From Druceiella hillmani (taxonomy: Eukaryota > Arthropoda > Insecta > Lepidoptera > Hepialidae): 64,000 nucleotides of DNA. A model generated the notes under the pieces. That model was not told where the DNA came from and made no database searches. It was given only the letters and a program-made list of their open reading frames with translations. The DNA is taken from contig JAYKKI010000138.1 in NCBI GenBank assembly GCA_039881145.1, positions 1,479,501-1,543,500 on the forward strand. The letters run 5' to 3'. Below are positions 1 to 64,000 of this stretch, in pieces (the stretch's first letter is position 1; every line of letters begins with the position of its first letter). A program made the position numbers and the translations under genes.

Positions 1-2119
1 AAAGCTTAAAATAGATATGAGTTAAAATGAATTTTTCGAGACATTCATTATGAATCGCAAATAAATGATGAAATAATTTTGCCGCAAATATTTAAATATC
101 AGAAAAGAAATGTGTCCAAGATATTATTGGAGTGGCATTAAATTATATCGTAAAGCCTTTTACTTTTTGTGACCAAATTTAAACGTTACATGTTATTTAA
201 ATTATAAGCTGCATAGCAAATGAATCGAAAACACTAATATAAACAATCTTCTTTAGCTTTCTAAACAAAGTTCTGAATGTCAAATTCTCTACTGTAATAC
301 ATTCTACAATGATCGATAAACGTAGAGACACTACTATTTTATTGTTTCTTAACTTTACTATGAGTAAATAATCCACTTGCTCGTAATTATTGATACTTCT
401 ATATTATATACCCCTTTTACAACTTATATATTCATATGTGTATGAGCACAGTACAGATGTAGGGTCAAGGGATGTTTATGATGTTATTACCTGCATTGAA
501 CATTCCGGGGTACGCAATGTATAACCTAACCTCTCTGACCTCGTCCCAATATTCTCGACCTGCGTTAACTCACTGCTTTAAACGTACAATTTTCTAACTC
601 CTGTTTACAGTTTACCTAACTACTCGTGTATATACAATTTACACAAATATAGGTGAAGGCTTCATGCATAATCGAGTTAGCATCGCGAAAGAGGTTACGT
701 TGTAAAGGCATCCTTTAGGTAGACCTATGTACTTGACGAATTTACTGCTCTCCTTTAGGAAGCTCGTTGGGTGATTAAGATGGAATATATAAGGCAGTTC
801 CAGAAGGCTAAATCGCTTAATGAATATTAGGAGACTATAAGTTTTTCTTTTATGAAATTGGAAGTTATTAGCACACTCTATATAGTTCGTGAAATATCGT
901 CAAAGCTGCTAAAATAATCAAACTGACATGTAAATCTACAACAAAGTTGTAAGAGGATAATGTCAGTTAATTGAATGATTACCGAAAATGTTGCGTTAAA
1001 CATTTCCTTCGGAGAGTACAGAAACTGAAATGGGTATAATTAGTTGTTGGTTTAGATTTTATTTACCTAAAAACCTAATTTCTATTTATTTTTCGACTAC
1101 GAAACGAAAACTGATCCGAAATTCAAATGTTTGCTCTTTGACTGAATTTTTTTGCTGAATTTAAACAATAAGTAAAGGTTTTTGCTGACTAAATACAACT
1201 TACAAACGCAAAATATTTTAGATTATATAGATGTAACGGCAACACTGTGTAAGCTCTTCGACTTTAGAAAATAACCAAAATTTAGATCATATAGAAGCAA
1301 CGCCGAAGAAATGTTTCTCAAGGAAACTAGTTATACCGTATTGTTAACGCGCAGTTTCTTTTTAGTTTTGCCTGTCTTGGACTCTATTAATCTAATTTAA
1401 TTAATTTCCATCGAAAGCTCAGTACAAATTTTCCTAATAAATTTTTCTACTCTTAGAAATTTGTTCATAAACTTCTTAAAAATTATTTCACGAAAGATAG
1501 TGAACAGAAATTCCTTTTGTTGAAATCTAATTTTATAACTAGATGTTAGGTTAATTAATTATTTGTAGCGTCCAACTACCTATGATTGATTACCTAAATC
1601 TCCCAAACTAAAAAAGGCCCAAATCTTCAAAGGCCTACTTCTACGCCTAAGAATAATTTTGATAACTTAGAGGAAGAGTTTTTATTATTAATCTATAATC
1701 GTGAAGTAATTTTGGTAAAACCAATCTGAAAAAAGCCTTTTTGTTGTCTACCGCATGAAAAACTTATAGTTTCAAATTTCAAATTATTTTTCTGGTTTCT
1801 ACTAAATTTCACGTTCCTTTAGTCATAATTTTAATAGTTTTATCACTTAGCTAGTACAATTTTAATATTGGTTATTCTAATTTTAGAATTAACACATGAG
1901 CCAACATAATTATTCAGTAATGTACCAATTAATGTGATATTTTTAATTTGCGAACCTCAAAACAAATAAACGTAAGAAAAAAAATTTAAACCATATACAT
2001 GAAAGTTTGTGTCTAAGTAAAAATTATTTTTTATCAATTATTTATCGTAAGTAACTTAAATACTAGTCCATACATGCGTATAAGCATAAAAATAAACGTT
2101 ACGCATAAATCGTGATATT
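1..2119. other. No gene seen; AT-rich DNA
   Basis: No open frame over about 60 codons. A TATATAAGGC box at about 785-795 follows a mixed-composition stretch from 655, but nothing coding lies downstream. Confidence 0.6.
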
Positions 2120-2335
2120 GAGTGAATCACGATAAAACCAGGCAAACTGCCCGCACCATTTTGGCAAATACGCTGGCAATAGTTACGAAACCCAATTTGC
2201 AACATGGCTATTTTCATTTGGCCCCAATCTTGATATACATGACAATGCCTACTGCGTTGACATCGTTGTCTAAAATTTTGTTCTTAATCGTTGCAATCTA
2301 GTAGCGAGAGTGAAAGGGGCTTAGCAACATGTTTT
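2120..2335. other. GC-richer candidate conserved non-coding block
   Basis: A sharp rise in complexity and GC against the surrounding AT-rich DNA, with stretches such as GGCAAACTGCCCGC, ACGCTGGCAATAGTTACG and TAGTAGCGAGAGTGAAAGGG. No frame stays open and no repeat family is recognised. It could be an enhancer, a conserved non-coding element or an unrecognised transposon piece. Confidence 0.25.
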
Positions 2336-3881
2336 CTATTTATATATTAACGATAAAAGTTTGTCATTTGTAAAACGACTTCGTCTTTTTATTATACACA
2401 TATGTACATATCTCTATATCGTTAATTTTCATAAAATACAATACATGTAAAAAATAAAGAAAAAGTTTTATCAAACAGAATTTTGAATCAATTTTTGTTC
2501 AGTGCAACTTCTTAAAATTGTTGAGTGATGATTTATATTAAAGATATTAATCAAAAATTCTCAAATCGAAAAGCGCCATAATTTATCAGTTGTACGTATA
2601 AGAATATACGCCTAAATCAAACATTTTAAAAATCTTATTACGGACGGCTTAGAGTCAAATAAGAAGGGGGGATTTGCTATGTGCTGAATCGAATGACGTT
2701 TAAAAATAACGTTGTCTAAAAATCATTGTTCTTTATTTTGGAAAACTGTTAAATAGATTTTCATTTACTATACAAAGGAGAAAAATGTAATTCCCGGCAA
2801 TCGATTTTAATTGAATTTATGAACATCAAGATGGTCTAGAAAGACGTCCCTGTGTTCCCATCTTTTAAGTCGATCTTTCTGCCGAGTTCGTTTAGATATT
2901 TTGTGGATACTGAAATATATCGGTATTCTTTTACATATTGACAAACCGGTAGTATAAGTAGTCTAGAGGAAGAGCTTTCATTATTTTTCTATAAATTCAC
3001 CTTAGTAGTAAAAATACATGGCACAATCAATTGATGCTTTACAATAATATTATTAATTTAGTCACAGTATGCAGTTACACTGTGAAGTATTCAATTGTAT
3101 AAAGAAAATTAATTATTGATACATAGTGATTGTATATACAGCATAACTAATGTAGTTATATATACTTAATATAATAAAACTGTATAATTGGTCTGTCTAT
3201 AAATTTAAGGTATTGACGGAAAATTATCTACAGTAAATAACGAAATAGAATAGAATAGAAAAAGAAGATATGGTAGTTAGACATTTCAATATAAACCGCA
3301 TTTGCTTAAAAAAAAAGTTTGCTTATGTAAATAATAATAGATGTGATTCATGTATTAATCTTACAGTTAATATTATTAGCTAAAAGTTAAGTCACGGGCA
3401 AAGCCATTATTGCAAAACTGTTACTGAAAATGTTGCTAAAAAATTAATTGTCTTTATGTTGTCGTCATAGTTTGTATTTTCGACTAGTGGAATGTCTAAT
3501 TATGTGTCTATACTTCTCAAATTGTTTGCCTATCGGTCTAACGACAACGACAAATTAGTTTATTTCCATATTTTGCAAGAAAAGACGTCTTAGTTTTATT
3601 TCACACTTATAAAATTTGTATAGAGCAGTATATTAACACGTAACAGTAAAGTAGAATAAATAATAGTTGCAAAGAGTTTAAAGGGAATATTTTATGCTCT
3701 AAAATATTTAAGTATTTATATGTGTCTAATGTGCATGGAGCCTCATAGCGCGAGTCTAACTCGCAATTATTTAACTGTATGTGGATAACTACATAATCTA
3801 TCTATTCTAGTAATCACTATCATTTTCTTAATGAAAAAGTTGTTAGCTGCAACACATATTCTTATATATTGTGTGTATGTA

Positions 3882-3885
<4 letters not shown>

Positions 3886-3925
<40 letters not shown>
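3886..3925. repeat. (TA)n microsatellite
   Basis: About 20 uninterrupted AT dinucleotides, preceded by a short TGTA-rich run. Confidence 0.97.
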
Positions 3926-3929
<4 letters not shown>

Positions 3930-4059
3930 TATAAATATCTATATAAGAAAGATTCATTTTTTTCTTCTTAAAATCTGTAAATCTCAGAAAAGTAAAAAAC
4001 TCCTCGTTCTCTAATTGTTAAAATTGTTTACAACCGGCAGTAAAATAGTGAATACAATT

Positions 4060-4440
4060 GAAAACACGTGACCTTTTCCTCATTCGAGACGATCATGACT
4101 GTACCACTGCTGTACAAGTTCTCCTTCCATCATAGTCAGCGGTTTGGTGCAGTGATCCTCTCCCAGTCAATCTTACTTAATGACTTTTAACCACATCGAA
4201 ATTGTTGGAATTCATGTGGGATATATGCTCAAAATATTGGAGCATCCAAACTTGGCAAACTCCAGATAATCTGGATTTTCATTTGATACGCAAAATATCC
4301 AGGATTAAAATATCATTATCTGTAACATTCATCAAAAATGTCATTGGGCAAATACGTCTCTATCCGTAACTTCCAGTGTCCAGGGTCGGAGCTGTACAAA
4401 TATTTGAAAGAAAAGAGTGTCCTGAGGTTATTTAGCCACC
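4060..4440. other. Unrecognised GC-richer block
   Basis: Higher complexity than the flanks, for example CATGACTGTACCACTGCTGT and CCAGTGTCCAGGGTCGG. On either strand the frames break quickly. Most likely a decayed transposon fragment; not identified. Confidence 0.25.
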
Positions 4441-7400
4441 AAAATGTTATTATGGTAGGTTTTTGAGTAAGTATTCTTAAATGGAAACTTTCCCAATTTT
4501 CCTAAATTTTCTCAATGACACAACAAGAAAAGTTCATGTCTCATGACAAGCTAATAAAATATAACTTGAATGCACATGACGAATGTTTTATTAAAACCTC
4601 TACTCATAGCCGATTTAAATCAGCGTGTCCAGATCGGATTTATTAAAAGATGATCATAATATCAAAACAATTTTATTTTATTTTTCAGTGCATTATTGAT
4701 TTGCAGGTCAAAACTGGCTACTTGAAGACTGTAATTACCGTTAGATATGGCACTGAAAAGTAAATGTTATTTTTTCGAAATAGTTTAAAAAACATTGGTT
4801 TTTTTCTTGTTTAACGTTTTTTAACATGAGAGCTCTGAATTTATTGTTTACATTAGAGTTTATAATCGAGAATTTTATTGTTTTACTTTAATCCAAAAAA
4901 GAAAAAAAAGTTTCGTTCTGAGATACGAACCCAACACTTCAGAGTTCAGATTTCAGTACTTCATGGTTCCGCGAATGACTCATTTAGAAAGCGACAAAGT
5001 AATGATTTATTATTCGCACAATACGTCCCCACAAACGTTACCGATATTAAAAAATGTAATCAGCTTTAAACATACTTTCATAATATCCTACCTTCTTTCT
5101 CACATTTTAAATGAATCTTCTTTTCAAATTTAAATTTTTAGGTAAAGGTTTTAACTTAAATTATTATATTAATGTTTCTAACTTATTTCATTTCGAAATT
5201 TTTAATTTAAAAGTAATTAATTTCATTAAAAACGGTGCACATTCAAAATTATTAAGTGCATGCTTACTTTTGTGCAGTATGGAATCGATTTAGTTAACGT
5301 TTTACTCGTAAACAACCAGTTTATTTAGGCTTTTCCTTTTAAATTTGAGAATAAAATAAATTTAATTTTATTAGGTAAACTTTAATTTTCTTCAGTTATT
5401 TCTTTATGGATCATTAATTAGATCAAAAATAACTAAAGGAAACAATGTACCGAAAAACTTACAAAGCACAACAAAATTACGCAAAGTAAACTATGAAATG
5501 AAATTATTATTTTATGACGTGACTAAATGCAAAAAGTAACAAAATAGACTGAAATCATGTCTCATACACTTATAAATAAATAATTTAACTGATAATTGTG
5601 GGGTGTAAAATGGGAATAACGAAACTTTGTTTCACAAATTTGTTAATTATTTTAACCTGAAACCGATAGACATTATGTAATAAAAATCCTGCAAGGAAAG
5701 CACTTATTGTGGGTGTCAACTATTTTCTGAGCTTTCTTTGATTACCAATATGTATCGGGTATAAACTTAACCTCAGTTAGGATTTCTCCTTACGATGTCT
5801 AGCCTAATCAAAATGAAATCGAAATCTGTTTGAATAAAAGATTAAATAAATCATTTATCTAATCTTATTATCACATGATAATCTAATGCGACTAAAAAAG
5901 CAAAATCCGTGAATACGAAAGTTTGAGTCAATTCTCTTAAGTAACTGATAACATCATTATAGCAACTAACATATTTGTGATAAGATGCAACAAGTTGGTC
6001 CTACTTCCAGAAATAGACGAGCGCGTAAAAAATCATGCTTCGATATAGAATACACGTAGTGCCATCTATTGGTACAATTGACACTAAGAAAGTTTTTAAT
6101 AATGAAATCAAAAAAAAGTTTTTTCGTGACAAATCAAGGCAAATTTATAGTTTTATTAAAATTTCAATATGGTTTCGACTGCGATATTTAATTATATATC
6201 AATATTTAACAAAATGAAATTTATTCCAAAATTCATTTAGTCTTCTTTGTTTGATGCTAAAACAAACAGAAAAAGAAAGAAAAAAAAGCCCAATTAAAAA
6301 GAAAAATCGATGAATTCGGAGTCTTTCAGATCATTTATTCAAATCATTGAGGTAAGAATTTATATTTCCGTATTCGAAATACCTACGAGAAATACTTTCA
6401 ATATGTAGATACACCCACATCAAAATAATTTGTAATTTAATACAGTTTTAGTAAATTAAATTGTGGTAAAATTTTCGGAAATTATTTTACAAAATTAAAG
6501 AGCTGATGATAAAATTTCTAAAATTATCCCTTATTTTTGGCATATCCAAAATCTCCTACGAAGGTTATTTACATATGTGTATAATAGAATTTGTTGTCTC
6601 TTTAACTTTAAAATATTTTGTAGCAAAATACCAGGTTTAGGTTTACCGTTTTCATAAGTAGTGCAAAAGGTAAATTGCAGCTTCCGCTTATACATAAAGT
6701 AAAAGCTAGAAGATTGCAATGGTTGTAGATACAACCTAACAGACTACCTAGAGTGATAAAATTCCCGGTTTCTTCCCCATTTTTGTTTAATATTCTCATT
6801 TTCCGTATTCATGTTACTACTTTTCCTTTCCCGGCCAATTGGTCCTAGATGATATGGACTTTCACAATGCATTAATATAAATGTTACCCAGTCGAAAAAG
6901 TTACCGCCTTTTTATTTTATTGGTACAATTGTTTTTAAAAGTGAATGAAACACTGAGAGTTAATTCGACAGATTTTGACGATGTGATGTTCAGTTAATTC
7001 CATCTATTGCTCAAATGAAATATATATTTCTGTAATTCTTTTTGTAATATTGATTGTAACAAATGTTGAAAATTTAACTAAAGACCATAAGTGCTGTTTC
7101 CCTTTATTTTTAAAATTAAAAAAAAAATGTGCGGTAACATTTTTTTTATTTACTATAAATAAACCTCATATTTAATAATGAAAAAAATTAGGAATAAAGT
7201 TTTGCGTCATTAATTATAAGTGTTATTGCTAACAAAGTTAAAATCAACTGCAGGTTTAAATGCATTAGTTATAAATAACCGCTCAAAACTAAATCATTTC
7301 ATTTCACATGAACACGTTTTATATTGAACAGAAAACGATGCGCTTTAATACTACAAATGCAAGTAATTCACGAATACAGAAACCATAAAACGTGTTGAAG

Positions 7401-9240
7401 AATTGTGGACGTTACCTTTTAACATACTCTGCAGATCAATGCAATTGCTAAATTGTTAAGTGAAGATTGATAGTAAGAAAAACTATGTATCATCTCTTTT
7501 TTTGCTGAAAAAAAGTGACAAGGGTATCACACAACACACTCCACCGCTAAATGAAGTACCTACCATCTATAAATTTGCAACTCATTAGAAAAGTAGAAGA
7601 CAATGATGAACATTAACGAAAATAACTTGAAAGCAAAATAATAGGAGACTTTAATATATTTGCTCGATATTACAATTGGCCCCCAAAATAACCTCATAAG
7701 AAATGTATAGTTGCTTGAAAACAACCTGTCGAAAATTCTGAAGTTTCGCTCTACAAAGCCAAATCAAATTTTAAACTTCAATATATTTAAAAACTTTTGG
7801 ATGGAGGTGAAACTTGAGGCCGTGTTCGGGAACTTGGGAAAGTTTTTGGATAATTTTTGTTTAACTTAACATTTCTTCGTTGAAAATATTGAACTTGAGT
7901 TTTTTAATTGCCATATTGATATTATAAAGAATCGACTCATTAAAAATGTCGATTAAAGGTAAAAAAATTTAACAAATGCGAAGTGATGTGCGTTGGAATG
8001 TTAAGTATTACGCGGTCATTTGAAACAAGTTGTATTAAAATGGGATAAAGAAAACCAGATATTATTGAGAGAATGAATTATGCAAAATAAAATTTAAAAA
8101 GCTGTTATAGCGTTCAGCATAAAACTAACAGTCCTAAACTTGGAAAAAAAACAAGGATTTTTGTTACTACCATAAACTTCATTTACTCTCAGAACAGTTA
8201 TCATGGTTGCAAAAACTACTATTCCCAACATAAACGGTTAACGTTTTTTAAGAAGTTAATGAAATTGTTCAAAAAGGATAGTTTTATTTATAACCTCGTA
8301 TGTAGATATTTTAATATCATAAAACAAAATCTAAAAATAACACTTTCTCTAACATAGAAAATTTCACAAAAAAAATGTGGTTTAAGCTTGTTCCGTATTA
8401 GTGTACTTACAATATTTAGCATACTTAATGTCCAACAAATTCAGGCCAAATTATTATTATGTGTAGTTTTACAAGCATGTTTAATAGTAATTTAAAATTT
8501 TCTCTCAACATATTCTATCCAGAAATTCCTTTTAACAACCTGCGACCTTCATCCTAACCTATTAGCGGATCTCGACATCTGGTTTGTAAAAGCCCGAACA
8601 AATTGATACAAATGATGGCAGTAAAAGGAAAAAAATAAAGAAACTCAATGATTTTGCCGGAAAATTATAGATTTAACATTTTCTTTACTTTATTTTTCAT
8701 TTTGATGCATATACACTCCTCCGTTTAAAGGGGCATGGTAAAAATTCAAATGAATTTTGGAGCATATTAACAGTATCATTTGGCGAGCAAAACGCGATGT
8801 AATGACTAGTGAAACGCGAGTTTTGAACATAAATGCACGTTTCTTAATAATAATTATGTTAAGATATTCAGGTAGTAACTCAAATTAAAAAAGTTTGCGC
8901 AGATGAAGTCATTAGGAGAGCAGAAGTTATGTATTGTAAATTACAGTTAATTTTAATATTGACTAAATTACGTTAGGTACCGAAAAGTATTATATGCGTT
9001 TTATATGCTGTATTTAAAACATAGGTGAAACTGATCCATCCTATAAATATTTAAAAACGCCAGAGTGGCGAGTACTTCTTAAAAGTTGACAATTAATATA
9101 TACAAGTTTTATGGAGGCAAGTAAAATATTTACAATTGCATTCAAATATATTCACAAAACTTTAAAATCACGAGAAAAAAAATTTTGAATAAAATAAATA
9201 TTTACCCAAATTCCATAGGTTTAAAAACAATTAGACTTAA

Positions 9241-9243
<3 letters not shown>

Positions 9244-9280
<37 letters not shown>

Positions 9281-9286
9281 TATATA
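9244..9286. repeat. (TA)n microsatellite
   Basis: AT array with one TG interruption. The Tyr-Ile frame at 9185-9394 translates it and is not a gene. Confidence 0.97.
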
Positions 9287-9743
9287 AGATATAAATGTGT
9301 GCATTCAATATGTTTTCTGGGTCTGAAAATATACCTGGGGCCGAAATCAATCGAACATTTTCAAAATATAGGGTCAGTCTGTTGCGGCAACTAGCGACAA
9401 AACGATGAATTAAAAAAAATGTTAACTTGAGGCCAAAGCATGTTTTTTTTATTTATAAATCTCAAAAAATCCAAATTTCTAAATTTAGTTTTCTCTAGTT
9501 TATTTAATACGCTAAGAATGGTAATTTTTTATTCTATTAAGCAAAGGATTTTTAAATCATTTCTTTAATTGTCAAAGGTTTTCTTTGAAAAGTATAGAAT
9601 ACAATTAATGAACACGTCTTTAAACTAATCGTTTCATAAATGTAACGCTTTAATAATAATCAATATCTTCTTAACATACATTGCTAATTTTTTTAATAAA
9701 TGTTTATACATCTCCAGCAATAAAAAATCAAGAGTTTTGTACA

Positions 9744-9796
9744 TAATCTTGGTTTTATGGCCAAACATGGAAAACATGGTTATAAAATCAAGATTA
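9744..9796. repeat. Hairpin, 15-bp arms with 1 mismatch
   Basis: TAATCTTGGTTTTAT (9744-9758) pairs with 9782-9796, 14 of 15, loop 23 nt. Confidence 0.9.
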
Positions 9797-11088
9797 TTTG
9801 ATAATTAGTTAAAATGTATTTATATGTCTTGAAACGTATTAGCTAAAATTATGTGTTAATTAGCTTAAGTAGTCAATCTGTTTCTTTGACTTCACGCGTT
9901 ACTCAATAGACATTGGCATCAGATCGCATCAGGGTTTGTTCGTATTACAGTTACTCCACATCGTGAAATATTCTTTTAAAGAGTTGATTCTTTGTTGATT
10001 AGACTTCTTATAATATTTTTTATTTATTTCATCGATAAGCTAATATTAAAGAATAGGATAATGGGTTTTGTTACAATAAGTTGATAATGGCATCTTTGTA
10101 GATAATATCCTAAGTATATCTTTTTATTTAAATATTAGTTTCAACACATGATAACGTTCTGTTTAACATTGCTAATTTTAAGAATTTCTAAAATATTCTA
10201 AAATATTCGTAACTTTTCAAAGTGGAACTTGGTTTACTAACTTATACTAAACCATTAGATGACTATTATCTTTAATATTATTTGTTAATTTCTCTATTTA
10301 GTTGAAAGCTTTCGTTAAACAATTTAAAAAAATTGTATTATTACTAATTTTATTGCAATAATTATCTCATCAAGTATTCAAAATGTCATTCTAAAGAGAT
10401 GAAGATAACATTTTATTTTCCGAAACCTTTGCTCTAATAAATTTAGGAATTTGTTTATATACCACTAATTACTATTTAAATTAATTACTTATTTTATACC
10501 TCAGGAAATGGCACAAACATGAAATGAGATTTTTTTTATCTATATCCTGAACTCAATTAAACATTCGTAATTATTCTAACTTATAAACTTGTTTGAACTT
10601 TTACATTTCCTGAACCAGAACGGCCACTGAAGTGATGGTAATTAATGCTAACACCCAAAATTAGAAAGTGCAAAAGTTAGCCAATATATTTCTTTAGATT
10701 TTCCTAGTTGTAGTGACAGTTATAACTTTTTGAAAATTGATCTAGTTAGCGCGTCGTAAATATTTTATTGTAATAAGCTTTCAATGCAACGAGAAAATTG
10801 AAAAAGAATTTGTTTTAATTTTTTTTAAACTCAATTCTATGAGAGACTATCTTTTCTTGTCGTTTGGTATATACCTTTTGTGATTTATTTCGAAGAAATT
10901 ACGTACCATGTGCTAAAATGTTCTATTGTCTACATTTGTGATTATATTATTTTACCATACCGTGCCTCAGTGGATTAATTAATAATGATATCGTTGTATA
11001 TCGAATGGTTCTGATATTTTTCTTGCTTAAGTCAATAATATGACATTTTTCATGGGACTAGTCTACATGTTAGACTGTAAGGTCTTAG

Positions 11089-11141
11089 AACGAAAAATTG
11101 GATTACATGTAGATTAACTACATGTAATCCAATTTTTCGTT
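11089..11141. repeat. Perfect hairpin, 24-bp arms, 5-nt loop
   Basis: Arm 11089-11112 (AACGAAAAATTGG..ACATGTAG) is the exact complement of 11118-11141; the loop is ATTAA. It is the longest perfect inverted repeat I found in the window. Confidence 0.97.
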
Positions 11142-11689
11142 AGGCGATCTTAGAGTGTGTTGTTTTTATGAGTCGCTTTTTGTACTTAAGAACAAAACCA
11201 CTCTGAAAATTCCATTAAATTTTAAAAATTTCACGAAATCATAATTTTCACGCAATAAAAATTTCACGAACTAGAATCACGTTTTGTTTTCTGTCATATT
11301 CTCATTTTAAACGCTTTTCTTACTTTATCTCTCAGATTTTCCAAATGAACATACATACGTGAGTACCTGTTTTATGTGTTCTTATATGCGGTAGTGTACG
11401 TGCACGCTATCGTGGTCTTGCATCCTCCATTTGTGTGAAAAATATTTTAAATTTTATGAATATCATTAAATTATTCGTCGTTGCAAGATTTCCAATGAAA
11501 GTTTCTCAAAAGCATTTAAATATGAATAAAATTTTACAGGAATACACGGAGGCAATGATGCTAAAACTAACGAAAGGATGAAAATATGCAACAATGATAG
11601 TCCATCATTCGTAGCAACCGGACGTCTTAAACTACGCATATGCATAATGAACCCACGATTTTTCTTCAATGCTTTACGCATTCTATATC

Positions 11690-12085
11690 AGAAGCCAACT
11701 ATGCGATCCAAGTAAACCAAGTGCTTGGAAGAGGAGTACTTATATTACGATATATCCTAGACTTAAAGTGCGTACCTCAAAAACGTAAATAGTTTCGAGG
11801 CTGTGAATTTAAAAACCAAATTTAAATTTCTTTAAATGTCGCGATGTATGTGGGCAAAGTAAAATCACAAGTATAAAAAGCGCGAATACATAGAGCTTAA
11901 AATTCTAAAGAGCATTCTGTTTCTTCCTTATTTCCTTATTTTCCCATACCAAAAATACTGGATCTGGAATCAAATACAACGCGCAGTACTGCCGCGAATG
12001 TCTGAGGAGCCTGGGTGAAGTATGAATGTGGATTTCGTTTCTGATGAGACGGAGAATCTAAATAATTGTGGTTTTCGCAAAAATA
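11690..12085. repeat. Dispersed repeat family B, copy 1
   Basis: Aligns with 13325-13682. Shared blocks are an AAGTGCTT..GAGGAGT head, GTRYCTCAAAAAC, CTGTGAATT, CACGAATACATA-like, CAACGCG..AGT.CTGC, and a 26-bp block at 12029-12054 with one mismatch. Minus-strand frames across it are not conserved between the copies, so it is non-coding. Not recognised as a named family. Confidence 0.72.
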
Positions 12086-12089
12086 ACTG

Positions 12090-13320
12090 CAGGTACCAAG
12101 AAACCCCAATTATTTCCTGTCAATTTGGTGAAGTTCAGTTTCATAAGATTTCGCTTCACCATCCCCATTTCACTTATTTCTGATTCTTCCCCTGAATTTT
12201 AAGTCTTCTGCGTTTCCCTCGAGTAATCTCTTAATTTCCCTATTTAGACATGGGACATATTATCACTATATCACTGGATTTTCTTTTTATTAATTTCTGT
12301 GAATATATGAATACATTTATATTTGTTCACAGTACAAACTACAAACAGCAAAACGTCTGCTTTACCATTTCAACAATTAAGTTAATCGTTAGGAAATCTT
12401 CCACTATTTTGTGAGCAGCTTTGTAGCATAAAACATATAATCTTATTTAGTTAGCTTTCCGATTATTTCCGTTTTAACTTTGCGGCTTATCTTATCCAGA
12501 TTTATCTTTTATTCTTTGTACACTCGTTGTCTATTCAATAACAAAGTGGCATTATTGAAAATTATATTTGCACTTCTTTTTTATTTTTCCCTATTTCATT
12601 TTGCTCTTTTCTTTTGCGTTAAAATTTTTGATTCTCTAACTAGATCATTGTTGTCAGTATACATATTTATATCCGAAAAATATATACTCTTTATTTGAAT
12701 CTTTATTTCGCGGTTCAAGCTAATTATATAACCTAAAAAAACCACATTAAAATGAAGCTGACTGTACAGCGCTTTTTTTTCAATATAATTAAAGTAAATA
12801 AAATGAAATTGCCAATTTTAAAACATACCCTGAAATTTTATCGTTACATTAAAAATACAATTAGCTTTCATAAAGAATAGCTCAAAAATTTTTTGAGATT
12901 TTTTAATAAAATATACATGATGCATAGTTTTCCAGGTATTAACAAAGTTGTAGTAATGAGTACAATTTCTATCAAAATCAATACAAAAAATTGATCACGA
13001 TATTCGCGTGACGAGTCGTACTTGAAACAATGTAATCATGTTTAGCATAGGTATCGCAATAATTTTTGGCATTCAACGATAATCGTGTATAATCATCAAA
13101 AGATTTTTGTGCGATATAATTAATATAAAATGTTATTTCTATTAATTTTACTGCATGACATCATCTTAAAAAAATATAGGCGTCATCGTGAGTGATTTTC
13201 GCTGATTTATATGTGACTTTCTTTCGAAAAAAAATTTTTATATCAAGACGACTATCTTTATGAACGCCAGTCATCATTTTAGGGGACGTAAGCGTTTCAG
13301 TAAAATTATAATATAAATTG
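12090..13320. other. No gene seen between the two family B repeats
   Basis: AT-rich. The 72-codon frame at 12480-12698 is Phe/Leu-rich and has no recognisable domain. Confidence 0.5.
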
Positions 13321-13324
13321 TCCG

Positions 13325-13682
13325 ATCCGAAGCCGAGTGCTTCTCAGAGGAGTGTATTAGAAAGCATCCCAGGCTCCAAGTATGTATCTCAAAAACTTGA
13401 AAATTTACAAGACTGTGAATTAGAGATAGTCTGAAAATTTCACAATTTTTAAAATTTTCCATATAGGGGCGCAAATAACAACCATAATAACAAAAATCGG
13501 GCACGAATACATATTTCATAAAATTTCAAGGGGAATGGCACCAAAAACGATCCCTCCGGTCCAAAAAGCAACGCGTAGTTCTGCATGAATGAGGGAAACG
13601 TAAGCACCCTTATGGATTTCGTTGCTGATGAGACGGAGGGTCTATATATCACTGATGTTTTTATGAAAAAAACTGAGGTAGT
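13325..13682. repeat. Dispersed repeat family B, copy 2
   Basis: Direct copy of 11690-12085, about 1.6 kb downstream. The best block is 13613-13638. Minus-strand frames here (13274-13519, 13449-13652) have no counterpart in the first copy and are not treated as genes. Confidence 0.72.
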
Positions 13683-14848
13683 GTCCGATTCTGGAATTCC
13701 TTTTTCCGATTGAAGACGCCAAATTTTCTAAACTCTTCTTCATTTGATTTTTCCGCCCTTATCGTTCAGTTTCATAACAATATTAAGAAAGCGTTTCAGT
13801 TTCTTTATAATAAGATTGTTAAATTACTTATTTGTACTGAAGTCTATGTATTCAAAATTGCAGTTAATATTTTAATTTTTTTTAATACATATGTTGAACT
13901 CGCCGCCTACTGAAGCGTAAATGTCAGCGCAATTTCATTATTATTTTCAGTAGTTACTATGCTCGTTAAAGTGTTCATCGAAATAAAATACTGTAAGGGG
14001 CCTCTTACATATCTATCGAAATGTTTGATTATTACAAAACATTTAAAATAAATATACGCCACTGTGCTTTTTGTGCAGCTATATATCGCTCTCGTCCAAA
14101 ACCTTCAAAATATATAGTGATAAACTAACGGACAGCAAGACAGACATTTTATAAAATTTTATATATATAAAGTAGAATTTATGTTAACGAGAATGTGATT
14201 TCGTATAATAGGAGTTATCCTTGGAATTTACTTATGCACAGGTGATATATAATAAATGAAACGAGGCGTTATATAAATAATAAATGAAACTTGATATTTT
14301 TGCATTTAATGAGTTTCTAATTACCGTTTATTTAAATATCCATTTAATTAATTACAATGACGACAGCCTACAAATAAATAATACATTTATTTCCTATTTA
14401 ATTTTCTACTCAGAAGATTTCCCATTCCATCTCTATTATTTTATTTCAATATATAGAATGACAATTGGAAAAATCAAATATTAGACTATATCTCGACGTT
14501 GTAGTAACAAGATCAATCATGAAGTAATTTAATATAATTTCACTTGACGATCTAAATATAAAGTAATAAGTGATTTGAGAAAAGTAAACTTTCATCATAA
14601 AGATATGTGGCTTAATAAAAATATACTTAGTCGCTTAGAGTGGTAAGCAAAATGAAGTAAATTTGGTAACGACGTTATTAAATCGATTTTAAAAATAAAT
14701 TTGGATGTCAAAATCTCGTTTTTATTAATTTTAAATTTAGATTTATTTTCAAAACTGTTAAAGAGTTTAGAATCGCAATAACAATTAAGGTAAAAAGTAG
14801 TCCTAAATACGTAACATTTTATTCTACTACTGTCAGGCAAATATTACT

Positions 14849-14889
14849 CAGCTTAGTATAACTCATAGGTATATAGTTATACTAAGCTG
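14849..14889. repeat. Perfect hairpin, 15-bp arms, 11-nt loop
   Basis: CAGCTTAGTATAACT (14849-14863) is complemented at 14875-14889. Outer bases (CAAATAT/ATATTTG) pair again with a small bulge. Confidence 0.95.
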
Positions 14890-15585
14890 ATATTTGTGTT
14901 TAATAAAAGCAACAAAATGCAGGCCGTAGATACACGACTATTATATATATTTAGACTATTATATATATATGAAGTCTGTATAGCACATGTAGTAGTACTT
15001 TTAAATCTATAGCATATAGAACGTGTTTGATTAATATTTTAATTATTTCATAAATAACTAAAATAAAGAAAACGAATGTAATGTATTTTAAATATTTTAA
15101 GTAAAATAGTAGCTTATTTTTATCTTAAAGCTTAGTATTTTTTTATATAATATCCGAGGATCCGGTGTTGAGTAATTTGCAAACCTGGCGCGGTCGGAGA
15201 GGTTATGCCAAAATTGCCACCTCCGTGAAAACTTTAGTGCTACGTAAAGGTAACTAACAGTCGTGATATCATAGTAAATTGATTTCCTCAAAAAAAATTA
15301 ATGTAGGAAATAAATATTTACTGTGAATTATTGTTATGCTATCAAAGTACCGTAGGGCGTGGACTCATAAAGCTCAATTTTGTTTTATCAAATTAAATTA
15401 AAGTAAAGAATTTATTGAAAATTATTTAGGGATATTTGGGGATACTCGGAATGATCTATTAAAATTTATGGGTAATTTAATACTGAAATGTGAACAATGA
15501 TGGAAATAACGTGAAAAAGAATGATTAACGTGTCTGTATTAGTTGGAATATGTTACAATATCCTAATATCCATTGAAAACTTATG

Positions 15586-15607
15586 TATATATATAAATAT
15601 ATATATG

Positions 15608-15690
<83 letters not shown>
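15586..15690. repeat. Compound (TA)n microsatellite
   Basis: Long AT array interrupted by AAATA, TGTA, TACA and ACACGC. Confidence 0.97.
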
Positions 15691-15696
<6 letters not shown>

Positions 15697-15999
15697 TATA
15701 TATTTTATGTATGACATATATAACTTTCATCCTTAATAGCTATATAATTATATTTAATTTCAAGCCTAGATAGTAAATGATTTTTTATGAAGTGTGAAAG
15801 TAAAATCTGTAAAGTACAAGGACTCACTTTGTTCGTCGTAATAATATTACTAGGGGAACATTGCTAATACAGACTACAATAACTCAAAGCATACAATTTT
15901 AAAAAATGTATCTAAAATAAATGAAGAAAATTTAAACGTAAGTCAAAAAACTCTAAAAAATAAACACATAAAAAACAACCGATTTATTTTAATATAATG

Positions 16000-16310
16000 C
16001 CATCAGAATTTACATGGCGCACAGCGCCTTCATTTTTTTATACCAACAGTGGAAAGCTCGAAGTGATTTTATATTTTATGTACGCTTTTCCCCAGAGTTT
16101 TAACCCGGGGTATTATTTTTACATTAACTTATTTACCTTTTCACAAATTTATATTCCTCTGTAATGAGGAAGTATTATACGACGGCTAAAGCATAAATTT
16201 CTCGACTGCTCATGATGGCGGAGAAAATTGTTTAGCGGAACACCGCTGTTTTTCCAGAAGCTCTCCCAGTTCATCATCGCAATTTTTCTGAGGTGACTAG
16301 TTTTCATTAA
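16000..16310. other. GC-richer candidate conserved non-coding block
   Basis: Contains GGCGCACAGCGCC, TTTTAACCCGGGG, GATGGCGGAGAAAATTG and GCGGAACACCGCTG, well above local GC. No open frame longer than chance and no repeat match within the window. Confidence 0.25.
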
Positions 16311-17722
16311 AACGTTCTGTATGAAACATTACAGTTTTATGACAAACGGTTATGAATAATTTAAAGTCTTATTCGTTTCATATCTTATCTATCTTCTAAC
16401 ATATCATAACGTAAATTGAAAAAACTTGACGCTTTAAACTTTAAATTTTGCTACATATTTAGGAATATTCTTATGAGTTAATAAAATCATACAAGTTTCA
16501 ATAGATTAACAATCGTAAATATTGGATACTTTAATTTATATTACCATGTTGTATTTGTTTAGCAAAAATACGGTAAATTAATTGAAGCTAGTAAACATAT
16601 TCATATAAGAAATCTCTCGGGTGTTTTTATTTTTTTAGCTAGTTGCTTTTTTACTGTCAATTTTCACTATATTTACTTCGTACTGCACGGCAATAAAATG
16701 CCATATTACTTTAATTTTATTTTAAACATTAATGTATTTTTCAGCAACACTAAATAGCGCAAATGTTTTTTTCTCTCTAATTCTTCCAAAGAACCTGAAA
16801 CTAAACGATAAATTTGACTAGGACAGAGCAAAATAATAGAAATGTTCTTAAAGGTAAATGTTCTTACACAACAATAGGTTACACAGATAAATATATAGAT
16901 TTTACATATAAACTACATTAAATATGATCTATTGCATACTAACAAACAATTCTATTATCATGTTAGTGAAACCGTCAACAAAAGTAGAAAAAAATAAAAA
17001 TATTATCGCCATTATCTTCAAAAAAGTACAATTTATACAGCTAATCGTGAAGGAAAGTGTGCGAATATACTTACAATATATTAAATTTGTTTTATGTCAG
17101 TTAGTTCCCATTAATTTTTTTGAAATTTGTATATATTTTAAATATCTACTACTTAATAACAAAAAATCAGTTAAATACTCTCAACTTTTATTTTTTTTCA
17201 TAAATTTGGACACGGAAATGAAAAGTCCTTTCTCCAAACAAATATATTCAATTCAAAAGTGTTCCTACCTTAACCGGATCCGTTTTAGCAAGTAATAAAA
17301 TTCAATTGAGCTATTCAATATAAAATATTTAATAAAAAAATATTGACAGTAATAACACTCTAAAAAAAACAATATTCTCGATAATTCTTAAATTAAATAA
17401 TATCCTATACCCGCATGATTAATATAGTTTTAGCTTATCAAACTTAGTAAAAAATTTTAATTTAAATTCTTTAACTTTCATAGTTTTAAGATCAGAAATT
17501 TAACGTGATTTTATTAAATCGTTCTTATGAAGTTCATACCAGAAAAATAAATTTTAAATTACCGAATCTTATCATATGTTTTTCTTGGCTTCCAAGTCTA
17601 CATATTTTAATAGACTTTTACGAACATAGTTATAGATACTTTGATAACACTATGTCTGGTAGCAAATTAAGTCTTGCCAAAAGAGATTGAAAGAATTGTA
17701 AATTCCACAAATTCGTTTAGCG
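16311..17722. other. No gene seen; one 123-codon chance-like frame
   Basis: The plus-strand frame 16924-17295 is long for this DNA. However, it is Lys/Ile/Asn-rich without any motif, has no splice or promoter context, and runs through homopolymer-like stretches. I treat it as chance. Confidence 0.5.
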
Positions 17723-17768
17723 AAAATATGTGTCACAGCATCTGGAAAATATGTGTCACAGCATCTGG
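17723..17768. repeat. Perfect 23-bp tandem duplication
   Basis: AAAATATGTGTCACAGCATC followed by TGG is present twice without a gap (17723-17745, 17746-17768). Confidence 0.95.
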
Positions 17769-17873
17769 CATTTCGTTAGATGATTTGCAATATTGCGTCC
17801 AGCGGTAAGTTGATTGTAATTAGTTTTGATTAAGAATCGATAATTAAATATTTATTTTAATTTTTGATTAATA

Positions 17874-17876
<3 letters not shown>

Positions 17877-17967
<91 letters not shown>

Positions 17968-17976
17968 CATATATAC
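17877..17976. repeat. (TA)n microsatellite, ~100 bp
   Basis: Two AT blocks with phase shifts (TATTATA, ATAATA), then ACATACAT. The phase shifts produce TTATATAA-like palindromic joints. Confidence 0.97.
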
Positions 17977-18359
17977 TTGTAGAATTTGGGCTTACTACCA
18001 CTACTTTGCGCTAAAGTATCTCCATTTTCTGATCTTCCCGGGATCCAGGCTGACAGGACTCTAGTAGCTGACAGGACACTTAGAATTTTTATGAAACTAA
18101 AAAGAAAAAAAATTTTATGTTATCGCATGTGGACTAAACTTCACAAAGAAAAGAAACGAACTACAGTAATGCGCTTAAACTGACAACAATTACCAGATTC
18201 AAATAAGATAGCTTGCTGTTACACTTACTTTTGTAAATGCCTGTACATTGTTGGTTTAAAAAAAATCAATCAAAGTTTGTCTTCTTGGTTTAAAAAAAAT
18301 CATATACTATTAAGGATTAATCATATTTGTCAGCGTCAATTAATAATTTGCCGGATGAT

Positions 18360-18740
18360 TTAAGCAACACTTACGTACATCAGTTACGTTGAGCTGCAAA
18401 AGGATTCAAACGCGTGCTATTAACTTCAACAGAATTTTATAAACTGCGTAAGCACGCTGCGGAAGATTAAGGATAGAGGTAAACATATTCTTCATAAGAA
18501 ATTACGTCGGATATAGAATCGTATTCAATATCTAACCTCATTTCGTCGGCGCGCGTATATGAAGTTGCGATTGAGAAGAATTTATCGGGGGCAATAAATG
18601 CCAAATGCTTCGTTACCATGAGTTCGCTCGCTGAAGTATGCGTCATCTTCCTAAAAAATTCTATAAGATACTATACTTGTACGCGTTTTTACTCCATTTC
18701 ATCGGAAAGCCGAATTGATTCGCAGAGGTGAGGACATGCG
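18360..18740. other. GC-richer candidate conserved non-coding block
   Basis: Includes CGTCGGCGCGCGTATATG, GAAGTTGCGATTGAGAAG and ATCGGGGGCAATAAATGCC. Frames are closed. Text of this kind is typical of insect conserved non-coding elements, but that is inference. Confidence 0.27.
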
Positions 18741-19242
18741 TTTAGACTGCCATGCAAAATGCAAATTTTAGCGGCAACAGATTTTTAGCTCTCACCAGTT
18801 ATAAATAATATTTTTATACGTTTTAAAATATAATTAACTGACAGCAGATCTAGTCTTGTTTTCTTTACCTTAATCTATAATCTCCTACTCCTACGCTCGT
18901 ATACATTATAATTACAGCTTACCATCAAAAGGAAGTTTCCCTAATTTCCTTTTCAAAACCAGGTTATTGGTTTTTAAACATACTCCATAAAACAATAGCT
19001 CAAACTCAAATTTCTTTGCGTCAAATTAACGTTTTTTTATAAAATATACCAATTTAAACTTTAAATAATTTGAATGTTGCATGACCATAATTAATGATAC
19101 AGGCCGATTGCAACAGAAGATAATATATTTCCATTCAGAATCCGCTTGTTCAGATTTGTTTAGAACTAACGAGTATCGATGATTATCTTGCTAAAGCTTG
19201 ATTGCAAGGCTACCATCAGTGGTATAGAACTGCTTACAGTAG

Positions 19243-19419
19243 AATTGTATTTTTTATGGAATGTATACTTTATGGTATAAAAAAATTGAATCCATAATGA
19301 ATAAATTCTCTTCAGTGGAACCAAATGTAACGAACTGGATGTCTCTGGCCAAGAACAGAAAAGCTTGGGAGTTGATTCTGCGGAAGGCAGTAGCACATCC
19401 TGGGATGTCAAACCATTGA
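19243..19419 (+). pseudogene. Possible LINE ORF2 C-terminal fragment
   Basis: A 58-codon open stretch ends in W-x-SLAKNRKAWELILRKAVAHPG..NH and then a stop. The W..LA.NR..W..L...A pattern resembles the extreme C-terminus of insect non-LTR retrotransposon ORF2 proteins. It lies in a slightly GC-richer patch. No reverse transcriptase motif is visible upstream, where the frame is closed by a TAG at 19240, so at most a 5'-truncated relic remains. The minus-strand frame over 19166-19459 is its shadow. Clade not assigned; a chance match is possible. Confidence 0.35.
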
Positions 19420-20101
19420 AGAAGAAGATGGAACCAAAATAGATTTCAAGGTATTCCAAATTAAACTAAATATTATTTTTATTTCCCCAACTACTTTCAA
19501 ACCAAATTCGTTACTCGTAGCCAAAATGTCAGTCAAAAGTTTTAAAATGTCATAACTAACATGATGATTAATGCATATATGTGGAGAAATCGCCTTTTTA
19601 TAGTATTATAAAACAATACCGAATTCAATCATTGTGTAAATCTATGGCCATAAAAATAACTAATTTATGTATTTATTTTATATTTTCTTTAAGCTATCAG
19701 ACGTAAAACTGTCATATATGTATATCGATAAAACAAGAGCAATTTTATATTCTTTTTATGTAAAAATTACTAGTTCCTGTAATAATCCCTTCATTGATAT
19801 TCTAAACAGTACATGTGTACCATGTTGTAAAGTTCTATTTCTTCCCAAAATAACTCATAAATTTTGACGATTTATCAATGAGTGACTTAATATCAAGTGA
19901 TTGAATAAGCTACGAAATTGATGATATTTTATGATAAATATCTCGGAAAATACTAAAGATACAATACTTGTTTTCCGTTCTCTGAAATAATTTTTCCATG
20001 TATGTGAGGTGAGTTTTACGGAATACAAAACATCTGCAAAGCACTTCGGATAAAAGAAGCAGTATCTTGCAGTGCAGCTCGAAGTTTGGTGGTGGAGTAC
20101 T

Positions 20102-20150
20102 TCTTTCTTCAACAAAATAATGCAGGTAGTATTATTTTGTTGAAGAAAGA
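20102..20150. repeat. Perfect hairpin, 20-bp arms, 9-nt loop
   Basis: TCTTTCTTCAACAAAATAAT at 20102-20121 is exactly complemented at 20131-20150. Confidence 0.97.
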
Positions 20151-20763
20151 AACATTCTTGCTTCTAGACATTATCGTCACAAAATAGTATGGTAATTTAT
20201 TTAATCAGAAATCACTCGTATACAACATTTTAAGTAGATTACGTCAACAAATTGAATGTGATTAAAAAAACAAAAACATCTGCATTGTAACAATTAGATA
20301 ACTTTTTCTGTAAAAACATTATACTAATACTTAGCTAACAAAGCTAGTCAAATCAAAAACAAGCCTTGTCAAACATATAGTAAATAAAAATATGTTTTTC
20401 CCAATAAGCGCTTTATGTACTGAGATAAAATTTAAAAACACCTTTCGGAAACTTTATAATCAAATTGCTAATGTTTATCCCAAAAGTAATGAACGGATTC
20501 CCTTCCTTCAAATTACCCATACAAATATAAAAAGACTGCCACTTAACACAATAAGAAATTTGTTATCGTCCGTGAAGTCAAGTTACTAAAGATGTTTCTA
20601 CAAAAAAAAATAAAAATTTAGACTTCACTACATTTTTTCTGTAATCCTTGCCACAATGTGTAACAATCTACCAGCATGTGTAACTATTTTCAAAATGGCC
20701 CACAATTACAAAAATATTTTTAGCTTGTTTTTCAAGCTGGATAATGAAAATATGAGCCTTATA

Positions 20764-20808
20764 TTTTTTCTAGTTTTATGGACTGATAGTCGATAAAACT
20801 AGAAAAAA
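20764..20808. repeat. Perfect hairpin, 16-bp arms, 13-nt loop
   Basis: TTTTTTCTAGTTTTAT (20764-20779) is complemented at 20793-20808. Confidence 0.95.
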
Positions 20809-20883
20809 ATCTAATATTATTTTAAACAATTTAAAACCCGTAAAGGACGAGTAGAACCCTCATCCAGTAGATTTTGTAAATTC

Positions 20884-20884
<1 letters not shown>

Positions 20885-20933
<49 letters not shown>
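20885..20933. repeat. (TA)n microsatellite
   Basis: Uninterrupted array. The minus-strand frame 20817-21035 is a translation artefact across it. Confidence 0.97.
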
Positions 20934-20935
<2 letters not shown>

Positions 20936-21539
20936 CAAGGCACATAATATCATAATATTTCCATAAGCTTTTCACAAATAAGAACATAATTTCCCTCCCT
21001 GTAAATATATTGTCAAGTATATCTTTCACAGGCATAAAAATACCATGAATGCCTTAAAAATTTTAAGAACTTATTCGGAATCATTGCTGTAATTATCCGA
21101 TATAATTTGAGTGAACTTTTGGTAGAACATTTTTAAGACTAAGAGCAGCGGCACAGTTGTAATTTTATCGAGGGTTGAAAATAAACGGAGGACAATTATT
21201 CGTTTTTGCTTATGTGTTTGTAATGCTTTTTGGGTATATTAACGTATGTTTAGATTTTTATCCTTCTTTTGGGCTGAACAACTTAACCGATTTTTGGCGT
21301 AACATTAAATTTATCTTTCAGAGTGTCATCGGTCATTTATTTAAGCATGCAAGGAAATGCATCTTTAAGTCGACGTATTTGAATTTACGTAAAACAGTTT
21401 GAAAGTTTATAAGGGGCACAAAATATAATACTCGTTTAATATGCAAAAAATTGTATTCGAATGATACTTTTTTAAGGAGGAAATGTTCCTGCTTCTAGTA
21501 TGATTCAATCTTGCACCATCACCGGTTTCCAAGTACTTT

Positions 21540-22432
21540 CGTAACATTTCATTAACCCACTGCCCTATATCTTCATAATTTCCAATTAAGTATTATCATG
21601 CAACGGCTTATTAAACTCTGTTTCTTTGAGATGTCACATCTTTTCAAAAACTTTCCTACGAAAAGGTATTAAGTCACGATATCTGCCGTGGAAAATTCAT
21701 AAACTTTTCACCCTCTTATTGCTTCGCGGTTTAAATTTGTATTGTTCTTTTGGAGTTGTTTTGAAGTTGACTTCGCAAAGCATAGGCGTTATGTAAAGAC
21801 TGTAATGAACTGTTATCGTGGTTTTCGGTGACGCAGCGTGGAACGAGCTCGCTATTGAATTACTAATATTTTGAAAATTTTCTCTGAATAAGTTTCCATG
21901 TTTATTTTTATTTCATGATAAAACATATGGAAATATATGACAATATCAGCACAAGTAACGTCATTAAACTAATACTTAGACGACAGTATATACATTCACA
22001 TCAGGACATTTAGTAAGCTTCAACAGAACATAAACAACTTTAGGTTTTGACGTGTCTTTCTATATGTTTTCTATTACGTATACATATTCATACAACACAA
22101 TAATGTACATACAACTGATATTGTAATCAATCTAGTCATAATGTAAGTACCCATATTATGATGGCAGCTCTGCGGTTGCAAACTATACAAATATCAGAAA
22201 ATACACAAATACCTTGTGTAATGATAATTTCAAATTTCACTGTAAATGTCCTTTAGGAAAAGTAAATTTTTCACTCTTTTTCATTTTACAAATTAAAAAA
22301 TAACTAAAACAATTACGTATTTTAGAGTAATAATGGCTGATCACTATTATTTTGGCAAACAAATAGGTTTAAATCATTTTTAATACTTATCAAATTCAGT
22401 TTAAACTGTTTTTAAGATTTTTTTTTACTTTT
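21540..22432. repeat. Dispersed repeat family A, copy 1 (~0.9 kb)
   Basis: Aligns collinearly by eye with 25005-25830 over its whole length. Shared landmarks are CATTAACYCACTGC at the start, ATCATGCAACRGCTTA, a 20-bp identical block at 21692-21711, GACGCRGCGTG, AACTAATACYTAGA, and ATACAAATANCAGAAAATA near 22190. Both strands carry stops in all frames and no protein is conserved between the copies, so it is probably a non-coding transposon remnant or a duplicated segment. Not recognised as a named family. Confidence 0.75.
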
Positions 22433-22489
22433 TCTAGTTTTCTTGTTAAGTATGGACCTTTATATGTTATTATTAAGGGAACTATAAGA

Positions 22490-22491
<2 letters not shown>

Positions 22492-22532
<41 letters not shown>
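22492..22532. repeat. (TA)n microsatellite
   Basis: Uninterrupted AT array just after repeat family A copy 1. Confidence 0.97.
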
Positions 22533-22536
<4 letters not shown>

Positions 22537-23064
22537 TCAATGTTTAATTGCTCTATCAAAATGTAGAATAATGCGATAAAAGTTTCATATTTTCATATTT
22601 TCCTCAAACACGGAAATCCTTTTAAATTTTAAAACGATTGAGCCATTTAAATTAAAATATGTACTTGCACTTTGTCAGAAATTTCGGAAATTCTGATAAG
22701 AGCAACAGGTGCTAGGCTACCCAAAAATACTGATCAGTCGTAGTATAAAATGTTGTTTCTCTTTGTTATGAATAATTGTCTTTATATTATTCACTAGCAG
22801 AAATCGCTGAATGAATGACGACGTTCAACAGCCACGATTTCAAAATGTTGCTTTAGTTAATTTAAAACCGGTGACAGTACTGATGCCCTCTAATAGTTTA
22901 TAATAAATTATTACGAATTGAAAGATTTATTAAGTGTTGACGAAATCCAGTCAATCAGAAAAGCAGAGTTCATTATTTTCTAACCACGTTTTGAAGGCAT
23001 AATGTCATCGAAAACAAACTACTGTCGCCAAAAATTATGTCCCTCGCCGCCCTAGTTGGGATCT

Positions 23065-23136
23065 AAGGAACAAAAATTTGTTCCTTATTTATTTATTAGC
23101 TAAGGAACTGATGATGGGGGTCATCATCAGTTCCTT
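23065..23136. repeat. Two adjacent hairpins sharing an AAGGAAC stem base
   Basis: First: 10-bp arms AAGGAACAAA/TTTGTTCCTT with a 2-nt loop at 23065-23086. Second: 15-bp arms AAGGAACTGATGATG at 23102-23116 and complement at 23122-23136, loop GGGGT. Both stems start AAGGAAC after CT. Confidence 0.95.
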
Positions 23137-23379
23137 GACCAGCGAATTCTTATGGTTTTTGAAATCGCACATGTAATTTCATAGATTAGTACAAAGAAAG
23201 AAATAAGGCGAAGAAAACATTTTTTCCGCTTTGTACAGTAGCATATGTATCAGAAATAATATAGAAAACAATTTATTACATTTAAGCTTTATTTCTAATT
23301 CTTTTATGTTTTCTGCACATCGACTTAACAATAAAATTATATTAATTCAAAATAAAGCCTCAATAACATATACGTTTAT

Positions 23380-24293
23380 CAGTGGCGGTCCTTCTGGGGC
23401 TGCTCCCTTTCATCTAAGTATAAAAAAGAAACGACAATTTTCAATTTTTTATTCAGCCATACTTAAATCTAAGAACAAATTTTATTTATTTTCTTAATTT
23501 GAAGTTTAAAGTCAATCTGATAAAATTAAATCTGATAAATAAAAATGTGTATTGAAAACGAATGCAAATATTGTAAACAATAAAAAATAACGGAACGAAC
23601 AGCGTACAGTACATATGGATATTTGACGTATATTTACTCGTGCATACATCATTCTCTATTTTGTAGCGAGCTTCCTAAACTACTTACTAATTTATGTTAC
23701 AATAAATGAAATATCATTAATGTCATTCTCGATATGACCGTAAATTATCTAATTGCAATATACAATATTGTAATTAGATAATTAGCGGACATCTGTTTTT
23801 CTGCACAATTCTTGGTATTTTTAAAATTATATAATATTAATGTTTTAAATTAGTAATAGAAAATGGATCCGGTTGTTAATAACAGTGCTATTAAAAAATA
23901 TTGACTGACGGCGAATTTAAGAAGAGATTCTTCAAGAAGAATTTGTTTAATGTGTTTTTATTTTTTTGACATTATATTAATGCCTTTATCTAATCACACA
24001 TTTTTTTAATTTGGGATGTACATTTAAAATGTCGATTATATTGGCGTCTGCCAAAACCAGAAAAAAACGGCATCACTGACTGTCGTTTGGTGTTTTTGCA
24101 CACAAATGAACGAGTGAAGTAAACTTCAAGAAACTAATAAAATCGTTTCATTACGGTATTTTTTTACATCGCACCATGAGTTCAAAACTTGACATCTAGG
24201 ATTTTCCATGGAATTTACTATGTATATAGTTTAGTTATCATTGCTACCGTGAATGGTGCCCCTCCCAATATTTTGACCTACCGTCCGCCACTG
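23380..24293. mobile_element. hAT-type non-autonomous element, 914 bp
   Basis: The element begins CAGTGGCGG at 23380 and ends CCGCCACTG at 24293, a 9-bp perfect terminal inverted repeat. The subterminal sequence is G/C-rich and partly matching (TGGGGC.. against GGGAGGGGCACC). It is flanked by 8-bp target duplications, ACGTTTAT (23372-23379) and ACGTTTAC (24294-24301), 7 of 8 identical. CAGTGGCGG ends with an 8-bp duplication are typical of hAT elements. I saw no transposase motif inside, so it is a MITE-like or internally deleted derivative that depends on an outside transposase. An internal near-perfect palindrome lies at 23743-23783. One mutation in the duplication suggests moderate age. 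Confidence 0.82.
23743..23783. repeat. Hairpin inside the hAT-type element, 18/19 bp
   Basis: AATTATCTAATTGCAATAT (23743-23761) pairs with 23765-23783 with one mismatch and a 3-nt loop. Confidence 0.92.
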
Positions 24294-24381
24294 ACGTTTA
24301 CGATACTTAGCATATGCTACAATATTCATTAAGAACTAATTACGTTTAATACAGATAGCAGTACTACACACAGATAATACT

Positions 24382-24388
<7 letters not shown>

Positions 24389-24429
<41 letters not shown>

Positions 24430-24440
24430 GTGTGTGTGTA
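24389..24440. repeat. (TA)n-(GT)n microsatellite
   Basis: AT array to 24427 followed by GGGTGTGTGTGTA. Confidence 0.95.
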
Positions 24441-25004
24441 TAAATATAAAAATACAATGTTTTTCAATAATTAGTTTTATGGCAAAAGCAGGCATAGACA
24501 CAAATATAGATATCATCGTTAATAACTTATGCAGGAGTTATACAATGTGAGTTAAATAAAGAGTTCAAAATGGAAAAAAATGATTAAGTAATAAAAAACA
24601 TTGCTTAAATTATTTTGGATATTTATACTCAGACATGTTTCCTTCTTTGTGTTTTTTTTGAATAGACAAGTTTTTTACCAATAGTTGTTAAAGTTTTATT
24701 TTATTATTTTATCTAAAGCGAACGAACGAATTTTTGAGTCAAATCTCTCGTTAGGCATTAGTTCAAATCTTAATAATTTTTCGTATCTTTTATACATTTT
24801 TTTATTATGCACAGACAAGTAGATAAATAACCAAGTTTTTCTTGAAATTTTCTAAAGAGCAAGATGGTTTCAATACATTAATTTAGCGATCAACGTCGAA
24901 AGAATAATTAGTTGCGCAAAAAATATATCCAATGACGCTTTTTTACGAGGGAAAAATTTGTGGTCAAAATGGAATTCAAACTTATACTATCGTTCAATAT
25001 TAAG

Positions 25005-25830
25005 CGTACAATGTCATTAACTCACTGCTTTGCATCCGCGCAATTACATCTGATCATGCAACAGCTTATGTGAACTTCACTACGTCGAGGCGCCGCGTCT
25101 TTTCAAAAATTTTCCAGTCCAAAGTTATAAAGTTACCATATCCGCCTCGAAAAATTCATAAACTTTTCACTGCCTTATTGTTGCACGGATCAAACTTATA
25201 TTATTCTTTGGGCGTTGTTTTGGAATCGAATTCGTAAAGCTTAGGTTTCGTATAAACATTTTATTTTAGGCGACGCGGCGTGAAACGGGCACAATAATAA
25301 ATGAGTAATTTAATGAAACTTTGCTCGGGATAAGTTTTATTATTTATTTATAATTTATAATCGATTTTATGTAAATATATGCAAAATGTTATATAATTAA
25401 ACTAATACCTAGAAGACTTCTTATCTGCACATGAGTATAATTAGTAAGATTTAATTCGTCTTGGTATATGTTTCTATTACGGATATGTATACATATAGTT
25501 ACAGTCATATACTTACAACTAGTATAGAAAACACTCTAGTTTTATAATATAAATACTCACTCTATTACGAAATATGCGCGGTAAGTTGCAAATTATACAA
25601 ATAACAGAAAATATACAAACATCTTGTGTTCTAATAAATTCTCATTTCGGTATACTTTAGCAAAAGATGATTTTTCTTTTTTCAATAGAAGAAAAACCAA
25701 AAAAATCACGTATTTTACATTTTCCAATGCTGTTCATGATTAGTTTAGCAAAAACATTTACTTAAAATATTTTTAATATGGAGTTACTATCAAATTTCAG
25801 CCGACTTTCACCAGTTGGTGTTTTAACATT
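25005..25830. repeat. Dispersed repeat family A, copy 2
   Basis: Direct-orientation partner of 21540-22432, about 3.5 kb away. The 20-bp identical block is at 25151-25170. The two copies differ by many substitutions and small indels, so the duplication is old. The hAT-type element at 23380 lies between them. Confidence 0.75.
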
Positions 25831-26369
25831 TTTTTGTCTTATTTTTATATAATTTAAAAATTTCACAGTTTGTATTTTTATTTATATAATGAATGTTTAG
25901 TGACAACAATATACAAATTAACTTGCAAAAAACTGACAAATGATTCGTTACAAAAACACTTTCATTAACTAAACACAACCATTGTAATTATATAAAACCA
26001 ATTCAATATAAATTTTATGTCCACTAAATTACGAAAAATTGTATAAAATTAGTTTTTATTGAACTGCACTACTTTTCTCATTTCATTTCTTTCCGTCATT
26101 GTTAAGAAGTGGTATAGTATAAGTTCCTCAACCAGTGTGTACGAATTGGATTTTGAAATTTTTTCATTCAGCTGGGCATTATGGACAGTAATGAATGTTA
26201 ATGAAATAAATAATACTCCTAAATAAATAAGACAATGAAGACGCACTTACTAATTACGACTTATACACTTTTCATATTTTATGCATACTTCACCATGCAC
26301 ATAGTAGCTATGTAATAAATTCATCATTCTAATATTTTTATGTATAATTGGAAATCTACAATGCACATC

Positions 26370-26660
26370 AATATTATAAATATAAAAATGAGTTTAAAAA
26401 TGTTTATTATGTCTTAATTGATAGACTACTAAACCGATTTTAATGAAATTCAAATCGCAGACAGATAGCTAGACGCTCAGTAAAAATATAATTTTCGTTG
26501 TCATAATAATTTTAATATGGCGAATGTTTCAAATTGACGGGTTATTTTTTGTTCAGGACCTTTTTTGGTATGGATATCAAATGAAAGGGAATAGCTATCA
26601 GTATACAAAAATACATAATTTACCCTTTCATGGGCAAAAATTTTTTTAATAGAATGGACC
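26370..26660 (+). repeat. Decayed interspersed repeat with ACCGATTTTAATGAAATT core
   Basis: ATTATAAATATAAAAATGAG leads to CTACTAAACCGATTTTAATG, then AAATTCAAATCGCAGACAG. This matches from memory the 5' and core text of a common lepidopteran retroposon-like repeat (CTGAACCGATTTTGATGAAATTTGG). A 14-bp sequence, ACATAGTAGCTATG, recurs at 26299-26312 and 26764-26777, on both sides of this block. Confidence 0.5.
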
Positions 26661-26784
26661 AAATATCAGTACAAAGAATAACATTATTAAATAAATAATA
26701 AAATAACCAAGCACTCTTTAATTATTCCTCACATTTCCTGCTACTATATGTCCTGCACTATCTACATAGTAGCTATGAATAAAG

Positions 26785-27069
26785 AAATAACGTTCCACGA
26801 ATTCCATACATCAACAGCGCTGTAACAGCCATGGATCTAACAGTAGATTCACACTCACGAGGTGGTGTGCACGCAATAGATATGAGCGGCGTGGGGCGAA
26901 GCGTGAAGGAGAGTCAATCCTAAGTTATTCCTACCCGAACAGGCGGACACGTGAGGGTGGGTAAACGTTGTTGATAGGCATCTGCGCTTACTGAGCATTT
27001 TTGCCACACCGGATTTCCAGTCGTTGTATTAACTTACAATCTTTGTACTTTCTCTACACGTGTAAAAAC
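26785..27069. other. Most GC-rich patch of the window, unidentified
   Basis: Contains ACGAGGTGGTGTGCACGC, GAGCGGCGTGGGGCGAAGCG and GGCGGACACGTGAGGGTGGG, followed at once by an ACGGCCAA-type repeat head at 27070. No sustained reading frame. It may be part of a transposon ending in that head, or a non-coding exon. Confidence 0.35.
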
Positions 27070-27150
27070 GGCCAAGTACCAGTTTGGTTGGCGTTTTAAG
27101 TATTATGTAACTCGTTTAAAGTGAAATTACTTTAATTATTATGAGTAATT
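27070..27150 (+). repeat. ACGGCCAAGTGCGAG-type repeat head, second copy
   Basis: AACGGCCAAGTACCAGTTTG, then GTGAAATTACTTTAATTATT is collinear with 57874-57957. It forms the end of a GC-richer patch that starts at about 26785. Confidence 0.5.
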
Positions 27151-27460
27151 ACTTCTTATTGTAATAAATATTTAATAATACTTAATACAATTACGTAAAG
27201 GAGATAAATTTGTAATTGTGAATGTCCTAAAAACATGTAGAATTATCGTTGTATTTTTTTAAGACACTTTGCGTATACTTGTTAAAAACCCCTTGTTTTC
27301 ATAATTGGGAGTGTACTGGTTTCGAAAAAAAGGAGTGGGGACTTGTAACTATCTTTTCGAAACGATACCCATTCCGTAAAATAGATTAAATTTATGTTTT
27401 ATGTAATGTCTAATTTTTTTTTTAATATCTTTTACAGGTGCCAGAAAAATAAGTCAGATA

Positions 27461-27467
27461 TACATAT

Positions 27468-27544
<77 letters not shown>
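27461..27544. repeat. Compound (CA)n-(TA)n microsatellite
   Basis: About nine CA units (27468-27486) run directly into a TA array with one TACA interruption. Confidence 0.97.
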
Positions 27545-27545
<1 letters not shown>

Positions 27546-27614
27546 GTCTTCAATTGATTAATATAAGTCTGCAGAAACACATTTAAAAGTATTTACATAG
27601 GTACTCGTTTCAGT

Positions 27615-27648
27615 CATCTTAACTTTTTTCGATTAAAAAGTTAAGATG
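27615..27648. repeat. Perfect hairpin, 14-bp arms, 6-nt loop
   Basis: CATCTTAACTTTTT (27615-27628) is complemented at 27635-27648. Confidence 0.95.
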
Positions 27649-29127
27649 GACAAAACTGTAGAAAACCCTTTAGAACCTTGTATATAATGTGGTTTAAAAA
27701 GAAATACTCCTAACCATTTCCAATTTAATTTTTTTAATCTTCTCCGCTGATATTTCATTTGAAGGGATAAAATGTGTTCATTCACAAATAAAATACATTT
27801 AAAGAAAATGTTGTATAACGAAGTAATTCATTAAAAATTCAGTAAGGACGGTATTAAGCTAAAAGAGGAAGCGAATATACAGAAAAATGGACATGATGTA
27901 ATTATGTTGGTGTTGTTTTGTTATTGCACTAAGGAAACTTTAAATTATAATAAATAATGTAGTTTAAAAAAAATTAATTAATTAAGTCATCAGAAAAATA
28001 AAATAGCAAAATTCTTTCTATCACTCACTCTCCAATATAATGTAAATCTAATAAAATGGAAATCCAAAATATATGGGACCATAACACAATACATGAAAAA
28101 TATCGTGGAAATGATTTTTTTTTCTAACTGACTATTAAATTTTAAGAAAACTTATGCTAAATATTATTTTGGATAGTTTTAGGTACTGCACATACACACG
28201 CGCACATACACTAATATTCTATGATAGAATAAATTTCCGTCAAAATTCAAAATTTTCTGTTGCTTCTCTCAAAAATAAAGATATTTTTGTGTTGTAATTA
28301 TATAATTACGTAACAAATTACTATTAAACTATACTAAAGAAATATCAAATATTCCGATGGCCAGATGTCGACCAGAACATCAAAACAAAGTTCTGAAATA
28401 AAAGTTTGTCGCAAGTGAGTAAAAATTTTGGTTACACTGCCTATAAAAATATTTAGCTATCTGAACGACATTACGAAAGTTGGTAATATTGTTCAAACTT
28501 ATTGACGACCAGCTGTTTTTAAGTATATTTTATTGCAAGTAGACATTAGCGAATAGTGTAAAAGAAACACTATACACAAGTTTGGTGTTTAGAATTATTA
28601 GAATGAAAATATTATTCAACTAAGGGAAAAGGAAATTATTTTAATTATGAAAGATGGACGAAACTTAACCAAATGGAGAAAAATAAATGAAACTGAGAGA
28701 GAAACCAAAAACATCAAAAATAATGATAAGAAAAGTAGTAAAGGTTAAGAAATCGTATTCAGTAAGAGCTCCTTGACATTCCGATACCTTGGTTTGCTAT
28801 ACCTATATACTTACAGATTGCTAAGAAGTTATATATTTGTCAGCTAAAGTAAACCACCATGATAGGACGTTAAAGTATAATTATTTTCTAACACATTATT
28901 CCATTTACCTTCATGGGACATGGTACGATCACTGTTTAGATTCTTGATTCTTCGTTTCATGTTTTTTTTTCTCCAAAAATGTCTCCAAAAATTGACGATC
29001 ACACCAAAAAAAATTAAGAGGCCTTCTCTGATTTTTATGTTCCAGCTTTTAAATACTTTTCCGTTTGCATATTCGACTACTAAAAAAATCAAATTTTAAT
29101 AAATGTGTCTGTCTCTCTGTCTCCATG

Positions 29128-29218
29128 CCATCATACGGATGGATTATCCATAAATCAAGAGATTGATGTATAATATAATCTTATTATATTATACATCAAT
29201 CCATCATACGGATGGATT
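29128..29218. repeat. 19-bp perfect hairpin flanked by 18-bp direct repeats
   Basis: CCATCATACGGATGGATT occurs at 29128-29145 and 29201-29218. Between them, arm 29161-29179 (GATTGATGTATAATATAAT) is exactly complemented at 29183-29201 with a 3-nt loop. The second direct repeat begins on the last base of the arm. Confidence 0.97.
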
Positions 29219-30547
29219 TAAATAAAAAATTACTGAATCTATTAACAGGCTATAGATAATAGACCCTAGGATAAAATTTAGTGTCCCACAGAGATAGTAG
29301 GTAGCAGTAAGTTGTAGGAACACCCGGGTGTGGGAAGGAGAACGGGGGTAAAGAGCGCAAGTTGGTCTGTGTAATTTAAGAATGAAAAATTACCAAATTA
29401 AACATTGAATTGAAAAGGAATTAATTATTGTATTTTTATCATAATTAATCGTTACATATAAAGTACATGTTTAACACTAAAAAATAACATAAAATAATGG
29501 TTATCTACAATATCCTTGCCCGCATAAAACCGTATTGCTTAAAATAACAAATTCTATCACATTTACTTATTTTCAGTAGAAGAAAGTAAACACATTTAAA
29601 AAAATTACTTGAATGCTTTAATTGCAAAATTAACTGCAAAACATACAAAAAGGTCGTAAAAAATAATATATATAAGTAAAAAGACACCCTCAAAATAAAA
29701 TGAATAAATTATTTGCAATATGTTTAAGATACGTTAGTTTTACTTTTCCAAATCAGATCCAGATCTTTTGCGGTTTATTGCTTTTCAATTTCACAAGTAA
29801 AAACAAAATGCTCTTCTGCATATAAAGACTTTAAGTGACTTTTTAACGATATATTTTTATGTCCATTCCTTGAATTATTTTTATAAATATTAAAATGCAC
29901 TGTACTTTGATTTACTAGTGTAACGTAATTCCAAATTTCACTTTCGTTGCAGGAGATTTCATGTACTAAAAATGAACACAGAATTTTTATACGCCTATTG
30001 CCTGCATAAACAACAATGACAACATTACGTATTAAATCAATAAACATAAAATATAGGTCGATTATTTTCAATTATTTGTATTCTTATTGGTCGCAATTAC
30101 CGATGAAGATACACATCATGAGGGAGTAGTTAGCCCCATCCCCCCCATTTATATAGCGCTAAATGAACATCAGCTTTGCACTTCAGCATTGATCAAAGCG
30201 AGTGCTGATAGAAAATAATGATGCAGTTCCATGGTTTCTGATGCTGATGTTGATATTATCAATGTTAATGGTTGATAACATTGCTAATCAACCTTTTTAT
30301 TATTAAACGCGTTTAAAAATACTCTCTTATTTATTTATTCGACTTTTGCCGCTCTTTTATTATACTTTTGTAGCTTTGTCTCTTTCTTGGAATTTTAAAA
30401 ATCTCATGCCGTAAATTAATATTAAATAGCATAAAATATTTTCACGAGAATTTATCGCAATCGTCTAGGTTGTCCCTAAATCGCAGTTGGAGGAATTGGC
30501 TAAGTATAAGTGATTACTTTACGGAAAAGTATATGTGCAAGTATATA

Positions 30548-30773
30548 GGTGTCCCAAAACTGACGCAAGAAGTAATTTTGATAGAAAACACAGGTTTATA
30601 ATTAAAAAGACGAAAAATAATGAATAATAAAAATGCGTTGTTCTTTTGTGTAGCGTTCCATTTTTAATAACCCTGAACTGTCAGCTGTCACGCTGTATTT
30701 TTTTTTGGTTGGCAACACTTTACCGCACAAATGGCGCAAAATTCAAATCTTGCGTGAATTTTGGGACAGCCAT
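30548..30773. mobile_element. Mariner/Tc1-type MITE with ~20-bp TIRs
   Basis: The left end GGTGTCCCAAAACTGACGCA matches, with a few mismatches, the complement of the right end, whose reverse complement reads GGCTGTCCCAAAATTCACGC. Both ends are followed internally by AAG and a T-rich tract. TA dinucleotides flank both sides (30546-30547 and 30774-30775), as expected of IS630/Tc1/mariner insertions. The interior of about 180 bp has no coding potential. The family name is not known to me; the superfamily call rests on the TA flanks and the TIR style. Confidence 0.65.
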
Positions 30774-31923
30774 TAGTACGAGAAAATAGAACGAGAGCAC
30801 TTGGGAAGAGAGAAAAATCTTTTATTTCTTCGAAAATAAAGACGTGTTACTCAACCATCTGACGAGAATGAAGATATTTTGTCTCTTTATAACATTATCT
30901 CATTTTCAACTAAATCTGACAATAAGAAATAAAACGCTACATTTCTTTATTAATTTGGAATTGATGCAACTAAAGTTTTCCATAAATTATCCAGACAACT
31001 TTTTATATTTGTTTTCGTTGTTTATAAGCATTTTCTTTCTCTGACATTCATTTTTACCGCATTCAAAGTACTTTTTTCTATGCGTTTATGTATATTAAAC
31101 ATTTATTTCGTTTTCTAGGCTTTCAAGAAAGAATATTTTTTCGTTGCTCCTCTTCTTTCTTCCGATGTTTCTCAATAATTTTATTTTATTAATTACTTCA
31201 GTAATATACTTCAATCTTGTCCTTTCAAAAATATTCACTTCGCCATTTGAGTGATAAGAAATTGCCCTATTAACCTTTTTAACCAAAGCAACCTTTCGGA
31301 AATTCGTTTTCCAAACGATAAATACCGGTCTGCGTCTATTATTAGGATTACGCTTTATTTATGTCCAAATAATTACGAAAATCATATTGCACCCTATCTT
31401 AAAAAACAAGTAACCGAAAAATAAGACGAAGTCGACGGAATTATAATAATCGAGTGACCATGAAGTCGAAATTTTATATATTTTTTTCGTATGTCAAAGA
31501 TATGCTAAACGCGTCTCTCATTTGTTTTGAGCTTTAGACTACTTTGTTTAGTTTAAGAGGTTGGAAATGGCAAAAACATTTCTCTTTTTTATTTTTCCCC
31601 CCAAGACCGTTCAATCAACAAAATAACATTATTTACATCAAACATAAATTGGAGATAGCCAGCATCGTTTCCTTTACTTGTGAAGGTCATTAGGGACGGT
31701 GAAATAAATAATTATACTAAATAGAAAACTGGAACTTGAAAGGAAGAAACTGAGTCTTAGAAATTGAAGTCAGGAATAAATACAACCAAGTAACATAGCC
31801 TGTTTTGTTGTGGTGATGGAAATTTTTGTAAAGCCTCCTCCATAGGAGAAAATAAATGATTTTTTTTATATACCAACCTAATACGTGAATTTAGATATAC
31901 AATTGATGAGGGTAATATATTTA

Positions 31924-32081
31924 GGGTGTAATTTCAACATGTTTAAGATTACAGAGGGTGTAATTTCAACATGTTTAAGATTACAGAGGGTATAATTTCA
32001 ACATGTTTAAGATTACAGAGGGTGTAATTTCAACATGTTTAAGATTACAGAGGGTATAATTTCAACATGTTTAAGATTACA
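31924..32081. repeat. 32-bp minisatellite, 5 units
   Basis: The unit begins GGGTRTAATTTCAACATGTT and ends TAAGATTACAGA. Starts are at 31924, 31956, 31988, 32020 and 32052; the last is cut at ATTACA. The only variation is G or A at the fifth base, in the order G,G,A,G,A. Near identity indicates recent expansion. There are no unique spacers, so it is not a CRISPR. Confidence 0.95.
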
Positions 32082-32151
32082 CTAGGATCATATTTGAAAA
32101 CATTTTCCATATTCATAAAATCTATCAAAAAATATGTTCATAATGTATGAC

Positions 32152-32253
32152 TGAGTTATCTAAATAATTTTAAGAACATTTTGATGAGTTATCTAAATTA
32201 TTTTAAGAACTTTTGTAAATTATTTTATGAGTTATGTCAATTATTGCAAGAAG
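32152..32253. repeat. Imperfect 33-43 bp tandem repeat, ~2.5 units
   Basis: TGAGTTATCTAAATWATTTT followed by AAGAAC starts at 32152 and 32185. A shorter diverged unit, TGAGTTATGTCAATTATT, starts at 32228. It follows the 32-bp minisatellite after 70 bases. Confidence 0.75.
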
Positions 32254-33598
32254 ATGATTAAGGGTCAAATCCTAAGTAATTTGCCAATTTGGCGTTTTCT
32301 GGAAGGTTCTATAAAATCCACCATTTTCTAATGTTAATGATGAAATGAATTGAAAAATTGATAAGATAATTTTTCTTCTTTTAAGAGCAAGTTCTTCTCT
32401 GCTTTGAAGGCAAAAAATGGAACTTTTTCGTCTGCTGAAAATACGATCGGTATAATCACAAAGTGAAAAATAATATTATTTTTTGTAAACCGTTTAATGA
32501 AAATGCTTTGAGCCTTTTTATGTTTATATGTAACTATGTGTGTACGAAATAATCGTAGTGCGAGTTCTATGTACAATCACGTTTTACGAGTCTAATTCTA
32601 ACTTGTTTAATCATTTCACAAACTACATATCATTACTAAAATAATAAATTATTTTTAATAAATAATTATTTTTAGTAAATTTTAACGCGGTAATTCGTAA
32701 CGGGTAGTCAGTACGAAAATCATCGTTTGAAAACAAATTTAGTAACATGAATTTTGTTCAAAAAGATTTGACAGTACCGATAGTTGAAGTATTAACAGTT
32801 AGTGATTAAAATGAAATGACTTAGCCTTATAATGCAAAATTATATATTTTACTCGACTACAAATAACAACACGTTGTGAAAATATTGGAGACAGGATCAT
32901 TATGGACTCGATTTTTGGAAGTTTTTTTTTTCTCAAATATTTCGCCACTGAAATCGCAATTATCATCTTGTGGATACAAGAACAAGTTGCTTTTGCCTGA
33001 CAAGAGGATAGCAGTGAAAATAGTTATGTCTAAAATAAATATCCATGTTGTATGCTATTCACTAATTACAGAAAAAGTCTCGCTTCAATTTGCCAACCTT
33101 CTATTCTACCTACACTATAATTTGACGAAACAAAAATTACATCTAAAGTTTTCTCCCATTTGTAAAAAACCTACCGATCAAGGAATCCATAAACTACTCA
33201 TCGGTTATGATACAATTGTGTACAATTTATCACATCCACAGCAATCACTGAAAGGTAATGTAGAGCAAATGAAAACTTAGAAAGAATAATAAAGGCAATG
33301 AAATTCATCGATTGTACATGAAAGGTCTCGAAACAAGTAACTACCTAATTTGCTTCAGTTTCATGGCTAATCAGTTTTATGGCTCTTGTGTGCTTTTGAC
33401 ACATGGATAAAAGCGATGTCGATAAATATCGACGCAAAAATCTACAGTTTAATTTAATATGAAACTGCCGATAAAATACTTTTAGAATATTGTCTATAGT
33501 TATTTTTATACGGAGTTGTTTAGTTTATTGTTCGTGTGTTGTCGGCTAATGATTTGAATTTCACTGGATGTTTCAGTGCGACGATTTCGTTTTTGGTG

Positions 33599-33601
<3 letters not shown>
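32254..33601. other. No confident gene; longest open frame of the window
   Basis: A 134-codon plus-strand frame spans 32876-33280. It has mixed composition with no recognised domain, signal peptide or transmembrane segment. The nominal start is TTG; the first ATGs lie inside. A short lineage-specific gene or exon cannot be excluded, but there is no positive evidence. Confidence 0.4.

Positions 33602-33650
<49 letters not shown>
33602..33650. repeat. (TA)n microsatellite
   Basis: AT array with one TG interruption, adjoining a CTGTCTGTC-type repeat segment. Confidence 0.97.
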
Positions 33651-33659
33651 ATTAAACAT

Positions 33660-33800
33660 TTTTTTAGATTGGGTTTATTCTGGTTGTCCGTCCGTTTGTC
33701 TGTCAAAACCCTCTTTCTCGGGAATGACTTAAGATATTAATTTGAAATTACCATCGTATACTGAAGCCTATTGCTTTACATTGCTATCTTCTGCATCAAA
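33660..33800 (+). repeat. CTGTCTGTC-type repeat segment
   Basis: GTCCGTCCGTTTGTCTGTCA, then AAACCCTCTTTCTCGGGAAT and AATTTGAAATTACC, matches the part of the lepidopteran repeat following the TCTGTCTGTC run. It starts right after a (TA)n array and lies about 300 bases before a fresh GGGTTCCGTA head. Confidence 0.5.
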
Positions 33801-34115
33801 AAAGAGGAAAATAGGGACATTTAAACATTTTTTTCCATATGATATTATTTTAAATCAGATTAAATATTTTTTAATTAGTAATATAATAAATTAATATGTT
33901 CGTTGTTTTTTTAGATATGTTTTTCTGTTACTTAATATGAAATATTTAAATCTAAAAATTAATTAAAGCGAAAATCATAGAAAATATAAAAAAAAATTCC
34001 CTAATGTGTCTTTTGAAATTTTTCATCTTATTAGTAGATAATTTCAGCAATATCGGTAATCTGTGAGTTTGATGCCAAGGGATAAATATAAAGCATGCGT
34101 GGTGAGAGACAGATG

Positions 34116-34215
34116 TTTTTAGGGTTCCGTAGCCAAACTAGAACCCCTTATACTATCTTCATATCCGTCTATCTGCCGTATGTCACAGCCTTTTTATATG
34201 CAGAGTTACAAAGCT
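34116..34215 (+). repeat. GGGTTCCGTA-type interspersed repeat
   Basis: TTAGGGTTCCGTAGCC, GAACCCCTTATACTATC, CCGTCTATCTGCCGTATGTC and a downstream AGTTACAAAGCTGAAATG follow the order of a ubiquitous lepidopteran repeat. A second, more decayed copy is at 53.8 kb. Confidence 0.6.
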
Positions 34216-35188
34216 GAAATGAAGCAATGTTGTACATATTTATAACGCCAACAAGTAAAATGAAACTTTTAAACAAATTTGTTCAGTGTATTTTATTTTA
34301 TTCACATGCCATATTGTACAAAGTATCATTGAATCTTTCAAAACGATTTGACGATACCTTAGATTTTTCAAAAATATTGGGGATATACCAGAAAAACATT
34401 TTGAGAGTTACATATATATCCTTAATTTCTAAAAATTAAACTGCTCCTAAACAGTGCTCTGAATTACAGTTAAATTTCCTAATAATGTATTTCGGTTACA
34501 CATATGAAGATTCCAAAAATAACAATATCGCTATTGTTAATATCTGAAAAGTATTCACAAAGGTATTATGTATAAAAAATTAAAAGCAAAATTATTACTA
34601 AATAGGCTCTATTGGTTTATATATAAATGTCGAACAATTTACAATATATTACTGAGTCTGTAAAAAATTCATACAAATTTAAAAAATTTAAGGAGCTACA
34701 AGTAGAGTAAAAAAAATTAAATTTTCTAATTCAAACGGTTCTGGAAATACAAATCTATCGTCAAACCCAATAAACAATCATAGCGTGATAGGAAATATCC
34801 CTTTTGATATGAAAACTTCTTTCAAATCTATGCCGGGTGTGGAGAGGCAATTTCAACAACTACCAATTTTAATAAACGACCATTTTCAACAAACGGTTTT
34901 TGAACTCACGATATTCACTCAACTGATTTATAATTTTCAAAAGGGGTTCAAATAGTTTCAAAGCTTTAATTATTCTACTCCTCGTACCAATACCGTGTAT
35001 TCAATAAATGTATGTTGCAAGTAGACCACACGATTCAAATAAACATTTTATTTCTTCTCAGTATTCCTTACACGATTGACGTCTTCGTGAAAATAACTGC
35101 GATAGTATTCGATGCTGCAACCTGCACCTTCCTAATGTAATCTTTTAAAAGAAAGCTTTCGCAAGTACTGTTTAATATTTTAACAATT

Positions 35189-35192
<4 letters not shown>

Positions 35193-35250
<58 letters not shown>
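35193..35250. repeat. (TA)n microsatellite
   Basis: About 29 uninterrupted TA dinucleotides; the Tyr-Ile minus-strand frame 35068-35283 translates it. Confidence 0.97.
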
Positions 35251-35253
<3 letters not shown>

Positions 35254-35539
35254 CTTTATTTTATTAAAAATTTTAAAAGACACATTAGGGATATTCTACG
35301 ACAATATACATCAAAATTACGAAAATAACCTAAACTGCGGTACAAGGTATGAAATCGGCAAGAAACAAATAACTAGACACCCAGCTACCAAACAGACAAT
35401 GAAGTAAAGTATCAGAATACAGTACCAAAATATAAAGCGTAACGCTTATTCCTGGATTCTTCCTTTATTAATTCTGTTCATAAAAACTCCTCATTCCTAT
35501 AATTTTGCTTTGAAGCCTTCATGTCACTTTTTCGATTCA

Positions 35540-35780
35540 CTTAAAAAGCCTATCGCGTGAATGAAATTGGCTGGCGGGAAGCTAATTTAATTTATTGAAA
35601 TACACTAAATGAAAGTAAAAAGTCGACTGCATTATTTTTTTAAGGCATTATCCATTCGTGTATCGGAAGGATTGTCGAGCTGGATATAATTATCTTAAAA
35701 AAGCATGTGGAAGGTCGGTACACGTTTAATAATTGGTGATATATTTATTATCCAACTACAGTAAAACCTAAAAAAAAAAG
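35540..35780. other. Candidate conserved non-coding block with homeodomain-like sites
   Basis: TCGCGTGAATGAAATTGGCT, GGCGGGAAGCTAATTTAATT, CGTGTATCGGAAGGATTG and a TAATAATTGG run lie in mixed-complexity DNA without an open frame. Confidence 0.25.
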
Positions 35781-35999
35781 GTAACTATTTCAGTAATCTA
35801 CGTATATGTGTGACTAATCTTCGTATGCATGTGCCGCTTAATGGTTAGTTATTTTAATTCGTTTTAGTTGCTGCTTTGGTTACACGAAAATTTTAATGCA
35901 ATGTGCATTACAATTTATGTGTGTACTTTGTTATAACTTTGTTATAAAAAGTGAAATTTACTTAAATTAATTCAATGATATTAAATGATATTGAAAAAT

Positions 36000-38900
36000 A
36001 ATAACGTTTCATATACAAATAATTTACAGAATGACTCTGCGAGCGAAAGGGATAACTTTCAAGTTTATTTGTATTCCTTGAACAATGGAACTAAAATCAA
36101 TTGTAGTTTCTAGGTATTCGCGGAAATTATACGAGTTATGAAAGGAAATTATGTAGGGAGAAAATATATATTTCTCGAAAAAGATTACTAGCAGTGTTGT
36201 ATCTGTAAGAAATATAGTCATAGTTTTAAAAATAAGTTAGCAAGAGTTATATAGCCTAAATAAATTTATTGAGACGATGTTGAAACAAAGGCCAAATTAT
36301 TTTTGAGTAAAATAAAAGTTGTATGTTGTTTGATATGGTTTTCCAAAAATATTTTGCACTTCCATATTTTTTGCTTATGCAAAATTCTGGAAACCATTTT
36401 CATTTAAATAACCTTAGTGCAGACAGTAGTAGAACATAATTTTTATGGTCTCCTGGACATTGTCGGAAACAACAGTTTATGCATATTTAACTAAATGTTT
36501 TTAATTTTTACTATATTCCATATTTAACCAATTTATATTTCTGGTATAATGTAGAAAATCTAATTCTAATATTTAAATCAATTATATTTTGGAATATTAT
36601 ATTTAATTAGCATCTTAAATTTGTTTCAGCCCTCGATACATTCCATAAAATGTATATATAGAGTGTCTCATTAAGAATTTAAAATATTGTGACATTAGTT
36701 TTCGGTATCTGATTTTTTTCAAAGTCGCCAACCTATACAATAACGCTATTATGTGTTCATATAAGTAAAAAGGAAGGAACTCCTGTTCTTGGTTTTGTAT
36801 GTTTTTGCAAAATAATTTAAAAGAATTACTTGTCAGGGTTCATTGATATTTTAAAGGTATCGATTTGGGCTCATTAGAGCCAACCTATCAGGTTGAGATA
36901 AAAGAGCTGGAGCAAGTCAAATCGTATTAGGTACTCAGTATAAATTACTAATACATACTCTTTTTTATGAATTTATGTTTTTTTCTACAGAAATTTTTCC
37001 TTCATTTAACTAACATTTAACGCTCACTATTTGGTTAAAGATGTAATGTAAATTATTCTTTGTCCATCCACAATAATTGTTTTCCAATATTGTTAAAATT
37101 ACTTTCAAATTTGTTTGACAAGTCTCAAAATATGTGCCGCAATGTCAAAAAATCGTACGTAAATAGAAGATTTTATAATATATAATATTTTGCAAACAAG
37201 TTTATGATTACTTTAATTAAATTGATCTTGAGAAAAAAGTGTATATAATGAAATGTTGTGAAAGAGACCGTATTTACGCGCATCATGCAAAGTCACAGGA
37301 GGGGATTGCACGAAACATTGAAATTTGACGCTTTACTGGCTTGGTCAATATCTGTATTATGGTATCAAAACCATTAAGATATATTAATTATGACGAATTC
37401 AATCAATTCAACAATTACTTCATTTTTTCACAGTGATATCTCTTTTTTTTCTTGAATTGTAATAAAGGTGTAGTCTTAAATTCTTCACTAGATGGATTTG
37501 ATTTTTAATACATTATTTTAATTTAATAACGCATTAATATTGATATGTTAGTAATTGAAGTACCATCACTATCGGATTTTAGGGTGCCTTCTGGGGTGCA
37601 CACCCGAACAGAAAGTTTGAAGATCTGGGAATGTGTAATGTGGAACAACTTTTCTCACGCGGTCTTTTACAGAATCTTAGTTTTGGAATATTCAACTGTA
37701 ATGCATTTTTACTACTTACACAGTTCTACGAGTAACTTGCTTTGTACCCACATTTGATTTCACATATTTAGTAAGCGGATGAGTTTTATCGAAATATCCA
37801 TTTTGGCCTTACTAACCAAATAATTATTAAATTTAAAATGTTAATAATTCAAGTTTATGGCTCAATGATCTATGTTTCTATATAAATAAGCTGGTTTTAA
37901 AGATGTTTTGGAGGGCACGTGAGCCGTTAAAAATACCATTACGTACTAAAGACAATTCATTCGCTTTATATATCTTTACCGAAAATATAATTTAATTTTC
38001 GTTTAATTTTATCGATATCAGTTTAGCAATAACATAAGAGGCCGCAAATTATTGTAAACTATGAAGTTAATTCTCATTACATAATATTAGTAAAATCAAA
38101 ATATGTAATTATGCAAGTAAATTTTGATGATTTCATATTTTATCAAAGGCGAAAATTTTATTAGCAAAACAATGTCAAGTTATTTCTCTCTCTCTACGTA
38201 GTAATTTTTAAATTGTTGAGCTATTTTAAAATAATACAAGTTGAAAATAGAATACGTATAGGGTACATACGTATACATAGTATCAAATTGTCATAAATTT
38301 CAAAGATGTATATTGCTTAATTTGTTACATACAAAATAAAATTACCGATTAAAGTAAAACTTCGTTTGAAGAAAGTATTATCCAGTTATATATTAGCGCC
38401 AATGGCTGTACAAATAAAGATAATCAACGACCATGATTACACTAACCGAGAACTCGTAGTGAATTATTAGCAGATATTTTAGAGCATTGGAAATTTTGTA
38501 CTTACGTACTTTTCAAATAAGTAATGAGAAGCCTTGCTGGCCGCGATGGGTCTCGTTACTATTGAGCATTCTGCAAATGTTGCAAATAAATTACAGCCCA
38601 AGAAAAGTATTTTAGTTTTAAAGAAACTTAAATTATCTAGAATTAGATACATTAATAAATATGAAAATAGAAGTCCATGATGTTTTAAGCGGTCGAATAA
38701 TATAACCAGACCACTCGAAATTTTTATTACAAAAATTTGTCAAAACAATATTTTAGGATCGGTGAAAATTATATGGGGTATTTGTTTCATATATTTGAGA
38801 AATATATTATATTAGTCGTTATATAGTAATACATTAGTAGTCACTGTATTCTGATTGAGAGTATAATTATTTTAGTTCGATAATAATAAAATATGTTTAA

Positions 38901-41900
38901 ATCTCACTTCAATCAGAATTATTAGAAAATTAGTATGATAATTAATCTTAACGAATAATACTGTTGCTGCAACTACTCTTTATTTAATAAGGTATTATTT
39001 AATTATTTTCTTATATTTTATCGTTTACGTCATTTCATATTGAGTTTTCCAGAATAATTTCATATTAAATGCTTTACTTCACCCTCTTCACACGAATATT
39101 AATATTTTTGTTGACTGCTTTAAATTCAAGAATCTAATATTTTATTCTAGTTACAATAGAGACAAATTAATAATCTAACATAATTAACATCGTGATGCCA
39201 AACATGTGTTCTCTCGTTTGAAGATATAAGTAACATTCCAGAGATAAAATGAATGTACTGTGGTAAGGTAATATAACCAACCATAAACAGATAATGTAAC
39301 CAACAATGTCAGTGAAAGAATTATAATTTTTAAACTTAATTTTTAGTAAATAAATTTATGAAATTATTTAAACAACTAATTTAATTTATGAAGAACAATA
39401 TGCTGGTCCAAGATTGTTTATTTTATGTACAAGTAAGACGAAGCAACGAAACAGTAACGAATGTATGTTCGATGCCATTTACGATATGTGTTGTCATTGA
39501 GTAAAGAGACTGGAATTTCAGACATGCATAGGAATGACTCCTTCGTACCGCAGATTTGAACCGTAGCAACCTTTTTCATATTTATACATAAACTGAATCA
39601 ATTTTTCTTTAGAGTTAAAAAAGATGCATAAATTGAATAAAATCACTAAAGAAGTATTGAGAAGATGAGTGAAACTTTAAACGAATTTTATGATGAATTT
39701 AAAAAGAGACTCAATATTTTTTACTTTCATCCAATTAATAAAAGTATTGCGTTAGCATCCAGGAGTTCTTCAAAGATATCAAAGGAAGAAGGGTATTTTT
39801 AATAGAAATATTAGTGAATAAGCACAATTATGACTCCTTGCTCTCCGAATGCGTTCCATACTTTTAATATTTTATAAGCATACTTTTAAATGCTTATAAA
39901 ATATGAAGGCATCATCTACTTTCCTACGATTTGTTTACTCGATAATTATTAAAAGAAAGAACGAAAGAAAGCTTAGAAATCCATTGCGGTCCTCAATTTC
40001 TTAAATCCGTTCCGGAAACTTATATCCTATTAAAATGTAAAGAAAAACTCATGACATGTTCAAGATATTCTTAATACCTATTTGTATTTGCTCATAAATG
40101 GGTAAATACGAACAGAACACATTGTTTTTAATTAAAATCGGAAAATGATTTCCGGAGGTAAAACAAAAAACTTAATTTATCTTTGCTAATTATTGCCGCA
40201 CCTCTTTTATTTTATAACAATATTGAGGACTTTGAATAAGCTGTCAAAAATTCTGCTAAACATCGAATTTACTCGAAATTTATATATAACAAGTTAATAA
40301 ATACCATTTTTATAAAATTCTGTTTAACTTGATTCCAGGCCGCCTCGTTGCCAATGTGACAGAAAAGGCTTAAAAACATCAAAATTACTAATAATTGAAA
40401 GTACAATAAAGTTTATTTATGCGTTTCTTAATGCCAATACCTAATAAAAAGGCAGTTAGCTAGTTTATTATCTATTTATAATTTGTAATTATCAATTTTA
40501 CGAAAAAATGCGAAGAGGAAATCTATGCATTAAAATATATGCCATTTTCTAAATTGTGTAAATTATGTAATCTAATCTTATCTATGCACATAACATAAAT
40601 CTAATAAGAGAATTTTCAGATTAAAGATATATAAAATGGAGTTCAGGACTGTAGATAAGCTATAGAGAAGAAACAGATTATTTTCAGAAATGTTATTTTT
40701 CAAACAAAAACCTCTGAAAACATTTAAGAGATCTTTTTAATATTAAGACCTAAAGGCCTGACAATTTGCGGGTACCAAAAATATATTTATTTACGCATCA
40801 TCTCTATATATTGTTCATAAATTGAATAATAATAATAAAGAAAAGCATTGGTAAACTATATTTCAAAATTGATAATTTCCTTATATTTTAATGATTTTTT
40901 TATCCAAAAAAGTTAAGAAGTACCAAAACCAAATGATATTTAAACACAGCTTTCGACTTGCTTCAATGACACTGGATATAAAGTTTAATTCATACTATCC
41001 AAACCAGTCGATCAGTATATGAATAGTTAAAACGAACTTAATCACCAGCAAAATTTAATGATAAGTAAAACTGTGAAATTAAAATGGACGCAATATATGG
41101 ATTCATACAATGAATGAAATTATATGTGTTTACTCAAAGCAATCAGATAGATTTTAATTAAATATTTTTATAAAATTGCTGTGTTCGAGACCTTCTTTAA
41201 AAATTAGTAATTAAAAAAATAAATTGAAAATTGGTTCAACCAACATAACAAATGTATGTGACTAAAGGAAAGTAGGCAAAATATTAAATATTTCCATACA
41301 TTTTTGTGCGAAACCACTAACCAATCGTCAGCTTATAATTTTTGTTCTATAATGTATAGTCACAAAATAAGTGTGGTTGACAACATTTGCGAACCGTCTA
41401 CATACTGATTGATGTAAATATTTTATTCGTGCGGTATAAATAATAATTTCTGGTTATAAGCTATTTACAAAAATATTTAAAAAAAAGGAAATTTTGATTT
41501 TTTTTCCTTTTTGACCTAAATTTTAATAAAAAAATAAACATTTCTCATACGATTTTTAATTCTGTTTTCAAGATGGATCTTTTTTGGAGACTCTTATATA
41601 TTATTCTTCAACGTATATTAAATATTTCTCAAAACTTTTGAAGCTTAAGTCGCCAGGCAAATCAAGTTCATTCACTCGTATACTTTCTGTATATAATGAT
41701 ATAGTTCAGCAAAAGTATCCAATATTGAATTATGAAACGCTCACCTCAATTAAATGCAGTAAAAAGGTTATTGGATTGATGTCACTAGCGTTTGATTAGC
41801 GTTGCTTAAATCGAATCCTGTTTCCGCTCCCTTTCCGAAACCGATACTGGAATGGGCTTACATTACCTTTTTAATGAAAAACCTTTAAATATCTTTATGT

Positions 41901-42500
41901 AAAAAAATATATATTATCGTGAAAAATGAATAGCTAGTTATATTGACTCGATAAAATATAAATATTTAATTGCACATACATACATTCTTTTGGGGACATC
42001 GATCATAGATATCAACTGAAAATAATAAATAATTTAATATTTAATTTTCATAACAATTTTTATTTTTCTGTATTTTTATATTTAAATAATAAAAAAAAAT
42101 TAACCCATAATCAAAAGTAATCCTGAGTGTAACCGGTTAATCTTGAATTTAAAATAAATCCTAATATTAAAGATGAAATATACTTGCTCAAGGATGTGAA
42201 ATACTACACTAATTTAAAACCAAGAATGTAAGATTTAACTCAGGGTTTATTTCAAACGTATAAATTATAAATATATCAAAATTATATAAATTCAGTTGTA
42301 TTATAACGACAAAATCTTTACAATATATTATATGCATAATTTCACAGTACATCTGGAATATGCCAATTTTTCCGCTAAATAAAGTGAAAAACAATACTAC
42401 CTCAAGCTATTTTGTCGAAAAATGTTTCAAACTACAGATTTATTTCCATTTACTGTTTCAACGTATGCAATGATTATGAGAAAATTATATTTTTATCAGA
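36000..42500. other. No gene seen; AT-rich DNA
   Basis: Chance frames of 60-71 codons only. A small GC-richer spot at about 38530-38560 (CCTTGCTGGCCGCGATGGG) is not in a sustained frame. The hairpin at 39867 is listed separately. Confidence 0.6.
39867..39904. repeat. Perfect hairpin, 15-bp arms, 8-nt loop
   Basis: ATATTTTATAAGCAT (39867-39881) is complemented at 39890-39904. Confidence 0.95.
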
Positions 42501-42523
42501 AAATGGAAACCTTACAAGATAAC

Positions 42524-42570
42524 CAATGTGTCCACCTGTCCGTCTACCATCGCCGTTTTCCTCAGAAACG
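42524..42570 (+). repeat. CTGTCTGTC-type repeat fragment
   Basis: TGTCCACCTGTCCGTCTACC, then CCGTTTTCCTCAGAAACG, resembles the CTGTC..CCTTTTTCTCAGGAACG core of the same family. Short and decayed. Confidence 0.35.
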
Positions 42571-44417
42571 AATTCATGTAAAAACTTAAAATTTGGCAAT
42601 ATAATAAAACATATTAATACACTCTATATATTGCCACAGTTAAAACTTAAAAATATTTATATCAAAAACTTGAAGGCAAATAAAATATCCAAAAAAAATC
42701 CAAAGTAACCCATTTGCTTCTACAATAATAAAAGCATAAAATTGAAAATTTTGACAAATTAGGTACCTAACTGCATTAGGATGAAGTTTAGTGTATGTTT
42801 AGTGCACTCACTAGCGCTTGCTCTGTATTTAGTTATTTACTAGTAAAGGCATTTTTGGTACCTACCCATATTTGATAAGAACTTTTAATAAAAATTAATT
42901 TAAATTTTTCCACGTGAATACGTTCAAAACATACACTGCTATTAGTACCGTTCGTACTAATGTGAAATCCTATTTCACGTATATTTCGATAGTCATTTGG
43001 GCTTTTTTTCCAAATTACATACATTTGTCAAATAAATCAACACTTATAAGACACGGCTTCTGCTTTAATTTTCTGAGATAATGGACTGAAAAACGTACGT
43101 GAAATTATTTTTGAAACCTGAGAAAATAAATAATGAATATAAAACAATTAAAATTTCTTGTGAAACTGCATAAACAGCTCATTACATAAAGCTAAAATAA
43201 AATACGGAAAAATATAAATTTATGAAAATGTAATCAAAATATATTTGCGTGATATGTTATTTTATAGTAATAGAGTATTAGTACAAAATGAAACTTTTCA
43301 CAATTCCTCAAACACGTAAATTTAAAAAAATCAAATTTTTAGGACTACATATTGCTTTTCTCCGAATACGAATTTATTATAATCCTAATATTCAGTTTAT
43401 TTTATCTAATAGCGTACTTGTTTCCAAAATCCTTTCGCCCGGTCTTTGTGTATAAATTCTTTGACGCTATTCATAATTTTTTTTATACAAAATAGCCTTT
43501 TCAAATGTTTATTTGAAAAAACGTACAACTTTAATCGATTATGAAAGTGTGAGGAAAAGAAAATTTTAAGAAAATATAAATTTTCATTTTGTCCATTGCT
43601 GTACTAATACGAAATTGAAAATTCTACTTAAATAAACAGCTAGATCTGTCGCAGACATCAACTATGGAAGTAATCGTTATTTATCATAGGATATAAACAT
43701 CATTATAAATTAAAAGTAAAATCAACAAACTGAAAATTAAAAAAAATCAAGAATGAGTACTTTGTAGACCGAATTCATAATAAGTTTCGTGGTACCTTTA
43801 CAAATATAAAAATTTAAATACACGCTGTGAAGTGAAACTTTCATCCTGGAAACCACGAACAGTTTTGTTTTCCGTCAACGTTTAGAAAATATGATCTTCT
43901 TTGGTAATTGCGTACTTTATCCTTCAATATAAGTCTCGAACTTTCAGGTCGGCAGACTTGAACAATGTAAAGCGTACTAAAATTATACAAAATTCAATTG
44001 AAATCACAAAACACAGAAAATTCAACAGGATATCGTCTTGAAAGGCGGCAACCACCTCAAGGACATAAAAACCTGATTTACGTGGAGTCAGAGTCGATAA
44101 AGGTAAAAATACTTATACGATATACTTCGGGATTTTAAGAATTTTTGCTACTTAACATATTGTTAAACCATGCAAGAAATATGTGTCTGATAGATGACAT
44201 CGTAGTATGCAATAATCAATGCTATTGTAGTAATAAGTCCGCCATATGTATCATTTAGATACATTAAAGAACAGAAATAAATAAATAATTTTTAATTATT
44301 ATTTAAATAAATAAACAAATAACAAAACAATAAATTTCACTAACGTTTGTAATACGCGTAATAAATTGCAGTTCAATTTAAATAAGAATTTTAATTCTGA
44401 TGGAAAATGTAATTCTA

Positions 44418-44530
44418 ATCTCTATATTATAAATGCGAAAACGAGTTAATTAATTTTATTAATTTCTATATAACCTTTTGCAGCTAACTATCCAACAATA
44501 TTCTTGAAATTTCGTAATCACAAATAATTA
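44418..44530 (+). repeat. Decayed interspersed repeat head
   Basis: ATCTCTATATTATAAATGCG followed by AAAACGAG, then AACTATCCAACAATATTCTT, resembles the 5' part of the same kind of repeat as at 26.4 kb. Very diverged. Confidence 0.3.
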
Positions 44531-46731
44531 TTTTTCGGTTACAAAACAAAAATATTTGTATTAAAAATAAAATCGTTAACGTAACAATGTGGCCATTAAT
44601 TTCATAACTAATGAACTCGTCATTATGTCCTGCTATTCTGGAGTGTTATATAAAATCGTAGAATATATCTGGTAAAATATGTAAACAGCGCGCCGTTTCA
44701 TTTTTGGTCAAGTCATCATCTATATCTTGAGGTGAATAAAACAAACATAATATTGTTTTATCAATGGAACTGAGTAATTTCATGAATTCGGTTAAGAATA
44801 ATAAGCGAGTGAAGCAACTCGAAATACATGCAAAACGATGGTCAAAGTTACACACTACCACAAAACAGTCAAATATTATCAACGATTAAAAGAAGGAAAT
44901 TTTTTTCTCTTTAATATTTCTCTTCAAAGGAGACCTGCTAAATCAAATTTGACAAATTTAAAAGCCTTATTGAAATAGATCCAAGAACCAATTCATGTTA
45001 TCTGGCAGAGCTGGTATCCTGCTACCAAACTGCGATAGAAAAGCATTTTTCATGTTGTGGTCCAGAAGAAAACAGAAAAAAAAATTGTTACCGCATTATT
45101 ATTACTGAGTTCACCTTGCAGGACTTATAATTTTACAACTACAATCTGTTTTGCTTGCTCTCCAATATTTAAGTGTTACTAGGTTTAAAAAAGCATACCA
45201 TCCTAAAGTTTAAATTACCCAATTTTTCCATCAAAGTCCAAAAATGTCCATAAAGAAGAATTTTATCTCTGCGATGAATAATAAATGAAGAAGATTCGAG
45301 TTACGTAAACTTTGAATTCATTGATTACATGGGAAAAACTAAATAAATTTATAAACTGAAATGACTAATTTATTAGTTGCCAAATAATTGTTAAATTACG
45401 CCACGATTTTGTCAGGCGAGCGAAGACGTGGGTCAATGCTGGATGAACAAACGTTGAAAAAAAATTCACAGAATCTATTTCATCATAAACACTTTCATTC
45501 AATAACGTTTCTCTGTCCAGAGTATTCGAGAATATTAATAGGAATGTACACAGACATAATTAATGATGAAGTATTTTTTCTCATTCCATTTTCACTTAGA
45601 GCAAACATTTTCTCTTGCCAATTCCAGTTAGCAACCGTAAGATACCTTGATCAGCTCGAAAAAAAACAAAAATAACTTTAATATCACGTCGCACCCTTTC
45701 CTCTGTCACAATTCTAACACGAGCAGTCAAACCTTATCCCAGACGCCCTCAAATAAATAAACACAACACGCTTTAATCCCAAGACCGCCTACATAGGTAA
45801 ACAGCGAGACCAATTCAAATGCAGGTGACAAACCTTGAATGTGGACTATCTATTATTTAAATCGCACGTTAACCCGTTGGATGAAACAGATTTATCGTCG
45901 TTTGTTATCTCTACCTTTTACATAATCGTGATATCAATCAAAAATTTATGAAGATCTTGGAAATATTTCATTCGCATCAAAAATAGAGGTCGCCATAACA
46001 TTTTACAAGGATGGAAAAATAATACGAATTTCCTGTTATATGATCTTATGTGTACTTTCTTGGAGTGATGATACTTTTATAATAAAAAAATAAGGGAATT
46101 TCTAGGTCGTTAGATGGCTTCTATTTCAAACTCTGCTATGAAATAAATCAGTTCTTCTGATATTGAATCAATTATGTATTCATGTTTCAAAAAAAATAAG
46201 TTTTCAAACATGAATTTTAATAATTTTTCTGGTGGGAGAAAGTAAAGAGAATGAGTTCTTTCCAAAGTTAGATCCTTTGTTTCTGATACAAAATAGTTAA
46301 TTATTTTAATTCAGCAAAACTTGTTTTGGCATACTGTCGGAACCTCACATTATAGAAGAATGCTGTTCATCACGATATGAAAGGTTATTCGTTATATAAA
46401 TATCAAACATTTTAGAAATATTTCTAAACTTTATAAATCTAATTTATATAAAACAACGTAATGTCCAAACCATGTTGACATGAGACGTAGAGCTACTTGA
46501 ACCATAGAAATAGGCTGAATCATATATATTTCGTTGTTTTTCTAGCTAACTAATTAAACCAGCATATTTCTTGTAAAACATACTTCGTGAAAAACTGGCA
46601 GATTAATTAAATATTCAATAAGTATATTTGGAAGGAATTTATCTTAGTGAGCTATGCTGAGAATATAAACGTAATGCTATTTAATTTATACAAAATAAGT
46701 CCCATTAATATTATTTGGAAAAGACTTACTT

Positions 46732-46770
46732 AGGAAATAATCTAACCCATGACGGGTTAGATTAATTCCT
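46732..46770. repeat. Hairpin, 17-bp arms with 1 mismatch, 5-nt loop
   Basis: AGGAAATAATCTAACCC (46732-46748) pairs with 46754-46770, 16 of 17; loop ATGAC. Confidence 0.95.
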
Positions 46771-48148
46771 ATATAAAAAAAATATCGGAAATTGAATTCA
46801 CCTTCAATAATTTATTAAACACTATCATGTATCGTAGAGCCTGCCCGCCAAAGAGTTAGAAGTTTCTGAAACGCTGTTAACTGCTGACAGGATACTATAA
46901 CCGGTAAGTCCCAATTAATTCCCTGGACGAATAGGATATTAAACGGATCTGTGAAATACTCTTAATCTATGCGATTGACACCCCAACACATGACCTCTGG
47001 TTGCTAAGTAATATTTGCGTTAGGACTCCACGGAGCTAAACAGATACGAAAGGTCGTGGTAAGGTATAATGCGGGTGATTTATTATTAATCTATCTTCTA
47101 TGTTATGTAATTTCCAAATTCATATTTAGCTGTTAAAGAGGTCATTGAGCCTTATTCAATTTTCTTAAATTTTCCTCTTGTATATTTCATTCCAGGAGAG
47201 GAAAGACATATTTAACAGATGTTTCAAAAACACAGCCTTGCATTTCGAATTATATTTCTTACATGAGTTTCGGAATATTTTTTCGCAATCATAAAAATCA
47301 GTGATGATATATTTATATCTAACCAGAGACGTCAAAAAGCCAATAATGATTTATAAACAGCTGTAGCTATATTCGAGAGTTTCGAAAATTGAGTATGGAA
47401 TATGTTTTATTTCAAGATTTAAAAATGTGCTCCATACTTTTTGATAAGACTATGGTGATTATAACTTAATGACCCATTGTTTTTCAAGAAATTGAAATGT
47501 ATATTTCCACGTAGTGAAAACAATTATTTAACAATAATTGTCATTTTCCTAAAACAAGCAAAACAATATTTACAAAATAACTTGGTGATTTCAATCCTCG
47601 ACAAGCGATGGTCTCCCGCTCCTTACTTCTAGTTTTTTAATCTCTCTTCTGTCAACTTTGCCCAAAGATAATCCTCTTGTTTATGTTACACGGTATTTGT
47701 TATGGGTAAGTGATCTCAGCAGTTGTTTATCACGAAGATGTTTCGCGTTTTTTTCAATCAATGTGACATTTTGAACATATTATGGCTGTAAGTATTTGAA
47801 ATTTCTCATTTATTAGTCTGTAAATAAATTCGTTGCTAATGAAAACATACAGATTTAAACATTTTAAAAAATGTTTAGATAAAACTGACTTACGTTATGA
47901 AGGTTAAAAAAATGTGGGCCACAAAAGATTTTTATAAATAAATTCGTATTTCCAATAATATCAGGAAACTTTCATATTTCAAAGAATAATACTTATTACT
48001 AAAAAAACCGGTTAAGTAGGAGTATGGCCCGCATATCGGCGGTTTCGTATTTTATTTGAACTAAAATTACTTTATTTATCATAATTAAACATTGATATGG
48101 ACTTAATAGTGCAATATTTAATAGTACCTAATATAATTGAGCAATGCA

Positions 48149-48152
<4 letters not shown>

Positions 48153-48222
<70 letters not shown>
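48153..48222. repeat. (TA)n microsatellite
   Basis: AT array with one TG interruption about half-way. Confidence 0.97.
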
Positions 48223-48228
<6 letters not shown>

Positions 48229-48726
48229 AAGTGAAAATCTCAAATACTATGACAACTAGAATCGTCCTTGTAATTTACCAATAATTTTTGCGCCGTATTT
48301 TAAAAACCCTATTTTTCCCAATTTCAGGTCCAGTAGTTTCGGAAATAAAGAACATTTTTCGGTTGTTGTTTGGTATGAATATGTGCAGTTTATTCCGAAT
48401 ATGATTTAGTTTTTTAGTTTTTTTCTCAAAGAAACGGCTATAGCTTACGGATGAACAGAAAAATTAGTGATCCTTTTTAAGTTAAGAAGCTTTAAAAACC
48501 ACTCAATTTTAAAGCTTTACGACACACTCCTCTTGTAACTTTAAGTACTTTGCGACACTTTATTCTATTGGACTCGTGAAATTAGGGGAAAACAGATCAG
48601 AAACTAATAAATATTTTGTTAGGAAATAGAAAGAAATATTTACATCATATTTAATTAATATATAGTTAAAGTAATTAAATTAATTATCATTCAACATTTT
48701 AATAAATATTCTCGTATATACACATA

Positions 48727-49104
48727 TAACAAAATTGTTACAGAGTGAATTCTGTACATGAAAGGTATTTTAAAAAGAGTTATTTATTTAGGGTTTAGAA
48801 TGGTTGTAGTCTGTTTGTGTGTTAATTTGTTTTTGAATCACGCAAAGTTAACTGTACGAAATTAGGTTCATAATAGTTTATATCCCCGTATAAGATAGAG
48901 TACACTTTCTCTCTGGATATTAGAGATATAATAGAACACTCTTACCTGTTAAATATCACAATATTGTTACCGCCAAAGCCGTTATTAAAACTTTATTCTA
49001 ATAAAGTTGTGAGAGATAATAAACAAATAAAAAGACAATAAAATTCATAATAACTACTCTTATTCGGAATTCCACTCGAACGAAGTTGCGTCCGTATAGC
49101 TAGT
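48727..49104 (+). repeat. Tandem pair of AGCTAGT-tailed repeats, copy 1
   Basis: Matches 49111-49526 in the same order: ACAAAATTGTNACAGAGTG at the head, ATAATAGTTTATACCC and CTGGATRTTASAGAT in the middle, and a tail reading ACTCGAACGAAGTTGCG..AGCTAGT. The tail resembles the GACGAAGTCGCGGGC..AGCTAGT 3' end of a repeat that is very common in moth and butterfly genomes (recalled, not searched). Confidence 0.7.
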
Positions 49105-49110
49105 CTATAT

Positions 49111-49526
49111 ATGACAAAATTGTGACAGAGTGGATTTTGTATATACATTTTTTTTAAAGAGAGCGAATGATTTAGCGACAGAATGACAATAGAAGCCAAA
49201 AAATCTATTTTTAGATTTTTGTCTATCTGTGTTTGCTTTTCAATTACACGGAATTTGTCACACGCAGTTTTAAATTTTAGTACGATAATAGTTTATACCC
49301 TCGAATAACAAATGATACTTTTTATCTGGATGTTACAGATGTAAAAAAAACACGTTGACTTGATAAAAATTACAATATTGGTACTACCGACGGCATCTTT
49401 TAGCGTTTCTACTTTCTATGATCATCATAGAGTTCTCAAAAATAAAAAAGAACATAAAAATCCCCAATAACTTTTCTAACATCAAATTTCATGCGAAAGA
49501 AGTGGCATCTTGTCGACACAACTAGC
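49111..49526 (+). repeat. Tandem pair of AGCTAGT-tailed repeats, copy 2
   Basis: Head-to-tail partner of the preceding copy, starting about 7 bases after its AGCTAGT. The tail CGAAAGAAGTGGC..AACTAGC is more decayed. The head-to-tail arrangement suggests either tandem duplication or insertion of one element at the A-rich 3' end of another. Confidence 0.68.
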
Positions 49527-50808
49527 ATTTTATAAAATATAATTAAATACTCTAATTTGGCATGATTTTCAGTCTTGAAAAAGAATGATAATTATTGAAA
49601 ATATGATGAAATTACATTAAATCAAATAAACCTTTCTCATAATATTTCTTTATCTCAGGTATTACATTTTTATAAAATAATTAAAACATTTACTATGAAC
49701 ATGTGAGCGATACATTAAAAATCATTAGGAAAATTTTTAGATGGCGTTTTGTAGCGAAAGCAGTTGCATTTAGAAAAAGAGATGTGGATACTTTGGCTTT
49801 TATTGGTGATTAAAAAAATACAAATCGATATATGCCGCAGTTCATATTTAAAAAAAAAATAAGTAAAATCGAGACTCAAAATGATTTTAGTTTGGTACCT
49901 ATTCCTTCAAAAACAAGAGAACAAACTTTATTACTAAAAATCTTAAAATTATATATTGAGTAAATATCTTCTAATAAGCAATAATTACATCGTTTCACAA
50001 AGAAGCTATGAAATTATACAAGCAACAAAGTCCTACTACCTTATTGAAAACATAATTTGGGTTATTCGTGTTCTGCAAAAGCTTTGTTGCGGTATAACGT
50101 CTCATTTTGCACATTTACCGCTTTTTATTTTGCAATTTCACATCTAGAAACAAAGAAAATTTAAATAAGGAAAAACACAACAATGTACTAATTAAAGATT
50201 TCTAAGCTCGTAGTTAAGTAAAAATATTACATAGCCTTTCTTCCTTTGAATAATATTCCATAGAAAACGTTAGCCACTAGCGGGGCATTATTTAAAAGGG
50301 TATAACCGGTTTGTAAAACATTTCAACCACCACATTACAAAATATATTTTTTTATAGTAGACAATATGCGTTCATATTGTTGTTCCAATGACTACAAATA
50401 AGTTTAACAATAATTTTTTTATGCCATAAGTCATATTAAAGCCAAAAATATTTAGTTTGGAAATAAAAATAATAATTACCTCCCCTTTGAGGGATATCAA
50501 ATTATTTTTTTGTCTTCAGTCAAAGTAATTAAATTAATTTTCATGGAAAATAAATTTTCATAAAAAAATTTTAAAACATTAATTCACAATACCTGTTCTT
50601 TTTAACTATTTCGAAACTAATAAATTTTTATTCCATATGTAGATATGGTGGACCTTTGAACTAAAATATAATTAAACTTTCATTTTTAGTGGTATGGTTC
50701 AAAAAGTGACTTCTAGGACTTCACATCCAGTAACACTTATTGGTATATTAATTCAAAACATTGAGAGCACTCAGTGCAAACATAAATTCATACTTATAAT
50801 TTACTAAT

Positions 50809-50829
50809 GCGCTTATGAGTCATAAGCGC
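50809..50829. repeat. Palindrome, 10-bp arms, 1-nt centre
   Basis: GCGCTTATGA-G-TCATAAGCGC. It is GC-richer than its surroundings. Confidence 0.95.
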
Positions 50830-51448
50830 GTAAATTTTTGGATATTTAGGTTGAATAATTCGCTTGGGGTTGACTAAAACACATTATACAAATTAGCTAG
50901 AAACTAACAACAAGTCAGAAAGTCGAGTTAAAATAAGTGAATGGAATCTGTCACACATATGGCCACATTATACCACGAAGTTATCATCGTGACCCCCGGA
51001 TTCAAACTGATACCAATTTTTTGTCGCCACCGCGTGGGGTCAGCCCTTCACCACTCTAATCACAAATTGACAGTTACGATATTGGGTTTCAGTTCTTATT
51101 TATCACGTAGATGTGACTTAGATAAGGAACGGTTGGTTGTAATATTTCCCTCGGGGATGCAAGGAAGAAATTTTACTAAATAATTTATTTATTAGTATGG
51201 TATGCAAGTAATTTAAAGATGCAAGATTTTGATAGTGTAGACACTTCCAAAATTTGTAGTTGCAGCGATGCTTATCAGTAGCGTATCTTGTCTAAGTGAC
51301 AGATTCAACATCTTTTGTAGATAGGGCAAGATTTTCTTGATACGCGTCCGTAATGTTTTTATCTAAATTTATAAGCAAATCTAAGGGATAGAAAACTGGA
51401 ATGCCAAACTCTAATATTTTGTTTTTAAAAACTTTGTTTTTCTTCGTC

Positions 51449-51534
51449 TATATTCTGTTAAATTATATAACTATTTTGTTATTTATTTTTCAGGAAAGGT
51501 ATAAAAAAAATCGTCATATAATTTAACAGGATAT
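51449..51534. repeat. Inverted repeat, 20-bp arms, longer spacer
   Basis: TATATTCTGTTAAATTATAT near 51449-51468 pairs, 19 of 20, with ATATAATTTAACAGGATATA near 51515-51534, spacer about 46 nt. Confidence 0.85.
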
Positions 51535-53803
51535 AGGATATTGTATTTGTAACAGGACATTGTATTTGTTATAGAATTTGGATTCTATTTTTTGCAGTCT
51601 TTTGTTGTCTATGACAGAGGGTATACAGTCCATGACTCATTCAATACTGGTTATTTTTTTATTTAGTGACGTTTTGAGTTGTGATGGCTCTTTATTAAAA
51701 TTTCAAAATAATTGAAAACATCTAGAATTGTTCATATGTCATTCATATTTTATTTATCTAGTCAAAAAAGTATATTGCATGTATAGTTTTCACAGGTGTG
51801 AAATTCTCAAATATTTAAACTGTTTTGAATTTCTCAAAAATTTTAAACTTAATATTGTCGCTGTCTTTGGGGGTAGATTTTTGGAAAATATATTTCTATA
51901 AGCATTTTCCACCATCGTCCACGTTAAGTTATAAAAAAATAACTTCGAAATTCTTTCAATTAATGTATTACTTTTCCATTATTGTATGCCAAATTTTAAG
52001 TTTTTGTGTTGAATAGTTTCTGAGGTGACTGGCTGCAACAGAGAGATGTGATATGAGTGATCTTATGAACTTTTTTCATTAAAATATGAAATTATGAAAA
52101 ACTTTAAAACCTAACTCGTTCTATTTATGCCGCACACTTTAACCGTATATTTAAATATATATTTTTTTGACCTTACATTTGATTTGTCGGAATAATATGG
52201 TGCTAAATACAATATTTGTAAAACTCCATCAGGTATCAAAATCTATCAATTATTTAAAAATACTTTTCATGTACAAATATCATACGTAAGGAAAAAATTT
52301 CAAAATTCAAAAATATTGTCCTCAAAAGGAGGAAAAAACAATATTTAAAAAAAATAACTAATAATCGCTCATTTAAATAATGGAGTTTGCAATAAAAACT
52401 CAAATTTGATCTTTTGTTGAGCGAAACTTAATAAAGTGCCTTGATTACAGGAATTAATGAAAAAAACATATAATGTCAATTGAGGTTGCAGGCTGGATTA
52501 AAGGTATCCATTTTAACAGTTATTTTTGTTGCATATTATTTGATAGTTAACGGTTATCAATGTCGGAACTTCTAAGAAAAGTACTTGAAAATACACATTT
52601 GCCTTCTTTATTTTGAACGTTACATAAATTAATTTATTTATTAACAATACGAATTCACGTCATCGACGTTGTTAATAGGTTTCATCTTTACGTTACATTT
52701 GTGATATGACCGACCTTCTATGATATTTTTAATTTCACTGTGCACTTAAATTTGATATATTTTTCCCTTTTATTTGAAATATCTCATAAATAAACGACAT
52801 GTAAAATATTGCTATTTAAATTTAACTTAAAATTCAATAGCTAATACAAAGCAATAGTATCACTTGGTCAATTTACGAACTAACTGTAGGGTAATTTGCT
52901 ACTCCTACGTGCTACGTGATTTTCGTCACATATTCTCCTGAAAATATCTGAACTGTTTTGTATAGTATTTGGATAATATGTAATTTTCGCTCATTCATTT
53001 AAATTTATGACTTCTATGGACGTTAGTTAACCCTTCAGAGCAAAATTTTCAAAATAAGTAACATAGCGTTACCGTACCATGGTAACAATCCGGATTCGCG
53101 TCACTTATTGCATTCATTATCATAATGTTTGTTTTCTTCATTTTGAATATTTTCTGTAGTATTTTCATCACGTAATAGTATTTTCTGTTGGCGTTACGAG
53201 AATTGGTTGCACCAACATAGCAATTAATTGTTAAGTACAAAAAGTCTGACGTATTCATTTTTGAATACCCTTTTTGCCCGTAATAAACCACATTTCTCTA
53301 AATTTAACCGAAAAAGTCGCTCACTTGAACATTAACTTCGTGTAATTACAACTTGCAATGTTTTGCTAAATACTGTTACACACTTAACAAAGTATTTAAA
53401 CCTTGCCCTACAACTAAAACCTCATTTTAACCACGAAAGTTTTTTATTAGATATTTCACGGTCTAGTCGTATTTGTATCGATATGTAATAATATTTATTT
53501 ATAGTTACGAGAGTGGTACAACATAATAGTATGTGTTTTTATCCATAATATGTCAAGTTTACAGTAATCACATAATAATCCCTTATTTGATATATTAGTT
53601 CTAAATATTTGAAAGACTAGATATTAATAAACCATTAAATTTACAAATGAAACTTTTGAAACATTTGAATGAAACAGGTAAAATTTATTGAAATCATTAA
53701 AAATCTATTAACTTTTCATTATTTTAACTGTTCGATATATACATATATGAAGCAGAAATCAATATTTATAAAATTACTGTTTGGTCAATATATATTTTAC
53801 TTA

Positions 53804-53892
53804 GCTGTTAGGGTTTCGTAGGCAAACGTAGAACCTATACGATTTCATCTTATCTCTCTCTCTTTGTCTGTTTGTCGTACCCACAGTTTTAG
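53804..53892 (+). repeat. GGGTTCCGTA-type interspersed repeat, second copy
   Basis: TTAGGGTTTCGTAGGCAAAC, then GAACCTATACGATTTC, then TCTTTGTCTGTTTGTCGTAC is collinear with 34116-34190. Confidence 0.6.
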
Positions 53893-54264
53893 ATTTATTT
53901 GCATAAAATTTACATGCGTATTTAAACGTACTTGAGGTAAAGGTATGAATGGATATGTCGATAAACATATTTTTCCCTATTTTTAAGTTGAAAAAGAAAT
54001 AAAATAATGTACGTACGATTGTGGGGGATGTCGTTACAAGTCCTTAAAAAATCAAATTTATTTTCCATTCATCATTTTTAAATGTTTAGCCCTATTTACG
54101 ATACGTTGTGCTTCAAATTGGTTTGCCATGACCTGCCCCCCCTTCTCCCATTTGCAAAAAAAGGCTATGTAATAATACGCATAACATTCTGGATATAGCT
54201 TAAGATGTGCAATTTTAAATGAAATGGCGATCAAAAATTTCAGGTGATATAGGTTAAGTACAGA

Positions 54265-54305
54265 ACTTTATTTTGGGTGTATATGGGCACGCAGCTAGTT
54301 GGTTT
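54265..54305 (+). repeat. AGCTAGT-type repeat 3' end, second solo tail
   Basis: GGGCACGCAGCTAGT followed by TGGTTTATTTACAA has the same terminal motif. Upstream text from about 54060 (GCTATGTAATAAT.., AACATTCTGGATATAGC) is compatible with the decayed body. Confidence 0.4.
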
Positions 54306-54589
54306 ATTTACAATGGATTTGAGTCCAATTATTAATTATCTAATTAACAGATTATCAATGGTAAACAGAAGTGAAAGTAAAAAGATTGGTATTCCTTCAA
54401 AAATACTTAACAATATATATTTTGAACCGTAGTAATGTTTTTTTTAATACGAAATTAGATCAATAATTCATATTCGAATTTATAGAAACATTAAATATTT
54501 TTACATCCGATTATTTTTATCGTTGCCTATTTTATTCGAAAAGAAAAAGAAATTTCGTTTTACGCTCGTGTACTGGATTTAGATTATAA

Positions 54590-54631
54590 ATTTTACTTAT
54601 TGCTTAAGGGTCCTTAATCAATAAGTAAAAT
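54590..54631. repeat. Perfect hairpin, 13-bp arms, 16-nt loop
   Basis: ATTTTACTTATTG (54590-54602) is complemented at 54619-54631. Confidence 0.93.
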
Positions 54632-54760
54632 AAGAATTAAGGTTGCTTCAAATAGAGAGTGCCTTCCGATCGGTTTCAGTCCTTTCTGTCCTGCCCTAAA
54701 TGCCCCTATTGTTTTCAAGTACTATTTTTTTAAATATTATTTATTTTAAAATTAATAAAA

Positions 54761-55240
54761 CTGACCTATTTTTGGGTAGATTAACTATGCCAACCTATTT
54801 TTGAGCATAACAATGCTAACCTATTTTTACTAAATTAAAACTATCAACCTACTTTGGAACAGAATAATATTCCACTATTAATATTCTTACAAACTAACAT
54901 TGTCAACCTATTTTTGATCAGATAAACCATGCCAACCAATGTTTTTACAGACTAATACTTCCAATCTATTTTTGAGCCGATTAACAACTTCAAAGTATTT
55001 TTGAGTAAAATAACTGTGCCAACTCATTTTTGAGAAGTTTAATAATGCCAACTTGTCTTAACAAACGTGCAATGCCGGCCTATTTTTGGACAAATTAACG
55101 ACGATGTCTTATTTTTAAGCAAAATATTAGATTCAACCTATATTTGATTAAAGTAACAATGATAACTGAGCTTTAAGCGGATCAACAACGTCAACTTGTT
55201 GTTAAAATGCCAACCTACTTTTGCCCAAATTAAAAAAGCC
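54761..55240. repeat. Degenerate ~29-bp satellite, about 16 units
   Basis: Successive units start CCAACCTATTTTTG and end about AATTAACAATG. An approximate consensus is CCAACCTATTTTTGAGCA followed by AATTAACAATG. Most spacings are 26-30 bp, and one unit near 54850-54900 carries an insertion. Identity between units is low, so this is an old array. Frames crossing it, including the minus-strand one ending near 55455, are not genes. Confidence 0.88.
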
Positions 55241-55726
55241 GCCAATAATTTACTTTCAGTTGGATATGTACGTTCTTTTTGAAAGTTTTTAATTTTCCTA
55301 TTTAAATATATATTCATCAATACACTGACAAACAGTATATCTAAGAACCTCTCCGCAGATTTTAATTTCGTTTTTTTATATTGACCACAATTACGAAACG
55401 TATTTTGGTTTATTTCGGGATCAATTATGCAAGGTAAGATTGTGCTCATATCCATTTCAATATGTGTGCATGTTTAGTTTGGCGGCGCTTCTTATATTAT
55501 CTTTTAGTTTAATACGTTTATCTCTATTGACTTTTGGTAGGCTTGTATTACATTCCTTGTTGTACTATTAGATTTGATATACGCAAATCAGGTCTGGCAG
55601 GAGGCATAAATATGCTATGCTTTTAAGTACATAGACCGAATGGATTTAAATGCCTCTTTGCATTTCCAGAATCAATTTCATGTAATCTTAAATGTGGGGT
55701 CTATGTTTTGAGGATATTTTATTTTT

Positions 55727-55728
<2 letters not shown>

Positions 55729-55812
<84 letters not shown>
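55729..55812. repeat. (TA)n microsatellite
   Basis: Two AT blocks separated by ACATACTT. Confidence 0.97.
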
Positions 55813-55814
<2 letters not shown>

Positions 55815-57479
55815 TAATCGACATATAAACAAACAGTTCTCTTAATTGTTAGGGGGGTGGTAGTGCTACATTTTTGTCTTCGATATTCTCAATTACAACC
55901 CTATGTTTGAACTGATTAAGAATACCGAAAATAAATTATAATATATATAAATGCACGAAATTCTCAATTCGTATTCCAAATTATCAAGAATAAACTTCCG
56001 TAGTGTATTGCATAGAATAATTTCATTCCCATTTTTTAAATTATCATAAGCAAATACTATTTAATGTAACGCACGATCAGCACGCTATTTACAGTATTTC
56101 AGTGTGTAAAAGTAGCTGTCGTGGAAATATTTTACTTCACTAAGTATATTCTAAATATTTAATATATTATCATAAAATAATAAACATGGCGATAGTATTT
56201 AATTTTTAAGAATCGTTTGTTATATATATAGGTATCTTAAGAAAATTATAGTTTGAACAAATATAATATATGGGAATCAATTGAAGACGAATAACTTTCT
56301 CATTGGAAATTTTGCACATTTTTCACAAATTTTGCGTTTTAAACATCAACACAAAAAATCTGTCTCCGGATTTTGTACAAACCTTTGAATCGAAATACCA
56401 GAAATAAAAAAACTACAAGGTCTATAGAGTCGTTTCATTAGCTATCGACAAGGATACAGATATCGATAGCATTGTAAAAAAAAATTGTTTTTTCCTGAAA
56501 CGGCCGCCAATATATTTTTCTGTAATTAAAAGTTTTTTCATCACAGGTATTTACGGCTAAATCGGGGTAGTTGAAAGGTACTTTTGATTGTTTTTTATTA
56601 TTCACCGCTCAATCTTTTTTTATTTGATGTTACACCCTTCCGCCCTTCGCCCCAATTTATCTGTGTTGGAAACGTTAAAGATGAGTTTTCATCGATATTA
56701 TGTTTACCTTCGATTGTTTTGACGCGAAGAAAACTTTATATAATGAAAGTTTTCCGTGTGACGGCTGGTATATCAACAGCTAGGTTGTAACTTTTATTTT
56801 TGGATGAGATTGTCTGTTATGTAATAATGTATTAAACTGCATGATATTTATTTGAAAATTGTAGAGCATAAGAAAAGAATTATTTCTGATATAAAGACAA
56901 AAAAATATATATAAATTATTTTATTTCCTAGGCATTAATTTTTAAACCAATCCTCAACAATTATTTCAAGGTTGTTTAATATTTTATGAAATTCAAAACG
57001 TTATGGCTCTGATTTTCATTATAGAAAAGCTATTATATTTAAAAAACTTTTTATCTGAAATAATTTTCTTTGTTTATAAAAGAAGAGACTCAATCTTGGG
57101 AAAGATTAAAATGGTTCCATATACTTGACGAAATAATTCCTGAATATCAAAATTTTTCGTTTGTGTTTAATAACTATTATAATGATATGATAATTCATAG
57201 AAATAAGTTTTATTAAATTTTTAGAATTGGATTAGATTTATTTTATATAAAAAAAAGAAAAACAAATTTTAATGAAAAAATGTTACGCCTTTTTTGATAG
57301 ATGTGCTTTTGATACTCAAATGATACTTAAAATGCAAACGTACATAAAATATTTCATTCTTTATAGAAAGTAAATAATAGTACGTTTTTCATAACCTATA
57401 GTTAACGTTATTAATTATACGTTTACAAGAAATCGTACTATGCATTCTTATTTATCTTTTTTGCATATACAAGGAACCC

Positions 57480-57800
57480 AATATCACCAATGAATCCAAT
57501 CACTCGACCTACTCGAAATCGAACGCCGACAAAACACCTCTAACGTATCGGTATGATGGGGCGGAAAATTGCGGTCCGCCCTAATTATCTCACTTGAATT
57601 AACTTTTAATTAAAAACATGTCTAATTTAATTACTAACATTCCCATTATCTTCAAGAAAACTGCCCCGGGAAAATTAGGAAGTAAAGAACGATGAGAAAA
57701 CATGTCAGACGGTTTTACGTTAAAATTTTGCTATTCTCTCGATAAGGGGAAGTTTTTGAAAGTTCGAAATTTTCGAAAACTTTTGCGAAAGTATATTGTT
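57480..57800. other. Candidate conserved non-coding block upstream of the mariner locus
   Basis: GGGGCGGAAAATTGCGGTCC, several TAATTA/TTAATT sites, AACTGCCCCGGGAAAATTAG and, at 57750-57795, a run of GAA and TTC triplets (TTGAAAGTTCGAAATTTTCG) that partly resembles a heat-shock element. No open frame. Confidence 0.27.
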
Positions 57801-57873
57801 ACGTAAATATATAACATGAAAGTAATAATTGTAATAATTAAAAAACGGTAATGTAATTAAAAACGTAATTAAA

Positions 57874-57957
57874 AGACGGCCAATTGCGAGTCCGGCTTGC
57901 TCATCATAGGTTAAGTATCTCGTGTGAGGTGAAATTACTTTATTTATTATTATTGAA
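57874..57957 (+). repeat. ACGGCCAAGTGCGAG-type repeat head
   Basis: GACGGCCAATTGCGAGTCCG, then GCTTGCTCATCATAGG and GTGAAATTACTTTATTTATT. The first part matches from memory a lepidopteran repeat start (ACGGCCAAGTGCGAGTCGGAC). It aligns with 27070-27150 inside this window. Confidence 0.55.
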
Positions 57958-58034
57958 ATTCAAGCGCAATAAATATTTAATTAAACCTAAAATTAAAAAG
58001 AAATTTCAAGCACAATAAATATTTAATTAAACCT
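57955..58034. repeat. ~45-bp tandem duplication, 2 copies
   Basis: GAAATT.CAAGCRCAATAAAT followed by ATTTAATTAAACCT occurs at 57955 and again at 58000, close to identical. It lies between the ACGGCCAA-type repeat and the mariner relic. Confidence 0.8.
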
Positions 58035-58134
58035 TATATGTTCAAGTAGGGAGTACGTATACATTGAGTAGATTAATACGTTTTTAATCCCGAATGGCTG
58101 TCAACCATTTTTATTAAACAATTTATATATTACA

Positions 58135-59085
58135 CTAAATTTCATTTATGTATGCACCATTATTATCCACTACTTATCGCCACCTATTTGGCAGTGACAA
58201 TATGCCTTTCTAGTAAAATTCCGGTGACTTTGATTCAAAAAACTGTGCGAGGTCGTTTTGGAGATCGTTTTAATGTCGAATTTTTTTCACCTAAATGGTT
58301 GCTGAGATCCTTGACTAAATGATAATCAGAGCGCACCATGTCCGGCGAATATGGTGTTTGATTTAGTAGAACCCAGCCGACCTCCTCTAATTTATTATGA
58401 GTACGTTTTGCAATATGTGGTCTAGCATTAACATGTAGAAAATAAACTCGATCCTGTTGACTACTCAATTTGTTAGCTAATGGGTCCACTTGTTCACAGT
58501 AAATATCTGCATTAATAGTAAATCCCTCTGAAAGAAACTCCCATTGAATAATGTCCGTGATGTTCCACTTTTTTGGCAATTATTTCAGGTTTGGATACTG
58601 AAACTCCTGTTTCTTCGACCCCCAGCCATTTATGTTTGCATGTATGGTTAATGTATGTAACCTACTTCTTATCGCCAGTTACTGATTCAGGCATTCAAAG
58701 TTACGAAGTCAGAAGTAAGAAGGTGAAATGATGACAACTCGTGGGGTATCTACACACTGTATTCTGAAACTTTTCCCAATTTGTGCGAATGTGTTTCTAT
58801 GGTGCCTGCACTGCAGTGTAGCTCATCTGCCAATTGGCGAGTCGTCAGTCGAGGATCCTTCTCAATTAGGCATCGTAATCGTTAACATCCAATTCAACAG
58901 GATATCCAGTACGGAGTTGGTCCTCGAGATCGTAGTCCACATTCCTGAACTTTCTGAAACAATCTGTGCTACTGCTTTAGAGACCATGGACATATATTAT
59001 TTGTGGCCGACTTTACATCGTGAGCCAGACAAAATAATGTATCATAAAATAATAGAATCCGTATATGATATTGATTTAAATCCAT
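58135..59085 (-). pseudogene. Decayed mariner (DD34D) transposase, near full length
   Basis: Read on the minus strand, the segment gives a nearly collinear mariner-family transposase, an enzyme that cuts and pastes its own transposon at TA sites. It is split over about six frames. In order: an N-terminal stretch HIRILLFYD from the ATG at 59085; FRKFRNVDYDLED and a helix-turn-helix-like DPRLTTRQLADEL (about 58820-58860); a W-to-stop in the ..SV*IPHELS linker motif; TGDKK with the first catalytic Asp (about 58670), followed by a stop; TINADIYCEQ-like text; LHVNARPH (about 58430), where the second catalytic Asp is Val; YSPDMVRSDYH with the third Asp; and the C-terminal SPEFY, VVDNNGAYI, ending at a TAG at 58135. 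Exactly 34 residues separate the second and third catalytic positions, which is diagnostic of mariner rather than Tc1. Length is about 317 codons against roughly 345 usual, so small deletions are present. Three further stops lie near the C-terminus. It is dead as an enzyme. The 58235-58579 minus-strand frame is its longest open piece. Subfamily not assigned. Confidence 0.93.
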
Positions 59086-59117
59086 TATCTTTTATGTAAT
59101 TCACTTAAAACGTCGGC

Positions 59118-59190
59118 GCTGACTGTTGTCAACTGACTGCACTCTGGCCTATTTATATCCTATAGTAAAACTTTCTAGAAATTTCGAGAA
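59118..59190 (-). promoter_or_regulatory. Heat-shock-type promoter: HSE array, TATA box, initiator
   Basis: Seen directly: TTCnnGAAnnTTCnnGAA occupies 59173-59190, four perfect alternating 5-bp units with imperfect units on both sides. Fifteen bases further along the minus strand is TATAAATA (59150-59157). Then come TCAGTT (59131-59136) and TCAGC (59118-59122), both resembling the arthropod initiator. The order and spacing are those of insect hsp70-type promoters, where HSF trimers bind arrays of inverted nGAAn units. The only open frame downstream is the mariner transposase pseudogene, whose ATG lies about 35-50 bases beyond the likely start site. A mariner 5' end normally has a TIR plus UTR of about 150-170 bp before the ATG, and I could not find that here. 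Function is inferred. Confidence 0.6.
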
Positions 59191-59887
59191 CCTTTCTAAA
59201 AAATTCCGAAATTTGTGGCTAAAAACTTACTAGGGAAGCTAATATTATCATGAATATCTTAAAAATTATGTCATCTCGAATTGTCGTTGTTGTTTTACTA
59301 CAAACGTTGTGTAGGATTCTGAAGATATATGTTTTCATGGCTTTTGGTTCAGAGGTTTTGTAATGAAATAAATGTGAGGGGCACATTTCTTACATATTTT
59401 TCCGTAAATACCTTAACTAGATTTGGCATTAAATTTATATAAGTAATTCTGTGTCGTTATCGGCAATTTTCATTGAATTAATGTTAAAATGGTTACTTAC
59501 GGATAATTTTCATGATATGTATTAGTAGTTTAAACAATTTAAAATTTTTTTTTTATTTTCACGGTTTAAATTAATTTCTATTGGCCTAGTTTCCATAGAA
59601 GAAAATTAATATTCCTCAGATTAAGAACAAAAACCATAACATCTACAAAATATCGATGGCGTCGGCCACGTGTCCAAAAATTAATTGATATAATCTCCCG
59701 TTTAAATATCAAATAACAGATACTATTTTCCCCCTGCAATATTTAGAGCTACATTACGTCTCACTGTATATTTTGAAGCCACAAAGACTGTTTTCTTCCT
59801 CCACAAATGAAAAGATGAGCGTAGCTCTGATTAAAAATATTGCTTTTTATCGACAATTAACCAAGTTGGTTGTAACATGCTAGCACG

Positions 59888-59925
59888 ATTCAAATGAAGC
59901 CGCGAGTAACAGCTAGTTGATTTAT
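59888..59925 (+). repeat. AGCTAGT-type repeat 3' end
   Basis: ATGAAGCCGCGAGTAACAGC followed by TAGT matches the same lepidopteran-style 3' tail as the 48.7-49.5 kb pair, and better preserved. The body upstream is too decayed to delimit. Confidence 0.55.
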
Positions 59926-60244
59926 AAAAGTGATACCGAGAGACATGTTTTAATAGATTTTTTTGTTTGCCATGTAAACCTTTTCGCCGGGTTCTAAAAG
60001 AAATACAGGCCAAAAAATTTTGTATTTTTGACCATAACTTTGTTTAATTAATCCAATATATGTACTAAATAATAATTTATTTAGTTATAAGAAAAAAGAG
60101 AAAAAATAAACACTGTTATTTTCTATTTTAAAGAAGGTCCTTATGGAACGTTACATGCTTGGGGAATGAGAGGTAGCCCAAAAAGTACAAGATTTCGACA
60201 TATATTTTTGCTGCAGTATAAGCGTTTGTGTGTTTATATACGTA

Positions 60245-60690
60245 CGTAATTTTTTTTTCTGCTGGCTTTCTACTGTAATTCCGTCATCTGCCAGACCGTT
60301 CAATTCGATATCTATCTATTGTAAATTTTAGTATGAATTGTAAATTTTTACTTTGTCATTTACTAAATATTTAAAATTAATAAATTGTCAGCGTAATTAT
60401 TTACTTTCATCAGTATTTATACTTTATTAAAATTGTTTTAATTTTACTACTCGTTATTATTTTTATTATATAGTATATTCATTGAAATTTTTTAAATAAA
60501 ACCTTAAAAACAAATAAAAAATAATTTAATTATAATTTTAAAATAATCAAATACAATTTTTTATTGAATAAAAGAAATGAAGGAAAATAATAATATCATT
60601 ATTATAATATTAAAAACAATTTCACAGCCCGTTCACCACTTTATTTTTCTGCGGGTTTTCCGTTGTAAGCCAAGCATCTGCTATACCGTT
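60245..60690. repeat. Diverged direct repeat, two heads 390 bp apart
   Basis: TTCTGCTGGCTTTCTACTGT..ATCTGCCAGACCGTT near 60257-60302 resembles TTCTGCGGGTTTTCCGTTGT..ATCTGCTATACCGTT near 60647-60690. Similarity fades into AT-rich text after each head. Confidence 0.5.
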
Positions 60691-60699
60691 TTTACGTAT

Positions 60700-61855
60700 A
60701 CGTGTTCATATTAAATTGAATCCTGATTATTCATTAAAATTTTTGGATAATTACATTTAATTTTAAAGTTTCAGAATTTAATTTAATTACTTTTAAATTC
60801 AATTTAAAATATTTAAAATAAAAATAATTGTTTACTTAAATTTTGTTATCATCTTTAATTTACATCGACAAAAGTTTACGCATATATTGACTGATACCAA
60901 AATTAAATAATGCAATACTGTTCACATATTATACGAGTTTTGTTTGATTGAAAGATATTTCTCGATTCACTTCATTGTCATTGTTATTTTTTCCTATCTT
61001 ACAGTTAACGATATTTTATTTTACTGAAATATATTTTATTACCGATATTTTATTTTTAATCATGTAGGTAATATTTATTAAACACATAATTTGTAGCTAA
61101 AAGAGTATTGTTCCAACCGGATGTCCCACAACACCTCTTATTAGTTTTTTTTTCTAATAAATATATAGAGATATCCTTCATCAGATTTCGCATCATTATT
61201 CCCTTTATTATATGGAACTAATTTCGTAGGTGTTTCTCGTGGAAAGTTAACTACAATTTCTTTTTTGGAAATCAGCAAGTTGATTAAATTTTATAGTTTT
61301 TTTAGATATTCACGATAATCTGCGGGTATAAAGGATATATTAAGCTACATATCTACACAATGAAACGTAATATTATTATCTGTAAATAGTTTGATAGGAT
61401 TACTATGTACCAGTAAAGATTTACATATGACTACATGGGTGTGATATCATCGTATTGAGATCTCTACTCGCATTTTACCTGTTAAATTCATATATTTACA
61501 GTATATCACGATTCTAATATTCGTCACTCATTGCACTTTGGGTGTATCCAAAAAATCGCCCATGTATCAATAAGTATGTGACCTTAGCTATTTAACTTTA
61601 AGTGAATATCTTGTATTTAAGTAATATATTAATAAAACCTACTAACAAAGAAAGTTAATAGTATTTGAACAAAAGGATGCAGATCAAATATATTATAGTG
61701 ATTCTTATTAATAGAACAATTATGTCTGTAATGATACGAAAAAAGGATAATTACAAAAGACTTCAGCATCGTATTTCAAGGAATCTAATTAGTTTGCTTC
61801 AATATACAAAATAATGTTTACCCATTTTCTTTAACCAGATAACATTCACATTCAG
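60700..61855. other. No gene seen; AT-rich DNA
   Basis: Nothing supportable beyond poly-T and AT tracts. Confidence 0.6.
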
Positions 61856-61859
61856 CGCA

Positions 61860-62330
61860 ATTTCAGATACAAAACGGCCAGGTCTGCCAATAAGTATCGG
61901 TCATTTATCCTTAATTGCGATAAATCAATTTACATCTATTTAATTACATGTAAAGCTCGTATTATTGTTCTAGTAATAGCTTAATTCATGGCTCGCCCGC
62001 ACTTTATATATTTCACGTGAGCTGCTTTAAGGATGGAAGTGAGTTTTTAAGTTGTACACATTAATTGAAACCTTTATCTGCACTTACCACATCGCCACAT
62101 CACCTCGTCGCCATAACAAAGTCAAGTGAAAAGTTAAGCGAAAATATTTTTTTTCAAATATTGGCTGTTTAGTTTATATATTTTAAATCCAAATGAAACA
62201 CGGCATCTTGTATTCGGTTAACAATTGTCGACGCTGTTAGGATAAATTTACCCAACCTGCTCATGGGCCTTTTCTTGGGTGCGTCGCGTCAAGTTACGTG
62301 CGTCTATTATAATTACTCAACAAATAAAAT
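61860..62330. other. Candidate conserved non-coding block
   Basis: Long high-complexity stretch: GGTCTGCCAATAAGTATCGG, TTAATTGCGATAAATC, ATGGCTCGCCCGC, a CACGTG E-box in TTTCACGTGAGCTGC, and GGGTGCGTCGCGTCAAG. Homeodomain-like TAATT and GATA-like GATAA sites cluster. Frames are closed. This is the best enhancer-like candidate of the window by appearance only. Confidence 0.3.
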
Positions 62331-63384
62331 TAGGTTGTTCTCTTTTTTAATGATATGATGTATAACAATAAGAATAATATTAATAAAAATTACAAGATAA
62401 AGTAAATTAATAAAGTTTTTCAAAGATTAATTTACATACCTTTAATGAACAAGTGCATAAGCATATCTTCTCCATTAAAAGGCTAAGACGATGTATGTGT
62501 CCATTCCAACTAACTTCGCTGTTGAGTATATCACCGACTCTGCTTACGTAATTAACTTTATCATAATTGTGACATTTATTGAAAAATTTATTACCAATTT
62601 TTTAATTCCGTTAAAATATAAATTACTTTTGTCGCGATTAGCCATTACCTTCCCTTGTTTTGCAAAAGATTTAAGGAAGTTTCCCTTAGTTTTGCAAAAT
62701 GTTTAAGAATCACACATATGCTTACACGCATATACATATACCTACATTAAGATTCATACCGTGCAAATGTTGTGAAATATGTATACTTACAATAATTTAT
62801 ATATATATAATACAAAACCGCTTTCTTATCCACACACACTCAAGCATGTGCACTCAAACACCCACATACATAAATTGGTGGTTAATATAAAAAGAATATT
62901 TTTAGCTGTCATTTTTCTCTTATTTATCTCTTAAGTTTTATCTTATTTTTCTTCACTAAAACATAAGCCATCAACAAAATTATAAAAAGATGTTACGTTA
63001 TTTTCATGGATGAAAGAGTTTATTGTTAAAATAAAAGCAAATAAGCGCAAGAAAAATAACACGATTATAGTAACAAGAAAGCCCAATTTAAATAATCACA
63101 GACGTACGTGTACCTCTGTCTTATTCATGAAATTGAATCCGATAAATTTAATTCAGTTTATAACAAGAAAATTTCTGTTAATATGTTGAACGTAAAGCAG
63201 ACGTTCAACAAAGTCATTCAACAAAATATAAAACTACTGAGATTAAGTTTTAACTTTATCAGTGGATTCAAAATTTAAAATCTATGGTTATTTAAGAATA
63301 ACTGCTTATAATATATAATACGTAAAATAGGGTGCGTTTGGAAGTGACACTTCATTGTTGTGATTTGTGTTTGTAGTCATATGT

Positions 63385-63391
<7 letters not shown>
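62331..63391. other. No gene seen; AT-rich DNA
   Basis: Chance frames at 62491-62706 and 62699-62890 only. A CA-rich run lies near 62830-62870. Confidence 0.6.

Positions 63392-63438
<47 letters not shown>
63392..63438. repeat. (TA)n microsatellite
   Basis: AT array followed by GTCTGTGTATGTATAC. Confidence 0.97.
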
Positions 63439-63441
<3 letters not shown>

Positions 63442-63651
63442 TGTGTATGTATACACATGTATAAAATGCTATGTAAAAATACTACTATTAAGGGAAGAAG
63501 AAGAAGAGGGAATCCTTCAAACTAGATCAAGACGAGTACATTTGTAAAATAGAATAATTCTAAAAAAATCAATATTATATTTCCTAAACTCACGATAACA
63601 TTTATAAAACTATGCAGAACAGAACTATTTATTAATAAAATTATTACACAT

Positions 63652-63695
63652 TGACAATAGGCGACAAAGACTATTGTATATGTCACCTATTGTCA
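63652..63695. repeat. Hairpin, 15-bp arms with 1 mismatch, 14-nt loop
   Basis: TGACAATAGGCGACA (63652-63666) pairs 14 of 15 with 63681-63695. Confidence 0.93.
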
Positions 63696-64000
63696 GTATG
63701 TGACATAAGATAAGTATATGTTGCGAGTTTACCACCAGTTTTGATCCTTTAAATGACAGTGTAAGTGATATCAATTTCGCGAGTAGTGTAGTGCAGGTAT
63801 ACGATATTTATAAATATATGAATCGCGAAGTTCATTACATTGAGCCATAACGGAAAATTGTATTTAAAATACTATAAAATTTTATTTCAAAGGTTTCTAT
63901 TTCGTTTTTTTGATTATAATACAAAATTATTTTTTTTCTAGTGAAAAATAACAATTTAGTGAGGAATCAAAATTATCATTTTAAGATACTTTTATTAACC

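Follow-up and report, generated by a model that had tools for sequence, protein, structure and literature searches.

The locus raises the question of whose promoter stands in front of its mariner. Within the window, by which we mean the whole 64-kb stretch of DNA analyzed here (GC content, 28.5%), a heat-shock element (HSE) and a TATA box lie just upstream of a decayed mariner transposase. The initial annotation of this DNA proposed either that a mariner had lost its 5' end upon insertion into the 5' untranslated region (UTR) of an hsp gene or that the mariner lineage had acquired a heat-inducible promoter. P-element and other transposable-element insertions occur in Drosophila hsp70 promoters, and a mariner fragment has been described near the hsp70 genes of Stratiomys (PMC3071340).

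The arrangement reported in the initial annotation, with a four-unit HSE, the TATA box TATAAATA, and TCAGTT upstream of the mariner ATG in matching orientation, was borne out by the minus-strand coordinates, and the spacings given between HSE, TATA box, and ATG were all correct. The four units read TTC(59190-59188)tcGAA(59185-59183)atTTC(59180-59178)taGAA(59175-59173), that is, TTCtcGAAatTTCtaGAA, and an extra GAA (59196-59194) lies upstream of them, one base out of register. Based on the sequence, the family alignment, shuffles, and a genome count, we delimited the HSE, including this GAA and the TTTT that follows the four units, to positions 59167 to 59201 of the minus strand (family consensus, TTCTAGAAAGATTCTCGAAACTTCTAGAAGGTTTT). 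It is separated by 15 nt from the TATA box (59157-59150), and the initiator-like TCAGTT (59136-59131), recognized from the sequence and the family alignment, and the ATG (59085-59083) follow on the same strand. TCAGTT is doubtful as a start site, since its A lies only 23 nt from the start of the TATA box. Four perfect alternating units occur as a single run in the whole 64-kb window, compared with 0.000 such runs on average when the window was dinucleotide-shuffled (60 trials). Runs of three units stand out less: they start at 5 positions, of which two belong to the HSE at 59190-59173, versus 0.65 per shuffle.

The 5' terminal inverted repeat (TIR), which the initial annotation had missed and had expected between the HSE and the ATG, was found upstream of the HSE, at 59242-59217. 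Because the repeat lies on that side, the HSE, the TATA box, and the leader are internal to the transposon. The element spans 59242-58064 on the minus strand, and both of its inverted repeats are decayed. The 5' repeat (consensus, TTAGGTTGGCTAGTAAGTTTTTAGCC) was read from the majority sequence and is plain in many relatives, and the 3' repeat (58064-58087; consensus, TTAAAAACTTATTAGCCAACCCAA) was placed from aligned 3' ends. The 5' TA target-site duplication occupies 59243-59244 of the same strand, where homology among the copies starts, and its decayed 3' counterpart (58063-58062) reads TG. Just past the 3' end of the mariner, at 57956-58039, the window contains two near-tandem 38-nt units, which are 89% alike and have a start-to-start spacing of 46 nt.

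The mariner identity of the downstream sequence, as stated in the initial annotation, was also confirmed. Based on its sequence, a domain match, and the family consensus frame, the region at 58135-59085 of the minus strand, from the ATG at 59085 to a TAG at 58137-58135, is a decayed mariner (DD34D) transposase remnant with stops and frameshifts. Its longest open piece matches Transposase_1 (PF01359) with an E value of 2.2e-6, and in two other copies we obtained E values of 6.2e-13 for the same domain (L045) and 8.4e-10 for HTH_48 (PF17906; L020). Furthermore, a 288-aa piece of the consensus translation matches the Mos1 structure 3hos (E value, 4.2e-68), and 34 residues separate the second and third D of the family consensus when counted by eye. 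The family shares its TIR, TA target, HTH_48 and Transposase_1 domains, and DD34D signature with the known mariners Mos1, Hsmar1, and Mboumar-9, and its consensus is likewise about 1.2 kb long with a single ORF. No intact transposase frame was found in the window or in 39 further copies, in which the longest stop-to-stop frames range from 60 to 147 aa and lie in some cases in the flanks. A search of a 5.8-billion-protein set yielded 1,888 relatives with an E value of ≤0.001 among 2,485 candidates. The best-scoring relative is 66% identical, and identity reaches 67% among the 120 matches listed, most of which are unnamed or labelled only SETMAR; the organisms given for them include Adineta, Rotaria, and C. 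elegans.

We searched the genome (2.586 Gb in 181 contigs) with 1,166 nt of the locus and obtained at least 45 matches including the window (40 scored of 3,821 candidates). The other 44 are 75 to 86% identical, and half of them (22 of 44) begin at query positions 53 to 57, which correspond to the TA and the TIR, upstream of the HSE. Thirty-nine copies with their flanks were aligned with the window, and both ends were inspected. The TIR followed by the HSE-TATA-leader unit is present in 27 of these 39 copies, and to the eye the flanks are different in all but three. Those three (L013, L016, and L044; two on contig C69 and one on C1) are not independent; as they have flanking sequence in common, they were probably spread by duplication of a larger unit that contained the mariner and not by transposing one by one.

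The presence of the HSE and TATA box in related copies, which the initial annotation had left for checking, was verified in the majority sequence of the 39 copies and the window. Its 5' end runs TA, TTAGGTTGGCTAGTAAGTTTTTAGCCACAACTTCGGGACTT TTCTAGAAAGATTCTCGAAACTTCTAGAAGGTTTT ACTGTAGGG TATAAATA GGCCAAAGTGCAGTCAGTTGACAACAGTCAGCGCCGAAGCTTTAAGTGAATTACATAAAAGATA ATG, a layout of TIR, TTCtaGAA-aga-TTCtcGAAacTTCtaGAA, 15 nt, TATAAATA, leader, and ATG, and its 3' end reads TTAAAAACTTATTAGCCAACCCAA and then TA. By eye, the two consensus inverted repeats agree at 23 of 26 positions, and the TA at both ends represents a mariner-type target-site duplication. The binding consensus of heat shock factor (HSF) consists of contiguous inverted nGAAn units, and the family consensus has at least three such units upstream of its TATA box. 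Individual copies have kept this unit to different degrees: counting the window, 14 of 31 rows retain four in-register units, 19 retain a contiguous run of three or more, and 23 retain a perfect TATAAATA. The 31 rows comprise the 27 copies with full 5' ends, 3 copies that begin inside the element, and the window; four copies (L017, L020, L032, and L033) were left uncounted, and five (L034, L039, L041, L042, and L045) were excluded for lack of alignment across the HSE.

In the 30 counted copies other than the window, mean column conservation is 0.934 for the HSE cores, 0.929 for the HSE spacers, 0.965 for the TATA box (59150-59157 in the window), 0.872 for the TIR, and 0.908 for the rest of the leader. 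The cores are barely above the spacers or the remaining leader, and no selection on the HSE was seen within the family in these 30 copies. The near equality of core and spacer points to neutral decay of the HSE after insertion rather than to selection in the present copies. As far as can be judged from these columns, the HSE was already present in the progenitor and decays like its neighbors after insertion. Kimura two-parameter (K2P) distances to the consensus range from 0.061 to 0.127 (median, 0.093; 62 loci), a range that is consistent with a single old burst, in which the family apparently expanded before it died.

We also compared the unit with chance and with other mariners. When the consensus leader was dinucleotide-shuffled 100,000 times, a three-unit HSE arose 176 times and a four-unit HSE 5 times, and none of the shuffles contained a four-unit HSE with TATAAA downstream. 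As controls, we took matches from a PF01359 search (13,233 candidates, of which 150 were scored) and inspected the 5' ends of 14 that had high scores or long frames. One of them (L112) turned out to be a member of the HSE mariner family with a decayed HSE. Even a three-unit HSE was found in none of the other 13, which by eye, from their ends or internal sequence, represent four or more groups and include two copies with an incomplete 5' end (no terminus was recognized in L114, and L115 reaches only about 100 nt into the element). Among the sampled mariners, the HSE is, on this sequence comparison, a property of the window's family and not of mariners generally. Another mariner family, noticed at L117 (C30:3785780-3786230) and at C30:3786610-3786843, has the end GAGGGCGCGTTTTTAAGTTC, the box TATAAATA, and no HSE; one of its copies has a 362-aa open frame, and this family may be recent.

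As the alignments and control copies show, the HSE-TATA-leader unit belongs to the element, stands in the family consensus, and is missing in all 13 copies sampled from other families. We consider that this unit is probably the native, compact, and putatively HSF-driven heat-shock promoter of the mariner family, a reading to which we assign a probability of about 0.68. The progenitor would have carried this promoter just inside its 5' inverted repeat, with four to six nGAAn units, 15 nt, TATAAATA, and 64 nt to the transposase ATG. Under heat or other proteotoxic stress, host HSF would occupy the array and drive transcription of the transposase, and transposition bursts would be tied to stress. 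The family would then have expanded, apparently in one burst, and died, leaving many fossils that retain the HSE and the TATA box; such fossils may still bind HSF and yield transposase-sense RNA. Binding by HSF, induction by heat, the coupling of transposition to stress, and any continued transcription of the fossils are what we infer. Of the two explanations proposed in the initial annotation, the acquired promoter is, on the sequence evidence, better than the insertion into an hsp gene: the lineage does have an HSE promoter in its consensus that 13 copies of other families lack, whereas its inducibility by heat would be a prediction from this sequence.

Several observations run against this native-promoter reading. 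Three of the five host hsp70 upstream stretches lack a three-unit HSE in a strict scan, the distance from the TATA box to the initiator-like motif is short, and the HSE decays neutrally in the copies. Besides, a second lineage or species with the HSE was found neither in the other mariner families inspected nor in viral and prokaryote collections. When contigs of these collections were searched with the consensus protein and with a 20-protein alignment, no relative with a matching HSE was obtained, and the sole match, an Akkermansia metagenome-assembled genome (L098; 44% over residues 233 to 271), was unusable.

According to a second explanation, the array is part of the mariner but no HSF promoter, consisting of chance palindromes or of a site for the transposase or another factor that hitchhiked with one progenitor. 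We regard this as unlikely, yet hitchhiking of a chance array is our main doubt about the native-promoter reading: given the single-burst look of the copies, one chance event in the progenitor would suffice, and the HSE shows no real excess of conservation in its cores over its spacers. Weak or missing core motifs are usual for the "blurry" promoters of tested Tc1/mariner elements in the available part of one report (PMC6446368), and in Caenorhabditis, motifs for factors other than HSF, e.g., LSL-1, are found in Tc1/mariner elements according to the available part of another (PMC8896005). However, the combination of four units with a downstream TATA box was never met in the 100,000 shuffles, and the array, formed by contiguous inverted nGAAn units, fits the HSF consensus. 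Furthermore, the TTC/GAA array is confined to the transposase end, and none was seen by eye at the 3' ends of the aligned copies, which argues against a transposase-binding repeat.

A third explanation concerns the origin of the unit and is compatible with the native-promoter reading: the progenitor may have captured the promoter and leader of an hsp gene from its host or a former host and then amplified them. The layout, in which an HSE, a short spacer, a TATA box, and a short leader follow one another, does resemble that of hsp genes, and one host hsp70 gene (L101) has three units (GAA-TTC-GAA) at −152 with TATATAA downstream. The host genome gave 33 hsp70 and 98 small-hsp (HSP20) matches. 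Host genes have comparable arrays, which speaks for the native-promoter reading: at least three contiguous units were found upstream of two of five hsp70 genes and in one of two small-hsp upstream stretches. In a strict scan of 900 nt upstream of the hsp70 genes, L102 has four contiguous units from −241, and no run of three or more units was found for L099, L100, and L103; of the small-hsp stretches, L121 contains arrays of three units, whereas nothing beyond pairs of units was found in L122. Over its first 617 aa, L102 has normal-length named matches in Lepidoptera at 81 to 85% identity (the best among the 120 matches listed), above which stand eight over-long proteins of other organisms, two lemur entries being the other named exceptions. 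The similarity to hsp promoters that the initial annotation led us to look for was not found, as no stretch of the leader longer than 16 nt matches any of 8 hsp70 loci (upstream sequence was included for 5) or the upstream stretches of 2 of the 98 small-hsp matches. We rejected capture from a host hsp70 gene, the leader being without similarity to the 8 loci, and capture from an hsp gene of the host or a former host seems very improbable to us.

The remaining explanation, that a mariner lost its 5' end by inserting into an hsp 5' UTR at this locus, can practically be dismissed, although the window copy on its own hardly reveals its 5' inverted repeat, because the alignment of the 39 copies and the window refutes it (the TA and inverted repeat, HSE, TATA box, and leader recur in the 27 copies with differing flanks), no stop-free frame longer than 137 aa occurs in the window (among closed frames of 90 aa or more), the 33 hsp70 and 98 small-hsp matches all lie on contigs other than that of the window (C138), and the leader is unlike the hsp loci compared.

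We further estimated how much this family contributes to the HSEs of the genome. The pattern TTCNNGAANNTTCNNGAANNTTTT, which is the four-unit HSE plus NNTTTT, has 645 genome matches (317 plus 328) versus 24 for a reversed control. Among 46 distinct sites examined, 43 sit within copies of the window's mariner family, the exceptions being L064, L069, and L094, and 27 of the 43 have TATAAA within 26 nt after the match (reverse-sense sites were left uncounted). The 46 sites come from the first 52 matches listed; the site of L035 was not taken a second time, and L051, L053, L057, and L075 were merged with overlapping or adjacent matches in the same element. Extrapolated from these first contigs, the 645 matches represent about 580 sites (46 sites per 51 rows), and multiplication by 43/46 gives roughly 540 mariner HSE sites genome-wide. 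The TTTT tail of TTCNNGAANNTTCNNGAANNTTTT favors the mariner. With the neutral four-unit pattern TTCNNGAANNTTCNNGAA, we counted 2,125 genome sites versus 284 for the control, and of the 50 sites listed first, at least 13 coincide with mariner HSEs that had already been placed. On these first-listed sites, the family supplies at least about a quarter of the strict four-unit HSEs, so that a single transposon is a major contributor of such elements to a large genome. It is conceivable, though we think it rather doubtful, that a stress-triggered mariner burst under HSF spread these some 540 HSEs and gave heat responsiveness to nearby genes or antisense RNAs. A recurring type of HSE that does not look like the mariner, TTCNNGAACATTCNNGAA, was noticed among the TTCNNGAANNTTCNNGAA sites (C1:18153419, C1:33123881, C1:34856369, and C1:39358457), which suggests a second repeat or gene family with strong HSEs.

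In the Arabidopsis LTR retrotransposon ONSEN/COPIA78, an HSE in the element's own promoter drives heat-dependent mobilization. This element and TCN3/TCN12 of Cryptococcus resemble the mariner in that the HSE lies inside the promoter region of the element, and differ from it as LTR elements of a plant and a fungus, respectively. For TCN3/TCN12, an HSE has been proposed to drive heat-dependent mobilization (PMC12810828). Caenorhabditis Helitrons are likewise DNA transposons whose HSEs supply much of a genome's HSE stock, holding 61.4% of the HSEs of C. elegans (Garrigues et al. 2019, PMC6927752), and for Helitron1_CE, HSF-1 binding and heat induction have been demonstrated (PMC6765114). Helitrons, however, are rolling-circle elements whose HSEs are clustered, with more than 100 in each of eight copies (PMC6927752), whereas the mariner is a cut-and-paste element of an insect in which a single compact, putatively HSF-binding array keeps a fixed spacing to the TATA box, and against the 61.4% of the Helitrons stands its share of at least 13 among the 50 strict four-unit sites listed first. 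Tested Tc1/mariner elements have weak, divergent, or missing core-promoter motifs, and, unlike for the window's family, neither an HSE nor the word "heat" is mentioned in the available part of the report (PMC6446368). In the Drosophila and Stratiomys cases, a transposon lies in or near a host hsp gene, whereas the window's mariner owns its HSE promoter. Within the open-access literature searched, judged mostly by titles and the openings of abstracts, we recognized no mariner with an HSE promoter, and the present family is the first mariner that we found among HSE-bearing transposons.

Stress-inducible transposons are a long-standing idea, for which we met promoter-level cases among LTR elements and Helitrons. 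A mariner whose consensus includes an hsp-type promoter would provide a clean and testable insect case, as the system offers one short unit, hundreds of natural mutants at varied stages of decay, and other mariner families as controls. If an HSF-controlled burst did spread heat responsiveness as considered above, the mariner would parallel the Caenorhabditis Helitrons as a cut-and-paste element, and would do so in a genome that has 98 small-hsp matches. The many HSP20 matches together with the HSE-bearing mariner make this genome look worth a heat-shock study. Most of the HSP20 matches lie in two dense arrays (C79:6107-371108 and C83:10091762-10319254), which may be either a very large small-hsp expansion or partly allelic contigs, and hsp70 genes occur as two same-strand pairs, at C78:6358905-6377984 (about 17 kb apart) and C63:5917230-5931213 (about 12 kb apart).
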